A stretch of 46,354 bases of DNA from Gluconobacter thailandicus F149-1 = NBRC 100600 (GTDB lineage: Bacteria; Pseudomonadota; Alphaproteobacteria; Acetobacterales; Acetobacteraceae), in assembly GCF_000964465.1 (NCBI RefSeq), contig NZ_BANH01000042.1:1-46354 (forward strand), given 5' to 3'. Positions 1 to 46,354 of the stretch are shown in pieces. Both the position numbers and the translations under genes were made by a program. Under the pieces are notes generated by a model, which saw nothing but the letters and a program-made list of their open reading frames with translations, was not told the DNA's origin and ran no database searches. Position 1 is the stretch's first letter; the number at the start of each line of letters is the position of its first letter.

Positions 1-2
1 GC

Positions 3-572
3 CCCGATCCACTCGACACAGCATGCGACTTTTTCAACAGAATTGGTGAGATGCTGACGTTCCAGTCTCTGCTCGACCGGGAGACCGATCCAAAGCGCCG
101 CCGTCATCTTCTGGCGGCGAAAGTGGAGGACATGCTCAATACGGTGGTCCGTCAGATCGCGTTCTATCAGTTTGAAGTGCGCGTGCATGATGAACGGGCC
201 AAAGGCGAACTGTCAGCGGAACAGCTTGGTGCTATCTGGCGCGATGTGCAGGAACGCAGCCTTGGTCCGGCGTTCCACTTTACGCCGGATTATGACGCCT
301 ACTGGTCCTACATTCCGCACTTCGTGCATTCGCCGTTCTATGTGTACGCCTATGCCTTCGGGGACTGTCTGGTGAACGCTCTGTATGGCGTCTATCAGGA
401 TCAGCCTGACGGTTTTGCCGACAAATACCGGACCATGCTCGAAGCTGGTGGAACGCTTCGCCACAAGGAATTACTGGCGCCGTTCGGTCTTGATGCGACG
501 GATCCGGGTTTCTGGCGTAAAGGACTGGATGTAATCTCGGGTCTGATCGATCAGCTCGAGCAGGAGGGCTGA
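3..572 (+). CDS. M3 family oligoendopeptidase, C-terminal part (5' cut by window edge)
   Basis: The frame is open from the left edge to a TGA at 570-572, so about 189 residues of a family that is usually near 600 aa are visible. The segment GEMLTFQSLLDRE, the stretch around NTVVRQIAFYQFE, and PHFVHSPFYVYAYAFGDCLV are typical of the C-terminal helical half of pepF/M3 zinc metallopeptidases, which degrade cytoplasmic oligopeptides. The HEXXH zinc site lies upstream and outside the window. Residues just before GEMLTF (TACDFFNRI) differ from the usual ETAS-type sequence, so the extreme edge may be divergent. The next gene starts 7 nt downstream, suggesting co-transcription with the ABC1 kinase. 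The family call is firm; the exact subfamily is not. Confidence 0.85.
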   Translation, partial: PDPLDTACDFFNRIGEMLTFQSLLDRETDPKRRRHLLAAKVEDMLNTVVRQIAFYQFEVRVHDERAKGELSAEQLGAIWRDVQERSLGPAFHFTPDYDAYWSYIPHFVHSPFYVYAYAFGDCLVNALYGVYQDQPDGFADKYRTMLEAGGTLRHKELLAPFGLDATDPGFWRKGLDVISGLIDQLEQEG

Positions 573-579
573 GAGCACC

Positions 580-1941
580 ATGGCGCGCGATCTCGATAAT
601 ACCGGTTTGATGGGCGAACTTCGCCGGATGGCTCGGACATCTGGTGCAGTCGGCGGCATCGCTGCGCGCCTGGCTGGAAACCGTCTTGGCATCAAGACGG
701 ACAAGGGTGTCCACGCGGAAGGTCTGAAGTCTTCGCTGGGCAATCTGAAGGGACCACTCATGAAGGCGGCCCAGCTTCTTTCCACCATTCCCGGTGCTCT
801 GCCGGACGAATATGCGGAAGAACTGGCTCATCTTCAGGCCAATGCACCCCCAATGGGCTGGAACTTCGTGCGTCGTCGGATGACGGCGGAACTGGGGGCC
901 GGCTGGGAAAAGAATTTTCGCTCTTTCAGCCATGATGCTGTTGCGGCGGCGTCTCTGGGCCAGGTGCATCGGGCCCGTCTGGTTGATGGACGCGAAGTGG
1001 CCTGCAAGCTCCAGTATCCCGACATGCAGGGCGCGGTTGATTCCGATCTGCGGCAGTTCCGTGCGGCTCTTGGTGTTTACAAGCGGTTTGAGACAACAAT
1101 TCGTCAGGACGAGGTTTACACCGAACTGTCTGACCGTCTTCGGGAAGAACTGGATTATCGTCGGGAAGCCAGCCATCTGCGCCTGTATCGCGATATGCTG
1201 TCCGAAACCCCGACTGTGACCGTTCCTGCACCGATTGAGGAACTGTCTACAGGCCGCTTGCTGACCATGGACTGGGTGTCCGGTCGTGGCATGAAGGCGG
1301 TGCTGGCGTCTGAGGCGACGCAGGAACAGCGGGACGATATGGCGCGGGCGTTGTTCCGGGCCTGGTACACGCCAGTCTATCGCTACGGCGTCATTCACGG
1401 TGACCCGCACATGGGCAACTTCACCGTTCGCGATGATTACGGTCTGAACCTGCTCGATTTCGGTGCCGTTCGTATCTTCTCCCCCCGCTTTGTCGAGGGC
1501 GTGGTGGATCTGTTTGCGGCTCTGCGGGACAATGACGAAGACCGTGCCTTCCATGCTTACAGCAAATGGGGCTTCGAAGGGCTTTCGCGCGAAACGGCCG
1601 CTGTCCTGAACGAATGGGCTCGGTTCTTCTACCGTCCGCTAATGACGGATCGCGTCTGTGCCATGCAGGAAAGCAATGATCCGGCAGAGGCCAAGCAGGT
1701 TCTGGAACGCGTCTATGAAGGGCTGAAACGCACGGGGGGCGTAAAACTGCCTCGTGAATTCGTTCTCATGGACCGGTCAGCCATTGGGCTTGGAAGCGCG
1801 TTCCTGCGTCTTGGCGCCCGTCTGAACTGGCATCAGATGTTCCAGGAGTTGATCGAAGGCTTTGACGTCAATGTTCTGGCGGCGCGGCAGAAAGAAGCTC
1901 TTGCCAAGGCCAAGGTTCCTCCCGCGATTTCCTCGCTCTGA
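580..1941 (+). CDS. ABC1/ADCK/UbiB-family atypical kinase
   Basis: A 453-aa protein of the ABC1 (ADCK/UbiB/COQ8) protein-kinase-like family, whose members support ubiquinone synthesis or lipid homeostasis by a poorly defined ATPase activity. Visible motifs are the N-terminal signature at residues 62-65 reading KAAQ where the family usually has KxGQ, the alanine-rich loop AAAS at 122-125 replacing the kinase glycine loop, the ATP-binding lysine in VACKLQ near 143, the ELDYRREA motif, the catalytic-loop equivalent HGDPHMGNF from residue 273, and the metal-binding LLDFGAV with Asp293. It lacks an obvious membrane segment. It begins 7 nt after the peptidase gene and ends at a strong hairpin terminator. 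Whether it is the true UbiB cannot be decided here, because no ubi genes are adjacent. Confidence 0.9.
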   Translation: MARDLDNTGLMGELRRMARTSGAVGGIAARLAGNRLGIKTDKGVHAEGLKSSLGNLKGPLMKAAQLLSTIPGALPDEYAEELAHLQANAPPMGWNFVRRRMTAELGAGWEKNFRSFSHDAVAAASLGQVHRARLVDGREVACKLQYPDMQGAVDSDLRQFRAALGVYKRFETTIRQDEVYTELSDRLREELDYRREASHLRLYRDMLSETPTVTVPAPIEELSTGRLLTMDWVSGRGMKAVLASEATQEQRDDMARALFRAWYTPVYRYGVIHGDPHMGNFTVRDDYGLNLLDFGAVRIFSPRFVEGVVDLFAALRDNDEDRAFHAYSKWGFEGLSRETAAVLNEWARFFYRPLMTDRVCAMQESNDPAEAKQVLERVYEGLKRTGGVKLPREFVLMDRSAIGLGSAFLRLGARLNWHQMFQELIEGFDVNVLAARQKEALAKAKVPPAISSL

Positions 1942-1947
1942 GTAAAG

Positions 1948-1982
1948 AAAAAGCGCTTTCCGGAAACGGGAGCGCTTTTTTT
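1948..1982. terminator. Bidirectional intrinsic terminator
   Basis: The arms AAAAAGCGCT and AGCGCTTTTT (about 1949-1960 with 1968-1979) form a long stem. It is flanked by an A-run on the left and a T-run on the right, so it can end transcription from both sides. It lies between the convergent ABC1 kinase and Lrp/AsnC genes. Confidence 0.9.
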
Positions 1983-2469
1983 ATGGAATGAGAATGTCGC
2001 TTCCAACCTTAACGCGATCCAGAGCAATCAGACTGCGATAGCTGGCCACCGCCTCATTCTGGGCAAAGAGGCGGCGGGTTGTCTCTTCGTAGGTGGTTAT
2101 GTCCTGGGACACGATGACCAGCATGAAGCTGACTCCTCCCGTCACATAATAGCATTGCTGGACTTCCGGCGCGGCGCGGAAGAGGGCCTTGGCATTGTCG
2201 ACGGTCTGAAGCCGTTCGTCTGTCAGCATGACTTCAACGATGGATGTAATGCCCATCTGAAGGGAGCGAGCATCCACCATGGCGCTGTTTCGGATGATGA
2301 CGCCGGATTTCTCCATCGCAGCAATGCGTCTTTGCACGGCTGCGGCGGACAGATTGACCTTCTCCGCAATCTGCCTCTGAGGCATTTTATTGTCTTTCTG
2401 AACGATCCGCAGGATGGCCCGGTCAAACAGGTCCAAGAGTCTGGAAGGCGCAGGAGCTTTCTTGTTCAT
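1981..2469 (-). CDS. Lrp/AsnC family transcriptional regulator
   Basis: A 162-aa regulator with an N-terminal winged helix-turn-helix (LDLFDRAILRIVQKDNKMPQ, then the recognition region IAEKVNLSAAAVQRRI) and a C-terminal RAM/AsnC ligand-binding domain (VEVMLTDERLQTV, with the effector-site region CYYVTGGVSFMLVI). Proteins of this family bind amino acids as octamers and control amino-acid metabolism or export. A GTG 17 codons upstream is in frame. I chose the ATG at 2469 because it gives the usual family length and leaves a symmetric DNA site outside the gene. The gene is divergent from an EamA exporter, so it probably controls that gene and itself. Confidence 0.9.
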   Translation of the reverse strand: MNKKAPAPSRLLDLFDRAILRIVQKDNKMPQRQIAEKVNLSAAAVQRRIAAMEKSGVIIRNSAMVDARSLQMGITSIVEVMLTDERLQTVDNAKALFRAAPEVQQCYYVTGGVSFMLVIVSQDITTYEETTRRLFAQNEAVASYRSLIALDRVKVGSDILIP

Positions 2470-2472
2470 GAG

Positions 2473-2520
2473 GTGAGTTTTTGTTGCATTTGATCCCTCA
2501 ATCAAGAGCGCAAAACTCAC
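2473..2520. promoter_or_regulatory. Inverted repeat between lrp-type regulator and exporter (candidate operator)
   Basis: GTGAGTTTT at 2473-2481 is exactly mirrored by AAAACTCAC at 2512-2520, with arm centres 39 bp apart. The site fills the gap between the regulator start and the divergent transporter gene, the normal place for an autoregulatory Lrp/AsnC operator. That it is an operator is an inference from position and symmetry. Confidence 0.55.
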
Positions 2521-2561
2521 TATGCCGATGATATGCCTCTCGCCCCAGAGGAAAGATCATC

Positions 2562-3542
2562 GTGAACGTATCGTCGCACACACCGGCCAAATCCAGTCAG
2601 ACCCCGTTGGGAATTCTGTGTGGTGCGGGGGCTGGTGCCTTGTGGGGACTGGTTTTTCTGGCTCCGGAACTGGTGCGGTCCTTTGCGCCGCTTCAGCTCT
2701 CGGTCGGACGCTATCTTGCATACGGCATTATCGCCACAGTCCTGATTGCACCTCGCTGGAAGAAAGTGTTCAGCGGTGTAAGACTTCAGGACTGGAAAGC
2801 CCTGTTCTGGCTCTCTATTTTTGGCAACACGCTTTATTACGTGCTGGTGGCGGCCGCGGTGCATGCTGGAGGCATTGCCCTGACGTCGCTGGTTTTGGGA
2901 TTCATGCCCGTCGCCGTTACCATTATTGGAAGTCGGGACAAAAACGCGGTGGCGCTCAAGTCTTTGCTTCCCTCATTGATGCTATGTGCGGCCGGTGCGG
3001 TGTGTATCGGTTGGCAGGCCCTGACCATGCCTGCAACGTCCGGGCGTCCCATGATGGGTTTAGTCTATGCACTGGCTGCTCTGATATGCTGGACGACATA
3101 TGCTGTGTGGAACAGTCGATGCCTGATGCGCCTTCAGCACATTTCGGTTCATGACTGGAATTTGCTGACCGGATTAGTCACGGGAGGGCAGGCGATGGTT
3201 CTGCTGCCTGTTGCCTTTCTGGCATATTCTGGAAGTCATTCCCTGCCCGAATGGGGGCGATTTGCTGCGGTCTCGGCGGGCGTTGCCGTGATTGCATCTT
3301 TGTGCGGAAACGCTCTGTGGAACCGGATGTCCCGTCTTTTGCCTCTGACCATGACGGGCCAGATGATCCTGTTTGAGACGCTTTTTGGTTTGACGTATGG
3401 GCTCCTGTGGGAGCAGAGAGCCCCCCGCGTTCTGGAAGTGTCCGCGTTTGTTCTGGTGATTGGGAGCGTTTTGTCCTGTGTGGCCGTGCACCGAAGGTAT
3501 TCGGCCCGCGAGACGCTTCCCGTTATGGATCTCGCAGCGTAA
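2562..3542 (+). CDS. EamA/DMT family transporter
   Basis: A 326-aa very hydrophobic protein with about ten transmembrane segments arranged as two EamA repeats (GALWGLVFLAPELV in the first; a second half from about residue 165, ALAALICWTTYAVWN). Drug/metabolite superfamily members of this type usually export amino acids or related metabolites. It starts with GTG at 2562, preceded by AGAGGAAA at a good ribosome-binding distance. The divergent Lrp/AsnC gene and the inverted repeat between them suggest substrate-responsive control. The substrate is not predictable from sequence. No clear T-rich terminator follows; an imperfect inverted repeat (CTGAGAC at 3562, GTCTCAG at 3607) sits in the downstream gap. 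Confidence 0.9.
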   Translation: MNVSSHTPAKSSQTPLGILCGAGAGALWGLVFLAPELVRSFAPLQLSVGRYLAYGIIATVLIAPRWKKVFSGVRLQDWKALFWLSIFGNTLYYVLVAAAVHAGGIALTSLVLGFMPVAVTIIGSRDKNAVALKSLLPSLMLCAAGAVCIGWQALTMPATSGRPMMGLVYALAALICWTTYAVWNSRCLMRLQHISVHDWNLLTGLVTGGQAMVLLPVAFLAYSGSHSLPEWGRFAAVSAGVAVIASLCGNALWNRMSRLLPLTMTGQMILFETLFGLTYGLLWEQRAPRVLEVSAFVLVIGSVLSCVAVHRRYSARETLPVMDLAA

Positions 3543-3609
3543 GCGGTGCTGCTGCCCTAATCTGAGACAGCAGTAGGCTGGCCCGCGCGAAATGCCGAGC
3601 CAGACAGTC

Positions 3610-4023
3610 TCAGAAGATTTCCTTGATCAGATCATTGCCGATGCCGAAGCCGGCACCTGCTTCAACCGAACGGGCAAAACCTGAATTGAGGATGTTGGAA
3701 AAGAAGTTGCTTTGAGCGGGTTGTTCCACGGCCTGAACGGGCGGCTGTGCTTGGTATGGCTGGGGCGAGGCATAGGTGTTCTGGCTGTTCGCCGCGTTTT
3801 CAAGCGCTGCATGAAGCTGTTGAAGCAGGGTTGTGACCTGTTGCTGCTCGGCCTGAAACGAAAGCGCGACTTCCCGCAGATCCAGTGCCCATTCCCGAGC
3901 CTGCATGTCTCCGCTCTGTGCGGCATCTTGCATTTTGGCGCCGAGCGTCTGGAGGGATTGTGCGGATTGCTGGGCCTGTTCCTGAAGCTGGTTGTATGTC
4001 TGCTCGATCGTCTGGACGTCCAT
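3610..4023 (-). CDS. Hypothetical coiled-coil protein
   Basis: A 137-aa protein I do not recognise. The first 80 residues are Gln-rich and strongly helical (repeated QAQQ/LQTL/LLQQL patterns), which suggests a coiled coil. A Pro/Gln-rich linker (about 85-105) follows, then a short conserved-looking tail ending GFGIGNDLIKEIF. There is no signal peptide or membrane segment. The ATG at 4023 has GAAGGGA upstream, which supports the start. It is a single-gene unit on minus, convergent with the EamA gene and divergent from uvrB. The function is unknown. Confidence 0.7.
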   Translation of the reverse strand: MDVQTIEQTYNQLQEQAQQSAQSLQTLGAKMQDAAQSGDMQAREWALDLREVALSFQAEQQQVTTLLQQLHAALENAANSQNTYASPQPYQAQPPVQAVEQPAQSNFFSNILNSGFARSVEAGAGFGIGNDLIKEIF

Positions 4024-4181
4024 GACCGGTTTCCCTTCAAAGATACGGGGCCTGAATACGCCTTCTCAGCGAGTCCCTCCATCCTTTTCAGCAATAAAAT
4101 GACATAAAGATACGCCGCCGGAACGCCTTCTGTTCTACTGCGCTCTTGTGATGTTCCCGTTTCTTTCCCATCTTGGATCTC

Positions 4182-6389
4182 ATGGCCAAAAAACCTTCTG
4201 CGCTCCGCAATGCGACCGCAATGCCCATGACGGCATTCATCCCTGAAAAGCAGCCTGCAAAGGCCAAGACGCGGAAATTCGTGGTCAAGGCGGATTATGA
4301 ACCGGCTGGCGATCAGCCCACGGCCATTTCCGAGCTTGTGCAGGGTGTGGAGAACGGGGATCGCGATCAGGTTCTGCTGGGCGTGACGGGGTCTGGCAAA
4401 ACCTTCAGCATGGCGAAGGTCATTGAAGCGACGCAAAAACCTACGTTGATCCTCGCACCAAACAAGACGCTGGCCGCGCAGCTCTACGGAGAAATGCGGC
4501 AGTTTTTTCCCGATAATGCCGTCGAATATTTCGTCTCGTATTACGACTACTACCAGCCGGAAGCCTACGTTCCGCGGTCAGACACGTATATCGAGAAAGA
4601 CAGTCAGATCAACGAGCAGATCGACCGGATGCGTCATGCTGCCACGCAGGCGCTTCTGGAGCGGAATGACGTTATCATCGTCGCGTCCGTCTCTTGTATC
4701 TACGGTATCGGGTCAGTCGAGACGTACTCGAAAATGGTGGTCCGGCTTGAGGTCGGGGGTGAGATTGACCGGGAGAAGCTCATCAAGGCGCTGGTCGAAC
4801 TTCAGTATCGTCGAAACGATGCCGGGTTCGAGCGCGGGACCTTCCGTGTGCGCGGCGAGCAGATCGACATTTTCCCGGTCCAGAATGAAGACCGTGCCTG
4901 GCGCGTTTCACTGTTTGGTGACGAGATTGACCAGATCACCGAGTTTGACCCGCTGACGGGCAACAAGACGGCGGATCTGGCGGAAATCAGCGTTTACGCA
5001 AACTCCCATTACGTCACCCCGCGTCCGACGCTGAATCAGGCCATGATCGGGATCAAGAACGAGCTTCGACAGCGGCTCGCGCAGTTCACCGAAGAAGGAA
5101 AGCTGCTGGAAGCCGAGCGCCTGTCCCAGCGGACAACCTTTGATCTGGAAATGATCGAAACGACTGGTGCCTGCAAAGGCATCGAGAACTATTCCCGCTA
5201 TCTGTCTGGCCGTGGGGCAGGGGACCCGCCGCCGACGCTATTTGAATACCTGCCCGAAGATGCCCTGCTGATCGTGGATGAAAGTCACGTCACAGTTCCA
5301 CAGATTGGCGGCATGGAGCGCGGGGACAGGGCGCGAAAATCCGTTCTGTCTGATTATGGCTTTCGTCTGCCGTCCTGCATTGATAACCGCCCGTTGGCAT
5401 TTGGTGAGTGGAACGCGTTCCGACCGCAGAGCATCTTTGTATCGGCCACACCCGGACCATGGGAAATGGAACAGACGGGTGGCGTCTTTGCTGAGCAGAT
5501 CATTCGTCCGACAGGACTGATCGATCCGGTCACGATCGTAAAGCCCGTTGAAGGGCAGGTGGACGATCTGCTGCACGAAGCGCGTGAGACCATTGCGCAG
5601 GGTGGCCGCGTTCTTGTCACGACGCTGACCAAGCGCATGGCTGAGGATCTGACGGATTATCTGGGCGAAGCCGGGATCAAGGTGCGGTATCTGCATTCCG
5701 ATGTGGATACGCTGGAGCGGATCGAGATTATCCGTGATCTGCGTCTTGGCGCTTTTGACGTATTGGTTGGCATTAACCTGCTGCGCGAGGGCCTGGATAT
5801 TCCGGAATGTGCGCTCGTCGCCATTCTGGATGCGGACAAGGAAGGCTTCCTGCGCTCACGGACGTCCCTGATCCAGACGATCGGTCGTGCGGCCCGTAAC
5901 GTGGATGGTCGGGTCCTGCTGTATGCTGACAAGATGACGGACAGCCTGACCTTTGCCATCGAGGAAACGGCCCGTCGTCGGACACGCCAGATGGAGTGGA
6001 ATGAGGCGCACGGCATTACACCCATGACGGTTCGTTCGAAGATCGGTGATGCGCTGTCGTCTATCTTTGAGCAGGATTACGTCACGGTTGCGCCTGACTC
6101 TGCTGGCGATACGGAAGAGTTCGTTGGCAAATCCCTTCCTGTCACCATTCAGGAACTCGAAAAGCGGATGCGTGAAGCCGCTGCCAATCTGGACTTCGAA
6201 CAGGCTGCCCGCCTGCGTGATGAAGTGCGTCGTCTTGAAGCGATTGATATGGGGCTGGAACCGCCGCCGGTCGCGACATCAACGGCCGGTCGTCCCGGGG
6301 GCGGAAAGAAACCGAAGGGGCCAACGCCGCTTGGGCCCGGTGGTGGCGGGTACGATCCGGCCAAACGCAAACGTGGCGGTCGTCGCTGA
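4182..6389 (+). CDS. uvrB: UvrABC excision repair helicase subunit UvrB
   Basis: UvrB (735 aa) receives damaged DNA from UvrA, verifies the lesion and recruits UvrC. Visible features are Walker A GVTGSGKT at about 67-74, the beta-hairpin region [12 protein letters not shown], the DEAD-like box DESHVT, the SAT motif [10 protein letters not shown], motif VI IGRAARN, and a C-terminal UVR domain ([27 protein letters not shown]) that binds UvrC. The protein is longer than the common 670 aa because of an N-terminal basic extension and a Gly/Pro/Lys-rich tail ending [12 protein letters not shown] three codons upstream is possible, but ATG 4182 is the better start. No strong Shine-Dalgarno is seen. 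Confidence 0.97.
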
Positions 6390-6452
6390 TCGGAGTATAT
6401 GGGGCAGCGGGTTGCCCATGACCGACCGTTATTATCAGGATTTCAGATTGTC

Positions 6453-7334
6453 ATGATCGAATTGAGCCGAGGAAAGAGCCGTCTGACCATTCTTCCTGAA
6501 ACGGGGGGTGCCATCGGTGTCTGGCAGTTGGATGGGAAAGATATTTTTCTGCCAGTATCGAATGAGGCTTTGGCCGCGCAGAAAGGGGAGGCCGTGGGGG
6601 CCTATCCTCTCATTCCCTATTCGAACCGCATTGCCGACGGGCGTTTCTCATTCAACGAACAGGATTATGATCTTGCGCCCAACATGGGCGATCACCCTCA
6701 CACAATTCACGGAAACGCCTGGGAAAAGGACTGGACCGTCGCGCACCAGGGAGCGAACCACGCTGTTCTGACACTGGATCATGTTCCGCAGGAAAACGAT
6801 ACGCAGTGGCCTTTCACCTATCGTGCCGTTCTGTCGTACCTGCTGACCGAAAACACGCTCGATGTGCAGATGGTTGTTGAAAACCGCGATACGGTCGATC
6901 AACCGGTTGGCTTTGGTTTTCATCCCTTTCTTGCTGCGCAAGGTCCTGCCACACTTTCCTTTGAAGCGACAAAAGCCTGGTTAACGTCACCAGATGGTCT
7001 TCCGGTCCAGGCCGTCTCTTGTGACGGAGAATGGTCCTTCCATGCCCCCAGGAATGCGCATGCGCGTTTTATCGACAACTGCTTTGCAGGTTTTGGAGGG
7101 CAGGTTGTCCTCGACCGGCCAGATGCAGGCTTAAAGGTGACGGTAGAGGCTGATCCGATCTTCACACATCTGGTTGTTTTTACATCGCCGGATGATCCTT
7201 TTGTGGCCGTGGAACCTGTGACGAGCATGACGGATGCCATCAACCGATCTGATATTCCGGACCGGGGGCTGCATGTTCTTAAGCCGAACACGCGGATCGG
7301 TGGCCGGATGCGTTTTCACGTCAGGGCAGTCTGA
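6453..7334 (+). CDS. Aldose 1-epimerase (mutarotase) family protein
   Basis: About 293 aa, of the galactose-mutarotase-like beta-sandwich family, which interconverts alpha and beta anomers of sugars. Family signs are the early LTILPETGGAIGVWQLDG strand pair, PLIPYSNRIADGRF, the catalytic-type HPHTIHGNAW near residue 85, GFGFHPFL, and the late VAVEPVTSMTDA. A start at 6399 is in frame (GGAG only 3 nt before it), but the conserved fold begins at ATG 6453, which I prefer. It overlaps the following greB gene by one base (TGATG), indicating an operon. The sugar substrate is unknown. Confidence 0.88.
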   Translation: MIELSRGKSRLTILPETGGAIGVWQLDGKDIFLPVSNEALAAQKGEAVGAYPLIPYSNRIADGRFSFNEQDYDLAPNMGDHPHTIHGNAWEKDWTVAHQGANHAVLTLDHVPQENDTQWPFTYRAVLSYLLTENTLDVQMVVENRDTVDQPVGFGFHPFLAAQGPATLSFEATKAWLTSPDGLPVQAVSCDGEWSFHAPRNAHARFIDNCFAGFGGQVVLDRPDAGLKVTVEADPIFTHLVVFTSPDDPFVAVEPVTSMTDAINRSDIPDRGLHVLKPNTRIGGRMRFHVRAV

Positions 7335-7834
7335 TGTCTGAAAAAACGCCGCTCTCCCATTATCTGTCTCCGAAAGGCGCTGCCGTCATGCGCGCGGAGC
7401 TTAAGGAACTGGCGCAGAAAGAACGGCCACGGATTGTCGAGATCGTTTCTTGGGCTGCCGGGAACGGTGATCGTTCCGAGAATGCCGATTATCAGTATGG
7501 CAAGCGTCGTCTACGTGAGATCGACCGTCGCCTGCGCTTTTTGGGCAAACGGCTGGAAAATGCAGTGATCGTCGATCCGGCTGCGCAGACAACGCGTGAT
7601 CGCGTGTTCTTCGGGGCGACAGTGACCTATGTCGATGAGGACGACACGGAACATACCGTGACGATCCTTGGTGTGGACGAGTCGGATCTGGCGCGGGGAG
7701 AGGTCAGCCTCATTTCTCCGATCGCCCGTGCCCTGATGCGTACGCGGGTTGGCGATGTGGCGATGTTGCAGACGCCCCGTGGGCCCGTTGAGATCGAGAT
7801 CCTGAAAATCACCTATCCTGATCCGCAGGACTGA
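7334..7834 (+). CDS. greB: Transcription elongation factor GreB
   Basis: A 166-aa Gre factor that enters the RNA polymerase secondary channel and stimulates cleavage of backtracked transcripts. The N-terminal coiled coil carries the acidic tip GDRSENADYQYGKRRLREIDRRLRFL, whose NADYQYGKRR form is characteristic of GreB rather than GreA. The C-terminal FKBP-like domain includes VTILGVDESD and LISPIARALMRTRVGD. The start overlaps the stop of the epimerase gene (TGATG), so translation is probably coupled. A NUDIX gene follows 10 nt later. Confidence 0.93.
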   Translation: MSEKTPLSHYLSPKGAAVMRAELKELAQKERPRIVEIVSWAAGNGDRSENADYQYGKRRLREIDRRLRFLGKRLENAVIVDPAAQTTRDRVFFGATVTYVDEDDTEHTVTILGVDESDLARGEVSLISPIARALMRTRVGDVAMLQTPRGPVEIEILKITYPDPQD

Positions 7835-7844
7835 AGAGGCGCCT

Positions 7845-8252
7845 GTGCAATCCGAACCTCGTGTAGGGTGTGGCGCTGCCATTCTCGTTGACGGAAAACT
7901 ACTGCTGATTCGTCGGAAGAGAGAGCCGGAAGCCGGATGCTGGGGATTGCCTGGCGGAAAAGTGGATATGTTTGAACCTGTGGCCCGAGCTGTTGAGCGC
8001 GAGGTGGCAGAAGAACTCGGGATTACGATTCACGCTGAAAAGATGCTCTGTCTCGTAGAGCAGCCCGATCAGAGAGCGGGAACCCACTGGATTGCCCCAG
8101 TCTATCTGGTCACAAAATTCACCGGAACGCCCACCCTGATGGAGCCGGAAAAGCATAGCGATTTTGGCTGGTTTCCTTTGGAGGAACTGCCGCTCCCGCT
8201 GACGACGTCAACCGTTCAGGCCGCAGCCACCCTTCAGAAGCACGAGCCCTGA
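7845..8252 (+). CDS. NUDIX hydrolase
   Basis: A 135-aa NUDIX-fold pyrophosphohydrolase with a complete Nudix box at residues 38-60 (G-x5-E-x7-REVAEELGI), which binds the catalytic metal. The N-terminal VGCGAAILVDGKLLLIRR and the WGLPGGK lead-in are typical of ADP-ribose or nucleotide-sugar/oxidised-nucleotide hydrolases. The start is GTG 7845 with AAGAGG just upstream. It closes the short epimerase-greB-NUDIX run. Substrate specificity is not visible. Confidence 0.92.
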   Translation: MQSEPRVGCGAAILVDGKLLLIRRKREPEAGCWGLPGGKVDMFEPVARAVEREVAEELGITIHAEKMLCLVEQPDQRAGTHWIAPVYLVTKFTGTPTLMEPEKHSDFGWFPLEELPLPLTTSTVQAAATLQKHEP

Positions 8253-8337
8253 CATCCGGCGCTGGCCTCGGCTTTGAAAAAGCTGTTCTGCCAGCTACAG
8301 ATAATGTTTCAACATCCCTTTAACCGGAGTATCCGAC

Positions 8338-9315
8338 ATGTCCCGCTCACTCCGGGTTGCCGTACAGATGGACCCGCTAGAACAGGTCAACATCGACGGC
8401 GACTCCACTTTTGCCCTCATGCTTGAAGCGCAGGCGCGTGGACACGAGCTCTGGGTTTATCCTGTTTCGACGCTTAGCCTGACGGAAGGGCAGGGCAAAG
8501 GCGGCCGTCTTCAGGCCCGTGCCCGCCGGGTGGAGGTCCGTCGCGTTCGTGGCGATCATGCGACTTTTGGGGAAGAAGAAATCCTTCCGCTGGGCGAGAC
8601 GGACGTTATCCTGATGCGTCAGGACCCTCCGTTCGACATGGGCTACATCACTGCCACGCACATGCTGGAGCATGTTCATGGCGTTGGTGAGGGACTGTCG
8701 CTGGTGGTGAACGATCCGGTAGCGGTTCGGAACGCACCAGAGAAGCTGCTGGTTACGCATTTCCCGCATCTGATGCCGCCAACGCTGGTGGCATGGGATC
8801 CACGGGACATTCTCGCCTTCCGTGAGAAGCATCAGGACATCATCATCAAGCCGCTTTACGGGAATGGCGGTGCGGGCATTTTCCGCATCAAGCCGGATGA
8901 TGAAAACCTGAAGGCCCTGCTGGAAATGCATTTTGCGCGTACCAATGAGCCTTTGATGATCCAGCGTTACGAGCCTGCTGTTCGTAAAGGTGACAAACGC
9001 ATCATCCTGGTGGACGGACGGCCGATCGGTGCCATCAATCGTGTTCCGGCAACGGGTGAGGCGCGTTCGAACATGCATGTTGGCGGACGTGCCGAGCGCG
9101 TGGACCTGACGGACCGTGACAAGGAAATCTGTGAGTCGATTGGTCCCTATCTGCGCGACCATGGGCTGATTTTCACGGGGATCGACGTGATTGGTGACTG
9201 GCTGACGGAAATCAACGTCACGTCTCCAACCGGCTTGCAGGAACTGGATCGTTTTGAAGGCATCAACAGTGCCGGTCTGATCTGGAACGCCATTGAGCGG
9301 CGTTACGCGCCCTGA
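8338..9315 (+). CDS. gshB: Glutathione synthetase
   Basis: A 325-aa ATP-grasp enzyme that joins gamma-glutamylcysteine and glycine to make glutathione. Key stretches are the N-terminal RVAVQMDPLEQVNIDGDSTF, LMRQDPPFDMGYI, NDPVAVRNAPEKL, the ATP-binding KPLYGNGGAGIF, and the metal-site region EINVTSPTGLQELDRFEG near the C-terminus. The length is normal for GshB. GGAG lies upstream of the ATG, and GATAAT at 8302-8307 is a plausible -10 element in the 85-nt gap. Glutathione made here would be available to the glutathione-peroxidase-like enzyme at 29 kb. Confidence 0.96.
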   Translation: MSRSLRVAVQMDPLEQVNIDGDSTFALMLEAQARGHELWVYPVSTLSLTEGQGKGGRLQARARRVEVRRVRGDHATFGEEEILPLGETDVILMRQDPPFDMGYITATHMLEHVHGVGEGLSLVVNDPVAVRNAPEKLLVTHFPHLMPPTLVAWDPRDILAFREKHQDIIIKPLYGNGGAGIFRIKPDDENLKALLEMHFARTNEPLMIQRYEPAVRKGDKRIILVDGRPIGAINRVPATGEARSNMHVGGRAERVDLTDRDKEICESIGPYLRDHGLIFTGIDVIGDWLTEINVTSPTGLQELDRFEGINSAGLIWNAIERRYAP

Positions 9316-9334
9316 TCATGACAGGCAGGGGGCC

Positions 9335-9362
9335 GTGGCAGATAAAAACTGTTACCTGCCAC
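9335..9362. terminator. Hairpin between gshB and a convergent small gene
   Basis: GTGGCAG (9335-9341) and CTGCCAC (9356-9362) form a 7-bp perfect stem with a 14-nt loop. The loop contains an A-run (a T-run on the minus strand), but no T-tract follows the stem, so a terminator role is only likely by position. Confidence 0.45.
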
Positions 9363-9370
9363 AGAGCTCT

Positions 9371-9541
9371 TTACTGGGGTGACTTAGGGTACTTGATCGG
9401 AGCGGGTGGCTCATCTGCCTTCGGAGGTGTGTCTTTTCCAAAACGGTTTTCGATCCACGTCCGTATGTGTTCGCGAAAATACAAGACATAGAGCGCTACC
9501 CAGATGGCAATACAGAGCAGGACAAGAAAAAAATTCAGCAT
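9371..9541 (-). CDS. Small single-pass membrane protein (56 aa)
   Basis: A short gene encoding MLNFFLVLLCIAIWVALYVL, then a charged stretch (YFREHIRTWIENRFGKD) and a Pro-rich tail ending YPKSPQ. Residues 3-21 form one transmembrane helix with the charged tail after it. The ATG at 9541 has a strong TTGGAGG ribosome-binding site 8-9 nt upstream, the main reason to accept it as real. It is convergent with gshB and divergent from pmtA. I do not recognise the family, and the function is unknown. Confidence 0.72.
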   Translation of the reverse strand: MLNFFLVLLCIAIWVALYVLYFREHIRTWIENRFGKDTPPKADEPPAPIKYPKSPQ

Positions 9542-9598
9542 CTGTCGCCTCCAAAATGATGAAAAACGGACGAGTTAGTCGCCATCCGTAACCCGTGT

Positions 9599-9684
9599 CT
9601 TGCCAGATGCATATCTGGAAGGGCAAGAAGGAGCCAACTGAACCACGTTTCCGGACATGCTCTCCAGTTTTGAAGGAGAGCGGA
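9599..9684 (+). promoter_or_regulatory. Two hairpins in the region upstream of pmtA
   Basis: CCAGAT/ATCTGG (9603-9608 and 9613-9618, 4-nt loop), extended by CTTG/CAAG, is followed by GCTCTCC/GGAGAGC (9659-9665 and 9675-9681, 9-nt loop). The second ends about 20 nt before the pmtA start codon. They could be leader-RNA structure or binding sites. No known riboswitch class is recognised. Confidence 0.35.
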
Positions 9685-9704
9685 CACAGAAGGTCGCATA
9701 GAAT

Positions 9705-10385
9705 ATGTCTTCAACCCTCTCCCCGCGTTCTGCACTGGATGCGGAGGCCGTCAAGGCGGCCTATCGTCGATGGGCCCGCGTTTATGATACTGTTTTCGGC
9801 GGTATCTCTGGCTATGGACGGAAGAGGGCTGTTGAAGCAGTAAACGCCCTTCCTGGCGAGCGTGTGCTCGAAGTAGGCGTCGGAACGGGACTCGCCCTTC
9901 CGTCCTATAATCCGGACAAACGGATTACAGGCATTGATCTGTCTGAAGACATGCTGGATCGCGCACGTCAGCGCGTTCTTCAGGATCGTCTGACGAATGT
10001 GGACGATCTTCTGGAAATGGATGCGGAAGCAACCACCTTCGAAGACGACAGTTTCGATATCGCAGTTGCCATGTTCGTGGCTTCTGTGGTGCCGCATCCG
10101 GACCGGCTTCTGGCCGAACTCAAGCGTGTCGTTCGTCCAGGCGGTCACATTCTCTTCGTAAACCACTTTCTTGCAACCGGCGGCCTTCGCTTGACGGTCG
10201 AACGCGGAATGGCCCGTGCATCCCGTTCCCTGGGCTGGCACCCGGACTTCGCAATCGAGTCCCTCCTGCCGCCAGAAGATCTGAAACGCGCAACTCTGAC
10301 GCCTGTTCCGCCTGCAGGGCTGTTTACACTCGTGACATTGCCGCAATGCGAGAGTAAAAGCGACGCCGCAGCCCTGGTCGCCTGA
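9705..10385 (+). CDS. pmtA: Phosphatidylethanolamine N-methyltransferase (PmtA type)
   Basis: A 226-aa SAM-dependent class I methyltransferase. Motif I is VLEVGVGTGLALPSY, followed by ITGIDLSEDMLDRAR (acidic end of strand 2), and VVRPGGHILFVNHF is the post-II region. The N-terminal RWARVYDTVFG followed by the EVGVGTG form is characteristic of the Rhodobacter/Acetobacter soluble PmtA family, which converts phosphatidylethanolamine to phosphatidylcholine at the inner membrane. AGAAGG precedes the ATG. Acetic acid bacteria are known to make phosphatidylcholine this way. Ubiquinone/menaquinone-type methyltransferases are the main alternative. Confidence 0.82.
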   Translation: MSSTLSPRSALDAEAVKAAYRRWARVYDTVFGGISGYGRKRAVEAVNALPGERVLEVGVGTGLALPSYNPDKRITGIDLSEDMLDRARQRVLQDRLTNVDDLLEMDAEATTFEDDSFDIAVAMFVASVVPHPDRLLAELKRVVRPGGHILFVNHFLATGGLRLTVERGMARASRSLGWHPDFAIESLLPPEDLKRATLTPVPPAGLFTLVTLPQCESKSDAAALVA

Positions 10386-10469
10386 TCGGCGTATGGCTCC
10401 GGTACAGGCCGGCGCCGAGTATTCCGACGCTCGCTGCGGTATTCCTTGGCAGGGACCTACTACGCGACC

Positions 10470-11645
10470 ATGACTTATCAGGCCTTCGACTCTATTCCTG
10501 TTCTTTCCAACAGACGGATCGGGACATCATTCATTCTGCTGGCATTGTTTGCCGGTCTTCTGGGTGGGTCGTTGGCTTTGCCACTTCTTCAGACACATCC
10601 GACTGCGGGATTCGCGTTCTGCCACGGTATTCTGATGGCATTTTTCGTCATCTGCCCCGCTGCGCTTGGCGGGTTTGGCCAGTGGCTGCTTCCCGCTGAA
10701 CTGGGTACCGACAGAACGACTCTCCCTGCCTCCAGTCTGGCAGGTTTCTGTTTCCTGTCTTCGGGCGTTGTCCTGCTTCCGGTGCAGCCCATCATGGCTC
10801 TTGCGCTGTGGGTTGTTGGTGTTCTTGCACTCGCAGTCGATATCATCACGACCTTTCTTGAGGGGCGAACCCAGCGCTTTCGCAACCTCTCCCCGCTGGC
10901 CTGGTCCCTGCTTGCCACTGCTGCTGGGGTGACGATTATCGCGCCGGTGCTGGCTGCGGTGGTCACACGGATGATGGTTGATGGAGCACCTGCCAGCGCT
11001 GCAGAGGGTCTTATCGGGATGCTTCATCTTCCCGAGACTGCATTAATGCTGACGCCTGCGCTCGGACTGGTCTGTCATCTTCTGATGCCTCGTCAGGGTG
11101 CGAAAGGCCTCTCTGGCCGGGTCGCACCATATGCCTTTGGCTGCATGGCAGTTCTGGGGCCACTTTGCTGGATGGATGGCCTGTTTGGTGGAATGCCAGC
11201 AGCGTTCCAGAGCATTCTTGTCGCTCTGACGCAGTTCGTTCCGTCTCTCGTGCTTATTACGGCTCTTTGCGGAGATGTCTGGAAGCAACGGCGCGCTCTG
11301 GACGGCACGACGCTCTGGGCCTTGGGAAGTATCGTTCTTTTTTCTGCAGGCTGGATCGCAGAGTTCATGCCTGGACATGCAATCGACCATACGGCTGCGG
11401 CATTTGGTGGCGTGATGGCTCTTTGTGGCGGTTTCTACGCCTGGATGATTCGTCTTCTGCCAGATCATATTCCTGCCCCGCTCAGTCGGATGCATGCGGG
11501 CCTGACGTTTGTTGGCGCCCTTTGCTCCCTGACGCCGGTTGTGAGGCCGGTGGGAGAAGGTTTGATGGGCCTCAGCCTGCTAACCTTTGGTCTGCTGGGC
11601 CTTTTCCTGATCAGGGAGACCGGGCGTGCTCGGGTCAGAGCATGA
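10470..11645 (+). CDS. COX1-like membrane protein lacking the heme a3/CuB ligands
   Basis: About 391 aa with roughly ten or more transmembrane helices. It aligns clearly with cytochrome c oxidase subunit I: FCHGILMAFFVICPAALGGF matches the helix II region with the low-spin heme His (H52 here), and DIITTFLEGR, PLAWSLL and APVLA match helices V-VI. By my alignment from memory, the CuB His of HPEVY is Leu187 (LPETA), the CuB His pair of WAHHM is Asp-Gly (WMDGL, 234-238), and of the helix X HFH only the last His (H307) remains. The protein cannot therefore be a normal oxidase, but could bind one low-spin heme. It is about 140 aa shorter than usual. A TTG at 10446 is an alternative start. The stop overlaps ctaB (ATGA). 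Confidence 0.78.
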   Translation: MTYQAFDSIPVLSNRRIGTSFILLALFAGLLGGSLALPLLQTHPTAGFAFCHGILMAFFVICPAALGGFGQWLLPAELGTDRTTLPASSLAGFCFLSSGVVLLPVQPIMALALWVVGVLALAVDIITTFLEGRTQRFRNLSPLAWSLLATAAGVTIIAPVLAAVVTRMMVDGAPASAAEGLIGMLHLPETALMLTPALGLVCHLLMPRQGAKGLSGRVAPYAFGCMAVLGPLCWMDGLFGGMPAAFQSILVALTQFVPSLVLITALCGDVWKQRRALDGTTLWALGSIVLFSAGWIAEFMPGHAIDHTAAAFGGVMALCGGFYAWMIRLLPDHIPAPLSRMHAGLTFVGALCSLTPVVRPVGEGLMGLSLLTFGLLGLFLIRETGRARVRA

Positions 11646-12589
11646 GCGAAACGACTCCTTTAGCCCCGTCGGGGCTTTTTTCCGTTCTGGGCGCTGACGG
11701 TGATTCTTCTCTCAAGGATTGGGTCGCCCTGCTAAAGCCCCGCGTCATTTCGCTGGTGGTCTTTACGGGAGCCGCAGGTATGGCCGTTGCCCCCCGATGG
11801 CCTTCCGTGCCTATCGGGATTATTACCATCCTGTGCATCTGTATCGGGGCAGGGGCCGCCGGTGCGATCAACATGTGGTATGACCGCGACATTGACGCCG
11901 TCATGAAGCGGACCAATGTTCGCCCTATTCCGGATGGCCGGATGCCCGCTGATAGCGCGTTGATCTATGGTGTGGTGCTGTCAGTTCTATCAGTTCTGGT
12001 GCTCTGGCTGGCAACGAATGCTCTTGCTGCGGGCATTCTGGCGTTCTCGATCTTCTTTTACAGCGTGATCTATACGATGTGGCTCAAGCGGAGCACGCCT
12101 CAGAATATCGTTATTGGTGGCGCTGCGGGTGCATTCCCTCCAATGATTGGCTGGGCCGCGACGATGAACTCCATGGCTGTATTGCCTGTCGCCATGTTTG
12201 CCATTGTGTTTCTCTGGACGCCGCCACACTTCTGGTCCCTGTCGCTATATGCCTGCAAGGATTACGACAAGGCCGGTATTCCCATGCTGCCAGTCGTCAA
12301 GGGTGCACGGCATACGCGCTGGCAGATCCTGCTTTACACGTTCATTCTGACGGCCGTCTCGCTGGTTCCGTCTTTCGTGCATGAGTGTGGGCTGTTTTAC
12401 ACCGTCACGACCAGTCTGCTCGATCTTGGGTTTATTCTTTGCGCGGTCCGTGTGCTGATGGATCAGCAGGACGCTCAGGGCGTTAGCCTTACAAAAGATA
12501 AGCCAGCACGTTTCGCATTTCGCTACTCGCTGGCGTATCTGTTTTTCCTGTTCTGTGGCCTGTTGGTGGATCGGGTACTGCTGTCATGA
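11642..12589 (+). CDS. ctaB: Protoheme IX farnesyltransferase (heme O synthase)
   Basis: A 315-aa UbiA-superfamily prenyltransferase with about nine membrane helices. It adds a farnesyl group to heme B to make heme O for heme-copper oxidases. The first Asp-rich motif [15 protein letters not shown] and the region [23 protein letters not shown] are diagnostic for CtaB/CyoE. The ATG at 11642 overlaps the upstream stop (ATGA), and the same pattern couples it to the next small gene. In a relative without a functional aa3 oxidase, its product would serve a cytochrome bo3 ubiquinol oxidase encoded elsewhere; that is inference. Confidence 0.95.
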   Translation: [315 protein letters not shown]

Positions 12590-12702
12590 AAACAACAACC
12601 GATCTTACCGCAAAACGGCGTCAGAGCCGGATCGTGGGGATTGCAGGAGGGGTGATTACCCTCGCTGCAATCTTCTATGTCATTACTTTGATCCGCTTTT
12701 AA
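12586..12702 (+). CDS. CoxF-like 38-aa membrane peptide
   Basis: A short gene that starts inside the ctaB stop (ATGA at 12586). It encodes a basic N-terminus (LTAKRRQSRIVG) followed by one membrane helix ending YVITLIRF. In alphaproteobacterial aa3-oxidase operons the gene right after ctaB is coxF, a small protein of the form RRxx-hydrophobic-FYVITIxK, and this matches in position, size and pattern. No ctaG or coxC follows; the next gene is on the other strand. It may be a remnant or a retained assembly helper. There is no strong ribosome-binding site, so expression would depend on coupling. Confidence 0.65.
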   Translation: MKTTTDLTAKRRQSRIVGIAGGVITLAAIFYVITLIRF

Positions 12703-12710
12703 GGAACGTT

Positions 12711-13619
12711 TCAGCCGCCCTGCTGGATGGCTGAGAGGATCCAGTTGCCACGTCCATCAGCGCGGACGAACGTCCAGAGTTCTGTGACCGTAACTGGCTC
12801 TGTTGAGCTGCCATCAATGACATTGCCAAACGAGTCCGTTGTCACGTCCGTCATGGAGTACTGCATGGCGACGGTGGCATAGGTCAGGTTGCGTTCACGC
12901 CAGGCTTCCGAAAGATCACCCCGCAGGAAGCGGACGTTTGAGACAATGTTCCGCGCGCCACGGCTCGCCAGATCTGACAGTTGCTCGTTGAAATAACCCG
13001 CCATCTCCGGCGTCGTCATGGACGATAGTGCCCGCATGTTCTGCGCGCTCCAGGCAGACTGGATATCGAGCAGCAGACGCTGGAAACTGGTGTAGTCGTC
13101 GTTGCTCAGGGTCACCGGAGCATTACCACTGCTGGCTGCGCCGAATGGTGCGGCGGCCGGTGAGCCTGACGCTCCCTGACGACGGTTGAACAGCCGGATA
13201 GCGAACATGATCAGCGCACCAATCACGAAGACCTGAAACAGGAACCCGAGAATTGATGTTCCACCCGTCATGCCACCGAAGAAGCCGTGTCCGCTCAGGA
13301 TTCCAAACAGACCAGCCCCGAGCAGGCCGCCGGCAAAGCCCGTCATGAACGGGTGACGGTTCGGGAAGGACGGACGATATCCCGGCGTCATGGGCGCCAT
13401 CGGGCGGGGGGCAGCGGATTGGGCGCCATAGTTGGACTGCGGCGTCATGGTCCGGTCCATCGGGCGCGTCCAGCCTGGCGTAATGGAGGTCCGTGGAGGC
13501 GCGCTCCAGGTACGGGAGCCACGGCTGCCCATGGACGACCCTCCACCCGGACGGGCATCAGCGGAACCCAGCACGCAGAGAAGCGCACAGGCGATAGAGA
13601 AAAGACGAAAATTACGCAT
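12711..13619 (-). CDS. Tim44-like domain protein, membrane-anchored
   Basis: A 302-aa protein with a signal-like N-terminus (MRNFRLFSIACALLCVLGSADA), a low-complexity Gly/Ser/Pro region (GSSMGSRGSRTWSAPPRT), a Gly-rich hydrophobic patch, a transmembrane helix near 130-145 (LGFLFQVFVIGALIMFAIRLF) and a C-terminal Tim44-like alpha/beta domain (about 175-302, YTSFQRLLLDIQSAWSAQN to LWTFVRADGRGNWILSAIQQ). Bacterial Tim44-like proteins are thought to help membrane-associated protein handling; the precise role is unknown. The ATG at 13619 overlaps the stop of pmbA (TGATG). A second Tim44-like gene is present at 36.3 kb. Confidence 0.85.
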   Translation of the reverse strand: MRNFRLFSIACALLCVLGSADARPGGGSSMGSRGSRTWSAPPRTSITPGWTRPMDRTMTPQSNYGAQSAAPRPMAPMTPGYRPSFPNRHPFMTGFAGGLLGAGLFGILSGHGFFGGMTGGTSILGFLFQVFVIGALIMFAIRLFNRRQGASGSPAAAPFGAASSGNAPVTLSNDDYTSFQRLLLDIQSAWSAQNMRALSSMTTPEMAGYFNEQLSDLASRGARNIVSNVRFLRGDLSEAWRERNLTYATVAMQYSMTDVTTDSFGNVIDGSSTEPVTVTELWTFVRADGRGNWILSAIQQGG

Positions 13620-14953
13620 CAAAGTCCTGCAATGCTCATGCCATCAATCCGGATGCTCGGCGCATTCACGCTGCTCCGGAAGGAAAGATCGCTGGCTGGT
13701 ACCATCCGGGTGAACATGTCCTGAAGGTTTCCGGCAATGGTCAGTTCCGCAACAGGCTCGGCAATCTCGCCGTTGCGGATCATGAAGCCGGAAGCTCCGC
13801 GACTGTAATCTCCCGTCAACATGTTGACGGACGATCCCATCAGTTCCGTAACCAGAATTCCTTCCTTTATATCGGAACGCAACTCGGCTGCGGAAAGATC
13901 ACCAGGCGCGAGATGAAGATTTGTCACACTCGGGGCTGGAGGACCGGAAACACCCCGGCTGGCCCGCCCATTCGAGCGTAGACCCAACTGGCGAGCGCTT
14001 CGTGAGTCCAGAAGCCATGTCTGAAGAACGCCATCGGTCACGAGGTCCAGCGCCTCAGCGGCGCAGCCTTCGCCATCAAAGGGGCGGGAGGCGAGACCGC
14101 GGACAAGGCGGGGATTGTCCCTGACTGTCAGGCCTGTGCCGAGGATGTGCGTTCCCATTGCGTCTTTCAGGAACGAGGTCCCGCGAGCAATCGATGCACC
14201 GTTAATTGCTCCGATCAGATGACCGAGCAGACTGGAGGAGACGCGGGGATCATAGATAACGTTGTATGTGCCCGTTTTTGGGCGGCCCGGATTGATGCGT
14301 GCAACGGCGCGCTCGCCCGCCAGACGACCGATGGCGTCAGGCGCATCCAGATCTTCCAGATAAACGGTGCTGTGATGCGCATAATCGCGCTGCATGGATG
14401 CGCCGTCACCCGCCAGAACGCTGGCGCTGATGGAGTGGCCTGTGCGGCTGTAGCTGCCCATGAAGCCAGCGGATGTGCCCAAAGCGATTACGGTGCGACC
14501 ATGCCCGACAGATGCGCCATTGGTGTTGGTGACGCCTGATACGGCCAAAGCAGCGTCCTCTGCCTCCCGAGCGCGGCTGAGCATAGTGTTCATATCCGGA
14601 GATGCCGTATCAGCAAGATCCAGACCGGCGGCATCGAAATGGCCAATCATGGCGTCCGAGCACAATCCGCCGAAGCGGTCTTCCGGCACCACAAGCGCCA
14701 TGGCACAGGCTTGCTCTGCCAGACGGTCAAACTCGGCATCGTCCAGCACGCTGGTGGAAACGGAGGCTGCTTTCTGGCCGCGGAAAACGCGCAGGCCGAG
14801 GGCTACGCTTTCGGAGCGCTCAATGCCTTCAGGAACGCCTTTCCGCACCATGGCAGATTCGGATTCGTTCCGGATGAAAATGGCGTCGGCATGATCGGCG
14901 CCGTGACGTTTTGCCGCAGCAAGAAGGGCTTCAACGTGACGGGTTGTACTCAT
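13619..14953 (-). CDS. pmbA: TldE/PmbA metalloprotease-family protein
   Basis: A 444-aa TldD/PmbA (U62) family member. In E. coli TldD and TldE form a heterodimeric protease that trims small proteins and matures microcin B17 or clears CcdA; the TldE/PmbA partner lacks the zinc HEXXXH motif. None is visible here, and the C-terminal GASGFMIRNGEIAEPVAELTIAGNLQDM is the PmbA form. The mid-region AINGASIARGTSFLKDAMG is also typical. The start overlaps the end of the M16 peptidase gene by 4 nt (ATGA), and the stop overlaps the Tim44-like gene, so the three are one translationally coupled unit. No tldD is present in this window. Confidence 0.9.
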   Translation of the reverse strand: MSTTRHVEALLAAAKRHGADHADAIFIRNESESAMVRKGVPEGIERSESVALGLRVFRGQKAASVSTSVLDDAEFDRLAEQACAMALVVPEDRFGGLCSDAMIGHFDAAGLDLADTASPDMNTMLSRAREAEDAALAVSGVTNTNGASVGHGRTVIALGTSAGFMGSYSRTGHSISASVLAGDGASMQRDYAHHSTVYLEDLDAPDAIGRLAGERAVARINPGRPKTGTYNVIYDPRVSSSLLGHLIGAINGASIARGTSFLKDAMGTHILGTGLTVRDNPRLVRGLASRPFDGEGCAAEALDLVTDGVLQTWLLDSRSARQLGLRSNGRASRGVSGPPAPSVTNLHLAPGDLSAAELRSDIKEGILVTELMGSSVNMLTGDYSRGASGFMIRNGEIAEPVAELTIAGNLQDMFTRMVPASDLSFRSSVNAPSIRIDGMSIAGL

Positions 14954-16215
14954 GCAGCAAGCCTCGCTGTGATGTCGTCCATCGTCGGCATGTTCTTGAC
15001 CGGGCCGATGGCTGTGAAGGTGGGTGTGCCAGCAAAGATTTCGCGGGCGACGCGTAGGATGTCCTCTTCCGTGACAGCGTCGATCTTGCCGACTGTCTCG
15101 GTCACGGGGACGGGACGGCCATGGATCTGGATCTGGCGAGCGAGCTGTTCACAGCGGCTGCCGGTACTTTCCAGAGACATCAGCAGCGAAGACTTGAGCT
15201 GCGCGCGGGCACGGGAGAGTTCTTCCTCTGTCAGGCCATCCTGAAGACGCTTGAGCTCATCAATCATGACCGGGACAAGTTCGGCCGTCTCGGCTTCACC
15301 AGTGCCTGCGTACAGGCCGAACAGCCCGCTGTCGCTGAAGGGGGAGGCAAAGGAATAAACGCTGTACACCAGCCCGCGCCGTTCCCGGATTTCCTGGAAC
15401 AGACGTGAGGACATGCCGCCACCCAGAAGGGTGGACAGGATCATGACGGCGTAATGATCGGGATGATGATAGCTGACGGAAGGGAAGCCCATGACCAGAT
15501 GGGCCTGATCCAGTTCGCGTGTCGTCCGCAGATCGCCACCCGCATAAGTTGCCCCACGAGGGCGGGGCGTCTGATGCATTGGCAGGTCCCGGAAGTGCTC
15601 TTTCACCAGATCGACAACCTGTTGATGATGCAGGTTTCCCGCCGCGGCGATCGTGATGTTGTGCGTGGTGTAGTGCTCACGCATGTAGCCCATCAGCGTC
15701 TCGCGCGTCATGTCGGAGACAAGCTGTTCCGTGCCGAGCGTTGGGCGCCCCATGGGCTGTTCCGGGAAGGCGCGTTCCTGGAACTGGTCAAAGATGATGT
15801 CATCCGGCGTGTCATTCGCCTGACCGATTTCCTGAAGGATCACGCCACGCTCACGTTCGATCTCGGCATCCAGAAACGTGCTGTGCGTCAGAATGTCGCC
15901 GATAATGTCCACGCCCAGCGCCAGGTCTTCCTTGAGAAGCTTGACATAGTAGGCTGTGGTTTCACGGGCTGTGTAGGCGTTGATATAGCCGCCGACATTC
16001 TCAATTTCTTCGGCAATCCGGGAGGCAGAGCGGCGCTCGGTTCCCTTGAAGGCCATATGTTCAAGAAAATGGGACACACCGTTGTTTTCTGCGGTCTCGT
16101 CACGGGTGCCAATCGAGACATATGCCCCGAACGAGATGGTCTCAACACGTTCCATGCGTTCCGTAATGATGGTCAGACCGTTGTCGAGCGTAGTGACTTC
16201 AATCGTATCGGGCAT
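14950..16215 (-). CDS. M16 family zinc metallopeptidase (mitochondrial processing peptidase-like)
   Basis: A 421-aa insulinase-like peptidase with the inverted zinc motif HFLEH at residues 49-53 and a third ligand Glu129, exactly 76 residues on, in RGVILQEIGQ. The C-terminal half is the non-catalytic M16C lobe (ELDQAHLVMGFPSVSY, GGGMSSRLFQEIRERRGLVYSVYS). Alphaproteobacterial homologues resemble the beta subunit of mitochondrial processing peptidase. It follows thrC on the same strand, with a terminator hairpin between them. Its start codon is only about 17 nt beyond the T-tract, so expression probably needs read-through or a very short leader. It is followed by pmbA with an ATGA overlap. Confidence 0.93.
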   Translation of the reverse strand: MPDTIEVTTLDNGLTIITERMERVETISFGAYVSIGTRDETAENNGVSHFLEHMAFKGTERRSASRIAEEIENVGGYINAYTARETTAYYVKLLKEDLALGVDIIGDILTHSTFLDAEIERERGVILQEIGQANDTPDDIIFDQFQERAFPEQPMGRPTLGTEQLVSDMTRETLMGYMREHYTTHNITIAAAGNLHHQQVVDLVKEHFRDLPMHQTPRPRGATYAGGDLRTTRELDQAHLVMGFPSVSYHHPDHYAVMILSTLLGGGMSSRLFQEIRERRGLVYSVYSFASPFSDSGLFGLYAGTGEAETAELVPVMIDELKRLQDGLTEEELSRARAQLKSSLLMSLESTGSRCEQLARQIQIHGRPVPVTETVGKIDAVTEEDILRVAREIFAGTPTFTAIGPVKNMPTMDDITARLAA

Positions 16216-16232
16216 GAGTTTCCGTAAGTCAT

Positions 16233-16263
16233 AAAAAGACAGGCTCCCTGAGATGGGGAGCCT
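16233..16263 (-). terminator. Intrinsic terminator downstream of thrC
   Basis: Read on the minus strand, AGGCTCCCC and GGGAGCCT form an 8-bp perfect stem (16241-16248 with 16256-16263) followed by a five-T run at 16233-16237. It lies 18 nt after the thrC stop and just before the M16 peptidase gene. Confidence 0.85.
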
Positions 16264-16281
16264 GCGGGAAGGAACAAGGTA

Positions 16282-17682
16282 TTAGTGGCTTTTGAGATGG
16301 GCGCGGACCGCATTCTGAATGCCAGCGATCTGACTGCTCACCGTGTCGTAACGCTCTGGCCGTTCGAAAAGATCGGCCAGATGCGGGGGAAGGGCAGCTC
16401 TGATGCCGGTCGCTGAGAAGACTGCATCCGGAAATTTGGCGGGATGAGCTGTTGCTGCGGCGATCATTGGAATGCCGGGTTCCTGAAAGCGCTTGCCAAC
16501 AGCCAGGCCGATTGCCGTGTGCGGATCAGCCAGATAGAGGCTCTCGTTGTAGAAATGACGCATGGCTTCGCTGGTCTGCTCATCACTGAGCGTCATGCCG
16601 TCGAAGACATCCTTCATGCGCGTCCAGGCATCGTGCGGAACGGCCATACGGCCAGTCTCGCGGAACTCTTTCATGATCGCGGCGCAGCGCGTCGGGTTGC
16701 GATCCAGAAGCTCGAACAGCAGACGTTCGAAATTGGACGAAACCTGAATATCCATCGACGGGGACAGGCTCGGCTCGACTGTGCGGACACTCATGTCGTT
16801 TTCCAGAAGGAAACGTGTGAGAATGTCATTGCGGTTGGAACCGATGCACAGGCGACGGATCGGGAGGCCCATCTGACGGGCAGCCCATGCCGCAAGCACA
16901 TTGCCGAAATTGCCGGTCGGAACGGAGAAGGACACTTCCCGATCTGGTGCGCCGAGAGCCAGTGCTGCACGGACGTAATAGGGGATCTGTGCCGCAATAC
17001 GGGCCCAGTTGATGGAATTGACGGCGGACAGGGAGACTTCGTCCCGGAACGGCTGGTCGGCGAAGAGGGCCTTGACGATATCCTGGCAGGTATCGAAGTC
17101 ACCTTCGACGGCAATGTTCAGAATGTTGTCGTCTGGCACAGTTGTCATCTGGCGACGCTGGACTTCCGATGTGCGGCCCTTTGGATGAAGGATAACCACC
17201 GAGAGACGCTCACGTCCACGGCAGGCTTCAATGGCGGCCGAACCGGTATCGCCTGATGTAGCGCCGACGATCGTGACCTTCTGGTTGCGCTGCGTCAGAA
17301 CGTGATCGAAGAGACGCCCCAGCATCTGCATCGCCATGTCTTTGAAGGCGAGCGTCGGGCCATGGAACAGTTCGAGCGAGAAGAGATCCTGCTCAACTTC
17401 GCAAAGTGGCGCTACGGCAGCATGATCGAAGCCTGCATAAGCGTCGCGGGCCATATCGCGCAGGGTATCGCGATCAATGGCACCTTCGGAGAAAAGGGAA
17501 ATGACCTCAGCCGTCAGGTCCGCGTAGGACAGTGCACGCCATTCGCGGAATGTCTGGGCACTGATTTTTGGCCATGTCTCCGGCATGTAGAGACCGCCGT
17601 CTCCAGCAAGGCCGGCAAGCAGAATGTCGGAAAAGTTGGGGGCGTCGGCGGTCAGGTCGCCGCGAGTAGATCGGTAGCGCAT
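16282..17682 (-). CDS. thrC: Threonine synthase
   Basis: A 466-aa PLP enzyme that converts O-phosphohomoserine to threonine. The Schiff-base lysine is K114 in the motif GPTLAFKDMAMQ, and the phosphate-binding and cofactor region includes VGATSGDTGSAAIEACRG and the later PTGNFGNVLAAW. The N-terminal RSTRGDLTADAPNFSDILL region and the length match the long (E. coli/yeast-type) threonine synthases. The ATG at 17682 lies 22 nt downstream of the MRJP-like gene. A hairpin terminator follows it. Confidence 0.96.
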   Translation of the reverse strand: MRYRSTRGDLTADAPNFSDILLAGLAGDGGLYMPETWPKISAQTFREWRALSYADLTAEVISLFSEGAIDRDTLRDMARDAYAGFDHAAVAPLCEVEQDLFSLELFHGPTLAFKDMAMQMLGRLFDHVLTQRNQKVTIVGATSGDTGSAAIEACRGRERLSVVILHPKGRTSEVQRRQMTTVPDDNILNIAVEGDFDTCQDIVKALFADQPFRDEVSLSAVNSINWARIAAQIPYYVRAALALGAPDREVSFSVPTGNFGNVLAAWAARQMGLPIRRLCIGSNRNDILTRFLLENDMSVRTVEPSLSPSMDIQVSSNFERLLFELLDRNPTRCAAIMKEFRETGRMAVPHDAWTRMKDVFDGMTLSDEQTSEAMRHFYNESLYLADPHTAIGLAVGKRFQEPGIPMIAAATAHPAKFPDAVFSATGIRAALPPHLADLFERPERYDTVSSQIAGIQNAVRAHLKSH

Positions 17683-17704
17683 GCTGACTTTATATCACGA
17701 CCTC

Positions 17705-18709
17705 CTATGGCAAGGCGATGCGAAGAATGTGCGGTTTTCCATCTTCTGATGTCAGAACGCTGACCTCATGATCGCCTGAAACCGTCAATGCGCCAGCATT
17801 TATGAGGCGCACATCCCGAACAAGAATCAGAGGATTGCGTTCGCTTCCAAATTTCAGGAGCGCCCCATCCGTAATGTCCGACATGTAGAAGACGTTGTCG
17901 GGTGAGAGTGTGATCCCGCCCAGGCTGGGTGTGTCACGCCATTCCACGATTCCGTCGAGTTGCTCCACAGGTGTGAATGCCGGATCGGTGAGAAGGGCGC
18001 TATCAATTCTGTAAAGAGGGCCGCAGGCTGGCATGTAAAATAGCCATTGGCCTTTGGTATCAAGGGCCAGAAACCTTACATTTCCGCCTGTCAGCGGGTG
18101 ATTGTCCGGTCCATTATTGATCCGCCCGTTTCGTATCAGGGGACGGCGACCTGTCACGGATGGGTCATAGGGAAGAAGGCTTTGCGTCCTGCCGTCCTGG
18201 AGAGACACCACAACGAGTGCGGCCCGTCCTTCGTCGGTCAGGTAAGCGTAATTTCCATGAACCTGAATGGCCGTTAAATGACTGCCTGCCGCGAGTGGCT
18301 TTTGAAGAGACACTGTTTGGAGCAGTTTTCCTTCTGCGGATAACTGAACAAGCGCGGCTTTTGGAGAAGTGGTGAGTCCCCAGAGAGCTGTACCTTGGCC
18401 CGTTAACACCGAAAGGGACGGAATTTTTGCTCTTTCAGCCTCATCGGCAGGAAACGGATGTGTCTGGTTTGTCGAATCGATGAAGACAGGGCGCCCGTTC
18501 AGATCCAGCCCCATGACGGATGCCGAATCATGACGCATCAGGGTGGTGAGTTGAACATTCTGAAGTGACGCATCTGCTGTAATCGTCGCTGTCTGTACAG
18601 CGTCTTTCCATGGGTGGTCTGCCAGTGCGGGGGAGGCAAACAGGCAGGACGTTCCCAAAAGAACGACGGACACGGAGCGCAGAAGCCAACTTTTCATGGT
18701 TCGAGACAT
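17705..18709 (-). CDS. Exported major royal jelly protein/yellow-like beta-propeller protein
   Basis: About 334 aa. The N-terminus (MKSWLLRSVSVVLLGTSCLF, then ASPALA) is a clear Sec signal peptide, so the mature protein is periplasmic. The rest resembles the MRJP/yellow family, annotated in bacteria as L-dopachrome tautomerase-related. Blade-like segments are YAYLTDEGRAALVVVSLQDG, RFLALDTKGQWLFYMPACG, LYRIDSALL and GGITLSPDNVFYMSDITDGA. Such proteins are six-bladed propellers with ligand binding but usually undefined function. Possible starts are ATG 18709 or ATG 18697; the second begins right at the signal peptide. It lies 22 nt upstream of thrC. Confidence 0.8.
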   Translation of the reverse strand: MSRTMKSWLLRSVSVVLLGTSCLFASPALADHPWKDAVQTATITADASLQNVQLTTLMRHDSASVMGLDLNGRPVFIDSTNQTHPFPADEAERAKIPSLSVLTGQGTALWGLTTSPKAALVQLSAEGKLLQTVSLQKPLAAGSHLTAIQVHGNYAYLTDEGRAALVVVSLQDGRTQSLLPYDPSVTGRRPLIRNGRINNGPDNHPLTGGNVRFLALDTKGQWLFYMPACGPLYRIDSALLTDPAFTPVEQLDGIVEWRDTPSLGGITLSPDNVFYMSDITDGALLKFGSERNPLILVRDVRLINAGALTVSGDHEVSVLTSEDGKPHILRIALP

Positions 18710-18746
18710 CGGCCTGTCTGGAAAATTTGACAAGCCTGAAAAGGGA

Positions 18747-19103
18747 TTAATTCTCCAGTGTCAGCGCTCTGTCAGCTTTATCCGTGTATCTTGTCTCGGA
18801 GCGAGCAGAGCCAAATTTTTCTGTAACGTGAGGATATCGCTGGGTAGGTCGAGGCGCCGGGCGCGGATTGGACAGCCAGGGAGCATGTTCATACTCAAAA
18901 GGGAAGATGACAGCCGCATGCATCAGGAGAGCAGACTCAATGGTCTGACACTCGATGGACCAGCGCTGATCCGGCATGCGGGAGATGTAATGCCCTGACG
19001 GGGTCTGCCTTACTTCAATCGGGAAGGTACGTGTGGTCATACCCTGACGCACTGTTGCGAAAACCAGGCCGGGAACATTGCCTGTCCGTTGTTCAAGGTG
19101 CAT
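18747..19103 (-). CDS. Hypothetical protein (118 aa)
   Basis: I do not recognise this protein. It is soluble, with no signal peptide or membrane segment. A mixed beta-like N-terminal half (VFATVRQGMTTRTFPIEVRQ, HYISRMPDQRWSIECQTIES) is followed by a Pro/Arg-rich, probably disordered tail from about residue 75. It lies upstream of the MRJP-like gene on the same strand. The 150-bp region in front of it is AT-rich and could hold its promoter. Start ATG 19103 has only a weak ribosome-binding site. It could be real or partly spurious; the codon pattern and size are compatible with a real gene. Confidence 0.55.
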   Translation of the reverse strand: MHLEQRTGNVPGLVFATVRQGMTTRTFPIEVRQTPSGHYISRMPDQRWSIECQTIESALLMHAAVIFPFEYEHAPWLSNPRPAPRPTQRYPHVTEKFGSARSETRYTDKADRALTLEN

Positions 19104-19253
19104 GGTCAGACGCCTTTTATGGTCGTGGTCACACGCACAATGCTGTCCAAAATCTGAATACTTCGTTAACGGCCTTTTATATTTTTATTAAAGGTTTCAG
19201 TGCGTCATTTCCTGTACTGGCTCTCTTTCGACTTCTGAAATAACGGAACCAGG
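19104..19253. promoter_or_regulatory. AT-rich divergent intergenic region
   Basis: This 150-bp gap separates two divergent genes. At 19164-19196 it is markedly AT-rich, with an imperfect palindrome CCTTTTATA...TTAAAGG at 19173-19194. Promoters for one or both flanking genes are likely here, but I cannot assign a clear -35/-10 pair. Confidence 0.4.
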
Positions 19254-20930
19254 ATGACCAGCCTTATCTCTGATCCCACCCGATATGCTTTTGATCGCTT
19301 TGCACAGGGAGATCTGATTGAAGCCGGGCGTCTTTTCCGGGAAATTCTGACTGCTGATCCATCTCAGCCGGATGCCCTGCACGGCATGGCCTGCATGGCG
19401 CGCGCCAATGGCCAGAATGCGATGACGATTGCCCTGTGTGGCAAGGCGCTCAAGGCAGGGGCAGGTCTTCCAGCGTCTCGTCTGGCGCGTATTCACCTGA
19501 CGCTTGGCCTCGCTTTGATAGCCGAAGGCCATTCTGAACCTGCGCGTGCTGCACTGGTCGTGGCTCAAGCGCTTCAGCCTTCGGATCCCCGAACCTTTGC
19601 AGCCCTCGGAGAAGCGCTATTGCTTCTGGGGCGCCGTGCGGAGGCAAAAGCAGCATTGGAACAGGCTGCAAAGCTTGCCGCAAATGATGCTGAATATCTG
19701 ACAAGACTGGGGCAGATCCATCTTGAGGATGGAGAGGCAGAACAGGCGATTGTCTGCTTCGAAGCCGTCACACAGCGATGCGCTCAGGACGGACGGGCAT
19801 GGGCCAATCTGGGGGCCGTTCTGTTCGGACTTGGGCAGTATGGGAAAGCACAGGATGTTCTGCTGCGGGCGTGTGAACTTGGTGCCCGAACGGCCGAAAC
19901 ACTGAATAATCTCGGGCTTGTCCTGATGGCGCTGGGGGATTTGCCTTCGGCCCGCGCCATTCTTGGAGAAGCACTATCGCTACGGCCAGAGGACGGTCGC
20001 ATCGCCAACAGTCTCGGGACTGTTCTCATGGAAATGGGCGAGGAAGCCGTTGCGGAAACGCTTTTTAGTGCCGTTATGGGCAGGGAAAGCGGTTTCGACA
20101 GGGAGCAGGCGCGCTTTAATCACGCCACGCTTCTTCTGGGTAAGGGAGCTTTTGCTCAGGGTTGGAAAGAGTTCGAAAGCCGCCACGCTTTGTTGGGCTA
20201 CGTGCCGGAGAGCCCAGTCTGGAATGGTTCCGTGGGTGAAGCGCCGATCGCAGTCACGGCCGAGCAGGGGCTTGGGGACAGTGTTCAGTTCCTGCGGTTT
20301 CTGATTGAGGCCGCAAAGCGTCGTCCATTGCGCCTCCGTTTTCCGGCGGCTGAGCTTGTTTCTTTCATGCCGCAACTGGATAGGGAGAGAATTTTGGAGT
20401 CCGAAGGTCCGGTGGAGAGTGAAGTTAGCCTCTTGAGCCTGCCCTTTGTTCTTGGCCTCCAGAATGTCCCCGACGATAAGCCTTATCTGGAGACGGGGCT
20501 GCACTCAGAGCAGAAAACGATTGGTTTGTGCTGGGCGGGAAACCCTTCCTACCGTTTTGATCTGAGGCGTTCCCTGAAGGCCAAATGGTTGGAGCCATTG
20601 AAAGGGATTTCAGGGATCAGGATTGTGTCCCTTCAGCGGGGAGAGTGTCCCGACTGGATGGACGCAGTGGATCTTTCCACGCCACAGGCTCTGGCGCGTG
20701 CTGTAAGCCAATGTGCGCTGGTTATTAGTGTGGATACGCTTGTAGCGCATATGGCTGGAGCCGTGGGGCGTCCGCTTTGGTTGCTGAATCGCCGAGGGGG
20801 TGACTGGCGCTGGAAGGATGTGCCCTGGTACCAGAATGTTCGACAGTTCCGGCCTGACGGCTTCTTGCCGGAGGCCTGGCCACCTGCCTTGGAACAGGTG
20901 GCCGAAGCGCTCAGGGCGTGGGAACAGTAG
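19254..20930 (+). CDS. TPR protein with C-terminal glycosyltransferase-like domain
   Basis: A 558-aa protein with about eight tetratricopeptide repeats in residues 10-290 (for example AFDRFAQGDLIEAGRLFREI, AWANLGAVLFGLGQYGKAQD, TLNNLGLVLMALGDLPSARA). The C-terminal domain (about 300-558) resembles the family 9 heptosyltransferase-like fold, with VTAEQGLGDSVQFLRFL, IGLCWAGNPSY, VISVDTLVAHMAGAVGRPLWLL and WRWKDVPWYQNVRQFRP. TPR plus GT9-like proteins are widespread in alphaproteobacteria, and some act in glycan or flagellin modification. The acceptor is unknown. Its 3' end overlaps the end of the convergent glnD by about 20 bp. Confidence 0.85.
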   Translation: MTSLISDPTRYAFDRFAQGDLIEAGRLFREILTADPSQPDALHGMACMARANGQNAMTIALCGKALKAGAGLPASRLARIHLTLGLALIAEGHSEPARAALVVAQALQPSDPRTFAALGEALLLLGRRAEAKAALEQAAKLAANDAEYLTRLGQIHLEDGEAEQAIVCFEAVTQRCAQDGRAWANLGAVLFGLGQYGKAQDVLLRACELGARTAETLNNLGLVLMALGDLPSARAILGEALSLRPEDGRIANSLGTVLMEMGEEAVAETLFSAVMGRESGFDREQARFNHATLLLGKGAFAQGWKEFESRHALLGYVPESPVWNGSVGEAPIAVTAEQGLGDSVQFLRFLIEAAKRRPLRLRFPAAELVSFMPQLDRERILESEGPVESEVSLLSLPFVLGLQNVPDDKPYLETGLHSEQKTIGLCWAGNPSYRFDLRRSLKAKWLEPLKGISGIRIVSLQRGECPDWMDAVDLSTPQALARAVSQCALVISVDTLVAHMAGAVGRPLWLLNRRGGDWRWKDVPWYQNVRQFRPDGFLPEAWPPALEQVAEALRAWEQ

Positions 20931-23757
20931 CGGTTTTCTTGACGGGAAGGGGCGTCAGAGTATCCAGCAGGGAGGCACGGATATGGGCCAGACGGGCTGC
21001 ATCCGTGATTTTCATCCCCAGAAGATCCCGGACATAGAACACGTCCACAGCGCGCATGCCGTAGGTTGTAATATGAGCTGAGGAAATCTGTAGGGACTGC
21101 TGGCTCAGTGTTCGTGTGATGTCGTGAAGCAGGCCAGATCTGTCACGACCATTGATTTCAATGACCGTATGACGGTCGGAAGCGGCATTATCTATGACCA
21201 CACGCGGTGGAACATGGATTGCACGCATCCGGCGTGAAGCGCCACGGTGACGGGCTTCGGAGATACCCTTTTCCAGATCCAGTCGACCAGACAGAGCCTG
21301 CTCAACGAGATGGTTCAAACGGCCAAGCTGATGCGGATCTTCAAAAGAGCACCCGTCGGCATCCTGAACCCAGAATGTGTCCAATGCCATGCCGTCGCTC
21401 AGCGTATGGATGCGGGCATCCACGATGGACGCGCCGGCAACAGCCAAAGCCCCAGCGATCTGTGAGAACAGGCCCGGATGATCAGCGCACAGAACGGTAA
21501 GCTCCGTCACGCCCCGGTCCGGAATGGGATAGGCTTCTACCGTTACGGGAGAACGATAGCGGTCTGAGTCATGGATCATGCGGGCATGGCGCATGTGCGT
21601 ATCGGTATCGAAGCCCAGCCAGTAGCTTGGATAACCGAGTGCAAGGAAGTGCTCGATGCTGCTCTCTGGAAGGAGAGGGGTCAGGCCGTCACGGGCGAGT
21701 TCACGGGCATGACTGACACGTCCATCCTGTTCCGTGGCGGCCAGGCCGCCTTCCAGAACTTCTGCAACGCGGGAGAACAGTTCGCGCAGAAGTGTGGCTT
21801 TCCACGCATTCCAGACTTTGGGGCTGACGGCACGCATGTCAGCGATGGTCAGTAGAAGAAGGAGGCGGAGGCGTTCCGGGGACTGGATGGTATCCGCGAG
21901 ATCCAGAATGGTGCGTGGATCGTCGATGTCACGGGTGAAGGCTGTCTGCGAGAGCAGGAGATGATGCAGGACCAGCCAGGAAACTGTGTCCGTTTCTTCC
22001 GGGTCGAGGCCAAGCTGTGGGCAGATTGTGAGGGCCAGATCGGCCCCGAGTTCCGAGTGGTCACCGCCACGACCCTTGGCGATGTCATGCAAAAGGACGG
22101 CCACATACAGGGCGCGGCGGGACCGCAGATCCTTGGCTAGGCCATAAGCGAGCGGAATTTCATCCGCCATGTGCCCGGCTTCGATCTGCCCCATCATGCG
22201 GACGGCCTCAATGATGTGCTCGTCCACGGTGTAGATATGATAGCTGTCGAACTGCATCTGCCCGACAACGCGGGACCAGTCTGGCAGCAGGCGGCCTAGA
22301 AGACCGGTTTCGTTCAGGATTGGCAGCCAGAACGGAACGTTTTTTGTTTCGTCCGCGCTGGGTTCGCAGAGCATGTTCAGGAAAATCTGAGCCGTTTCCG
22401 GGTCATCCCGAAGTTCAACGGCATGACGTTCGTTGCGAATGAGCTGCTGGATAGCGAGCGGATGCAACTCCAGATCATGGCGGCGGGCACAATCCAGCAT
22501 GCGGAACATGTCGCGCGGATTTTTTGCAAATGTTACCGGTTCGACAGGACACAGACGACCGGCAATGCGCTCGAAGCCTTCGGGACCAGCCAGGGTTTCC
22601 GGCTGGGTGTCGCTGGCCTGATCCTGAAGGCGCATCAGGACAATCGGCTGCAGTACGTGCGTCAGGCGCATGACGTCGCGGGCTGTCAGGAAATAGTGCC
22701 GCATGAAGCGTTCGACGCCGCGTTGGCGACCATGGGTTGCGTAGCCCATGCGGCCACCAATGACGGGTTGGACATCAAAGGTCAGACGCTCTTCAGCGCG
22801 GCCGGTGATGTAGTGAAGATGCAGGCGAACCGTCCAGAAAAAATCCCACGCGCGCCGGGCGCGGTGGGTTTCACGATTGGTCAGAAGGCCAAAGGAAATG
22901 AAGGACGGTGTCGGGACGGCTTCGGCAGGGGCGGCGTTCTGGTCGACCGTCGTAATCGCGCAGCCAAGGGCGGCGCGGCCCATCCAGTTCAGGGTCTGAA
23001 GGTCTCGCAGGCCGCCGCGGCCTTCCTTGATGTTTGGCTCCACCATGTACGGATTATCGCCGAAGCGGCGATGGCGCTGTTCGCGCTCTTCAATCTTGCC
23101 CTGCACGAAGCCCCAGAGCGTATCGTTCTGAAGATCAGCGCCTAAAGCGGAGCGCAAATCGCGTGCAAGTGTGCGATCTCCGTAGAGCGGGCGCAGATCC
23201 AGCAAAGCTGTGCGGATCGTCAGGTCTTCGGCGACGTCCTTGATGCAGGCGCTGATGGAGCGCGTAGCATGGCCGACTCGCAGGCCGAGATCCCACAGGG
23301 CGTAGAGAATGAATTCGATTCGGGTCGTGAGGGCGGTGGATGCGTCTTCCGGGATCAGGAAGAGGATATCGATGTCACTGAATGGCGCGAGGAGGCCAGC
23401 GCCATAGCCGCCAGTCGCACAAAGACAGAGAGGTTCGTCAGACGTGCCTTCCTGCTGGGCTGACAGGTCTGCCAGCGCACAGACGACGCTGTCCGCCTGC
23501 GCGGCGAGAGCCCGTGCGGCTGCGATTCCGGACATCTGGCGGTTTTCAAACCGCTGACGGATGGCCGCATGGCCATTGCCGAGATGACGACGGAGGATGG
23601 AAAGAACATCTTCACGGGATGTCTGCCCCTGGGCTGCAGCATTCTGGAGGGCTGTTTGCAGCGACGGGGTCATGGCTTTGCGGTCAGACAGGGTCGTATC
23701 CGTATCGTCAGCGAAAGGGGAGGGAGAACTTTCGCCCCAGAAACCCGCTCTTTTCAA
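20911..23757 (-). CDS. glnD: Bifunctional [protein-PII] uridylyltransferase/uridylyl-removing enzyme
   Basis: A 948-aa nitrogen-status sensor that uridylylates PII proteins when glutamine is low and removes UMP when it is high. The nucleotidyltransferase motif GGYGAGLLAPFSDIDIL is at 116-132, the HD hydrolase motif LLHDIAKGRGGDH at about 555-567, and two ACT domains close the protein (TVLCADHPGLFSQIAGAL and INGRDRSGLLHDITRTL). The TTG at 23757 is chosen because AGGAG stands 7 nt before it, and it forms a TTGA overlap with the mutS stop; an ATG at 23673 (residue 29) is the alternative. It is transcribed with mutS. The 3' end overlaps the convergent TPR gene by 20 bp. Confidence 0.95.
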   Translation of the reverse strand: MKRAGFWGESSPSPFADDTDTTLSDRKAMTPSLQTALQNAAAQGQTSREDVLSILRRHLGNGHAAIRQRFENRQMSGIAAARALAAQADSVVCALADLSAQQEGTSDEPLCLCATGGYGAGLLAPFSDIDILFLIPEDASTALTTRIEFILYALWDLGLRVGHATRSISACIKDVAEDLTIRTALLDLRPLYGDRTLARDLRSALGADLQNDTLWGFVQGKIEEREQRHRRFGDNPYMVEPNIKEGRGGLRDLQTLNWMGRAALGCAITTVDQNAAPAEAVPTPSFISFGLLTNRETHRARRAWDFFWTVRLHLHYITGRAEERLTFDVQPVIGGRMGYATHGRQRGVERFMRHYFLTARDVMRLTHVLQPIVLMRLQDQASDTQPETLAGPEGFERIAGRLCPVEPVTFAKNPRDMFRMLDCARRHDLELHPLAIQQLIRNERHAVELRDDPETAQIFLNMLCEPSADETKNVPFWLPILNETGLLGRLLPDWSRVVGQMQFDSYHIYTVDEHIIEAVRMMGQIEAGHMADEIPLAYGLAKDLRSRRALYVAVLLHDIAKGRGGDHSELGADLALTICPQLGLDPEETDTVSWLVLHHLLLSQTAFTRDIDDPRTILDLADTIQSPERLRLLLLLTIADMRAVSPKVWNAWKATLLRELFSRVAEVLEGGLAATEQDGRVSHARELARDGLTPLLPESSIEHFLALGYPSYWLGFDTDTHMRHARMIHDSDRYRSPVTVEAYPIPDRGVTELTVLCADHPGLFSQIAGALAVAGASIVDARIHTLSDGMALDTFWVQDADGCSFEDPHQLGRLNHLVEQALSGRLDLEKGISEARHRGASRRMRAIHVPPRVVIDNAASDRHTVIEINGRDRSGLLHDITRTLSQQSLQISSAHITTYGMRAVDVFYVRDLLGMKITDAARLAHIRASLLDTLTPLPVKKTATVPTP

Positions 23758-26384
23758 GTCCTGTCTCCTGTGGCGAGGCGTTTAAGATCATATAGCGCGG
23801 CGAGCGCTTCCCGGGGAGAGAGATCATCGGGATTCAGCGTCGTGAGGGCATCGAGAGCAGCGGACTGTGGCGCAGGTGTCTCAATGGCCGGGTCTGGCGT
23901 CTCTTCAACGGCTTCGAACAGCGGCAGGGAAGACCGTGCTTCTGCCTGTTCGCGCTCGAATGTTGCCAGCAGGCGGGAGGCGCGATTGACGACGGATTGC
24001 GGAATGCCAGCAAGCTTGGCGACATGCAGGCCCCAGCTTTTCCGCGCCGATCCCGGGCGCACCTCATGCTGGAAGATGACTTCCCCGCGCCATTCCTTCA
24101 CCGCCATGGTGTATGGCGCGAGGCGGGGAAGGAACTCCGTCAGTGCGCCAAGCTCATGGAAATGCGTGGCGAAAATTGTGCGGGAGCCGAGTTGCGTATG
24201 CAGTGCTTCGAGCGTGGCCCAGGCAATGGAAAGACCATCCAGCGTTGCGGTGCCGCGACCAATTTCATCGACGACGACGAGGGATTTCGGTCCGGCCTGA
24301 TTGAGAATGGCGGCGGTCTCGGTCATTTCGACCATGAAAGTTGAGCGGCCTCGGGCGAGGTCATCCGCGCCGCCTACGCGGGAAAACAGCCGGTCTACAA
24401 CGCCGATTTTGGCGCTCTTTGCGGGAACAGGTAGTCCCGCTTGCGCCATGATGACAGCCAGAGCTGTCTGGCGGAGGAATGTCGATTTACCGGCCATATT
24501 GGGGCCGGTGAGGAGCATGGCCCGATGTTCGGGTGGCAGCTTGCAGTCATTGGGAATGAAGCGCGCGTCTGCACTCCCCGACTCTGCAAGTGCGGCTTCC
24601 ACGACGGGATGGCGACAGGCGATGAGTTCGAAATCCGTTCCGTCCGTGACTTCAGGGCGGCACCATGATCCGCCTTCGGACAGGAGCCCGCAGGAGCGCA
24701 GAACGTCCGCCAGAGCAAGAAATTCTGCCACTTCGTCCAGAGCGGGGGTCTGGAGAATATGCGCGCAGAGTTCGGCGAAGAGGCGACGTTCCAGGGCGCT
24801 GGCCTTATCGGCAGCCTCCAGAATGGCGCGGTCCAGAGCGGCAAGTTCTTCTGTTGAGAAACGGGCGAGGCTTGCCGTTCCCTGACGGAAGGACAGTTCA
24901 GGCCGATCCTTCAGCTTCGCCCCTGCGGCGGACGGAACTTCGATCACGTAGCCGAGCTGGGCGTGATGGCGGATCTTAAGATTGCCGATGCCGTATTCTT
25001 CTGACAGTCGTCCCTGAAGCGCTGCGACGATCCGGCGGCTCTCGTCCCGGAGGGTGCGATAGCGATCCAGTTCCGAATCAAATCCGGCGGCAATGAACCC
25101 GCCGTCTTCGATACGGGCAGGAAGATCCTCGGCGACCGCAGCCTTCAGGCGATCGAGCAGGGTGTCGGCTCTGCCGTACAATCCGGCTGTCAGGGTACGA
25201 ATCAGGGTCGGGGTTTGTTCATCGCAAACGGGTTGCAATAGGCCGGTGAGGTCGTCTGCGGCGATCAGCGTGTCCCGAATGGCGGCAAGGTCGCGGGGCT
25301 GGCCGCGCCCGGCAGACAGGCGTCCTAGCGCGCGCGCCGGATCGGGCGTGCGTTTGAGGATGTTACCCAGCGATCCCACGAGGCCCGGAACGGCCTGGAG
25401 CCACAGCCATGCGTTTTGTCGGTCGGTGATCTGTTGGGCGTTGGTGAGCGGTGAGGACAGCCATTGTGAAAGCAGGCGTGAGCCGGCGGCTGTAGCCGTG
25501 CGGGAAACAACGCCAAACAGGCTGTATTTTGTCTCCCCATCTCGGGTGCGAAGAATGTCGAGGCTGGCGCGGGTCGCCGGGTCGATTCCCAGAACGCCAC
25601 TGACACCTTGTGGAATGGGGCGGGAAAGGCGTGGAAGGGCACCAGCCTGGCTGCGTTGGACGTAATTCAGTGCCATGGCACAGGCGATGGCCTGTTCGTC
25701 CGGGAAGTCTCCCAGTGCATCAAGCTGGGCGACGCCATAGGCGCGGGCGATCAGGGTGCGGGCACTGTCGATGGTCGGCGGGACGGCAACCGGAGCAAGG
25801 CGGCTCGCATGGTCAGCGGGAATGAGTTCCGGATCGGACAGAACTTCCGCTGCGTCGAGCCGGGCCATGAGTTCCGGTAGTGCGGCTTCCGGCACGGATG
25901 TTGTTTCAAATGCACCCGTCGAAATGTCGATCCAGGCGGCGCCGATCATGTTGGACCGGCGAGTCCCGGAGCGGGCAATGGCCAGCAGAAGATTGGCTCG
26001 TCCGGCTTCCAGGAGTTCGTCTTCGGTCAGCGTACCGGGTGTGACAACGCGGACGATGGCACGGGGGAGAGGACCTTTCTGGCCCTTTTGCGGAGTCTGC
26101 GTCTGTTCGGCCACGGCGACACGGAAGCCGCGGCGGATCAGGCGGGAGAGATAGGCCGGCGCTGCCGCGACTGGCACGCCACACATCGGGATCGGTTCGC
26201 CGTTATGGTTGCCACGGGCTGTCAGCGCGATATCGAGCGCCATGGCTGCTGCCTGGGCGTCACCGAAGAAAAGCTCGTAGAAATCCCCCATGCGGAAGAA
26301 CAGCAGGGCATCCGGCTCCTGATGCTTCAGGTCAAACCACTGAGCCATGGATGGCGTGGCATTCGCAGCAGAAGGCAGGGGCAT
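23754..26384 (-). CDS. mutS: DNA mismatch repair protein MutS
   Basis: An 876-aa mismatch recognition ATPase. The N-terminal mismatch-binding motif is FFRMGDFYELFFGDA (Phe-x-Glu form), the connector, lever and clamp domains follow, and the C-terminal ABC-type ATPase has Walker A TGPNMAGKSTFLRQ, TFMVEMTETA, Walker B VVVDEIGRGTATLDG and FATHFHEL. The length is that of a full MutS1 with its tail. Its stop overlaps the glnD start, an arrangement that would couple translation of the two. No mutL is visible in the window. Confidence 0.97.
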   Translation of the reverse strand: MPLPSAANATPSMAQWFDLKHQEPDALLFFRMGDFYELFFGDAQAAAMALDIALTARGNHNGEPIPMCGVPVAAAPAYLSRLIRRGFRVAVAEQTQTPQKGQKGPLPRAIVRVVTPGTLTEDELLEAGRANLLLAIARSGTRRSNMIGAAWIDISTGAFETTSVPEAALPELMARLDAAEVLSDPELIPADHASRLAPVAVPPTIDSARTLIARAYGVAQLDALGDFPDEQAIACAMALNYVQRSQAGALPRLSRPIPQGVSGVLGIDPATRASLDILRTRDGETKYSLFGVVSRTATAAGSRLLSQWLSSPLTNAQQITDRQNAWLWLQAVPGLVGSLGNILKRTPDPARALGRLSAGRGQPRDLAAIRDTLIAADDLTGLLQPVCDEQTPTLIRTLTAGLYGRADTLLDRLKAAVAEDLPARIEDGGFIAAGFDSELDRYRTLRDESRRIVAALQGRLSEEYGIGNLKIRHHAQLGYVIEVPSAAGAKLKDRPELSFRQGTASLARFSTEELAALDRAILEAADKASALERRLFAELCAHILQTPALDEVAEFLALADVLRSCGLLSEGGSWCRPEVTDGTDFELIACRHPVVEAALAESGSADARFIPNDCKLPPEHRAMLLTGPNMAGKSTFLRQTALAVIMAQAGLPVPAKSAKIGVVDRLFSRVGGADDLARGRSTFMVEMTETAAILNQAGPKSLVVVDEIGRGTATLDGLSIAWATLEALHTQLGSRTIFATHFHELGALTEFLPRLAPYTMAVKEWRGEVIFQHEVRPGSARKSWGLHVAKLAGIPQSVVNRASRLLATFEREQAEARSSLPLFEAVEETPDPAIETPAPQSAALDALTTLNPDDLSPREALAALYDLKRLATGDRT

Positions 26385-26445
26385 GAACGTGCCGATGGGT
26401 CCAGTCTCCGATGGTGAATGGGGAGGGGCGGCAAAGTACCCTGTC

Positions 26446-26469
26446 CCTGCCGGTGTGTGAACCGGCAGG
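26446..26469. terminator. Perfect hairpin downstream of murJ
   Basis: CCTGCCGGT (26446-26454) and ACCGGCAGG (26461-26469) form a 9-bp perfect stem with a 6-nt loop, 10 bp past the murJ stop and before mutS. No T-run follows, so it may be a weak or Rho-assisted terminator or an RNA-stabilising end. Confidence 0.55.
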
Positions 26470-26478
26470 ATGGATCTC

Positions 26479-28035
26479 TTATCGTGTCCGGCGTCGGGCG
26501 ATGCGCGTTTGCAACGCTGCGGCTGCGTCCCGAAGTTTCACGACCTTCAGAGCGTCCAGGGAAACGGCATAAACCACGCCGCCAAAAACGATCAGTGCAC
26601 CAAGCATGCTCAGGCGCCACACACCATGCCAGTAAGGAAGATCCGGGGCGACGAACTTCTGGGCGGCAGCAACCCATAGTCCCATCATGATGGCAGCTCC
26701 GACGATACGTGTGACGCGACTTTTCAGGCGAGGGTCAGGTTTGAAAACGTCACGCCGACGAAGAAGAACGGCCAGAATGGCAACGTTGACAATAGCGGCG
26801 ATTGTGCTGGCCAGCGGAGGGCCGACATGGGCGAGCGGTTTGTACAGCGCAAGATTGAGGACGAGGTTCAGGGCTAGCGTGAAGAAGCCGATCCGAACTG
26901 GTGTACTGGTGTCGCCCTCTGCGAAGAAACCCGGTGAAAACACCTTGATGAGCACGAAGGCAGGCAGCCCAAGCGCATAAGCGCGAAGGGACTGAGCGGA
27001 TTTCATGGCGTCTGCAACCGTGAAGTGCCCGTAGCTGAAGAGACCAGCCATGATGGATGGCGCAAGCGCAATCAGCCCGATCGTGGCCGGCAATGTCAGG
27101 AGGAGTGAGTAATCAAGAGCCCTGTTCATGCTGGCGTGGAGAGAGGCGCGGTCCTTGTTGGCGACATGCCGTGTCAGGAGCGGCAGGAGCGTTGTGCCAG
27201 CCGCAGCACCCAAAACGCCGAGCGGAAGCTGGTTGATACGATCCGCGAAGTACAGGATGGAGGGGGTGCCAACGGGTAACAGGGTGGAAATGTTCATATC
27301 CACTGTCAGGTTTAGCTGTGTGACGCCTGATCCCACTAACCCCGGTCCCATCCGGCGCATTAGATCACGAATATCCTTTGAGAGTGATGGACGAACGAAG
27401 TGAGGGGCAACGCCTACCCGATGCGCAGCCCAGTACAGCGCCCCAAGTTGGACGACGCCTGAAATCGTAACGGCCCAGGCGCTGGTGAGGGCAACATTAT
27501 GCCAGACATACGCCCCCAGAAAAATGGCAGTGATGCCGATGACGTTAAAGCTCAAATAGGCTGCCGAAGCGGCACCAAATTTTCCCAAACCATTAAGTGC
27601 GCCAGAAACAAGAGCCGCTGCGCAGATCATAATCATGTAAGGGAAAGTAATCTGCGTTAGTTCGAGGGCGATTCTAAATCGTTCTCCCTGCAGGCCCGTT
27701 GCGAGAACTGGAATAATAAACGGCATGAACAGTTCGCATAGAACGGTCAGAATCACGAGCCATGCGACGAGCGTCGAGAGAGCCTGCCCCGCGAAACGCA
27801 GGGCTGCGGTACGCCCTTCCGTTTCATATTTCGCTGTGAACATCGGGACAAAGGCGGCGTTGAATGCGCCTTCGCCAAAGAGGCGCCGGAACATGTTGGG
27901 CAGACGCAGAGAGACCAGATAGGCGTCCTGCACCGGGCCTGCGCCCAGAAAAGCTGCGAGAAGCTGGTCACGGATCAGGCCCAGAACACGCGAAAGCATG
28001 GTCCAGCTGCCAACAGTCAGGAAATTGCGAAGCAT
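26479..28035 (-). CDS. murJ: Lipid II flippase MurJ
   Basis: A 518-aa MOP-superfamily membrane protein with about 14 helices that flips lipid II across the inner membrane for peptidoglycan synthesis. The N-terminal MLRNFLTVGSWTMLSRVLGL, then IRDQLLAAFLGAG and LRLPNMFRRLFGEGAFNAAFVPMF are signature MviN/MurJ sequences, including the conserved Arg residues of the central cavity. GVLGAAAGTTLLPLLTRHVA and FFAEGDTSTPVRIG are also typical. It stands alone on minus, upstream of mutS-glnD and separated from them by a hairpin. Confidence 0.96.
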   Translation of the reverse strand: MLRNFLTVGSWTMLSRVLGLIRDQLLAAFLGAGPVQDAYLVSLRLPNMFRRLFGEGAFNAAFVPMFTAKYETEGRTAALRFAGQALSTLVAWLVILTVLCELFMPFIIPVLATGLQGERFRIALELTQITFPYMIMICAAALVSGALNGLGKFGAASAAYLSFNVIGITAIFLGAYVWHNVALTSAWAVTISGVVQLGALYWAAHRVGVAPHFVRPSLSKDIRDLMRRMGPGLVGSGVTQLNLTVDMNISTLLPVGTPSILYFADRINQLPLGVLGAAAGTTLLPLLTRHVANKDRASLHASMNRALDYSLLLTLPATIGLIALAPSIMAGLFSYGHFTVADAMKSAQSLRAYALGLPAFVLIKVFSPGFFAEGDTSTPVRIGFFTLALNLVLNLALYKPLAHVGPPLASTIAAIVNVAILAVLLRRRDVFKPDPRLKSRVTRIVGAAIMMGLWVAAAQKFVAPDLPYWHGVWRLSMLGALIVFGGVVYAVSLDALKVVKLRDAAAALQTRIARRRTR

Positions 28036-28099
28036 TTCCCGTCTCTAGCCTATCCCGCGGGCGGGTAACATATCCTCCTGAGGGCTGGAGGAACGATTT

Positions 28100-28336
28100 T
28101 TATCGCAGAACGGTTTCCCTGGCGTACAGCTTTTCAGAAGGACGGGTCATGCTCGGACGAACAGCGGCAAGACCGATGCAGAGCAGGACAATTTCCAGCG
28201 TCAGCATCACACTGGCCCAGAAAATTCCGGGAAGTCCCAGAAAGCTTGAAACGTGATGGGCGACAGACGGTGTGAGCGCGCCGAGGGCGGCGACGACCAG
28301 CAGCGGCAGAATAGGGCGGAGAACAGACACCGTCAT
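28100..28336 (-). CDS. Small membrane protein (78 aa), hypothetical
   Basis: A 78-aa protein with two predicted membrane helices (LRPILPLLVVAALGALTPSV and the segment GIFWASVMLTLEIVLLCIGLAAV) and a basic C-terminal tail. A perfect AGGAGG stands 7 nt before the ATG, strong evidence that it is translated. I do not recognise the family. It is encoded 64 nt upstream of murJ on the same strand and divergent from the DUF4112 gene, so it could be co-transcribed with murJ. Confidence 0.75.
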   Translation of the reverse strand: MTVSVLRPILPLLVVAALGALTPSVAHHVSSFLGLPGIFWASVMLTLEIVLLCIGLAAVRPSMTRPSEKLYARETVLR

Positions 28337-28441
28337 GACAAGCCTCCTGTCATATTGCTGTCATGAAGCTCGCGTTTTTTGGTGCGCAGCGTCAAGGAAA
28401 AAGACGCAACTTGCGATGCCATTGCTGTGTTGTTTTGTATC

Positions 28442-28897
28442 ATGATCAAAACTTCGTTCACCACGTCTCCATCCAGCACTGAAGACCTCATGCAAAGGCT
28501 GCAGAAGCTTCGGCGGCTGGCCTGGATTTTGAATGCTGCGGTGCGCATTCCCGGTTTGCGCCTGCGAGCAGGCGTCGATACGATTCTGGGCCTTATTCCG
28601 GGAGGAGGGCTCGCTCTCGGGACGCTTCTTTCGCTTTACATCGTATGGGAAGGCCATCGGATGGGCGTTGGAACACGTACTGTCCGTAAAATGCTGCTGA
28701 ATGTGGGAATCGAAGCTGTTCTTGGTGTGGTGCCATTCCTCGGGGATGTGTTTGACACCGTCTTCAAGGCTGATCTGCGGAATGTCGCCCTGATAGAGCA
28801 GGCGCTGATGCAAACGACATTCCGGGATGGCGCGGACTCAGTGATCGAGAAGAACCCGGCGGATGGCCTCTTCTACCCGTCCAGAGGTGGGTTTTGA
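28442..28897 (+). CDS. DUF4112 family membrane protein
   Basis: About 151 aa matching the DUF4112 family: LRRLAWILNAAVRIPGLRLR, then AGVDTILGLIPGGGLALGTLLSLYIV, RKMLLNVGIEAVLGVVPFLG, and DVFDTVFKADLRNVALIEQ. The family has two hydrophobic stretches around GLIPG and VPFLGD motifs and no known function. The ATG at 28442 is chosen over an upstream TTG; a further ATG at 28490 starts right at the conserved domain. Its last 60 bp overlap the 3' end of the convergent glutathione peroxidase gene. Confidence 0.85.
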   Translation: MIKTSFTTSPSSTEDLMQRLQKLRRLAWILNAAVRIPGLRLRAGVDTILGLIPGGGLALGTLLSLYIVWEGHRMGVGTRTVRKMLLNVGIEAVLGVVPFLGDVFDTVFKADLRNVALIEQALMQTTFRDGADSVIEKNPADGLFYPSRGGF

Positions 28898-29332
28898 CAA
28901 AGGTGTAAACCAGCGATTCAGTTTGCCATTACGGCCGATCAGATATTTGTAGAAATTCCAGCGTGGCCGGGAAAGAAAGCCGCCTTCCTGGCGCAGCCAC
29001 TGGAAAAGAGGCACTGCGTCTGACCCTTTGACATGCGACTTGGCGGCCATTGGAAATGTCACACCGTAATTTCGATAGCAGAATGTCTTGATGTCTTCTG
29101 CAGAGCCTGGCTCCTGTTCGCCAAAATCGTTTGAGGGCACACCGAGCACCATCAGGCCTTCCGCATAGTCTCTGCCGTAACGGGACCACAGATGTTGCAG
29201 GTCCTCATACTGAGGCGTGAAGCCGCATTTGGAAGCCGTGTTGACGATAAGCAGCGGACGGCCACGATAGGCCGAGAGGTCGATGGTTTCACCTGACAGG
29301 CCCGGCAGGTGGAAGTCATAGGCACAGGACAT
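28838..29332 (-). CDS. Glutathione peroxidase family protein
   Basis: A 164-aa thioredoxin-fold peroxidase that reduces hydrogen peroxide or organic hydroperoxides. The peroxidatic cysteine is C36 in VNTASKCGFTPQY, the catalytic-tetrad Gln is near 73 in FGEQEPGS, and the Trp/Asn pair lies in RWNFYKYLI. A family-typical resolving Cys (CYRNYGV) is present, so it may use thioredoxin rather than glutathione. The start ATG 29332 has GAGGGAG upstream. It is divergent from the nucleoside transporter and overlaps the DUF4112 gene at its 3' end. Confidence 0.94.
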   Translation of the reverse strand: MSCAYDFHLPGLSGETIDLSAYRGRPLLIVNTASKCGFTPQYEDLQHLWSRYGRDYAEGLMVLGVPSNDFGEQEPGSAEDIKTFCYRNYGVTFPMAAKSHVKGSDAVPLFQWLRQEGGFLSRPRWNFYKYLIGRNGKLNRWFTPLSKPTSGRVEEAIRRVLLDH

Positions 29333-29460
29333 GGTTTCTCCCTCTCGTTTGAGATGAGTGTAATGCCATAAGGCACATGAGGCGAGAGGAGGGCTGGACA
29401 CGGCGCTGTCATGCAGACAGGTTGTGGAACCGTTCTGTCTCTGAAAGGGAGCTTCTGTTC

Positions 29461-30666
29461 GTGATCCTGCGCGTCCTGATCGGCATGGCTGGTCTTCTCT
29501 GTCTTGGCGCGCTTCTTTCCACGAACCGCAGGGCCATTGACTGGACGCTGGTTGCGCGCGCGCTTGCCCTTCAGGTGGCTATTGCTGCTGTCGTTCTTTG
29601 GGTGCCCATGGGTGCTCATGCCCTGCATCTGGTGTCGGATGGCGTCACAAAAATCCTTTCTTATGGGGATCAGGGGAGCGCATTCCTGTTTGGTGGTCTG
29701 GTCGGACCGAAGATGGATACGGTCTTTGGCGATGGCGGTTTTATTTTTGCCCTGAAGGTCCTGCCAGAGATCGTTTACGTGGCAGCTTTATTGGGCTTGT
29801 TGCAGCACTGGGGTGTTCTTCAGTTCCTGTCCCGGATCATTGGTGGTGGGCTGGCAAAAATTCTAGGTACGACTCAGCTTGAGTCGTTCTCAGCGGTTCT
29901 GACGATCTTTCTGGGCCAGAGCGAAATGCCTATCGCTCTTCAGACTTGTCTCGCAGGGCTGTCGATGGGTGAACTGGCCACTGTCCTGTGCAGTGGTACG
30001 TCTTCTATCGCCGGGTCTGTTCTTGCGGGATACGCCTCTCTTGGTGTGCCGATGGAGAACCTTTTGGCGGCATCTGCCATGGCCATTCCCGGTGGTTTGT
30101 TGTTTTCCCGGGTGCTGTTTCCCGGTCCACGTCATGCCAGTACGGAAATCGCCGGGGCCGACCACGGGCATCACAGCATGTTCGAAGCCTTGGCCGAAGG
30201 CGCGATGAATGGCGCGAAAATTGCTGTGGCAGTGGGGGCGGTACTGATCGCCTTTGTGGGCGTCATTGCCCTGACCAATGGCCTTCTGGCGATGATCGGG
30301 CTGTCTCTGACGCAGATCCTTGGGATGGTTTTTGCGCCCTTCGCGTGGCTGATGGGTGTTCCGTGGTCCGAGTGTGTGGCGGCTGGCGGACTGCTGGGGC
30401 AGAAGATCGCGTTCAATGAGTTCGTGGCATACGTAAACCTGTCACCGATGATCCACGCGCACGCTCTGTCACATCGAACGATTACGATCCTGTCTTTTGC
30501 GTTGTGTGGGTTTGCTAATATTTCCACGATCGGAATTCTGATCGGCGCGTTCGGGAGCGCGGAACCACGTCGGCGTACGGATGTGGCGAAGCTGGCTGTC
30601 CGGGCCGTTGTGGCAGGAACGCTTTCCAATGCCATGAGCGCTGTTATCGCTGGGCTGTTTGTCTGA
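29461..30666 (+). CDS. CNT family (NupC-like) nucleoside transporter
   Basis: About 401 aa with roughly ten membrane segments. It is a concentrative nucleoside transporter that takes up nucleosides with protons or sodium. Family regions are LALQVAIAAVVLWVPMG, the gate motif GSAFLFGGLVG, LESFSAVLTIFLGQSEMPI, LCSGTSSIAGSVLAGYASLG, and CGFANISTIGILIGAFG. An in-frame ATG lies at 29377, but GTG 29461 has AGGGAG upstream and gives the usual N-terminus (MILRVLIGMAGLL with NRRAIDW), so I prefer it. The gene stands alone, and no nucleoside-catabolic gene is adjacent. Confidence 0.92.
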   Translation: MILRVLIGMAGLLCLGALLSTNRRAIDWTLVARALALQVAIAAVVLWVPMGAHALHLVSDGVTKILSYGDQGSAFLFGGLVGPKMDTVFGDGGFIFALKVLPEIVYVAALLGLLQHWGVLQFLSRIIGGGLAKILGTTQLESFSAVLTIFLGQSEMPIALQTCLAGLSMGELATVLCSGTSSIAGSVLAGYASLGVPMENLLAASAMAIPGGLLFSRVLFPGPRHASTEIAGADHGHHSMFEALAEGAMNGAKIAVAVGAVLIAFVGVIALTNGLLAMIGLSLTQILGMVFAPFAWLMGVPWSECVAAGGLLGQKIAFNEFVAYVNLSPMIHAHALSHRTITILSFALCGFANISTIGILIGAFGSAEPRRRTDVAKLAVRAVVAGTLSNAMSAVIAGLFV

Positions 30667-30695
30667 TCCAGCTTTTTGCGGGTGTTCTAGAGAGG

Positions 30696-30887
30696 TTAAG
30701 ACTTCGGCGATGTTTTTCTGAAAATGAGCGTCGCCCATAGGGAAGTTGCAGTGATCCCGACCCATTCCCAGAAGTGAAAGCTGCTGAAGACGTTTTCTCC
30801 GGTCGTGAAGAATTTCAGCAGGTTGACGCTCATTCCAAGCAGAGAAAAAATGAGCATCGCCAGAAAAGAGTGCCACGAGAGCTTCAT
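30696..30887 (-). CDS. Small membrane protein (63 aa), hypothetical
   Basis: A 63-aa protein with two membrane helices (SFLAMLIFSLLGMSVNLLKF and FWEWVGITATSLWATLIF) and a basic end. AAAGGAG is placed 5-6 nt before the ATG, which supports translation. The family is not recognised. It lies just after the convergent nucleoside transporter and downstream of gpsA on the same strand with a 23-nt gap, so it may be the last gene of the tsaD-rlmJ-gpsA unit. Confidence 0.72.
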   Translation of the reverse strand: MKLSWHSFLAMLIFSLLGMSVNLLKFFTTGENVFSSFHFWEWVGITATSLWATLIFRKTSPKS

Positions 30888-30910
30888 ATTTCTCCTTTCA
30901 ATATAAGGGG

Positions 30911-31888
30911 CTACTCCACGGTTGGCGGGCGGTCCAGTAGCAGGGACCGGGCTTCATCAATCGTCAGCTTTTCTGACAGCAGATGCGTCACGGTTTCGAT
31001 GATAGGCACCTGGACGTTCAGCCTATGAGCCAAAGCCACGAGTGCCGGAGCCGTTAGAACGCCCTCAGCCACGGTTGTGCGGGAGGCGAGAATGTCCGCC
31101 AGAGAGCGGCCTTCACCAAGTTCGACGCCAAGGCTGTAGTTTCGTGATCCACGGCCGGTGCAGGTCAGGATCAGATCGCCAACGCCGGACAGACCTGCAA
31201 GAGTGGATGCCCGGCCGCCAAGCGCTTCGGCCAGACGGGCGATTTCCGCGACAGCCCGTGTGATGAGGGCGGCGCGGCCATTCTCGCCAAGGCCTGCTCC
31301 GATGACGATGCCTGCTCCTAGCGCCACAACGTTCTTTGCAGCTCCGGCAAGCTGGACGGCGGCAGTGTCCTGACTGGCATAGAGGCGGAAGGAAGAGGAA
31401 TTGAGCTGGCTGGCCAGATGCTGGGCGAGCGACAGATCCGCGCTTGCGAGCGTTGCGGCAGCGGGCAGGCCCTGGGCGACTTCAATGGCGAAATTCGGAC
31501 CTGACAGAACGGCTGTGGGCCGACCGGGCATTGTCTCAGCAAGGACGTCGAGGGGGAGGAGGGATGTGCCTTTTTCCAGCCCTTTGCAGCAGGTGATGAC
31601 GGGTATTCCGGGCGGCAAAGACCGTTCCAGCGCGGCTGAGACCTGCCGCGCGGTCTGAACGGGAACGACCAGAAGGACCATATCGGCCTGTGTTGGAAAC
31701 TCCCCTGTAACGTGCACGGTATCGGGCAGGCGGATGCCGGGCAGGCGGGGAAGCTCCCGGACTTCGGGGGTAACCGGCGAGCGCATCCAGAGCGTCACAC
31801 GGGCACCTGTGCGGGCAGCGGCGCAGGCAAGGGCTGTTCCCCAGGCGCCTGCTCCGATGACGGCGATATGGCGACCTGTCATGGTCAT
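30911..31888 (-). CDS. gpsA: NAD(P)-dependent glycerol-3-phosphate dehydrogenase
   Basis: A 325-aa cytoplasmic enzyme reducing dihydroxyacetone phosphate to sn-glycerol-3-phosphate for phospholipid synthesis. The Rossmann motif is IAVIGAGAWGTALA. Other diagnostic stretches are ITCCKGLEKGT, VLSGPNFAIEVAQGLPAAAT, the catalytic-lysine region AGAAKNVVALGAGIV-G, and LSGVGDLILTCTGRGSRNY. The start overlaps the rlmJ stop (ATGA), so the genes are co-translated. An ATG two codons later is an alternative. Confidence 0.96.
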   Translation of the reverse strand: MTMTGRHIAVIGAGAWGTALACAAARTGARVTLWMRSPVTPEVRELPRLPGIRLPDTVHVTGEFPTQADMVLLVVPVQTARQVSAALERSLPPGIPVITCCKGLEKGTSLLPLDVLAETMPGRPTAVLSGPNFAIEVAQGLPAAATLASADLSLAQHLASQLNSSSFRLYASQDTAAVQLAGAAKNVVALGAGIVIGAGLGENGRAALITRAVAEIARLAEALGGRASTLAGLSGVGDLILTCTGRGSRNYSLGVELGEGRSLADILASRTTVAEGVLTAPALVALAHRLNVQVPIIETVTHLLSEKLTIDEARSLLLDRPPTVE

Positions 31889-32709
31889 TCTTCGGCCAGT
31901 CGTTCGATATGCACCTGCATGTCTTCACGGTCCTCCGTGGCCAATTCTGTTTTCATTGCTTCCAGAATGGCACGAGCCTCGTTCTCAAACCCATATGGGG
32001 CATTCACGACCAGCATGCCACATCCGTTCAACCGGGATGGGTCGAGAGCAGGACGCAACAGGAATTCACAGGCGATGATGTCCCGAATGCCGGCATCCGT
32101 CAGGGCATTGTAGAAGGCGCGGACGGGTGTGCGATGCTTGATCGGGTACCAGACCGCCACGATTCCAGCCCGGAACCGGTTGCGGATGAGCGAAACAGCC
32201 TGCGCGCATTGCTGGAAATCATCCAGTTTCTCAAAAGGCGGGTCGATCAGAACCAGGCCGCGCTTCAGGTGCTTTGGTGGCAGGAGCGCGCGCAGTGCTT
32301 CATAGCCATTGCGATGATGGATGGAGACCTGCGGGTCATCCCTGAACAGGCGGCGCAGAGGGCGGACGTCTTCCGGGTGCAGTTCGCAGGCGATGAGTTC
32401 ATCCTGCGGGCGCAGGACATGGCGTGTGAAGGCTGGGGAGCCGGGATAGAGCCCGAGATCCCGAACCGCGGCCAGATAGTCCTGAAGCGCAGGGTCTTCC
32501 GACTCTTCCAGAAGGCCGATGCCCGTTTTCCACTCGCCGGTTTTCTGGGCTTCTTCGGAAGACAGGTCATATTGTCCGCAGCCGGCATGGGTGTCCAGAA
32601 CGCAGAACCCCGCTGGTTTGCGCGCGAGAGCTTTCAGAAGGACCAGAAGGATTGCGTGTTTGACGCAGTCCGCGAAGTTTCCCGCGTGGTAGGCGTGGCG
32701 GTAATTCAA
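31885..32709 (-). CDS. rlmJ: 23S rRNA (adenine-2030-N6)-methyltransferase
   Basis: A 274-aa SAM-dependent RNA methyltransferase. The N-terminus MNYRHAYHAGNFADCVKHAI is the RlmJ signature, LDTHAGCGQYDL holds the SAM-binding motif, and LVLIDPPFEK is the catalytic DPPF motif of N6-adenine methyltransferases. The start is TTG at 32709. It is fixed by protein conservation because the family begins exactly at this tyrosine-rich motif, although the ribosome-binding site is weak. It lies between tsaD and gpsA in the same direction. Confidence 0.94.
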   Translation of the reverse strand: MNYRHAYHAGNFADCVKHAILLVLLKALARKPAGFCVLDTHAGCGQYDLSSEEAQKTGEWKTGIGLLEESEDPALQDYLAAVRDLGLYPGSPAFTRHVLRPQDELIACELHPEDVRPLRRLFRDDPQVSIHHRNGYEALRALLPPKHLKRGLVLIDPPFEKLDDFQQCAQAVSLIRNRFRAGIVAVWYPIKHRTPVRAFYNALTDAGIRDIIACEFLLRPALDPSRLNGCGMLVVNAPYGFENEARAILEAMKTELATEDREDMQVHIERLAEE

Positions 32710-32733
32710 GGGATCTGTATTCCGGTTGTGATG

Positions 32734-33798
32734 TCAGGACAATGCGGCGGCGGGCTGGCGTTCCGAAAGGGGCCAGCGGGGACGTGCGGCGACGTCGATT
32801 TCGTGGGGCTGTTCGCCTGCATGCAGGCGTTCCAGTGCGGCCCAGCCGATCATGACGGCATTATCCGTGCAGAGGCGGAGGGGCGGCGCGATAAAACGAA
32901 TGTCGTGACGTTCGGCTACGGCTTCGAGAGCGCTGCGTAGCGTGCGGTTTGCGGCGACACCACCAGCCACGACAAGAGCTGTGGAGTGTGGAGCCATAGC
33001 GAGCGCGTGTTCCGCACGATCTGCCATGACGTCGGCAACGGCGCGCTGGAAGGATGCGGCAACATCAGCGGCGAACTGGCGGGGAAGTGCTCCGGAACCC
33101 TGCGGCTCGATGAGGCGGCTAACAGCAGTTTTCAGGCCGGAGAACGAGAAGTCGCATCCCTCGCGTCCCTTGAGCGGACGGGGCAGGGCGAAGGCGTCAT
33201 CCCGACCTTCTCCTGCGAGTTTTTCGAGCGCCGGGCCGCCGGGCCAGCCAAGACCGAGCATCTTGGCAACCTTATCGAAAGCTTCGCCGGCGGCGTCGTC
33301 GATTGTGCCTCCGAGGCGAATATATTGCCCGGTTTTCTCCACGGAGATGCACTGGCAATGGCCTCCAGAGACAAGCATTGTCAGGAACGGGAACTGGAGA
33401 TTGGCCTCAAGCGAGGGCAGCCGCGCCGTCAGGACATGGCCCTCGATGTGATTGACCGCGATGAAGGGCCGCCCAAGGGCAAGAGCCAGTCCTTTTGCAT
33501 AGGAACTGCCGACAATCAGGCCACCGATCAGGCCGGGACCTGTCGTTCCTGCAAAGGTGTCGATGTCAGCCAGCGTTAGGGATGCCTTGGAGAGAACGGA
33601 CTGGACCAGTGCGGGCAAAGCGTCCAGATGTGCGCGGGCTGCAATTTCGGGAACGACGCCGCCCAGAATGGCGTGATCGTTCTGGGACAGGACGCCTTCG
33701 GCAAGAATGGTACCGTCATGGGCGAGAATGGCGCAGGCTGTGTCATCACAGGACGTTTCGATCGCCAGAAGTGGGCGCAATGCAGCAGGGTCGGACAT
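32734..33798 (-). CDS. tsaD: tRNA N6-adenosine threonylcarbamoyltransferase
   Basis: About 354 aa. It transfers the threonylcarbamoyl group to A37 of ANN-decoding tRNAs together with TsaB and TsaE. Key stretches are LLAIETSCDDTACAIL, NHIEGHVLTARL (metal-binding His pair), FLTMLVSGGHCQ, GGTIDDAAGEAFDKVAKMLG, and VAGGVAANRTLR. I use the ATG at 33798 (MSDPAALRPLLAIETS). ATG 33807 and a start at 33867 are also in frame but add non-conserved residues. A CATAAT element at 33806-33811 with CTGTCA 18 nt further upstream suggests a promoter so close that the message may be nearly leaderless. Confidence 0.95.
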   Translation of the reverse strand: MSDPAALRPLLAIETSCDDTACAILAHDGTILAEGVLSQNDHAILGGVVPEIAARAHLDALPALVQSVLSKASLTLADIDTFAGTTGPGLIGGLIVGSSYAKGLALALGRPFIAVNHIEGHVLTARLPSLEANLQFPFLTMLVSGGHCQCISVEKTGQYIRLGGTIDDAAGEAFDKVAKMLGLGWPGGPALEKLAGEGRDDAFALPRPLKGREGCDFSFSGLKTAVSRLIEPQGSGALPRQFAADVAASFQRAVADVMADRAEHALAMAPHSTALVVAGGVAANRTLRSALEAVAERHDIRFIAPPLRLCTDNAVMIGWAALERLHAGEQPHEIDVAARPRWPLSERQPAAALS

Positions 33799-33805
33799 GC
33801 CATGC

Positions 33806-33835
33806 ATTATGACCGAGTCTCTCTCATCATGACAG
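33806..33835 (-). promoter_or_regulatory. Candidate sigma-70 promoter for tsaD
   Basis: Minus-strand CTGTCA (33830-33835) and CATAAT (33806-33811) are spaced by 18 nt, matching 4/6 and 5/6 of the consensus. The predicted transcription start would fall at about the tsaD ATG. It is unverified. Confidence 0.35.
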
Positions 33836-33841
33836 CCCCGC

Positions 33842-34915
33842 ATGAATGAGCTAAAGCTGCGGGCCATGAATGCTTCCGTCCTGTCTTCCGACGCCCTTCA
33901 AAAGGTTGCGGCGGAAGCCGTCCGCCGATCTCATGCCGCCAGCCCCTCCGGTCAGCGCAAACTCCCGCTCAGGGTTGGCTCGCGCGCCTCTCCGCTGGCG
34001 CTCTGGCAGACGAGGACATTCCTCACGCGTCTGACGCGCTTCTGCCCCGTCCTGCGTGACATGGGGGCGTTTCAGGAGCACCAGATCAGCACTGAGGGCG
34101 ACCGCAATCTCACACAGCGTCTTGCTGAAATTGGCGGCAAGGGTCTGTTTGCCAAGGAAATTCATGAGGCTCTTGCGGCCGGGCGGATCGATTTTGCAGT
34201 TCATAGCCTTAAGGATCTTGAGACCAATCTTCCGCCAGGTCTGGTTCTGGCCTGCACGCTGAAGCGCGAAGACGCGCGGGATGCGATTATCCTGCGGGAC
34301 CGGACGACAAAGGTTGATCCGGCAGATCCGTATGCCTCCTTGCCAGAAGGTGCGTTGATCGGGTGTGCTTCAGTACGGCGTCAGGCGCAGATGCTGAACC
34401 GCCGTCCGGATCTGCGGTTTGGCCTGTTGCGTGGAAACGTTCAGACCCGTTTGGACAAGCTTCAGGCGGGGGCTTGTGACGCGACGCTTCTGGCGCTTGC
34501 TGGTCTGCGTCGTCTCGGAATGGAAGACCGCGTCGATATTGTGCTGGAGCCGGACCAGATGCTTCCGGCCGCAGGGCAGGGCATTGTGGGCGTGACGGTC
34601 CGCGAGAGTGATACGGAACTGCGTGAGCTGCTCTCGGCAATTGAAGATCCGGAAGCGCGCGCCGTTTCCACGGCCGAACGTGCGCTTCTGGCCGAACTGG
34701 ATGGCTCATGCCGGACGCCGATTGGCGGTTATGCCCGGATTGAGAATAGCGTTCTGAAGCTGACGGGCATGATTGCCAGTGAAGACGGAACGTTCCTGCT
34801 TCGCCGTGAAATTTCTGGCGCGCCACTTGAAGCGGCCCGTATGGGAAGAGAACTGGCAGAGGAACTGCGTCGTGATACCCCGGCAGCCATTTTCGCCGAG
34901 ATGACGCGCGCCTGA
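33842..34915 (+). CDS. hemC: Hydroxymethylbilane synthase (porphobilinogen deaminase)
   Basis: A 357-aa enzyme that polymerises four porphobilinogens in heme synthesis. The conserved start of the fold is LPLRVGSRASPLALWQT, preceded by an unusual extension of about 40 residues. Also seen are TEGDRNLTQRLAEIGGKGLF, AVHSLKDLET, the Arg-rich SVRRQAQMLNRRPDL and LLRGNVQTRLDKL, and the dipyrromethane-cofactor cysteine C290 in DGSCRTPIGGYA. A start at 33866 is possible; neither has a good ribosome-binding site. hemD follows after 2 nt. The gene is divergent from tsaD. Confidence 0.96.
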   Translation: MNELKLRAMNASVLSSDALQKVAAEAVRRSHAASPSGQRKLPLRVGSRASPLALWQTRTFLTRLTRFCPVLRDMGAFQEHQISTEGDRNLTQRLAEIGGKGLFAKEIHEALAAGRIDFAVHSLKDLETNLPPGLVLACTLKREDARDAIILRDRTTKVDPADPYASLPEGALIGCASVRRQAQMLNRRPDLRFGLLRGNVQTRLDKLQAGACDATLLALAGLRRLGMEDRVDIVLEPDQMLPAAGQGIVGVTVRESDTELRELLSAIEDPEARAVSTAERALLAELDGSCRTPIGGYARIENSVLKLTGMIASEDGTFLLRREISGAPLEAARMGRELAEELRRDTPAAIFAEMTRA

Positions 34916-34917
34916 CC

Positions 34918-35583
34918 ATGAGACGGCGCGCGGTTCTGGTCACGCGTCCTGAGCCTGGCCTGACCGTGACGCTCGCGGATGTTCGGCGTCTCGGGTGGAA
35001 CGCAGTTTCATGTCCGATGCTGGAAATTCGTACAGATGCGCCAATAACCGTGCGAGATTGTGAGGCCATAGCCATCACCAGTGCGAATGCTTTGGCATCA
35101 CTGGAAGACTGGCCTCGCGATCAACGTATTGTGGCCGTCGGTTCCAGTACCGCTGATCGTGCACGGAGCATGGGCTTTCGGCGGGTCGAGGCGGCGGATG
35201 GAGATGCCCGCTCTCTCGCGGCCTATTGCCGTAGCCATGATCTGACTGGTCCTTCCCTTCTTCTGGCCTGTGGCGAGGGGTATGGGCTGGATCTTGCGGA
35301 AGAACTGAATGCGTCCCGGGTGAGCGTTTATGGCGTGACCAAGCGTGCTCTTCTGATGGACGCCGCTCGTGATGCCCTTTTGAGGCATGAGGTCGAGGCT
35401 GTTGTCTTTTATTCAGGAAAAACAGCAGACGCCTTCATGGAGGCTCTGGAGAGCCAGGGTTTGGAAAGCCTGTCTGGGGTGAGGGCACTCTGTCTGTCCG
35501 AGGCCATCGCTGCACGCCTGACCAGAAAGGACTGGCGTGCAGTGGAATGGCCCGATCCGCTGGAACGGCTCGGGCCTTACTGA
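34918..35583 (+). CDS. hemD: Uroporphyrinogen-III synthase
   Basis: A 221-aa protein catalysing closure and D-ring inversion of hydroxymethylbilane. HemD sequences are poorly conserved, but VLVTRPEPGLTVTLADVRRLGW at the N-terminus, the loop AIAITSANAL, VAVGSSTADRARSMGF, and the second-domain VVFYSGKTADAFMEAL and CLSEAIAARL give the usual two-domain pattern. It starts 2 nt after the hemC stop, the normal hemC-hemD pairing, which confirms the call. The end lies 8 nt from the end of the convergent secB. Confidence 0.92.
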   Translation: MRRRAVLVTRPEPGLTVTLADVRRLGWNAVSCPMLEIRTDAPITVRDCEAIAITSANALASLEDWPRDQRIVAVGSSTADRARSMGFRRVEAADGDARSLAAYCRSHDLTGPSLLLACGEGYGLDLAEELNASRVSVYGVTKRALLMDAARDALLRHEVEAVVFYSGKTADAFMEALESQGLESLSGVRALCLSEAIAARLTRKDWRAVEWPDPLERLGPY

Positions 35584-35591
35584 TCGGGAGA

Positions 35592-36116
35592 TCAGGCTTC
35601 GCCAGCTGGCTCCGGGAACTGCTGGGCGCGCTTGGCCTGCCACAGGGCAACGAAGTCGATCGGCTGCAGAACCACCGGCGGGAAACCACCGTCACGGGTG
35701 ACGTCGCTGATGATGGAACGCACATACGGGAAGATCAGGCGCGGAACTTCAACCAGCAGGATAGGCTCGACGAGTTCCTGCGGAGCGTTGCCCAGCGTCA
35801 CGATGGCGGCATAGGTCAGCTCGGCAATGAAGACCGTGCGGCCAGCCTTGCCACCTTCTTCTGCTGGCGGCTCGGCAGCTTCGGCGCGAACAGCCAGAGC
35901 AACTTCGTAAACCGGCTGTTCTTCTTCCAGGCGGTTGGCCTGAACGTCGATGTTGACGGAAATCTGCGGGGCAGCGCGAAGCGTTGCGAAGATGGAAGCG
36001 CCGGCCGGAACTTCGAAGGACAGGTCCTTCGTGTACTGCAGGTTGACGGCAAGCGGCATCTGCGGCGGAGCGCCTTCCATGTTCTGCGTGGTGTTGTCGT
36101 TTATATTCTCGGACAT
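35592..36116 (-). CDS. secB: Protein-export chaperone SecB
   Basis: A 174-aa tetrameric chaperone that keeps precursor proteins unfolded and passes them to SecA. Diagnostic regions are LAVNLQYTKDLSFEVP, ISVNIDVQANRLEEEQPVYEVAL, FIAELTYAAIVTLGN, LIFPYVRSIISDVTRDGGFPP and VLQPIDFVALW. The ATG at 36116 follows CCGGAG at good spacing, so I reject the in-frame upstream extension. A Tim44-like gene, mltA and others diverge from it, a familiar alphaproteobacterial neighbourhood. Confidence 0.96.
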   Translation of the reverse strand: MSENINDNTTQNMEGAPPQMPLAVNLQYTKDLSFEVPAGASIFATLRAAPQISVNIDVQANRLEEEQPVYEVALAVRAEAAEPPAEEGGKAGRTVFIAELTYAAIVTLGNAPQELVEPILLVEVPRLIFPYVRSIISDVTRDGGFPPVVLQPIDFVALWQAKRAQQFPEPAGEA

Positions 36117-36296
36117 GTACGGTCTCCGGATCCGCAGGGCGGATAGCGATGGAACGATTGCGATACAGTGGCGGTAGCATGATGTGTCATGCACGCCAAG
36201 ACAGGCTTCCTGCATGCATGAGGTTGAGATTGGGTCGCTGCCGCCCTATCTGTAAGACAACGGAAATTTCAACGACCTGCGTGAAACATAACCTTC

Positions 36297-37052
36297 ATGT
36301 CTTCTGACGACATTCATCTCTCCTCCGCTCTGATTGGCCATTCCGGTCACGAATTCCCATGGGACATCGTGGTGCTGGCAGTTCTGGCGATTGCACTCGG
36401 TTTTCGCCTCTACCGCGTGTTGGGACGTCGTATTGGCATGCAGGGTGTTCGGCAGGACCGGCCTCCTGTCTTTACAGGGCCAGGACAGGCTCCGGCCCGC
36501 CAGACGCCGCCGCCTCTGCCGGTTGCCTCCGCGCAGGGAAATGCCGAGCCTGCGCCGCAGATTGAGTACGACATTCCTGCACCCGCCACCCGTGTGGGGA
36601 CTATTCTCGGGCAGATGACGCAGCTTGACGGTGGGTTTACGCCGCAAGGCTTCCTGAAAGACGCAGAGACCATCTTCCGACAGGTGGTTCCAGCTTTCGC
36701 CGCGGGTGACCGGGCGGCTCTGTCAGGTCTGATGACGCCAGAGACTGAAGAGGCGTTTCTCGCGGCCATCGATGCGCGAACGGAAGCTGGCGAAACGCAG
36801 CGTAGTGACCTTCGTGGCATCGAGAGCATGGCTATTCTGGATGCGATGCTTGTGTCTGGCGACGGCAATACGCAGACCGGCCGAATCGAAGTGCGGATCG
36901 TGTCGCGCCAGGTCAACATGCTGACGGACCGTCAGGGTGAGCCGGTTCAGGGCACGGATGCTGTCACGGAGTTCCACGACCTGTGGCTGTTCGAACGTCA
37001 GTTTGGAGTGTCAGGAACGCAATGGCGTCTGGCGGCATCACGCCCGGCCTGA
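36297..37052 (+). CDS. Tim44-like domain protein
   Basis: A 251-aa protein with one N-terminal membrane anchor (FPWDIVVLAVLAIALGFRLY), a Pro-rich linker (about 55-95), and a C-terminal Tim44-like domain (about 115-251: GFTPQGFLKDAETIFRQVVPAF, ALSGLMTPETEEAFLAAI, FHDLWLFERQ, WRLAASRPA). It is the second Tim44-like protein in the window, with a different anchor and linker from the one at 12.7-13.6 kb. The position between secB and mltA is common in alphaproteobacteria and suggests a cell-envelope function. The exact role is unknown. Confidence 0.88.
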   Translation: MSSDDIHLSSALIGHSGHEFPWDIVVLAVLAIALGFRLYRVLGRRIGMQGVRQDRPPVFTGPGQAPARQTPPPLPVASAQGNAEPAPQIEYDIPAPATRVGTILGQMTQLDGGFTPQGFLKDAETIFRQVVPAFAAGDRAALSGLMTPETEEAFLAAIDARTEAGETQRSDLRGIESMAILDAMLVSGDGNTQTGRIEVRIVSRQVNMLTDRQGEPVQGTDAVTEFHDLWLFERQFGVSGTQWRLAASRPA

Positions 37053-37067
37053 TTATATACGCTCATC

Positions 37068-38213
37068 ATGAGAAAACTGCTGACACTGACAGCACTTGCC
37101 CTCGTGGCCGGGTGCGCCACACAGAACGATAAGTCCTCCTCTCTTTCCCTGACAGCGACCGGTTTTGATGCCCTTACGGGATGGGAGAGGGAGGATTTTT
37201 CCTCTCTTCTTCCTGTTTTGCGTCAGAACTGCCATCGGCTGACACAGCTTCCGCCGGAGACGCCTCTCGGGGGAGCGGAGACGCTACCCTATGGCCGGGA
37301 AGCGGGGGACTGGTCCGCGGCCTGTGCGGTTATCGAGACAGCAACGGATACCCGGACTTACCTCCAGACGTGGTTTCAGCCTTATGTTGTCGATGCCAGG
37401 GCGTTCTACAGCGGCTACTTCGAGCCTCAGATCGAAGCATCCCTGACGCGGGGTGGCCCGTATCAGACGCCGGTTTATGGACGGCCGCAGGATCTCGTGC
37501 GGACCAAAGCCACCAATGGCCAGATGGTGACGGGGCGCTGGGAAAACGGTCAGTTCAAACCCTATTACGATCGGGCGCAGATTGATGCCGGGGTTCTGAA
37601 CGGGCAGGGGCTGGAAATTGCCTGGCTGAAAAGCCCGGTGGATCTGTTTTTCCTGCAAATCCAGGGGTCGGGTCGATTGATCCTCCCTGATGGCTCCCAG
37701 ATCCGCGTGGGGTACGACGGCAAAAACGGCCTGCCTTATGTGCCGCTTGGTCGCGTTCTGGTTCAGGAAAATGAACTGGCATCGTCCTCAGTCAGCATGG
37801 ATAGCATCAAAGGATGGCTGGAAACGCATCCGGATCGCATGATGGCGATGATGGAGCGTAATCCGAACTACGTCTTTTTCCGGCGCGATGATGGCAGTCT
37901 TGCGCAAGGGGCGACGGGGGCTTTTGGGGTGCCACTGACAGCCGGTCGTTCGGTGGCCATTGACCGGTCTGTGGTTCCTTTTGCAACTCCGCTGTGGGTC
38001 GAGACGAAGCTGCCGGATGCCAAAGGGCAGCCTGCACCCTGGCAGCATCTGGTCTTTGCCCAGGATATCGGAACGGACATCAAGGGCGCAGGACGTGCCG
38101 ATCTGTTCACGGGCTGGGGCGCTTTTGCCCAGTATGTCGCAGGAAATCTGCATGAAGGGGGCAGGATGGTGATCCTGCTACCGCGTCCTCCTGCGGTTTC
38201 CTCGGCTCCATGA
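37068..38213 (+). CDS. mltA: Membrane-bound lytic murein transglycosylase A
   Basis: A 381-aa lipoprotein that cleaves peptidoglycan glycan strands to anhydromuropeptides. The N-terminus MRKLLTLTALALVAGC is a lipoprotein signal with lipid-anchored Cys16. The MltA domain shows AFYSGYFEPQIEASLTRGG, TPVYGRPQDLV, FFLQIQGSGRL and NPNYVFF. The C-terminal 3D domain has FAQDIGTDIKGAGRADLF with the catalytic Asp. The stop overlaps the following methyltransferase start (ATGA). Confidence 0.95.
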   Translation: MRKLLTLTALALVAGCATQNDKSSSLSLTATGFDALTGWEREDFSSLLPVLRQNCHRLTQLPPETPLGGAETLPYGREAGDWSAACAVIETATDTRTYLQTWFQPYVVDARAFYSGYFEPQIEASLTRGGPYQTPVYGRPQDLVRTKATNGQMVTGRWENGQFKPYYDRAQIDAGVLNGQGLEIAWLKSPVDLFFLQIQGSGRLILPDGSQIRVGYDGKNGLPYVPLGRVLVQENELASSSVSMDSIKGWLETHPDRMMAMMERNPNYVFFRRDDGSLAQGATGAFGVPLTAGRSVAIDRSVVPFATPLWVETKLPDAKGQPAPWQHLVFAQDIGTDIKGAGRADLFTGWGAFAQYVAGNLHEGGRMVILLPRPPAVSSAP

Positions 38214-39040
38214 TCCGAAGCCGCCGGGAGACGCTCGGCGCCCATACGATGATCCGAGGAGACTGCACGACCGTTCTGCGCCGTATGCCGTCGCAGAGCG
38301 TCGATATTGTCGTCACGTCCCCGCCGTATAATCTGGGTATTGAGTACCGTACCTATCAGGATCAGTTGCCTGAAGACGCGTATCTGGACTGGATGGAAGA
38401 CGTCTGTGCCAGCGTGAAGCGGATCATGAAAGATGATGGATCGTTCTTCCTGAATATTGCCGGATCCTCGTCTCAGCCCTGGCTTCCGTTTGAGTTGATG
38501 TCCCGGCTGCGTAAGCTGTTCGTGCTTCAGAACCATATCACCTGGATCAAGTCGATTTCGGTGGGCGAAATCACGTACGGGCATTTCAAGCCTCTGAACT
38601 CGCCTCGTTTTGTTAACCGGAACCATGAACACATTTTCCATCTGACCAAGAAGGGCGATGTGAAAGTTGCCCGGCTGGATGCGGGCGTTCCGTTTACGGA
38701 CAAGAGCAATATTTCACGCCGACAGCATGAGATGGACCGGCGCTGTCGAGGGGATACATGGTTCATTCCCTATGAAACGGTTCGGAGTCGCAAAGAAAAA
38801 TTCAGCCATCCGGGCACGTTTCCCATCGCGTTGCCAGAAGCCTGTATACGTCTGCACGGTGTCAAACCCGGTGGCGTGTTGCTGGACCCGTTCATGGGGG
38901 TGGGAACGAGCCTGATTGCGGCAGAACGCAAAGGTTTGTCAGGCATCGGCGTGGAAAAAGACACGCGTTACGTGAATATTGCGCGCAAGCGTCTGCGTGC
39001 GGCGATCGGGATGAAAGAAGAGGACTGGGTGGACGAATGA
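38210..39040 (+). CDS. Beta-class DNA methyltransferase, orphan
   Basis: A 276-aa SAM-dependent DNA methyltransferase. Motif IV is TSPPYN at residues 36-41 and motif I DPFMGVGTSLIAAE from about 226, an order (IV before I) typical of the beta class. The SPPY form of motif IV is more usual in N4-cytosine enzymes than the DPPY/NPPY of N6-adenine ones, so the modified base is uncertain. No restriction endonuclease or specificity gene is adjacent; it overlaps mltA by 4 nt (ATGA). ATG 38249 is an alternative start. It may be a solitary regulatory methyltransferase of CcrM-like type, though CcrM's C-terminal DNA-binding extension is missing. Confidence 0.85.
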   Translation: MIRSRRETLGAHTMIRGDCTTVLRRMPSQSVDIVVTSPPYNLGIEYRTYQDQLPEDAYLDWMEDVCASVKRIMKDDGSFFLNIAGSSSQPWLPFELMSRLRKLFVLQNHITWIKSISVGEITYGHFKPLNSPRFVNRNHEHIFHLTKKGDVKVARLDAGVPFTDKSNISRRQHEMDRRCRGDTWFIPYETVRSRKEKFSHPGTFPIALPEACIRLHGVKPGGVLLDPFMGVGTSLIAAERKGLSGIGVEKDTRYVNIARKRLRAAIGMKEEDWVDE

Positions 39041-39136
39041 TCGGTCAGGCCTTTAGGTCTGACAGGATCAATCGTTTTGACTTCTCGTGTTACAATCTTC
39101 AAACCTCACATTCTCGTGACAGTGAGGAGATTTGCG

Positions 39137-40597
39137 GTGCGTCGCAGCACAATTACCAAAGGAATTGCCGGTCTGGTGGCACTGGGCGTCGTCGCCTGGG
39201 GCGGTACAGTCACCTATCTTGAGCATTTCGATCATGCTGGCGCGCCAAAGCTTCCTGCTAGCAGCCCTACTCGGCATGACCCTGTAGCCATGACGGCATT
39301 CGCGGCTTTTCAGGAAGTGCGCTGTGATTACTGTCACACGCGTAACGCTGATCTGCCGTTCTACTTCAAGCTGCCGCTGGCCAATCAGATCATGAACCGC
39401 GATCTGGAGCAGGGGCAGCGTCACTTTGAGTTTGCGCCGATCATCGAGGCGTTCCAGCAGGGCAAGCCACCTTCCGTTGAGCAGCTTTCTCGTATCGAGG
39501 AAGTCATCGTGCAGAACCGGATGCCACCGGCAGCCTATCTCACAATGCATCCGCACGCTCACCTGAACGAGAAGCAGCGCGCCGATATTCTGAAGTGGGT
39601 GCGTGACCAGCGCGAGCGCTATTACGCCAGTACGGATGTTGCGCCGCAGTTCCGGGGGGAAGTCATTCAGCCTATCCCGGAAACGATTGCCGTGGACTGG
39701 AAGAAGGCCGAACTGGGACGCACCCTGTTCTTTGACAAGCAGCTTTCTGGAAATGGCCAGCTTAACTGTGCAAGCTGCCATGGACTGGACAAGGCCGGCG
39801 TGGACAACCAGACGACTGCGACAGGTATCAACGGCCAGACCGGCCCGATCAATGTGCCGACGGTTTACAACTCCGTCTTCAACATCGGGCAGTTCTGGAA
39901 TGGTCGGGCCAAGGATCTGGCCGAGCAAGCTGCTGGCCCTGTCATGAATCCGCTGGAAATGGGCTCGCATGACTGGCCAGCCGTGGCAGATCGTGTGCGG
40001 GCAGAGCCAGGTTACACGGACCAGTTCACAGCGGTTTACGGGTCTGACGAGATCACGAAGAACACTGTTACGGATGCGATCGCCGAGTACGAAAAGACGC
40101 TGATCACGCCGGATAGCCGCTTCGACCTGTACCTCAAGGGCAAGGCAGACGCGATTACGGCACAGGAAAAGCGCGGCTATGAGCGCTTCAAGACGATTGG
40201 TTGCTCTGGCTGCCATAGCGGTGTTGCCGTCGGTGGCGATGCGTACGAAATTCTGGGTCTTGAGGGGCCATATTTCGAAGACCGTCACAGCAAGCTGACG
40301 GCGGCGGATGATGGGCGTTTCTCTTTCACCAACAACCCGTCTGATCGTGAGCGCTTCAAGGTGCCAAACCTGCGGAACGTCGAACTGACCGGTCCGTGGT
40401 TCCATGATGGTTCTGCCAAGACACTGGATGCTGCCGTTCGTGCCATGGCGCGTTACGAAACGCCCGATCATGATATCAGTGATCAGGATGTTGCAGACAT
40501 CGTTGCGTTCCTGAAGACCCTGACGGGCAAGTATCAGGGCATTCCGCTCAAGGATGTTCCGGCAGATGCTCCATTGCGGGCAGCGCAGGCTCACTGA
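39137..40597 (+). CDS. Tri-heme cytochrome c peroxidase (membrane-anchored)
   Basis: About 486 aa. A short basic N-terminus and one membrane anchor (GIAGLVALGVVAWGGTVTYL) lead to a periplasmic protein with three CXXCH heme sites: CDYCH at 63-67, CASCH at 211-215 and CSGCH at 356-360. The first belongs to an extra N-terminal heme-binding domain; the last two form the classical di-heme peroxidase (LGRTLFFDKQLSGNG, FWNGRAKDLAEQAAGPVMNP, FKVPNLRNVELTGPWFHDG). This resembles E. coli YhjA, which takes electrons from quinol. GTG 39137 is chosen for its GAGGAG site 7 nt upstream; a TTG at 39077 lies in the same frame. A terminator follows. Confidence 0.92.
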   Translation: MRRSTITKGIAGLVALGVVAWGGTVTYLEHFDHAGAPKLPASSPTRHDPVAMTAFAAFQEVRCDYCHTRNADLPFYFKLPLANQIMNRDLEQGQRHFEFAPIIEAFQQGKPPSVEQLSRIEEVIVQNRMPPAAYLTMHPHAHLNEKQRADILKWVRDQRERYYASTDVAPQFRGEVIQPIPETIAVDWKKAELGRTLFFDKQLSGNGQLNCASCHGLDKAGVDNQTTATGINGQTGPINVPTVYNSVFNIGQFWNGRAKDLAEQAAGPVMNPLEMGSHDWPAVADRVRAEPGYTDQFTAVYGSDEITKNTVTDAIAEYEKTLITPDSRFDLYLKGKADAITAQEKRGYERFKTIGCSGCHSGVAVGGDAYEILGLEGPYFEDRHSKLTAADDGRFSFTNNPSDRERFKVPNLRNVELTGPWFHDGSAKTLDAAVRAMARYETPDHDISDQDVADIVAFLKTLTGKYQGIPLKDVPADAPLRAAQAH

Positions 40598-40615
40598 CTG
40601 CGGAATTGAATGATG

Positions 40616-40645
40616 AAACGGCCTCGGAGTGATCCGGGGCCGTTT
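40616..40645. terminator. Bidirectional terminator between peroxidase and DUF6582-type gene
   Basis: AAACGGCC and GGCCGTTT enclose CGGA/TCCG, giving a stem of about 12 bp (40616-40628 with 40633-40645) with a GTGA loop, and short A/T flanks on both sides. It lies between convergent genes. Confidence 0.8.
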
Positions 40646-40656
40646 CTGATTCTGGC

Positions 40657-40863
40657 TTAGTCTTTGTTCAGTTTACGATCTGCTGCCCGGTCAATCTCAT
40701 CCCGTTCTTCCGGTGTCAGCAGCCCCCGTTCCATCTCCTGCGTGGCACGGGCTTTCGCATTCCGTGCCCTGGCCTTTGTATCGACGGGATAGGCCCGTTT
40801 TTCAGGAAGCCCGAATTCCCTGTCAGGCAGGCTGTCCCGTTCCTCTTTACTGAGCTTGCTCAT
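40657..40863 (-). CDS. Small charged protein (DUF6582-like)
   Basis: A 68-aa, highly charged, soluble protein: MSKLSKEERDSLPDREFGLP then KRAYPVDTKARARNAKARA and LTPEERDEIDRAADRKLNKD. The LPxxxFGLPEKRxYPVxDxxRARNAKARAT pattern is that of a family of small phage and bacterial proteins now grouped as DUF6582-like; function unknown. AAGGAGAC stands about 6 nt before the ATG at 40863, so the in-frame upstream extension into the CRISPR region is rejected. It lies between the peroxidase and the CRISPR array and has no known link to either. Confidence 0.75.
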   Translation of the reverse strand: MSKLSKEERDSLPDREFGLPEKRAYPVDTKARARNAKARATQEMERGLLTPEERDEIDRAADRKLNKD

Positions 40864-40936
40864 GATCTGTCTCCTTGTGTGCAAGAATGTTGGGAGAATG
40901 AGTGCGGTTGTGCAGGGCTCAGAAGCCTGACGGTAA

Positions 40937-41514
40937 AGATTTACCTCCGCGTGTGCGAGGAACACGATGTCATCAACCGCATGGGATTTCCGGGCTACGG
41001 TTCATCCCCGCGTGTGCGGGGAACACCAGAATGGCAGTTACAGTGGAAAATCTACCTGCGGTTCATCCCCGCGTGTGCGGGGAACACGTGGTATCCTGCT
41101 GGCGGCGAGCGAACTCCGCCGGTTCATCCCCGCGTGTGCGGGGAACACATGCCGATCGATCCTGTCACAGCCAGACTATCCGGTTCATCCCCGCGTGTGC
41201 GGGGAACACAGCAGGATCGTGCCGTTATCGTTATCGCCTGTCGGTTCATCCCCGCGTGTGCGGGGAACACGTTGGCACGATTCTGACGCAGGCGATCGCA
41301 GCCGGTTCATCCCCGCGTGTGCGGGGAACACGGCGAGCTGATCGAACTGGAGAACTGGCAGTGCGGTTCATCCCCGCGTGTGCGGGGAACACCTTGTCGA
41401 AAACCACGTGAAGGTTAAGAAGGCCGGTTCATCCCCGCGTGTGCGGGGAACACAAACAGAAGGGTATAAAGTGGGCTTGTTTGGCCGGTTCATCCCCGCG
41501 TGTGCGGGGAACAC
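40937..41514 (-). CRISPR. Type I-E CRISPR array, 10 repeats and 9 spacers
   Basis: Nine identical 29-bp repeats, on plus beginning CGGTTCATCCCCGC and ending GCGGGGAACAC, start at 40998, 41059, 41120, 41181, 41242, 41303, 41364, 41425 and 41486. A tenth, degenerate copy occupies 40937-40965 and matches 23 of 29 positions. All nine spacers are exactly 32 bp. Read on minus, the repeat (starting GTGTTCCCCGCAC) is the same orientation and class as the E. coli I-E repeat, so the array is transcribed on minus from the cas2 side. The worn repeat lies at the leader-distal, oldest end, as expected. The palindromic core CCCCGC-GTGT-GCGGGG is the Cas6e hairpin. Confidence 0.98.
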
Positions 41515-41575
41515 CCTTGTTTGTAAGTATATGATTATGGGTGCAAATCTTCCACTTCAAAAAGCTACCGATTTT
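41515..41575 (-). promoter_or_regulatory. CRISPR leader
   Basis: A 61-bp AT-rich segment between the cas2 stop and the first (leader-proximal) repeat. Read on minus, it contains TATACT (41526-41531), a good -10 element whose spacing would start the transcript near the first repeat; the matching -35 (TGGAAG, 17 nt upstream) is poor. New spacers would be added at the 41514 end. Confidence 0.6.
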
Positions 41576-42848
<1,273 letters not shown>

Positions 42849-42854
42849 AGCGGT

Positions 42855-43574
42855 TTACCAGGCCCGGCGGATGAGCATGAGGCCGCACCCGAAGCTTTTG
42901 GCCCGCCCAAAACCGCTTCGCAGGCTGGTCAGGAAAATCTCCGGGTTCGTGACGGTCAGGATGCCTTCGAATTCCATGACGCCGAAGGTTGCAGGGCTCT
43001 GCTGCGGCGTTCGGGGAATGACGACGGTGTCATAGCTGTCCACGCGTGGGGGCGTGGGCAGGGAAAAGCCTCTGTCCTGTGCCTGTCGGGTCAACCAGGC
43101 AGAGCCGGCGTCCTGAACGAGCGCCAGACGGGCTTCGGCCCGCAGGCTTGTTCCTCCTTTTTCGGAAGGCTGTCTGCCCGGAATGTGGTGCAGTGCATCC
43201 ATGACGACATCATGCCGTTTACCGCGTTTCTGGCCTGGGATGTGACGACTGATCGTGGCATTGGCGCGCAACCGGAACTCCAGAGCGTCGCCTGCGCGCA
43301 GGTTGGGCTCAAACGGGCGGGGCGCGTCGATTTCGAACAGTCCATGCGGGTCCGCGGGGGGACGTTCGGACAGGATGTAGAAACTGCCCGGCTCTTCCTG
43401 CCGCCATAGAAAGTCTCGGTTCCGTTCAGGAGTGTCTCCGAACAGTGCCCAGATCAGGTGGTGACCGCTCTTGATCTGGGCGCTCGTATCGTGGGGCAGG
43501 AGCAGGCTGGAGAGGGCGGAGAGCGCCTGGCTATCCCGTCGCAGGCGTGCGCGGGAGAGGTAGAGTTGCGTCAC
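42855..43574 (-). CDS. cas6e: CRISPR RNA endoribonuclease Cas6e (CasE)
   Basis: A 239-aa RAMP protein that cuts the pre-crRNA at each repeat hairpin and stays bound to the 3' handle within Cascade. The N-terminus MTQLYLSRARLRRDSQALSA and the SGHHLIWALFGD segment (a His at 38 or 39 is the likely catalytic general acid/base) are typical. The C-terminal glycine-rich loop is SLRSGFGRAKSFGCGLMLI. The start GTG 43574 overlaps the cas5e stop (GTGA). The same frame stays open further upstream, inside cas5e, but the conserved protein begins here. Confidence 0.93.
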   Translation of the reverse strand: MTQLYLSRARLRRDSQALSALSSLLLPHDTSAQIKSGHHLIWALFGDTPERNRDFLWRQEEPGSFYILSERPPADPHGLFEIDAPRPFEPNLRAGDALEFRLRANATISRHIPGQKRGKRHDVVMDALHHIPGRQPSEKGGTSLRAEARLALVQDAGSAWLTRQAQDRGFSLPTPPRVDSYDTVVIPRTPQQSPATFGVMEFEGILTVTNPEIFLTSLRSGFGRAKSFGCGLMLIRRAW

Positions 43575-44431
43575 AGCACGGGAACCGTCATGACGGCCTC
43601 CTCTCTCAGGTCGAATTGCCAGCGGGTTCGGGAGCGTGGCTGGTCCCGGCGGAAGATGGTCTGGATGGTCTCGTCCGGCAGGCCATGCTGGTCCGCATCC
43701 CGTTGGTCCATGACGATCATGTGCCGCATCGTGTGTTCGGATTGGGTCTCTGCCGGGGTGGTAAGGCAATCCCACTCGGCCCAGTGCCTCCGGTTTGGTG
43801 CCGTTCGTGCCAGCGCATGACGCAGGGTTGTGCGTTCCTGATGCCCCGCTTGGGAAGAGGATGAACTGGTAAGGGAAAGTCTGCCTTCCGGCCCCTGTCG
43901 GTAACGGTCGCGGAGGGCGGAAACGGCGTTCTCGTGGTCCTGAAGATCGGGAGCGAGCGGCAGACCGAGCGGGCAGGATTTCCGACCCAGATAGGGCGTG
44001 AAAACCGGTGTGCGCATGGCTTGTGCCAGATCGTCCAGAGACCATGGCGCCGTTTCCGTCCGTAGCCACAGGGCACCAAGGTGCCAGCTTCCGGCCCGGT
44101 AATCGCGGCGGGACAGGGTTGTGTTCAGGTCCGGGGTGGCGAGTTCCTGCGCGCGGGTCCGGAAGCGTGTATTGCGCTGGGCGGAGGGCATCTGGGCGGT
44201 GTGAAAATCCGTTAGCAACTGGCCGGGGGCGTGGCAGAGAAGGGCCAGACCGTAATCGCGTGCCAGATCGTCCTGACGGGGATCATCCCGGGTCAGGCCA
44301 AGGCAGGCGGCGACCAGTCCCAGAATGGCCGAACGGGCCGGGCGATCAAATCCGTCCCGCCGTTCCCCGACTGCCACGCCGCCAAAGGCCGAGAGCGGCG
44401 CAATGAGGGCGAAGGTCAGATAGCGTGGCAT
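43571..44431 (-). CDS. cas5e: Cascade subunit Cas5e (CasD)
   Basis: A 286-aa RAMP subunit that caps the 5' handle of the crRNA at the foot of Cascade. The start YLTFALIAPLSAFGGVAVGERRDGFDRPARSAILGLVAACLGLTR and the internal RRDYRAGSWHLGALWL, TPVFTPYLGRKSCPLGLPLAP match the I-E Cas5 family. It lies 5 nt after the cas7e gene and overlaps cas6e by 4 nt, all in one operon. Confidence 0.94.
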   Translation of the reverse strand: MPRYLTFALIAPLSAFGGVAVGERRDGFDRPARSAILGLVAACLGLTRDDPRQDDLARDYGLALLCHAPGQLLTDFHTAQMPSAQRNTRFRTRAQELATPDLNTTLSRRDYRAGSWHLGALWLRTETAPWSLDDLAQAMRTPVFTPYLGRKSCPLGLPLAPDLQDHENAVSALRDRYRQGPEGRLSLTSSSSSQAGHQERTTLRHALARTAPNRRHWAEWDCLTTPAETQSEHTMRHMIVMDQRDADQHGLPDETIQTIFRRDQPRSRTRWQFDLREEAVMTVPVL

Positions 44432-44436
44432 GGGTA

Positions 44437-45486
44437 TCAGTCCTTCTGCGCGAAGGTGACGATCTCTTCCAGTGTCCCGCCGCCGCCCAGCACCAGTTCG
44501 GCCTGTGCGTCAGAACCGGGCCAGTAAGCGTTATCGAGCTGGTTCCGGAAAGTTTTGAGCTGGGCGATGGAGGCGCCGACAATGTCTGTTCCGGTGACGG
44601 GCTGGGCGAATGCACCGGCCAGCGTGCGGGGCTGCTGGTTGCCTTTTTCAGCCAGAATGTAGTGCGCGCGGGCATGAGCGGCAAAGCTGTTCTGCTTGCC
44701 GCTGGGGGCGACGGTTGCGGCGGCTCGCGTCAGAGCACCGAGAGTGGCCGCGGCTAGGGTGCCGTCGTCTTCATCGCCAAGATTGGTCTTCAGAAGATCC
44801 CGATTGATGCAGAGATATAAATAGAACACGCCAGATCCGAAGCCGGCTTCTCCCAGGAAGCCTGCACCAGCATCTTCTGAAGAGGTCTTCAGATCATCAA
44901 CGGCAGTATAGTAGTCGTCTTCGATGGAGACCTTGTGTGTTGTGATGGCGTGAGCCACCTGGGCTGCGGCTTCACGATTGAACGACGGATTATCCGCCAG
45001 CATCCGTCCGAACAGCGCAATGTCTGCGGCTGTATCGGCCCGCAAGAGCACAGAAGCGGCTTCTTTCTTGGGGTCGATCTTTTCGCCGCCCGCCATGCGG
45101 TCTGCCAGTTCGAGGGCTGCTGCCTTCTCGCGTGGGGAAATGAAGGCAAGCTGCTCGATAGCGGTTGAGGTTTCTTCCTTTTTGAGCTTGCCGAAGATAC
45201 CTGCGACTTCGCGGGCGATTTTCGTGGCTTTTTTAACGTCCTGACCTGCTGCGATCAGATGGTCCAGGATTTCTTGCCCCATCCGTTGGGTGCGCTTGCC
45301 CAAGTTGTGCTCAAGCGCCGCTTGGAATGCTTCCGAAGTCCGCCATGCACGTTTGAGCGCCTGTGAAGACAGTCGGAGCCTGTTGGCTCCGCCGACTATG
45401 GCGGTCTTGGGGCGGCCCAGATCATCCCGGTTCAGGTTGGAAGGGGGGAAGAACGTCAGAAGATGCAGTTGAAGAAAACGGCTCAT
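44437..45486 (-). CDS. cas7e: Cascade backbone subunit Cas7e (CasC)
   Basis: A 349-aa protein present in six copies along the crRNA in Cascade. The N-terminus MSRFLQLHLLTFFPPSNLNR, then DDLGRPKTAIVGGANRLRLSSQALKRAWR is the Cse4/CasC signature, and the later FGRMLADNPSFNREAAAQVAHAITTHKVSIEDDYYTAVDDL is equally typical. ATG 45486 is chosen for family fit; an in-frame extension upstream adds non-conserved residues. It starts 11 nt after the end of cse2. Confidence 0.96.
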   Translation of the reverse strand: MSRFLQLHLLTFFPPSNLNRDDLGRPKTAIVGGANRLRLSSQALKRAWRTSEAFQAALEHNLGKRTQRMGQEILDHLIAAGQDVKKATKIAREVAGIFGKLKKEETSTAIEQLAFISPREKAAALELADRMAGGEKIDPKKEAASVLLRADTAADIALFGRMLADNPSFNREAAAQVAHAITTHKVSIEDDYYTAVDDLKTSSEDAGAGFLGEAGFGSGVFYLYLCINRDLLKTNLGDEDDGTLAAATLGALTRAAATVAPSGKQNSFAAHARAHYILAEKGNQQPRTLAGAFAQPVTGTDIVGASIAQLKTFRNQLDNAYWPGSDAQAELVLGGGGTLEEIVTFAQKD

Positions 45487-45497
45487 GAGAAATGTCC

Positions 45498-46106
45498 TTA
45501 TCGGGCGTCGGCGGGAAGGGCGGAGAGTGGGTTGCGGTTCCCGATGCCCCAATAGTCATGCACCCAGCGGGTACGAATACGGTCTGCGGCGGCATCTTCT
45601 GCCGGCCAGCGAAGAAGGGACTGGGCCAGATCGCGAATGTTGAGTGGTGCGTTGGCCAGCCGCACAAGGCGGCGGAACGCAGTCAGGCACTCTTCAGGAT
45701 CACGGGTCTCCAGCAGTTTTTCCAGTCGGTTGGGTTTGAATCTGGCGGAGGTTGCCACTTCATTCGGGGAACCGCCGAAGTCTGTTGGTCCGATTTCCCG
45801 GGCAACGGCATTTCGAAAAGCCTTTTGGCCGTCCGGTGCTTTTGGCGTGGGTGTTTCTGTCCGAACATGCGCGAGCACGCCCATCGTGAGAGCCAGCGCG
45901 GGCAACTCGTCGGGGGATGGGGCGGTTGGGAACTGACGTACCAGCGAGGCGAACGCTGGTTCCATCATAATATCCCAGACAGAGCCACACCGTCGCAGGC
46001 GTGCGCTGATGGCTCTCTGGCCCCCCCTTTCCTGGTCAGGGTTGGTCGGATACAGGTCTCGCCACCATGTCACGAAGGTTTCGGTTGTTTCCTTATCAAG
46101 ACGCAT
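45498..46106 (-). CDS. cse2: Cascade small subunit Cse2 (CasB)
   Basis: A 202-aa helical protein that stabilises the non-target strand in the R-loop as a dimer in Cascade. Identifiable stretches are FVTWWRDLYPTNPDQERGGQRAISARLRRCGSV, LALTMGVLAHVRTETP, and the C-terminal RRLVRLANAPLNIRDLAQSLLRWPA. Its start ATG 46106 overlaps the end of cse1 by 11 nt. Confidence 0.93.
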   Translation of the reverse strand: MRLDKETTETFVTWWRDLYPTNPDQERGGQRAISARLRRCGSVWDIMMEPAFASLVRQFPTAPSPDELPALALTMGVLAHVRTETPTPKAPDGQKAFRNAVAREIGPTDFGGSPNEVATSARFKPNRLEKLLETRDPEECLTAFRRLVRLANAPLNIRDLAQSLLRWPAEDAAADRIRTRWVHDYWGIGNRNPLSALPADAR

Positions 46107-46353
46107 GGTTTGTCCCGTTCTTTCTGGGGGCGTTGGGCGGAATCGGCTGCTTCAGGAACTCGAAAAGCTGCTTCCCGTCTTTGGAATGTCCGTACAGGGT
46201 GCTGAGGAGCCAGCGACGGCCGTTCCCGATCTGAACGCATTCCTGAATGTCCGTATCCGGCGTGGCGGGGGCGTATTCATCAAACAGATCCAGCGCGACA
46301 CGACGCTGATCCGCCAGCCAGTCACGGCAGGGCTGGTCCTGTGCCGTTGTCGG
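46096..46353 (-). CDS. cse1: Cascade large subunit Cse1 (CasA), C-terminal end (cut by window edge)
   Basis: The last 85 codons of a longer gene. The visible helices, ADQRRVALDLFDEYAPATPD and GRRWLLSTLYGHSKDGKQLF followed by EFLKQPIPP, match the C-terminal four-helix bundle of Cse1, which recognises the PAM and recruits Cas3. The stop TGA is at 46096-46098, inside the start of cse2. The rest of cse1 and the expected cas3 lie to the right of the window. Confidence 0.88.
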   Translation of the reverse strand, partial: PTTAQDQPCRDWLADQRRVALDLFDEYAPATPDTDIQECVQIGNGRRWLLSTLYGHSKDGKQLFEFLKQPIPPNAPRKNGTNHAS

Positions 46354-46354
46354 G

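Follow-up and report, generated by a model that had tools for sequence, protein, structure and literature searches.

A gene in the window (the whole 46,354-nt stretch of Gluconobacter thailandicus DNA under analysis) encodes a relative of cytochrome c oxidase subunit I (COX1) that keeps the two histidines of the low-spin heme site and has lost every ligand of the oxygen-reduction site. The conservation of this histidine pair strongly backs retention of the site among the sequences compared, and a working low-spin heme site in the protein is very probable. The best explanation overall, to which we give nearly even credence, is that a former COX1 has been kept as a one-heme membrane protein that would handle heme together with CtaB, the heme O synthase encoded by the adjoining gene.

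The gene occupies positions 10470 to 11645 of the forward strand. Its product, referred to here as COX1L, has 391 aa and 12 predicted transmembrane helices. It matches the Pfam COX1 profile (E 8.6e-19; 68.1 bits against a cut-off of 34.8) and the solved aa3 COX1 chains (E 2e-14), and its predicted model is a 12-helix COX1 fold in which residues 303-305, the loop directly before H307, have low confidence. Thus, by profile and by fold, COX1L belongs with subunit I of the A-type heme-copper oxidases; its score against the NCBIfam equivalog CtaD_CoxA stays below the level of that family (48.9 bits versus 670.75). The frame is open over all 391 codons, and its stop overlaps the start of ctaB in an ATGA. 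An earlier reading of the sequence only had already described the product as a heme-copper oxidase subunit I homologue and its intact frame as coupled to heme O synthase, and both descriptions are borne out. In public records, many of the homologues in Gluconobacter and Acetobacter carry the label cbb3-type cytochrome c oxidase subunit I, which agrees neither with their A-type COX1 descent nor with their residues.

COX1L lies between a methyltransferase gene (9705 to 10385, forward strand), recognized by profile match and locus comparison as the upstream border of the locus, and ctaB (11642 to 12589, forward strand), whose product scores above the NCBIfam cyoE_ctaB cut-off and is the sole ctaB match in this genome (G000). 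The order methyltransferase-COX1L-ctaB recurs in 75/75 family loci. In these, ctaB starts within COX1L or at most 12 bp beyond it (the most upstream in-frame start being assumed outside the ATGA cases), and is followed, where the available sequence reaches, mostly by Tim44-like, pmbA, M16 and thrC genes. All nine canonical loci have COX2 directly upstream of COX1 and ctaB after it; the methyltransferase is found just upstream in 6/9, and in one (L068) the downstream neighbours are those of the COX1L loci. COX2, present in 9/9 canonical loci, has no match in the available stretches of the 75 COX1L family loci. Because COX1L and canonical COX1 share the methyltransferase/ctaB setting, COX1L is the positional orthologue of a real cytochrome c oxidase subunit I, with COX2 gone. 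In a 64-row tree from which near-copies had been dropped, the family is set apart by a branch that has 100/100 support, a result which, with long branches and a narrow canonical set, is consistent with a single origin.

The residues of the heme site were assigned by alignment to the nine canonical COX1 proteins, which come from the same bacterial family. The two low-spin ligands are H52 in helix II (codon 10623 to 10625, forward strand) and H307 at the start of helix X (codon 11388 to 11390, forward strand); we take them to be the counterparts of H102 and H421 in R. sphaeroides COX1. In the protein of the window the positions of the CuB ligands are occupied by L187, D236 and G237, the cross-linked tyrosine is replaced by A191 and the heme a3 histidine by I305, and nothing is left of the two propionate arginines or of the Mg-site pair, H411 and the residue next to it. 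The pattern is general. When 76 members were aligned with the nine canonical proteins, the H52 and H307 columns held His in 76/76; the three CuB columns contained, among other residues, L/G/V, D/H/K and G/D/S, respectively; the tyrosine column contained A/S/T/G and that of the heme a3 histidine G/A/D, again among others. Where canonical COX1 has its Mg site and its propionate arginines, 74-75 of the 76 members show gaps. Only four columns are invariant in these members, H52 and H307 being joined by W145 (codon 10902 to 10904, forward strand) and by W234 (codon 11169 to 11171, forward strand), the tryptophan of the former WAHH motif. Mean retention of the 314 columns invariant in the nine canonical COX1s is 25% in the COX1L family, and these four alone are fully kept; if all columns are taken as equally likely, the probability that both low-spin ligands fall among the four is about 1.2e-4.

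Genus g31 (Acetobacter), which had four members in that alignment, was covered further by searching 49 genomes. All 42 intact genes added afterwards keep H52, W145, W234 and H307. In most of them the glycine after H52 is replaced by Pro, Ala, Ser or Val, and H342, a His in 9/9 canonical COX1s, is Gln in 26 and His in 16. Changes were then counted on a tree of 118 intact family members and the nine canonical proteins, with a total length of about 50 substitutions per site. H52 and H307, His in 118/118, show 0 changes each, as against a median of 23 over the 232 canonical-invariant, well-filled columns, and W145 and W234 are likewise invariant on the tree. The oxygen-site ligand columns H284, Y288, H333, H334 and H419 underwent 33, 18, 17, 34 and 27 changes, respectively, and out of 12 canonical-invariant His columns only the low-spin pair shows none. 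Some of the 118 members are near-copies of others; duplicate loci L099-L102 were excluded from the alignments, and the incomplete copy of G009, which lies at the end of a contig and keeps the equivalent of H52, was not counted. The gene of G295 (locus L192), the sole broken COX1L frame among the loci retrieved, is split over different frames into three pieces, in an assembly that is 86% complete, and was left out of all counts. Among public family proteins, both histidines are found in 78/80, including 20/20 named Acetobacter; the two others are P0076 (340 aa, its second half unrelated) and P0091, a 258-aa fragment. Altogether, these counts uphold what the sequence-only reading had claimed of this site: that both low-spin histidines are kept, that the CuB histidines, the cross-linked tyrosine and the heme a3 histidine are replaced, and that exactly one cofactor site is left. 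From this conservation we infer that COX1L probably binds heme.

The third member of the cassette is a mini-gene that overlaps the end of ctaB in another ATGA (12586 to 12702, forward strand) and encodes 38 aa with one predicted transmembrane helix after an Arg-rich stretch. Mini-gene frames found behind ctaB specify 30-69 aa with one hydrophobic helix, usually preceded by an Arg-rich stretch. An automatic rule detected one in 83/84 loci, the nine canonical loci being among the carriers; applied behind seven other genes of the same loci, the rule responded in 18/440 cases. Inspection by eye added L097, missed by the rule, and G056, and found none in G001. Thus, the mini-gene is present in 85/85 loci with COX1 or COX1L and absent at the one locus (in G001) that has neither. 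No Pfam or NCBIfam match above cut-off was obtained in the members with scores, nor a significant PDB match for the one member tried. The family matched most often, weakly, is Pfam Coa3_cc (3/27 members, best E 0.017). The mini-gene product resembles Coa3/MITRAC12 in having one helix after a basic stretch and in being encoded within a COX1 operon; it differs in that its Coa3_cc scores, 12.7 and 11.8 bits in two of nine members scanned, lie below the cut-off of 27 bits, the window copy being unmatched.

The distribution of COX1L was followed in 249 genomes of the bacterial family, 74 of which were searched closely. COX1L is present in 55 of these (54 by search, plus G056, whose divergent copy has both histidines), and all 55 carry ctaB and a CyoB-sized oxidase frame (662-711 aa). 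CtaG_Cox11 was matched in 0/55 COX1L genomes versus 7/10 canonical genomes. The family profile gave no match in 11/249 genomes (G029, G066, G070, G116, G210, G031, G002, G034, G050, G076 and G198); G031, by profile search only, has CtaG and three other COX1-family matches. Six reduced genomes that have no real ctaB also have no COX1L: in G029, G066, G070, G116 and G210, ctaB matches are missing or reach only 23-27% and a CyoB-like frame is absent by Pfam search, and the sixth, G305, was assessed by the family profile alone. Within g31, ctaB and COX1L (one of them broken) occur together in 47/49 genomes, and the remaining two, G210 and G305, are without both and give no match to the family profile. 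Three of the reduced genomes (G029, G066 and G116) contain a COX1-family protein of another kind in an open frame of 785-833 aa. Such co-loss cannot separate ctaB from the bo3 oxidase as the partner of COX1L.

A different arrangement is found in G001, a 100% complete genome in which ctaB is the next gene after the methyltransferase and Tim44 the next after ctaB (locus L145). The genome has cleanly lost COX1L along with the mini-gene and retains ctaB and two heme-copper oxidases. CtaB can therefore do without COX1L and the mini-gene in this lineage, and their joint loss, a single event, ties the two to each other. G001 represents a natural deletion testing the need for COX1L. Rates of change were also compared over 48 taxa. 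COX1L and ctaB covary with a partial r of 0.33, a value reached by 0/500 permutations, and the comparison genes gave 0.26 for Tim44 (1/500), 0.25 for gshB (0/500) and -0.37 for M16. Beyond background, the covariation with ctaB is weak and lends no clear support to a link with CtaB. COX1L evolves much faster than ctaB, which is odd for proteins held together by a tight interface over the whole surface.

As to the identity of the heme, 27/55 COX1L genomes, including that of the window, have no heme A synthase (CtaA). The site cannot need heme A there, and heme A is thus ruled out as a required cofactor of COX1L; heme B and heme O remain as candidates. Canonical R52, in helix I, presumably contacts the heme a formyl. 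Its column (L40 in the window) holds R, Q, E or H in 26/27 loci from genomes that have CtaA (G056 not counted) and in 4/27 from genomes without it, a post hoc observation on a gap-prone column that counts as one contrast only, since the lineages without CtaA group as a single clade in the COX1L tree. A longer COX1L is found at locus L059 (G071), in an open frame of 526 aa that retains part of the stretches deleted elsewhere together with the R52 residue, and is without any oxygen-site ligand; possibly, it represents a transitional form.

How such a protein may have arisen can be pictured as follows. Ancestors of the acetic acid bacteria, respiring with a bo3 ubiquinol oxidase, would have lost the oxygen chemistry of COX1, which became COX1L. 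Helices II and X would still present the two low-spin histidines; the Mg-site and propionate-arginine loops being gone, the heme would be less caged and uncapped on its propionate side. Produced together with CtaB and with the one-helix mini-protein, COX1L would most likely accept heme B or heme O, or buffer it, on behalf of CtaB and the bo3 oxidase, rather like a COX1 assembly intermediate halted after its first heme, in a natural and stable version. Given that COX1L has a fixed place next to ctaB and disappears together with ctaB and bo3 in the reduced genomes, a heme acceptor or buffer acting with CtaB is the most economical interpretation. Operon and co-loss evidence favour heme handling with CtaB, G001 being the exception: this lineage, by keeping ctaB and two oxidases without COX1L, speaks against it. 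Electron carrier, heme carrier and sensor are each possible roles for COX1L. For a heme-handling role linked to CtaB, the gene data suggest a chance somewhat below even. The narrower version, in which COX1L is the dedicated heme-transfer partner of heme O synthase and, with a Coa3-like helper, brings heme to CtaB or takes it away and delivers it onward to the bo3 (or ba3) oxidase, is more tentative still. Contact with CtaB and hand-over of heme are what we infer from the arrangement and joint loss of these genes.

Several other accounts of COX1L must be weighed against heme handling, and the nature of the selection acting on the gene bears on the simplest of them. In 18/18 within-genus pairs the dN/dS of COX1L is 0.060-0.198 (rough ratios, several dS values being near or above 1); the same pairs gave 0.008-0.096 for ctaB and 0-0.040 for the methyltransferase. 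COX1L is therefore constrained, less so than its neighbours, and the sequences indicate purifying selection. Matsutani et al. (2014) reportedly described the deranged COX1-like protein, or ctaD, of acetic acid bacteria and, in their abstract, attributed the loss of its function to the mutations that it had accumulated. That COX1L is such a decaying, pseudogene-like ctaD would agree with the loss of every oxygen-site residue, with fast divergence (median pairwise distance 3.8 versus 1.4 for ctaB), with the one broken copy in the 86%-complete assembly of G295 and with the public protein P0076, which looks frameshifted. However, the frame is open in 26/26 genomes of the genus, dN/dS is 0.06-0.20 where a value near 1 had been named beforehand as the mark of a relic, and both ligands, whose variation had likewise been named as a sign of decay, are kept in 118/118 intact members. 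On a third such sign, a pocket in which the two histidines are not axial to one heme, the 12-helix COX1 fold of the model bears indirectly. Decay is thereby refuted as a general account and is exceedingly improbable; the earlier view that the gene is no random relic stands. Alternatively, the two histidines could be kept for structure or for another ligand rather than for heme. Two tryptophans are equally invariant, so that fold constraint alone can freeze residues, and the propionate arginines are lost; yet the only unchanged histidines among the 12 canonical-invariant His columns are precisely the low-spin pair, and the COX1 fold is kept. We consider this explanation highly unlikely.

Low-spin hemes with two histidine ligands are inherently redox-active, and COX1L might serve as a mono-heme membrane electron carrier, or it might sense oxygen or redox state through its heme, without taking part directly in heme O synthesis. 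Its evolution faster than, and apart from, ctaB would suit such a role, as would the persistence of ctaB without COX1L in G001. Against this, the locus no longer encodes COX2, the electron donor side, no partner oxidoreductase was observed adjoining COX1L, and in six reduced genomes COX1L is lost with ctaB; we find a carrier or sensor doubtful. The fixed position beside ctaB and the tight coupling to it would also be explained if COX1L were a heme-free structural stabiliser, kept solely as CtaB's membrane partner. This has been proposed in print by Degli Esposti et al. (2023; PMC10715153), who suggest that the deranged COX1 of Acetobacter stabilises CtaB. A scaffold, however, has no need to preserve two heme histidines without a single change across about 50 substitutions per site, with H342 drifting meanwhile, and G001 keeps ctaB without COX1L. 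Moreover, the deranged cytochrome b of the same order, for which a passage of that paper proposes a structural role in its complex, has lost heme ligands. A purely structural role for COX1L is unlikely, and heme handling with CtaB remains the reading that we prefer.

COX1L belongs to a gene family already known as the deranged COX1 or ctaD of acetic acid bacteria: it is the same gene, beside ctaB, with the oxygen-site ligands lost. In A. pasteurianus, according to a passage of PMC5158111, ctaD (APT_01775) adjoins ctaB (APT_01774). PMC10715153 describes the deranged ctaD of Acetobacter as being without all metal-binding residues; COX1L keeps the low-spin pair in 118/118 intact members. Since 20/20 named Acetobacter proteins keep both histidines, the printed statement is, by alignment, wrong for the low-spin site, and our findings correct it. 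The passages on deranged ctaD mention neither the mini-gene nor the joint losses nor an exception like that of G001. No report of the kept low-spin site was found in the literature searched, mostly outside subscription papers; as far as searched, the gene is known and its invariant low-spin heme site is new. In mitochondria, according to PMC12224909, it is not clear how Cox10 receives heme B, and the passing of heme to Cox15 has yet to be demonstrated; the COX1L family would make the heme route into and out of heme O synthase testable in Gluconobacter or Acetobacter.

With A-type COX1/CtaD, COX1L shares the COX1 profile, the fold and the two low-spin histidines. It differs in having no CuB, tyrosine or heme a3 ligands, in the deletion of the Mg-site and propionate-arginine stretches, in the absence of COX2 beside it and of a Cox11-type CtaG from its genomes (0/55), and in size (about 390-480 aa in nearly all members, compared to about 540 aa). 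A parallel is the heme a-only COX1 assembly intermediate described in a passage of PMC9145763: like it, COX1L would have only the low-spin heme and stand beside heme-synthesis enzymes. COX1L retains just the site that is filled first, and all that is inserted later is lost. That intermediate is a transient stage of the normal enzyme, beyond which COX1L cannot proceed, and the likeness is one of analogy, not of membership. In conclusion, a respiratory enzyme that has been studied at length may, as COX1L suggests, persist as its low-spin half alone.
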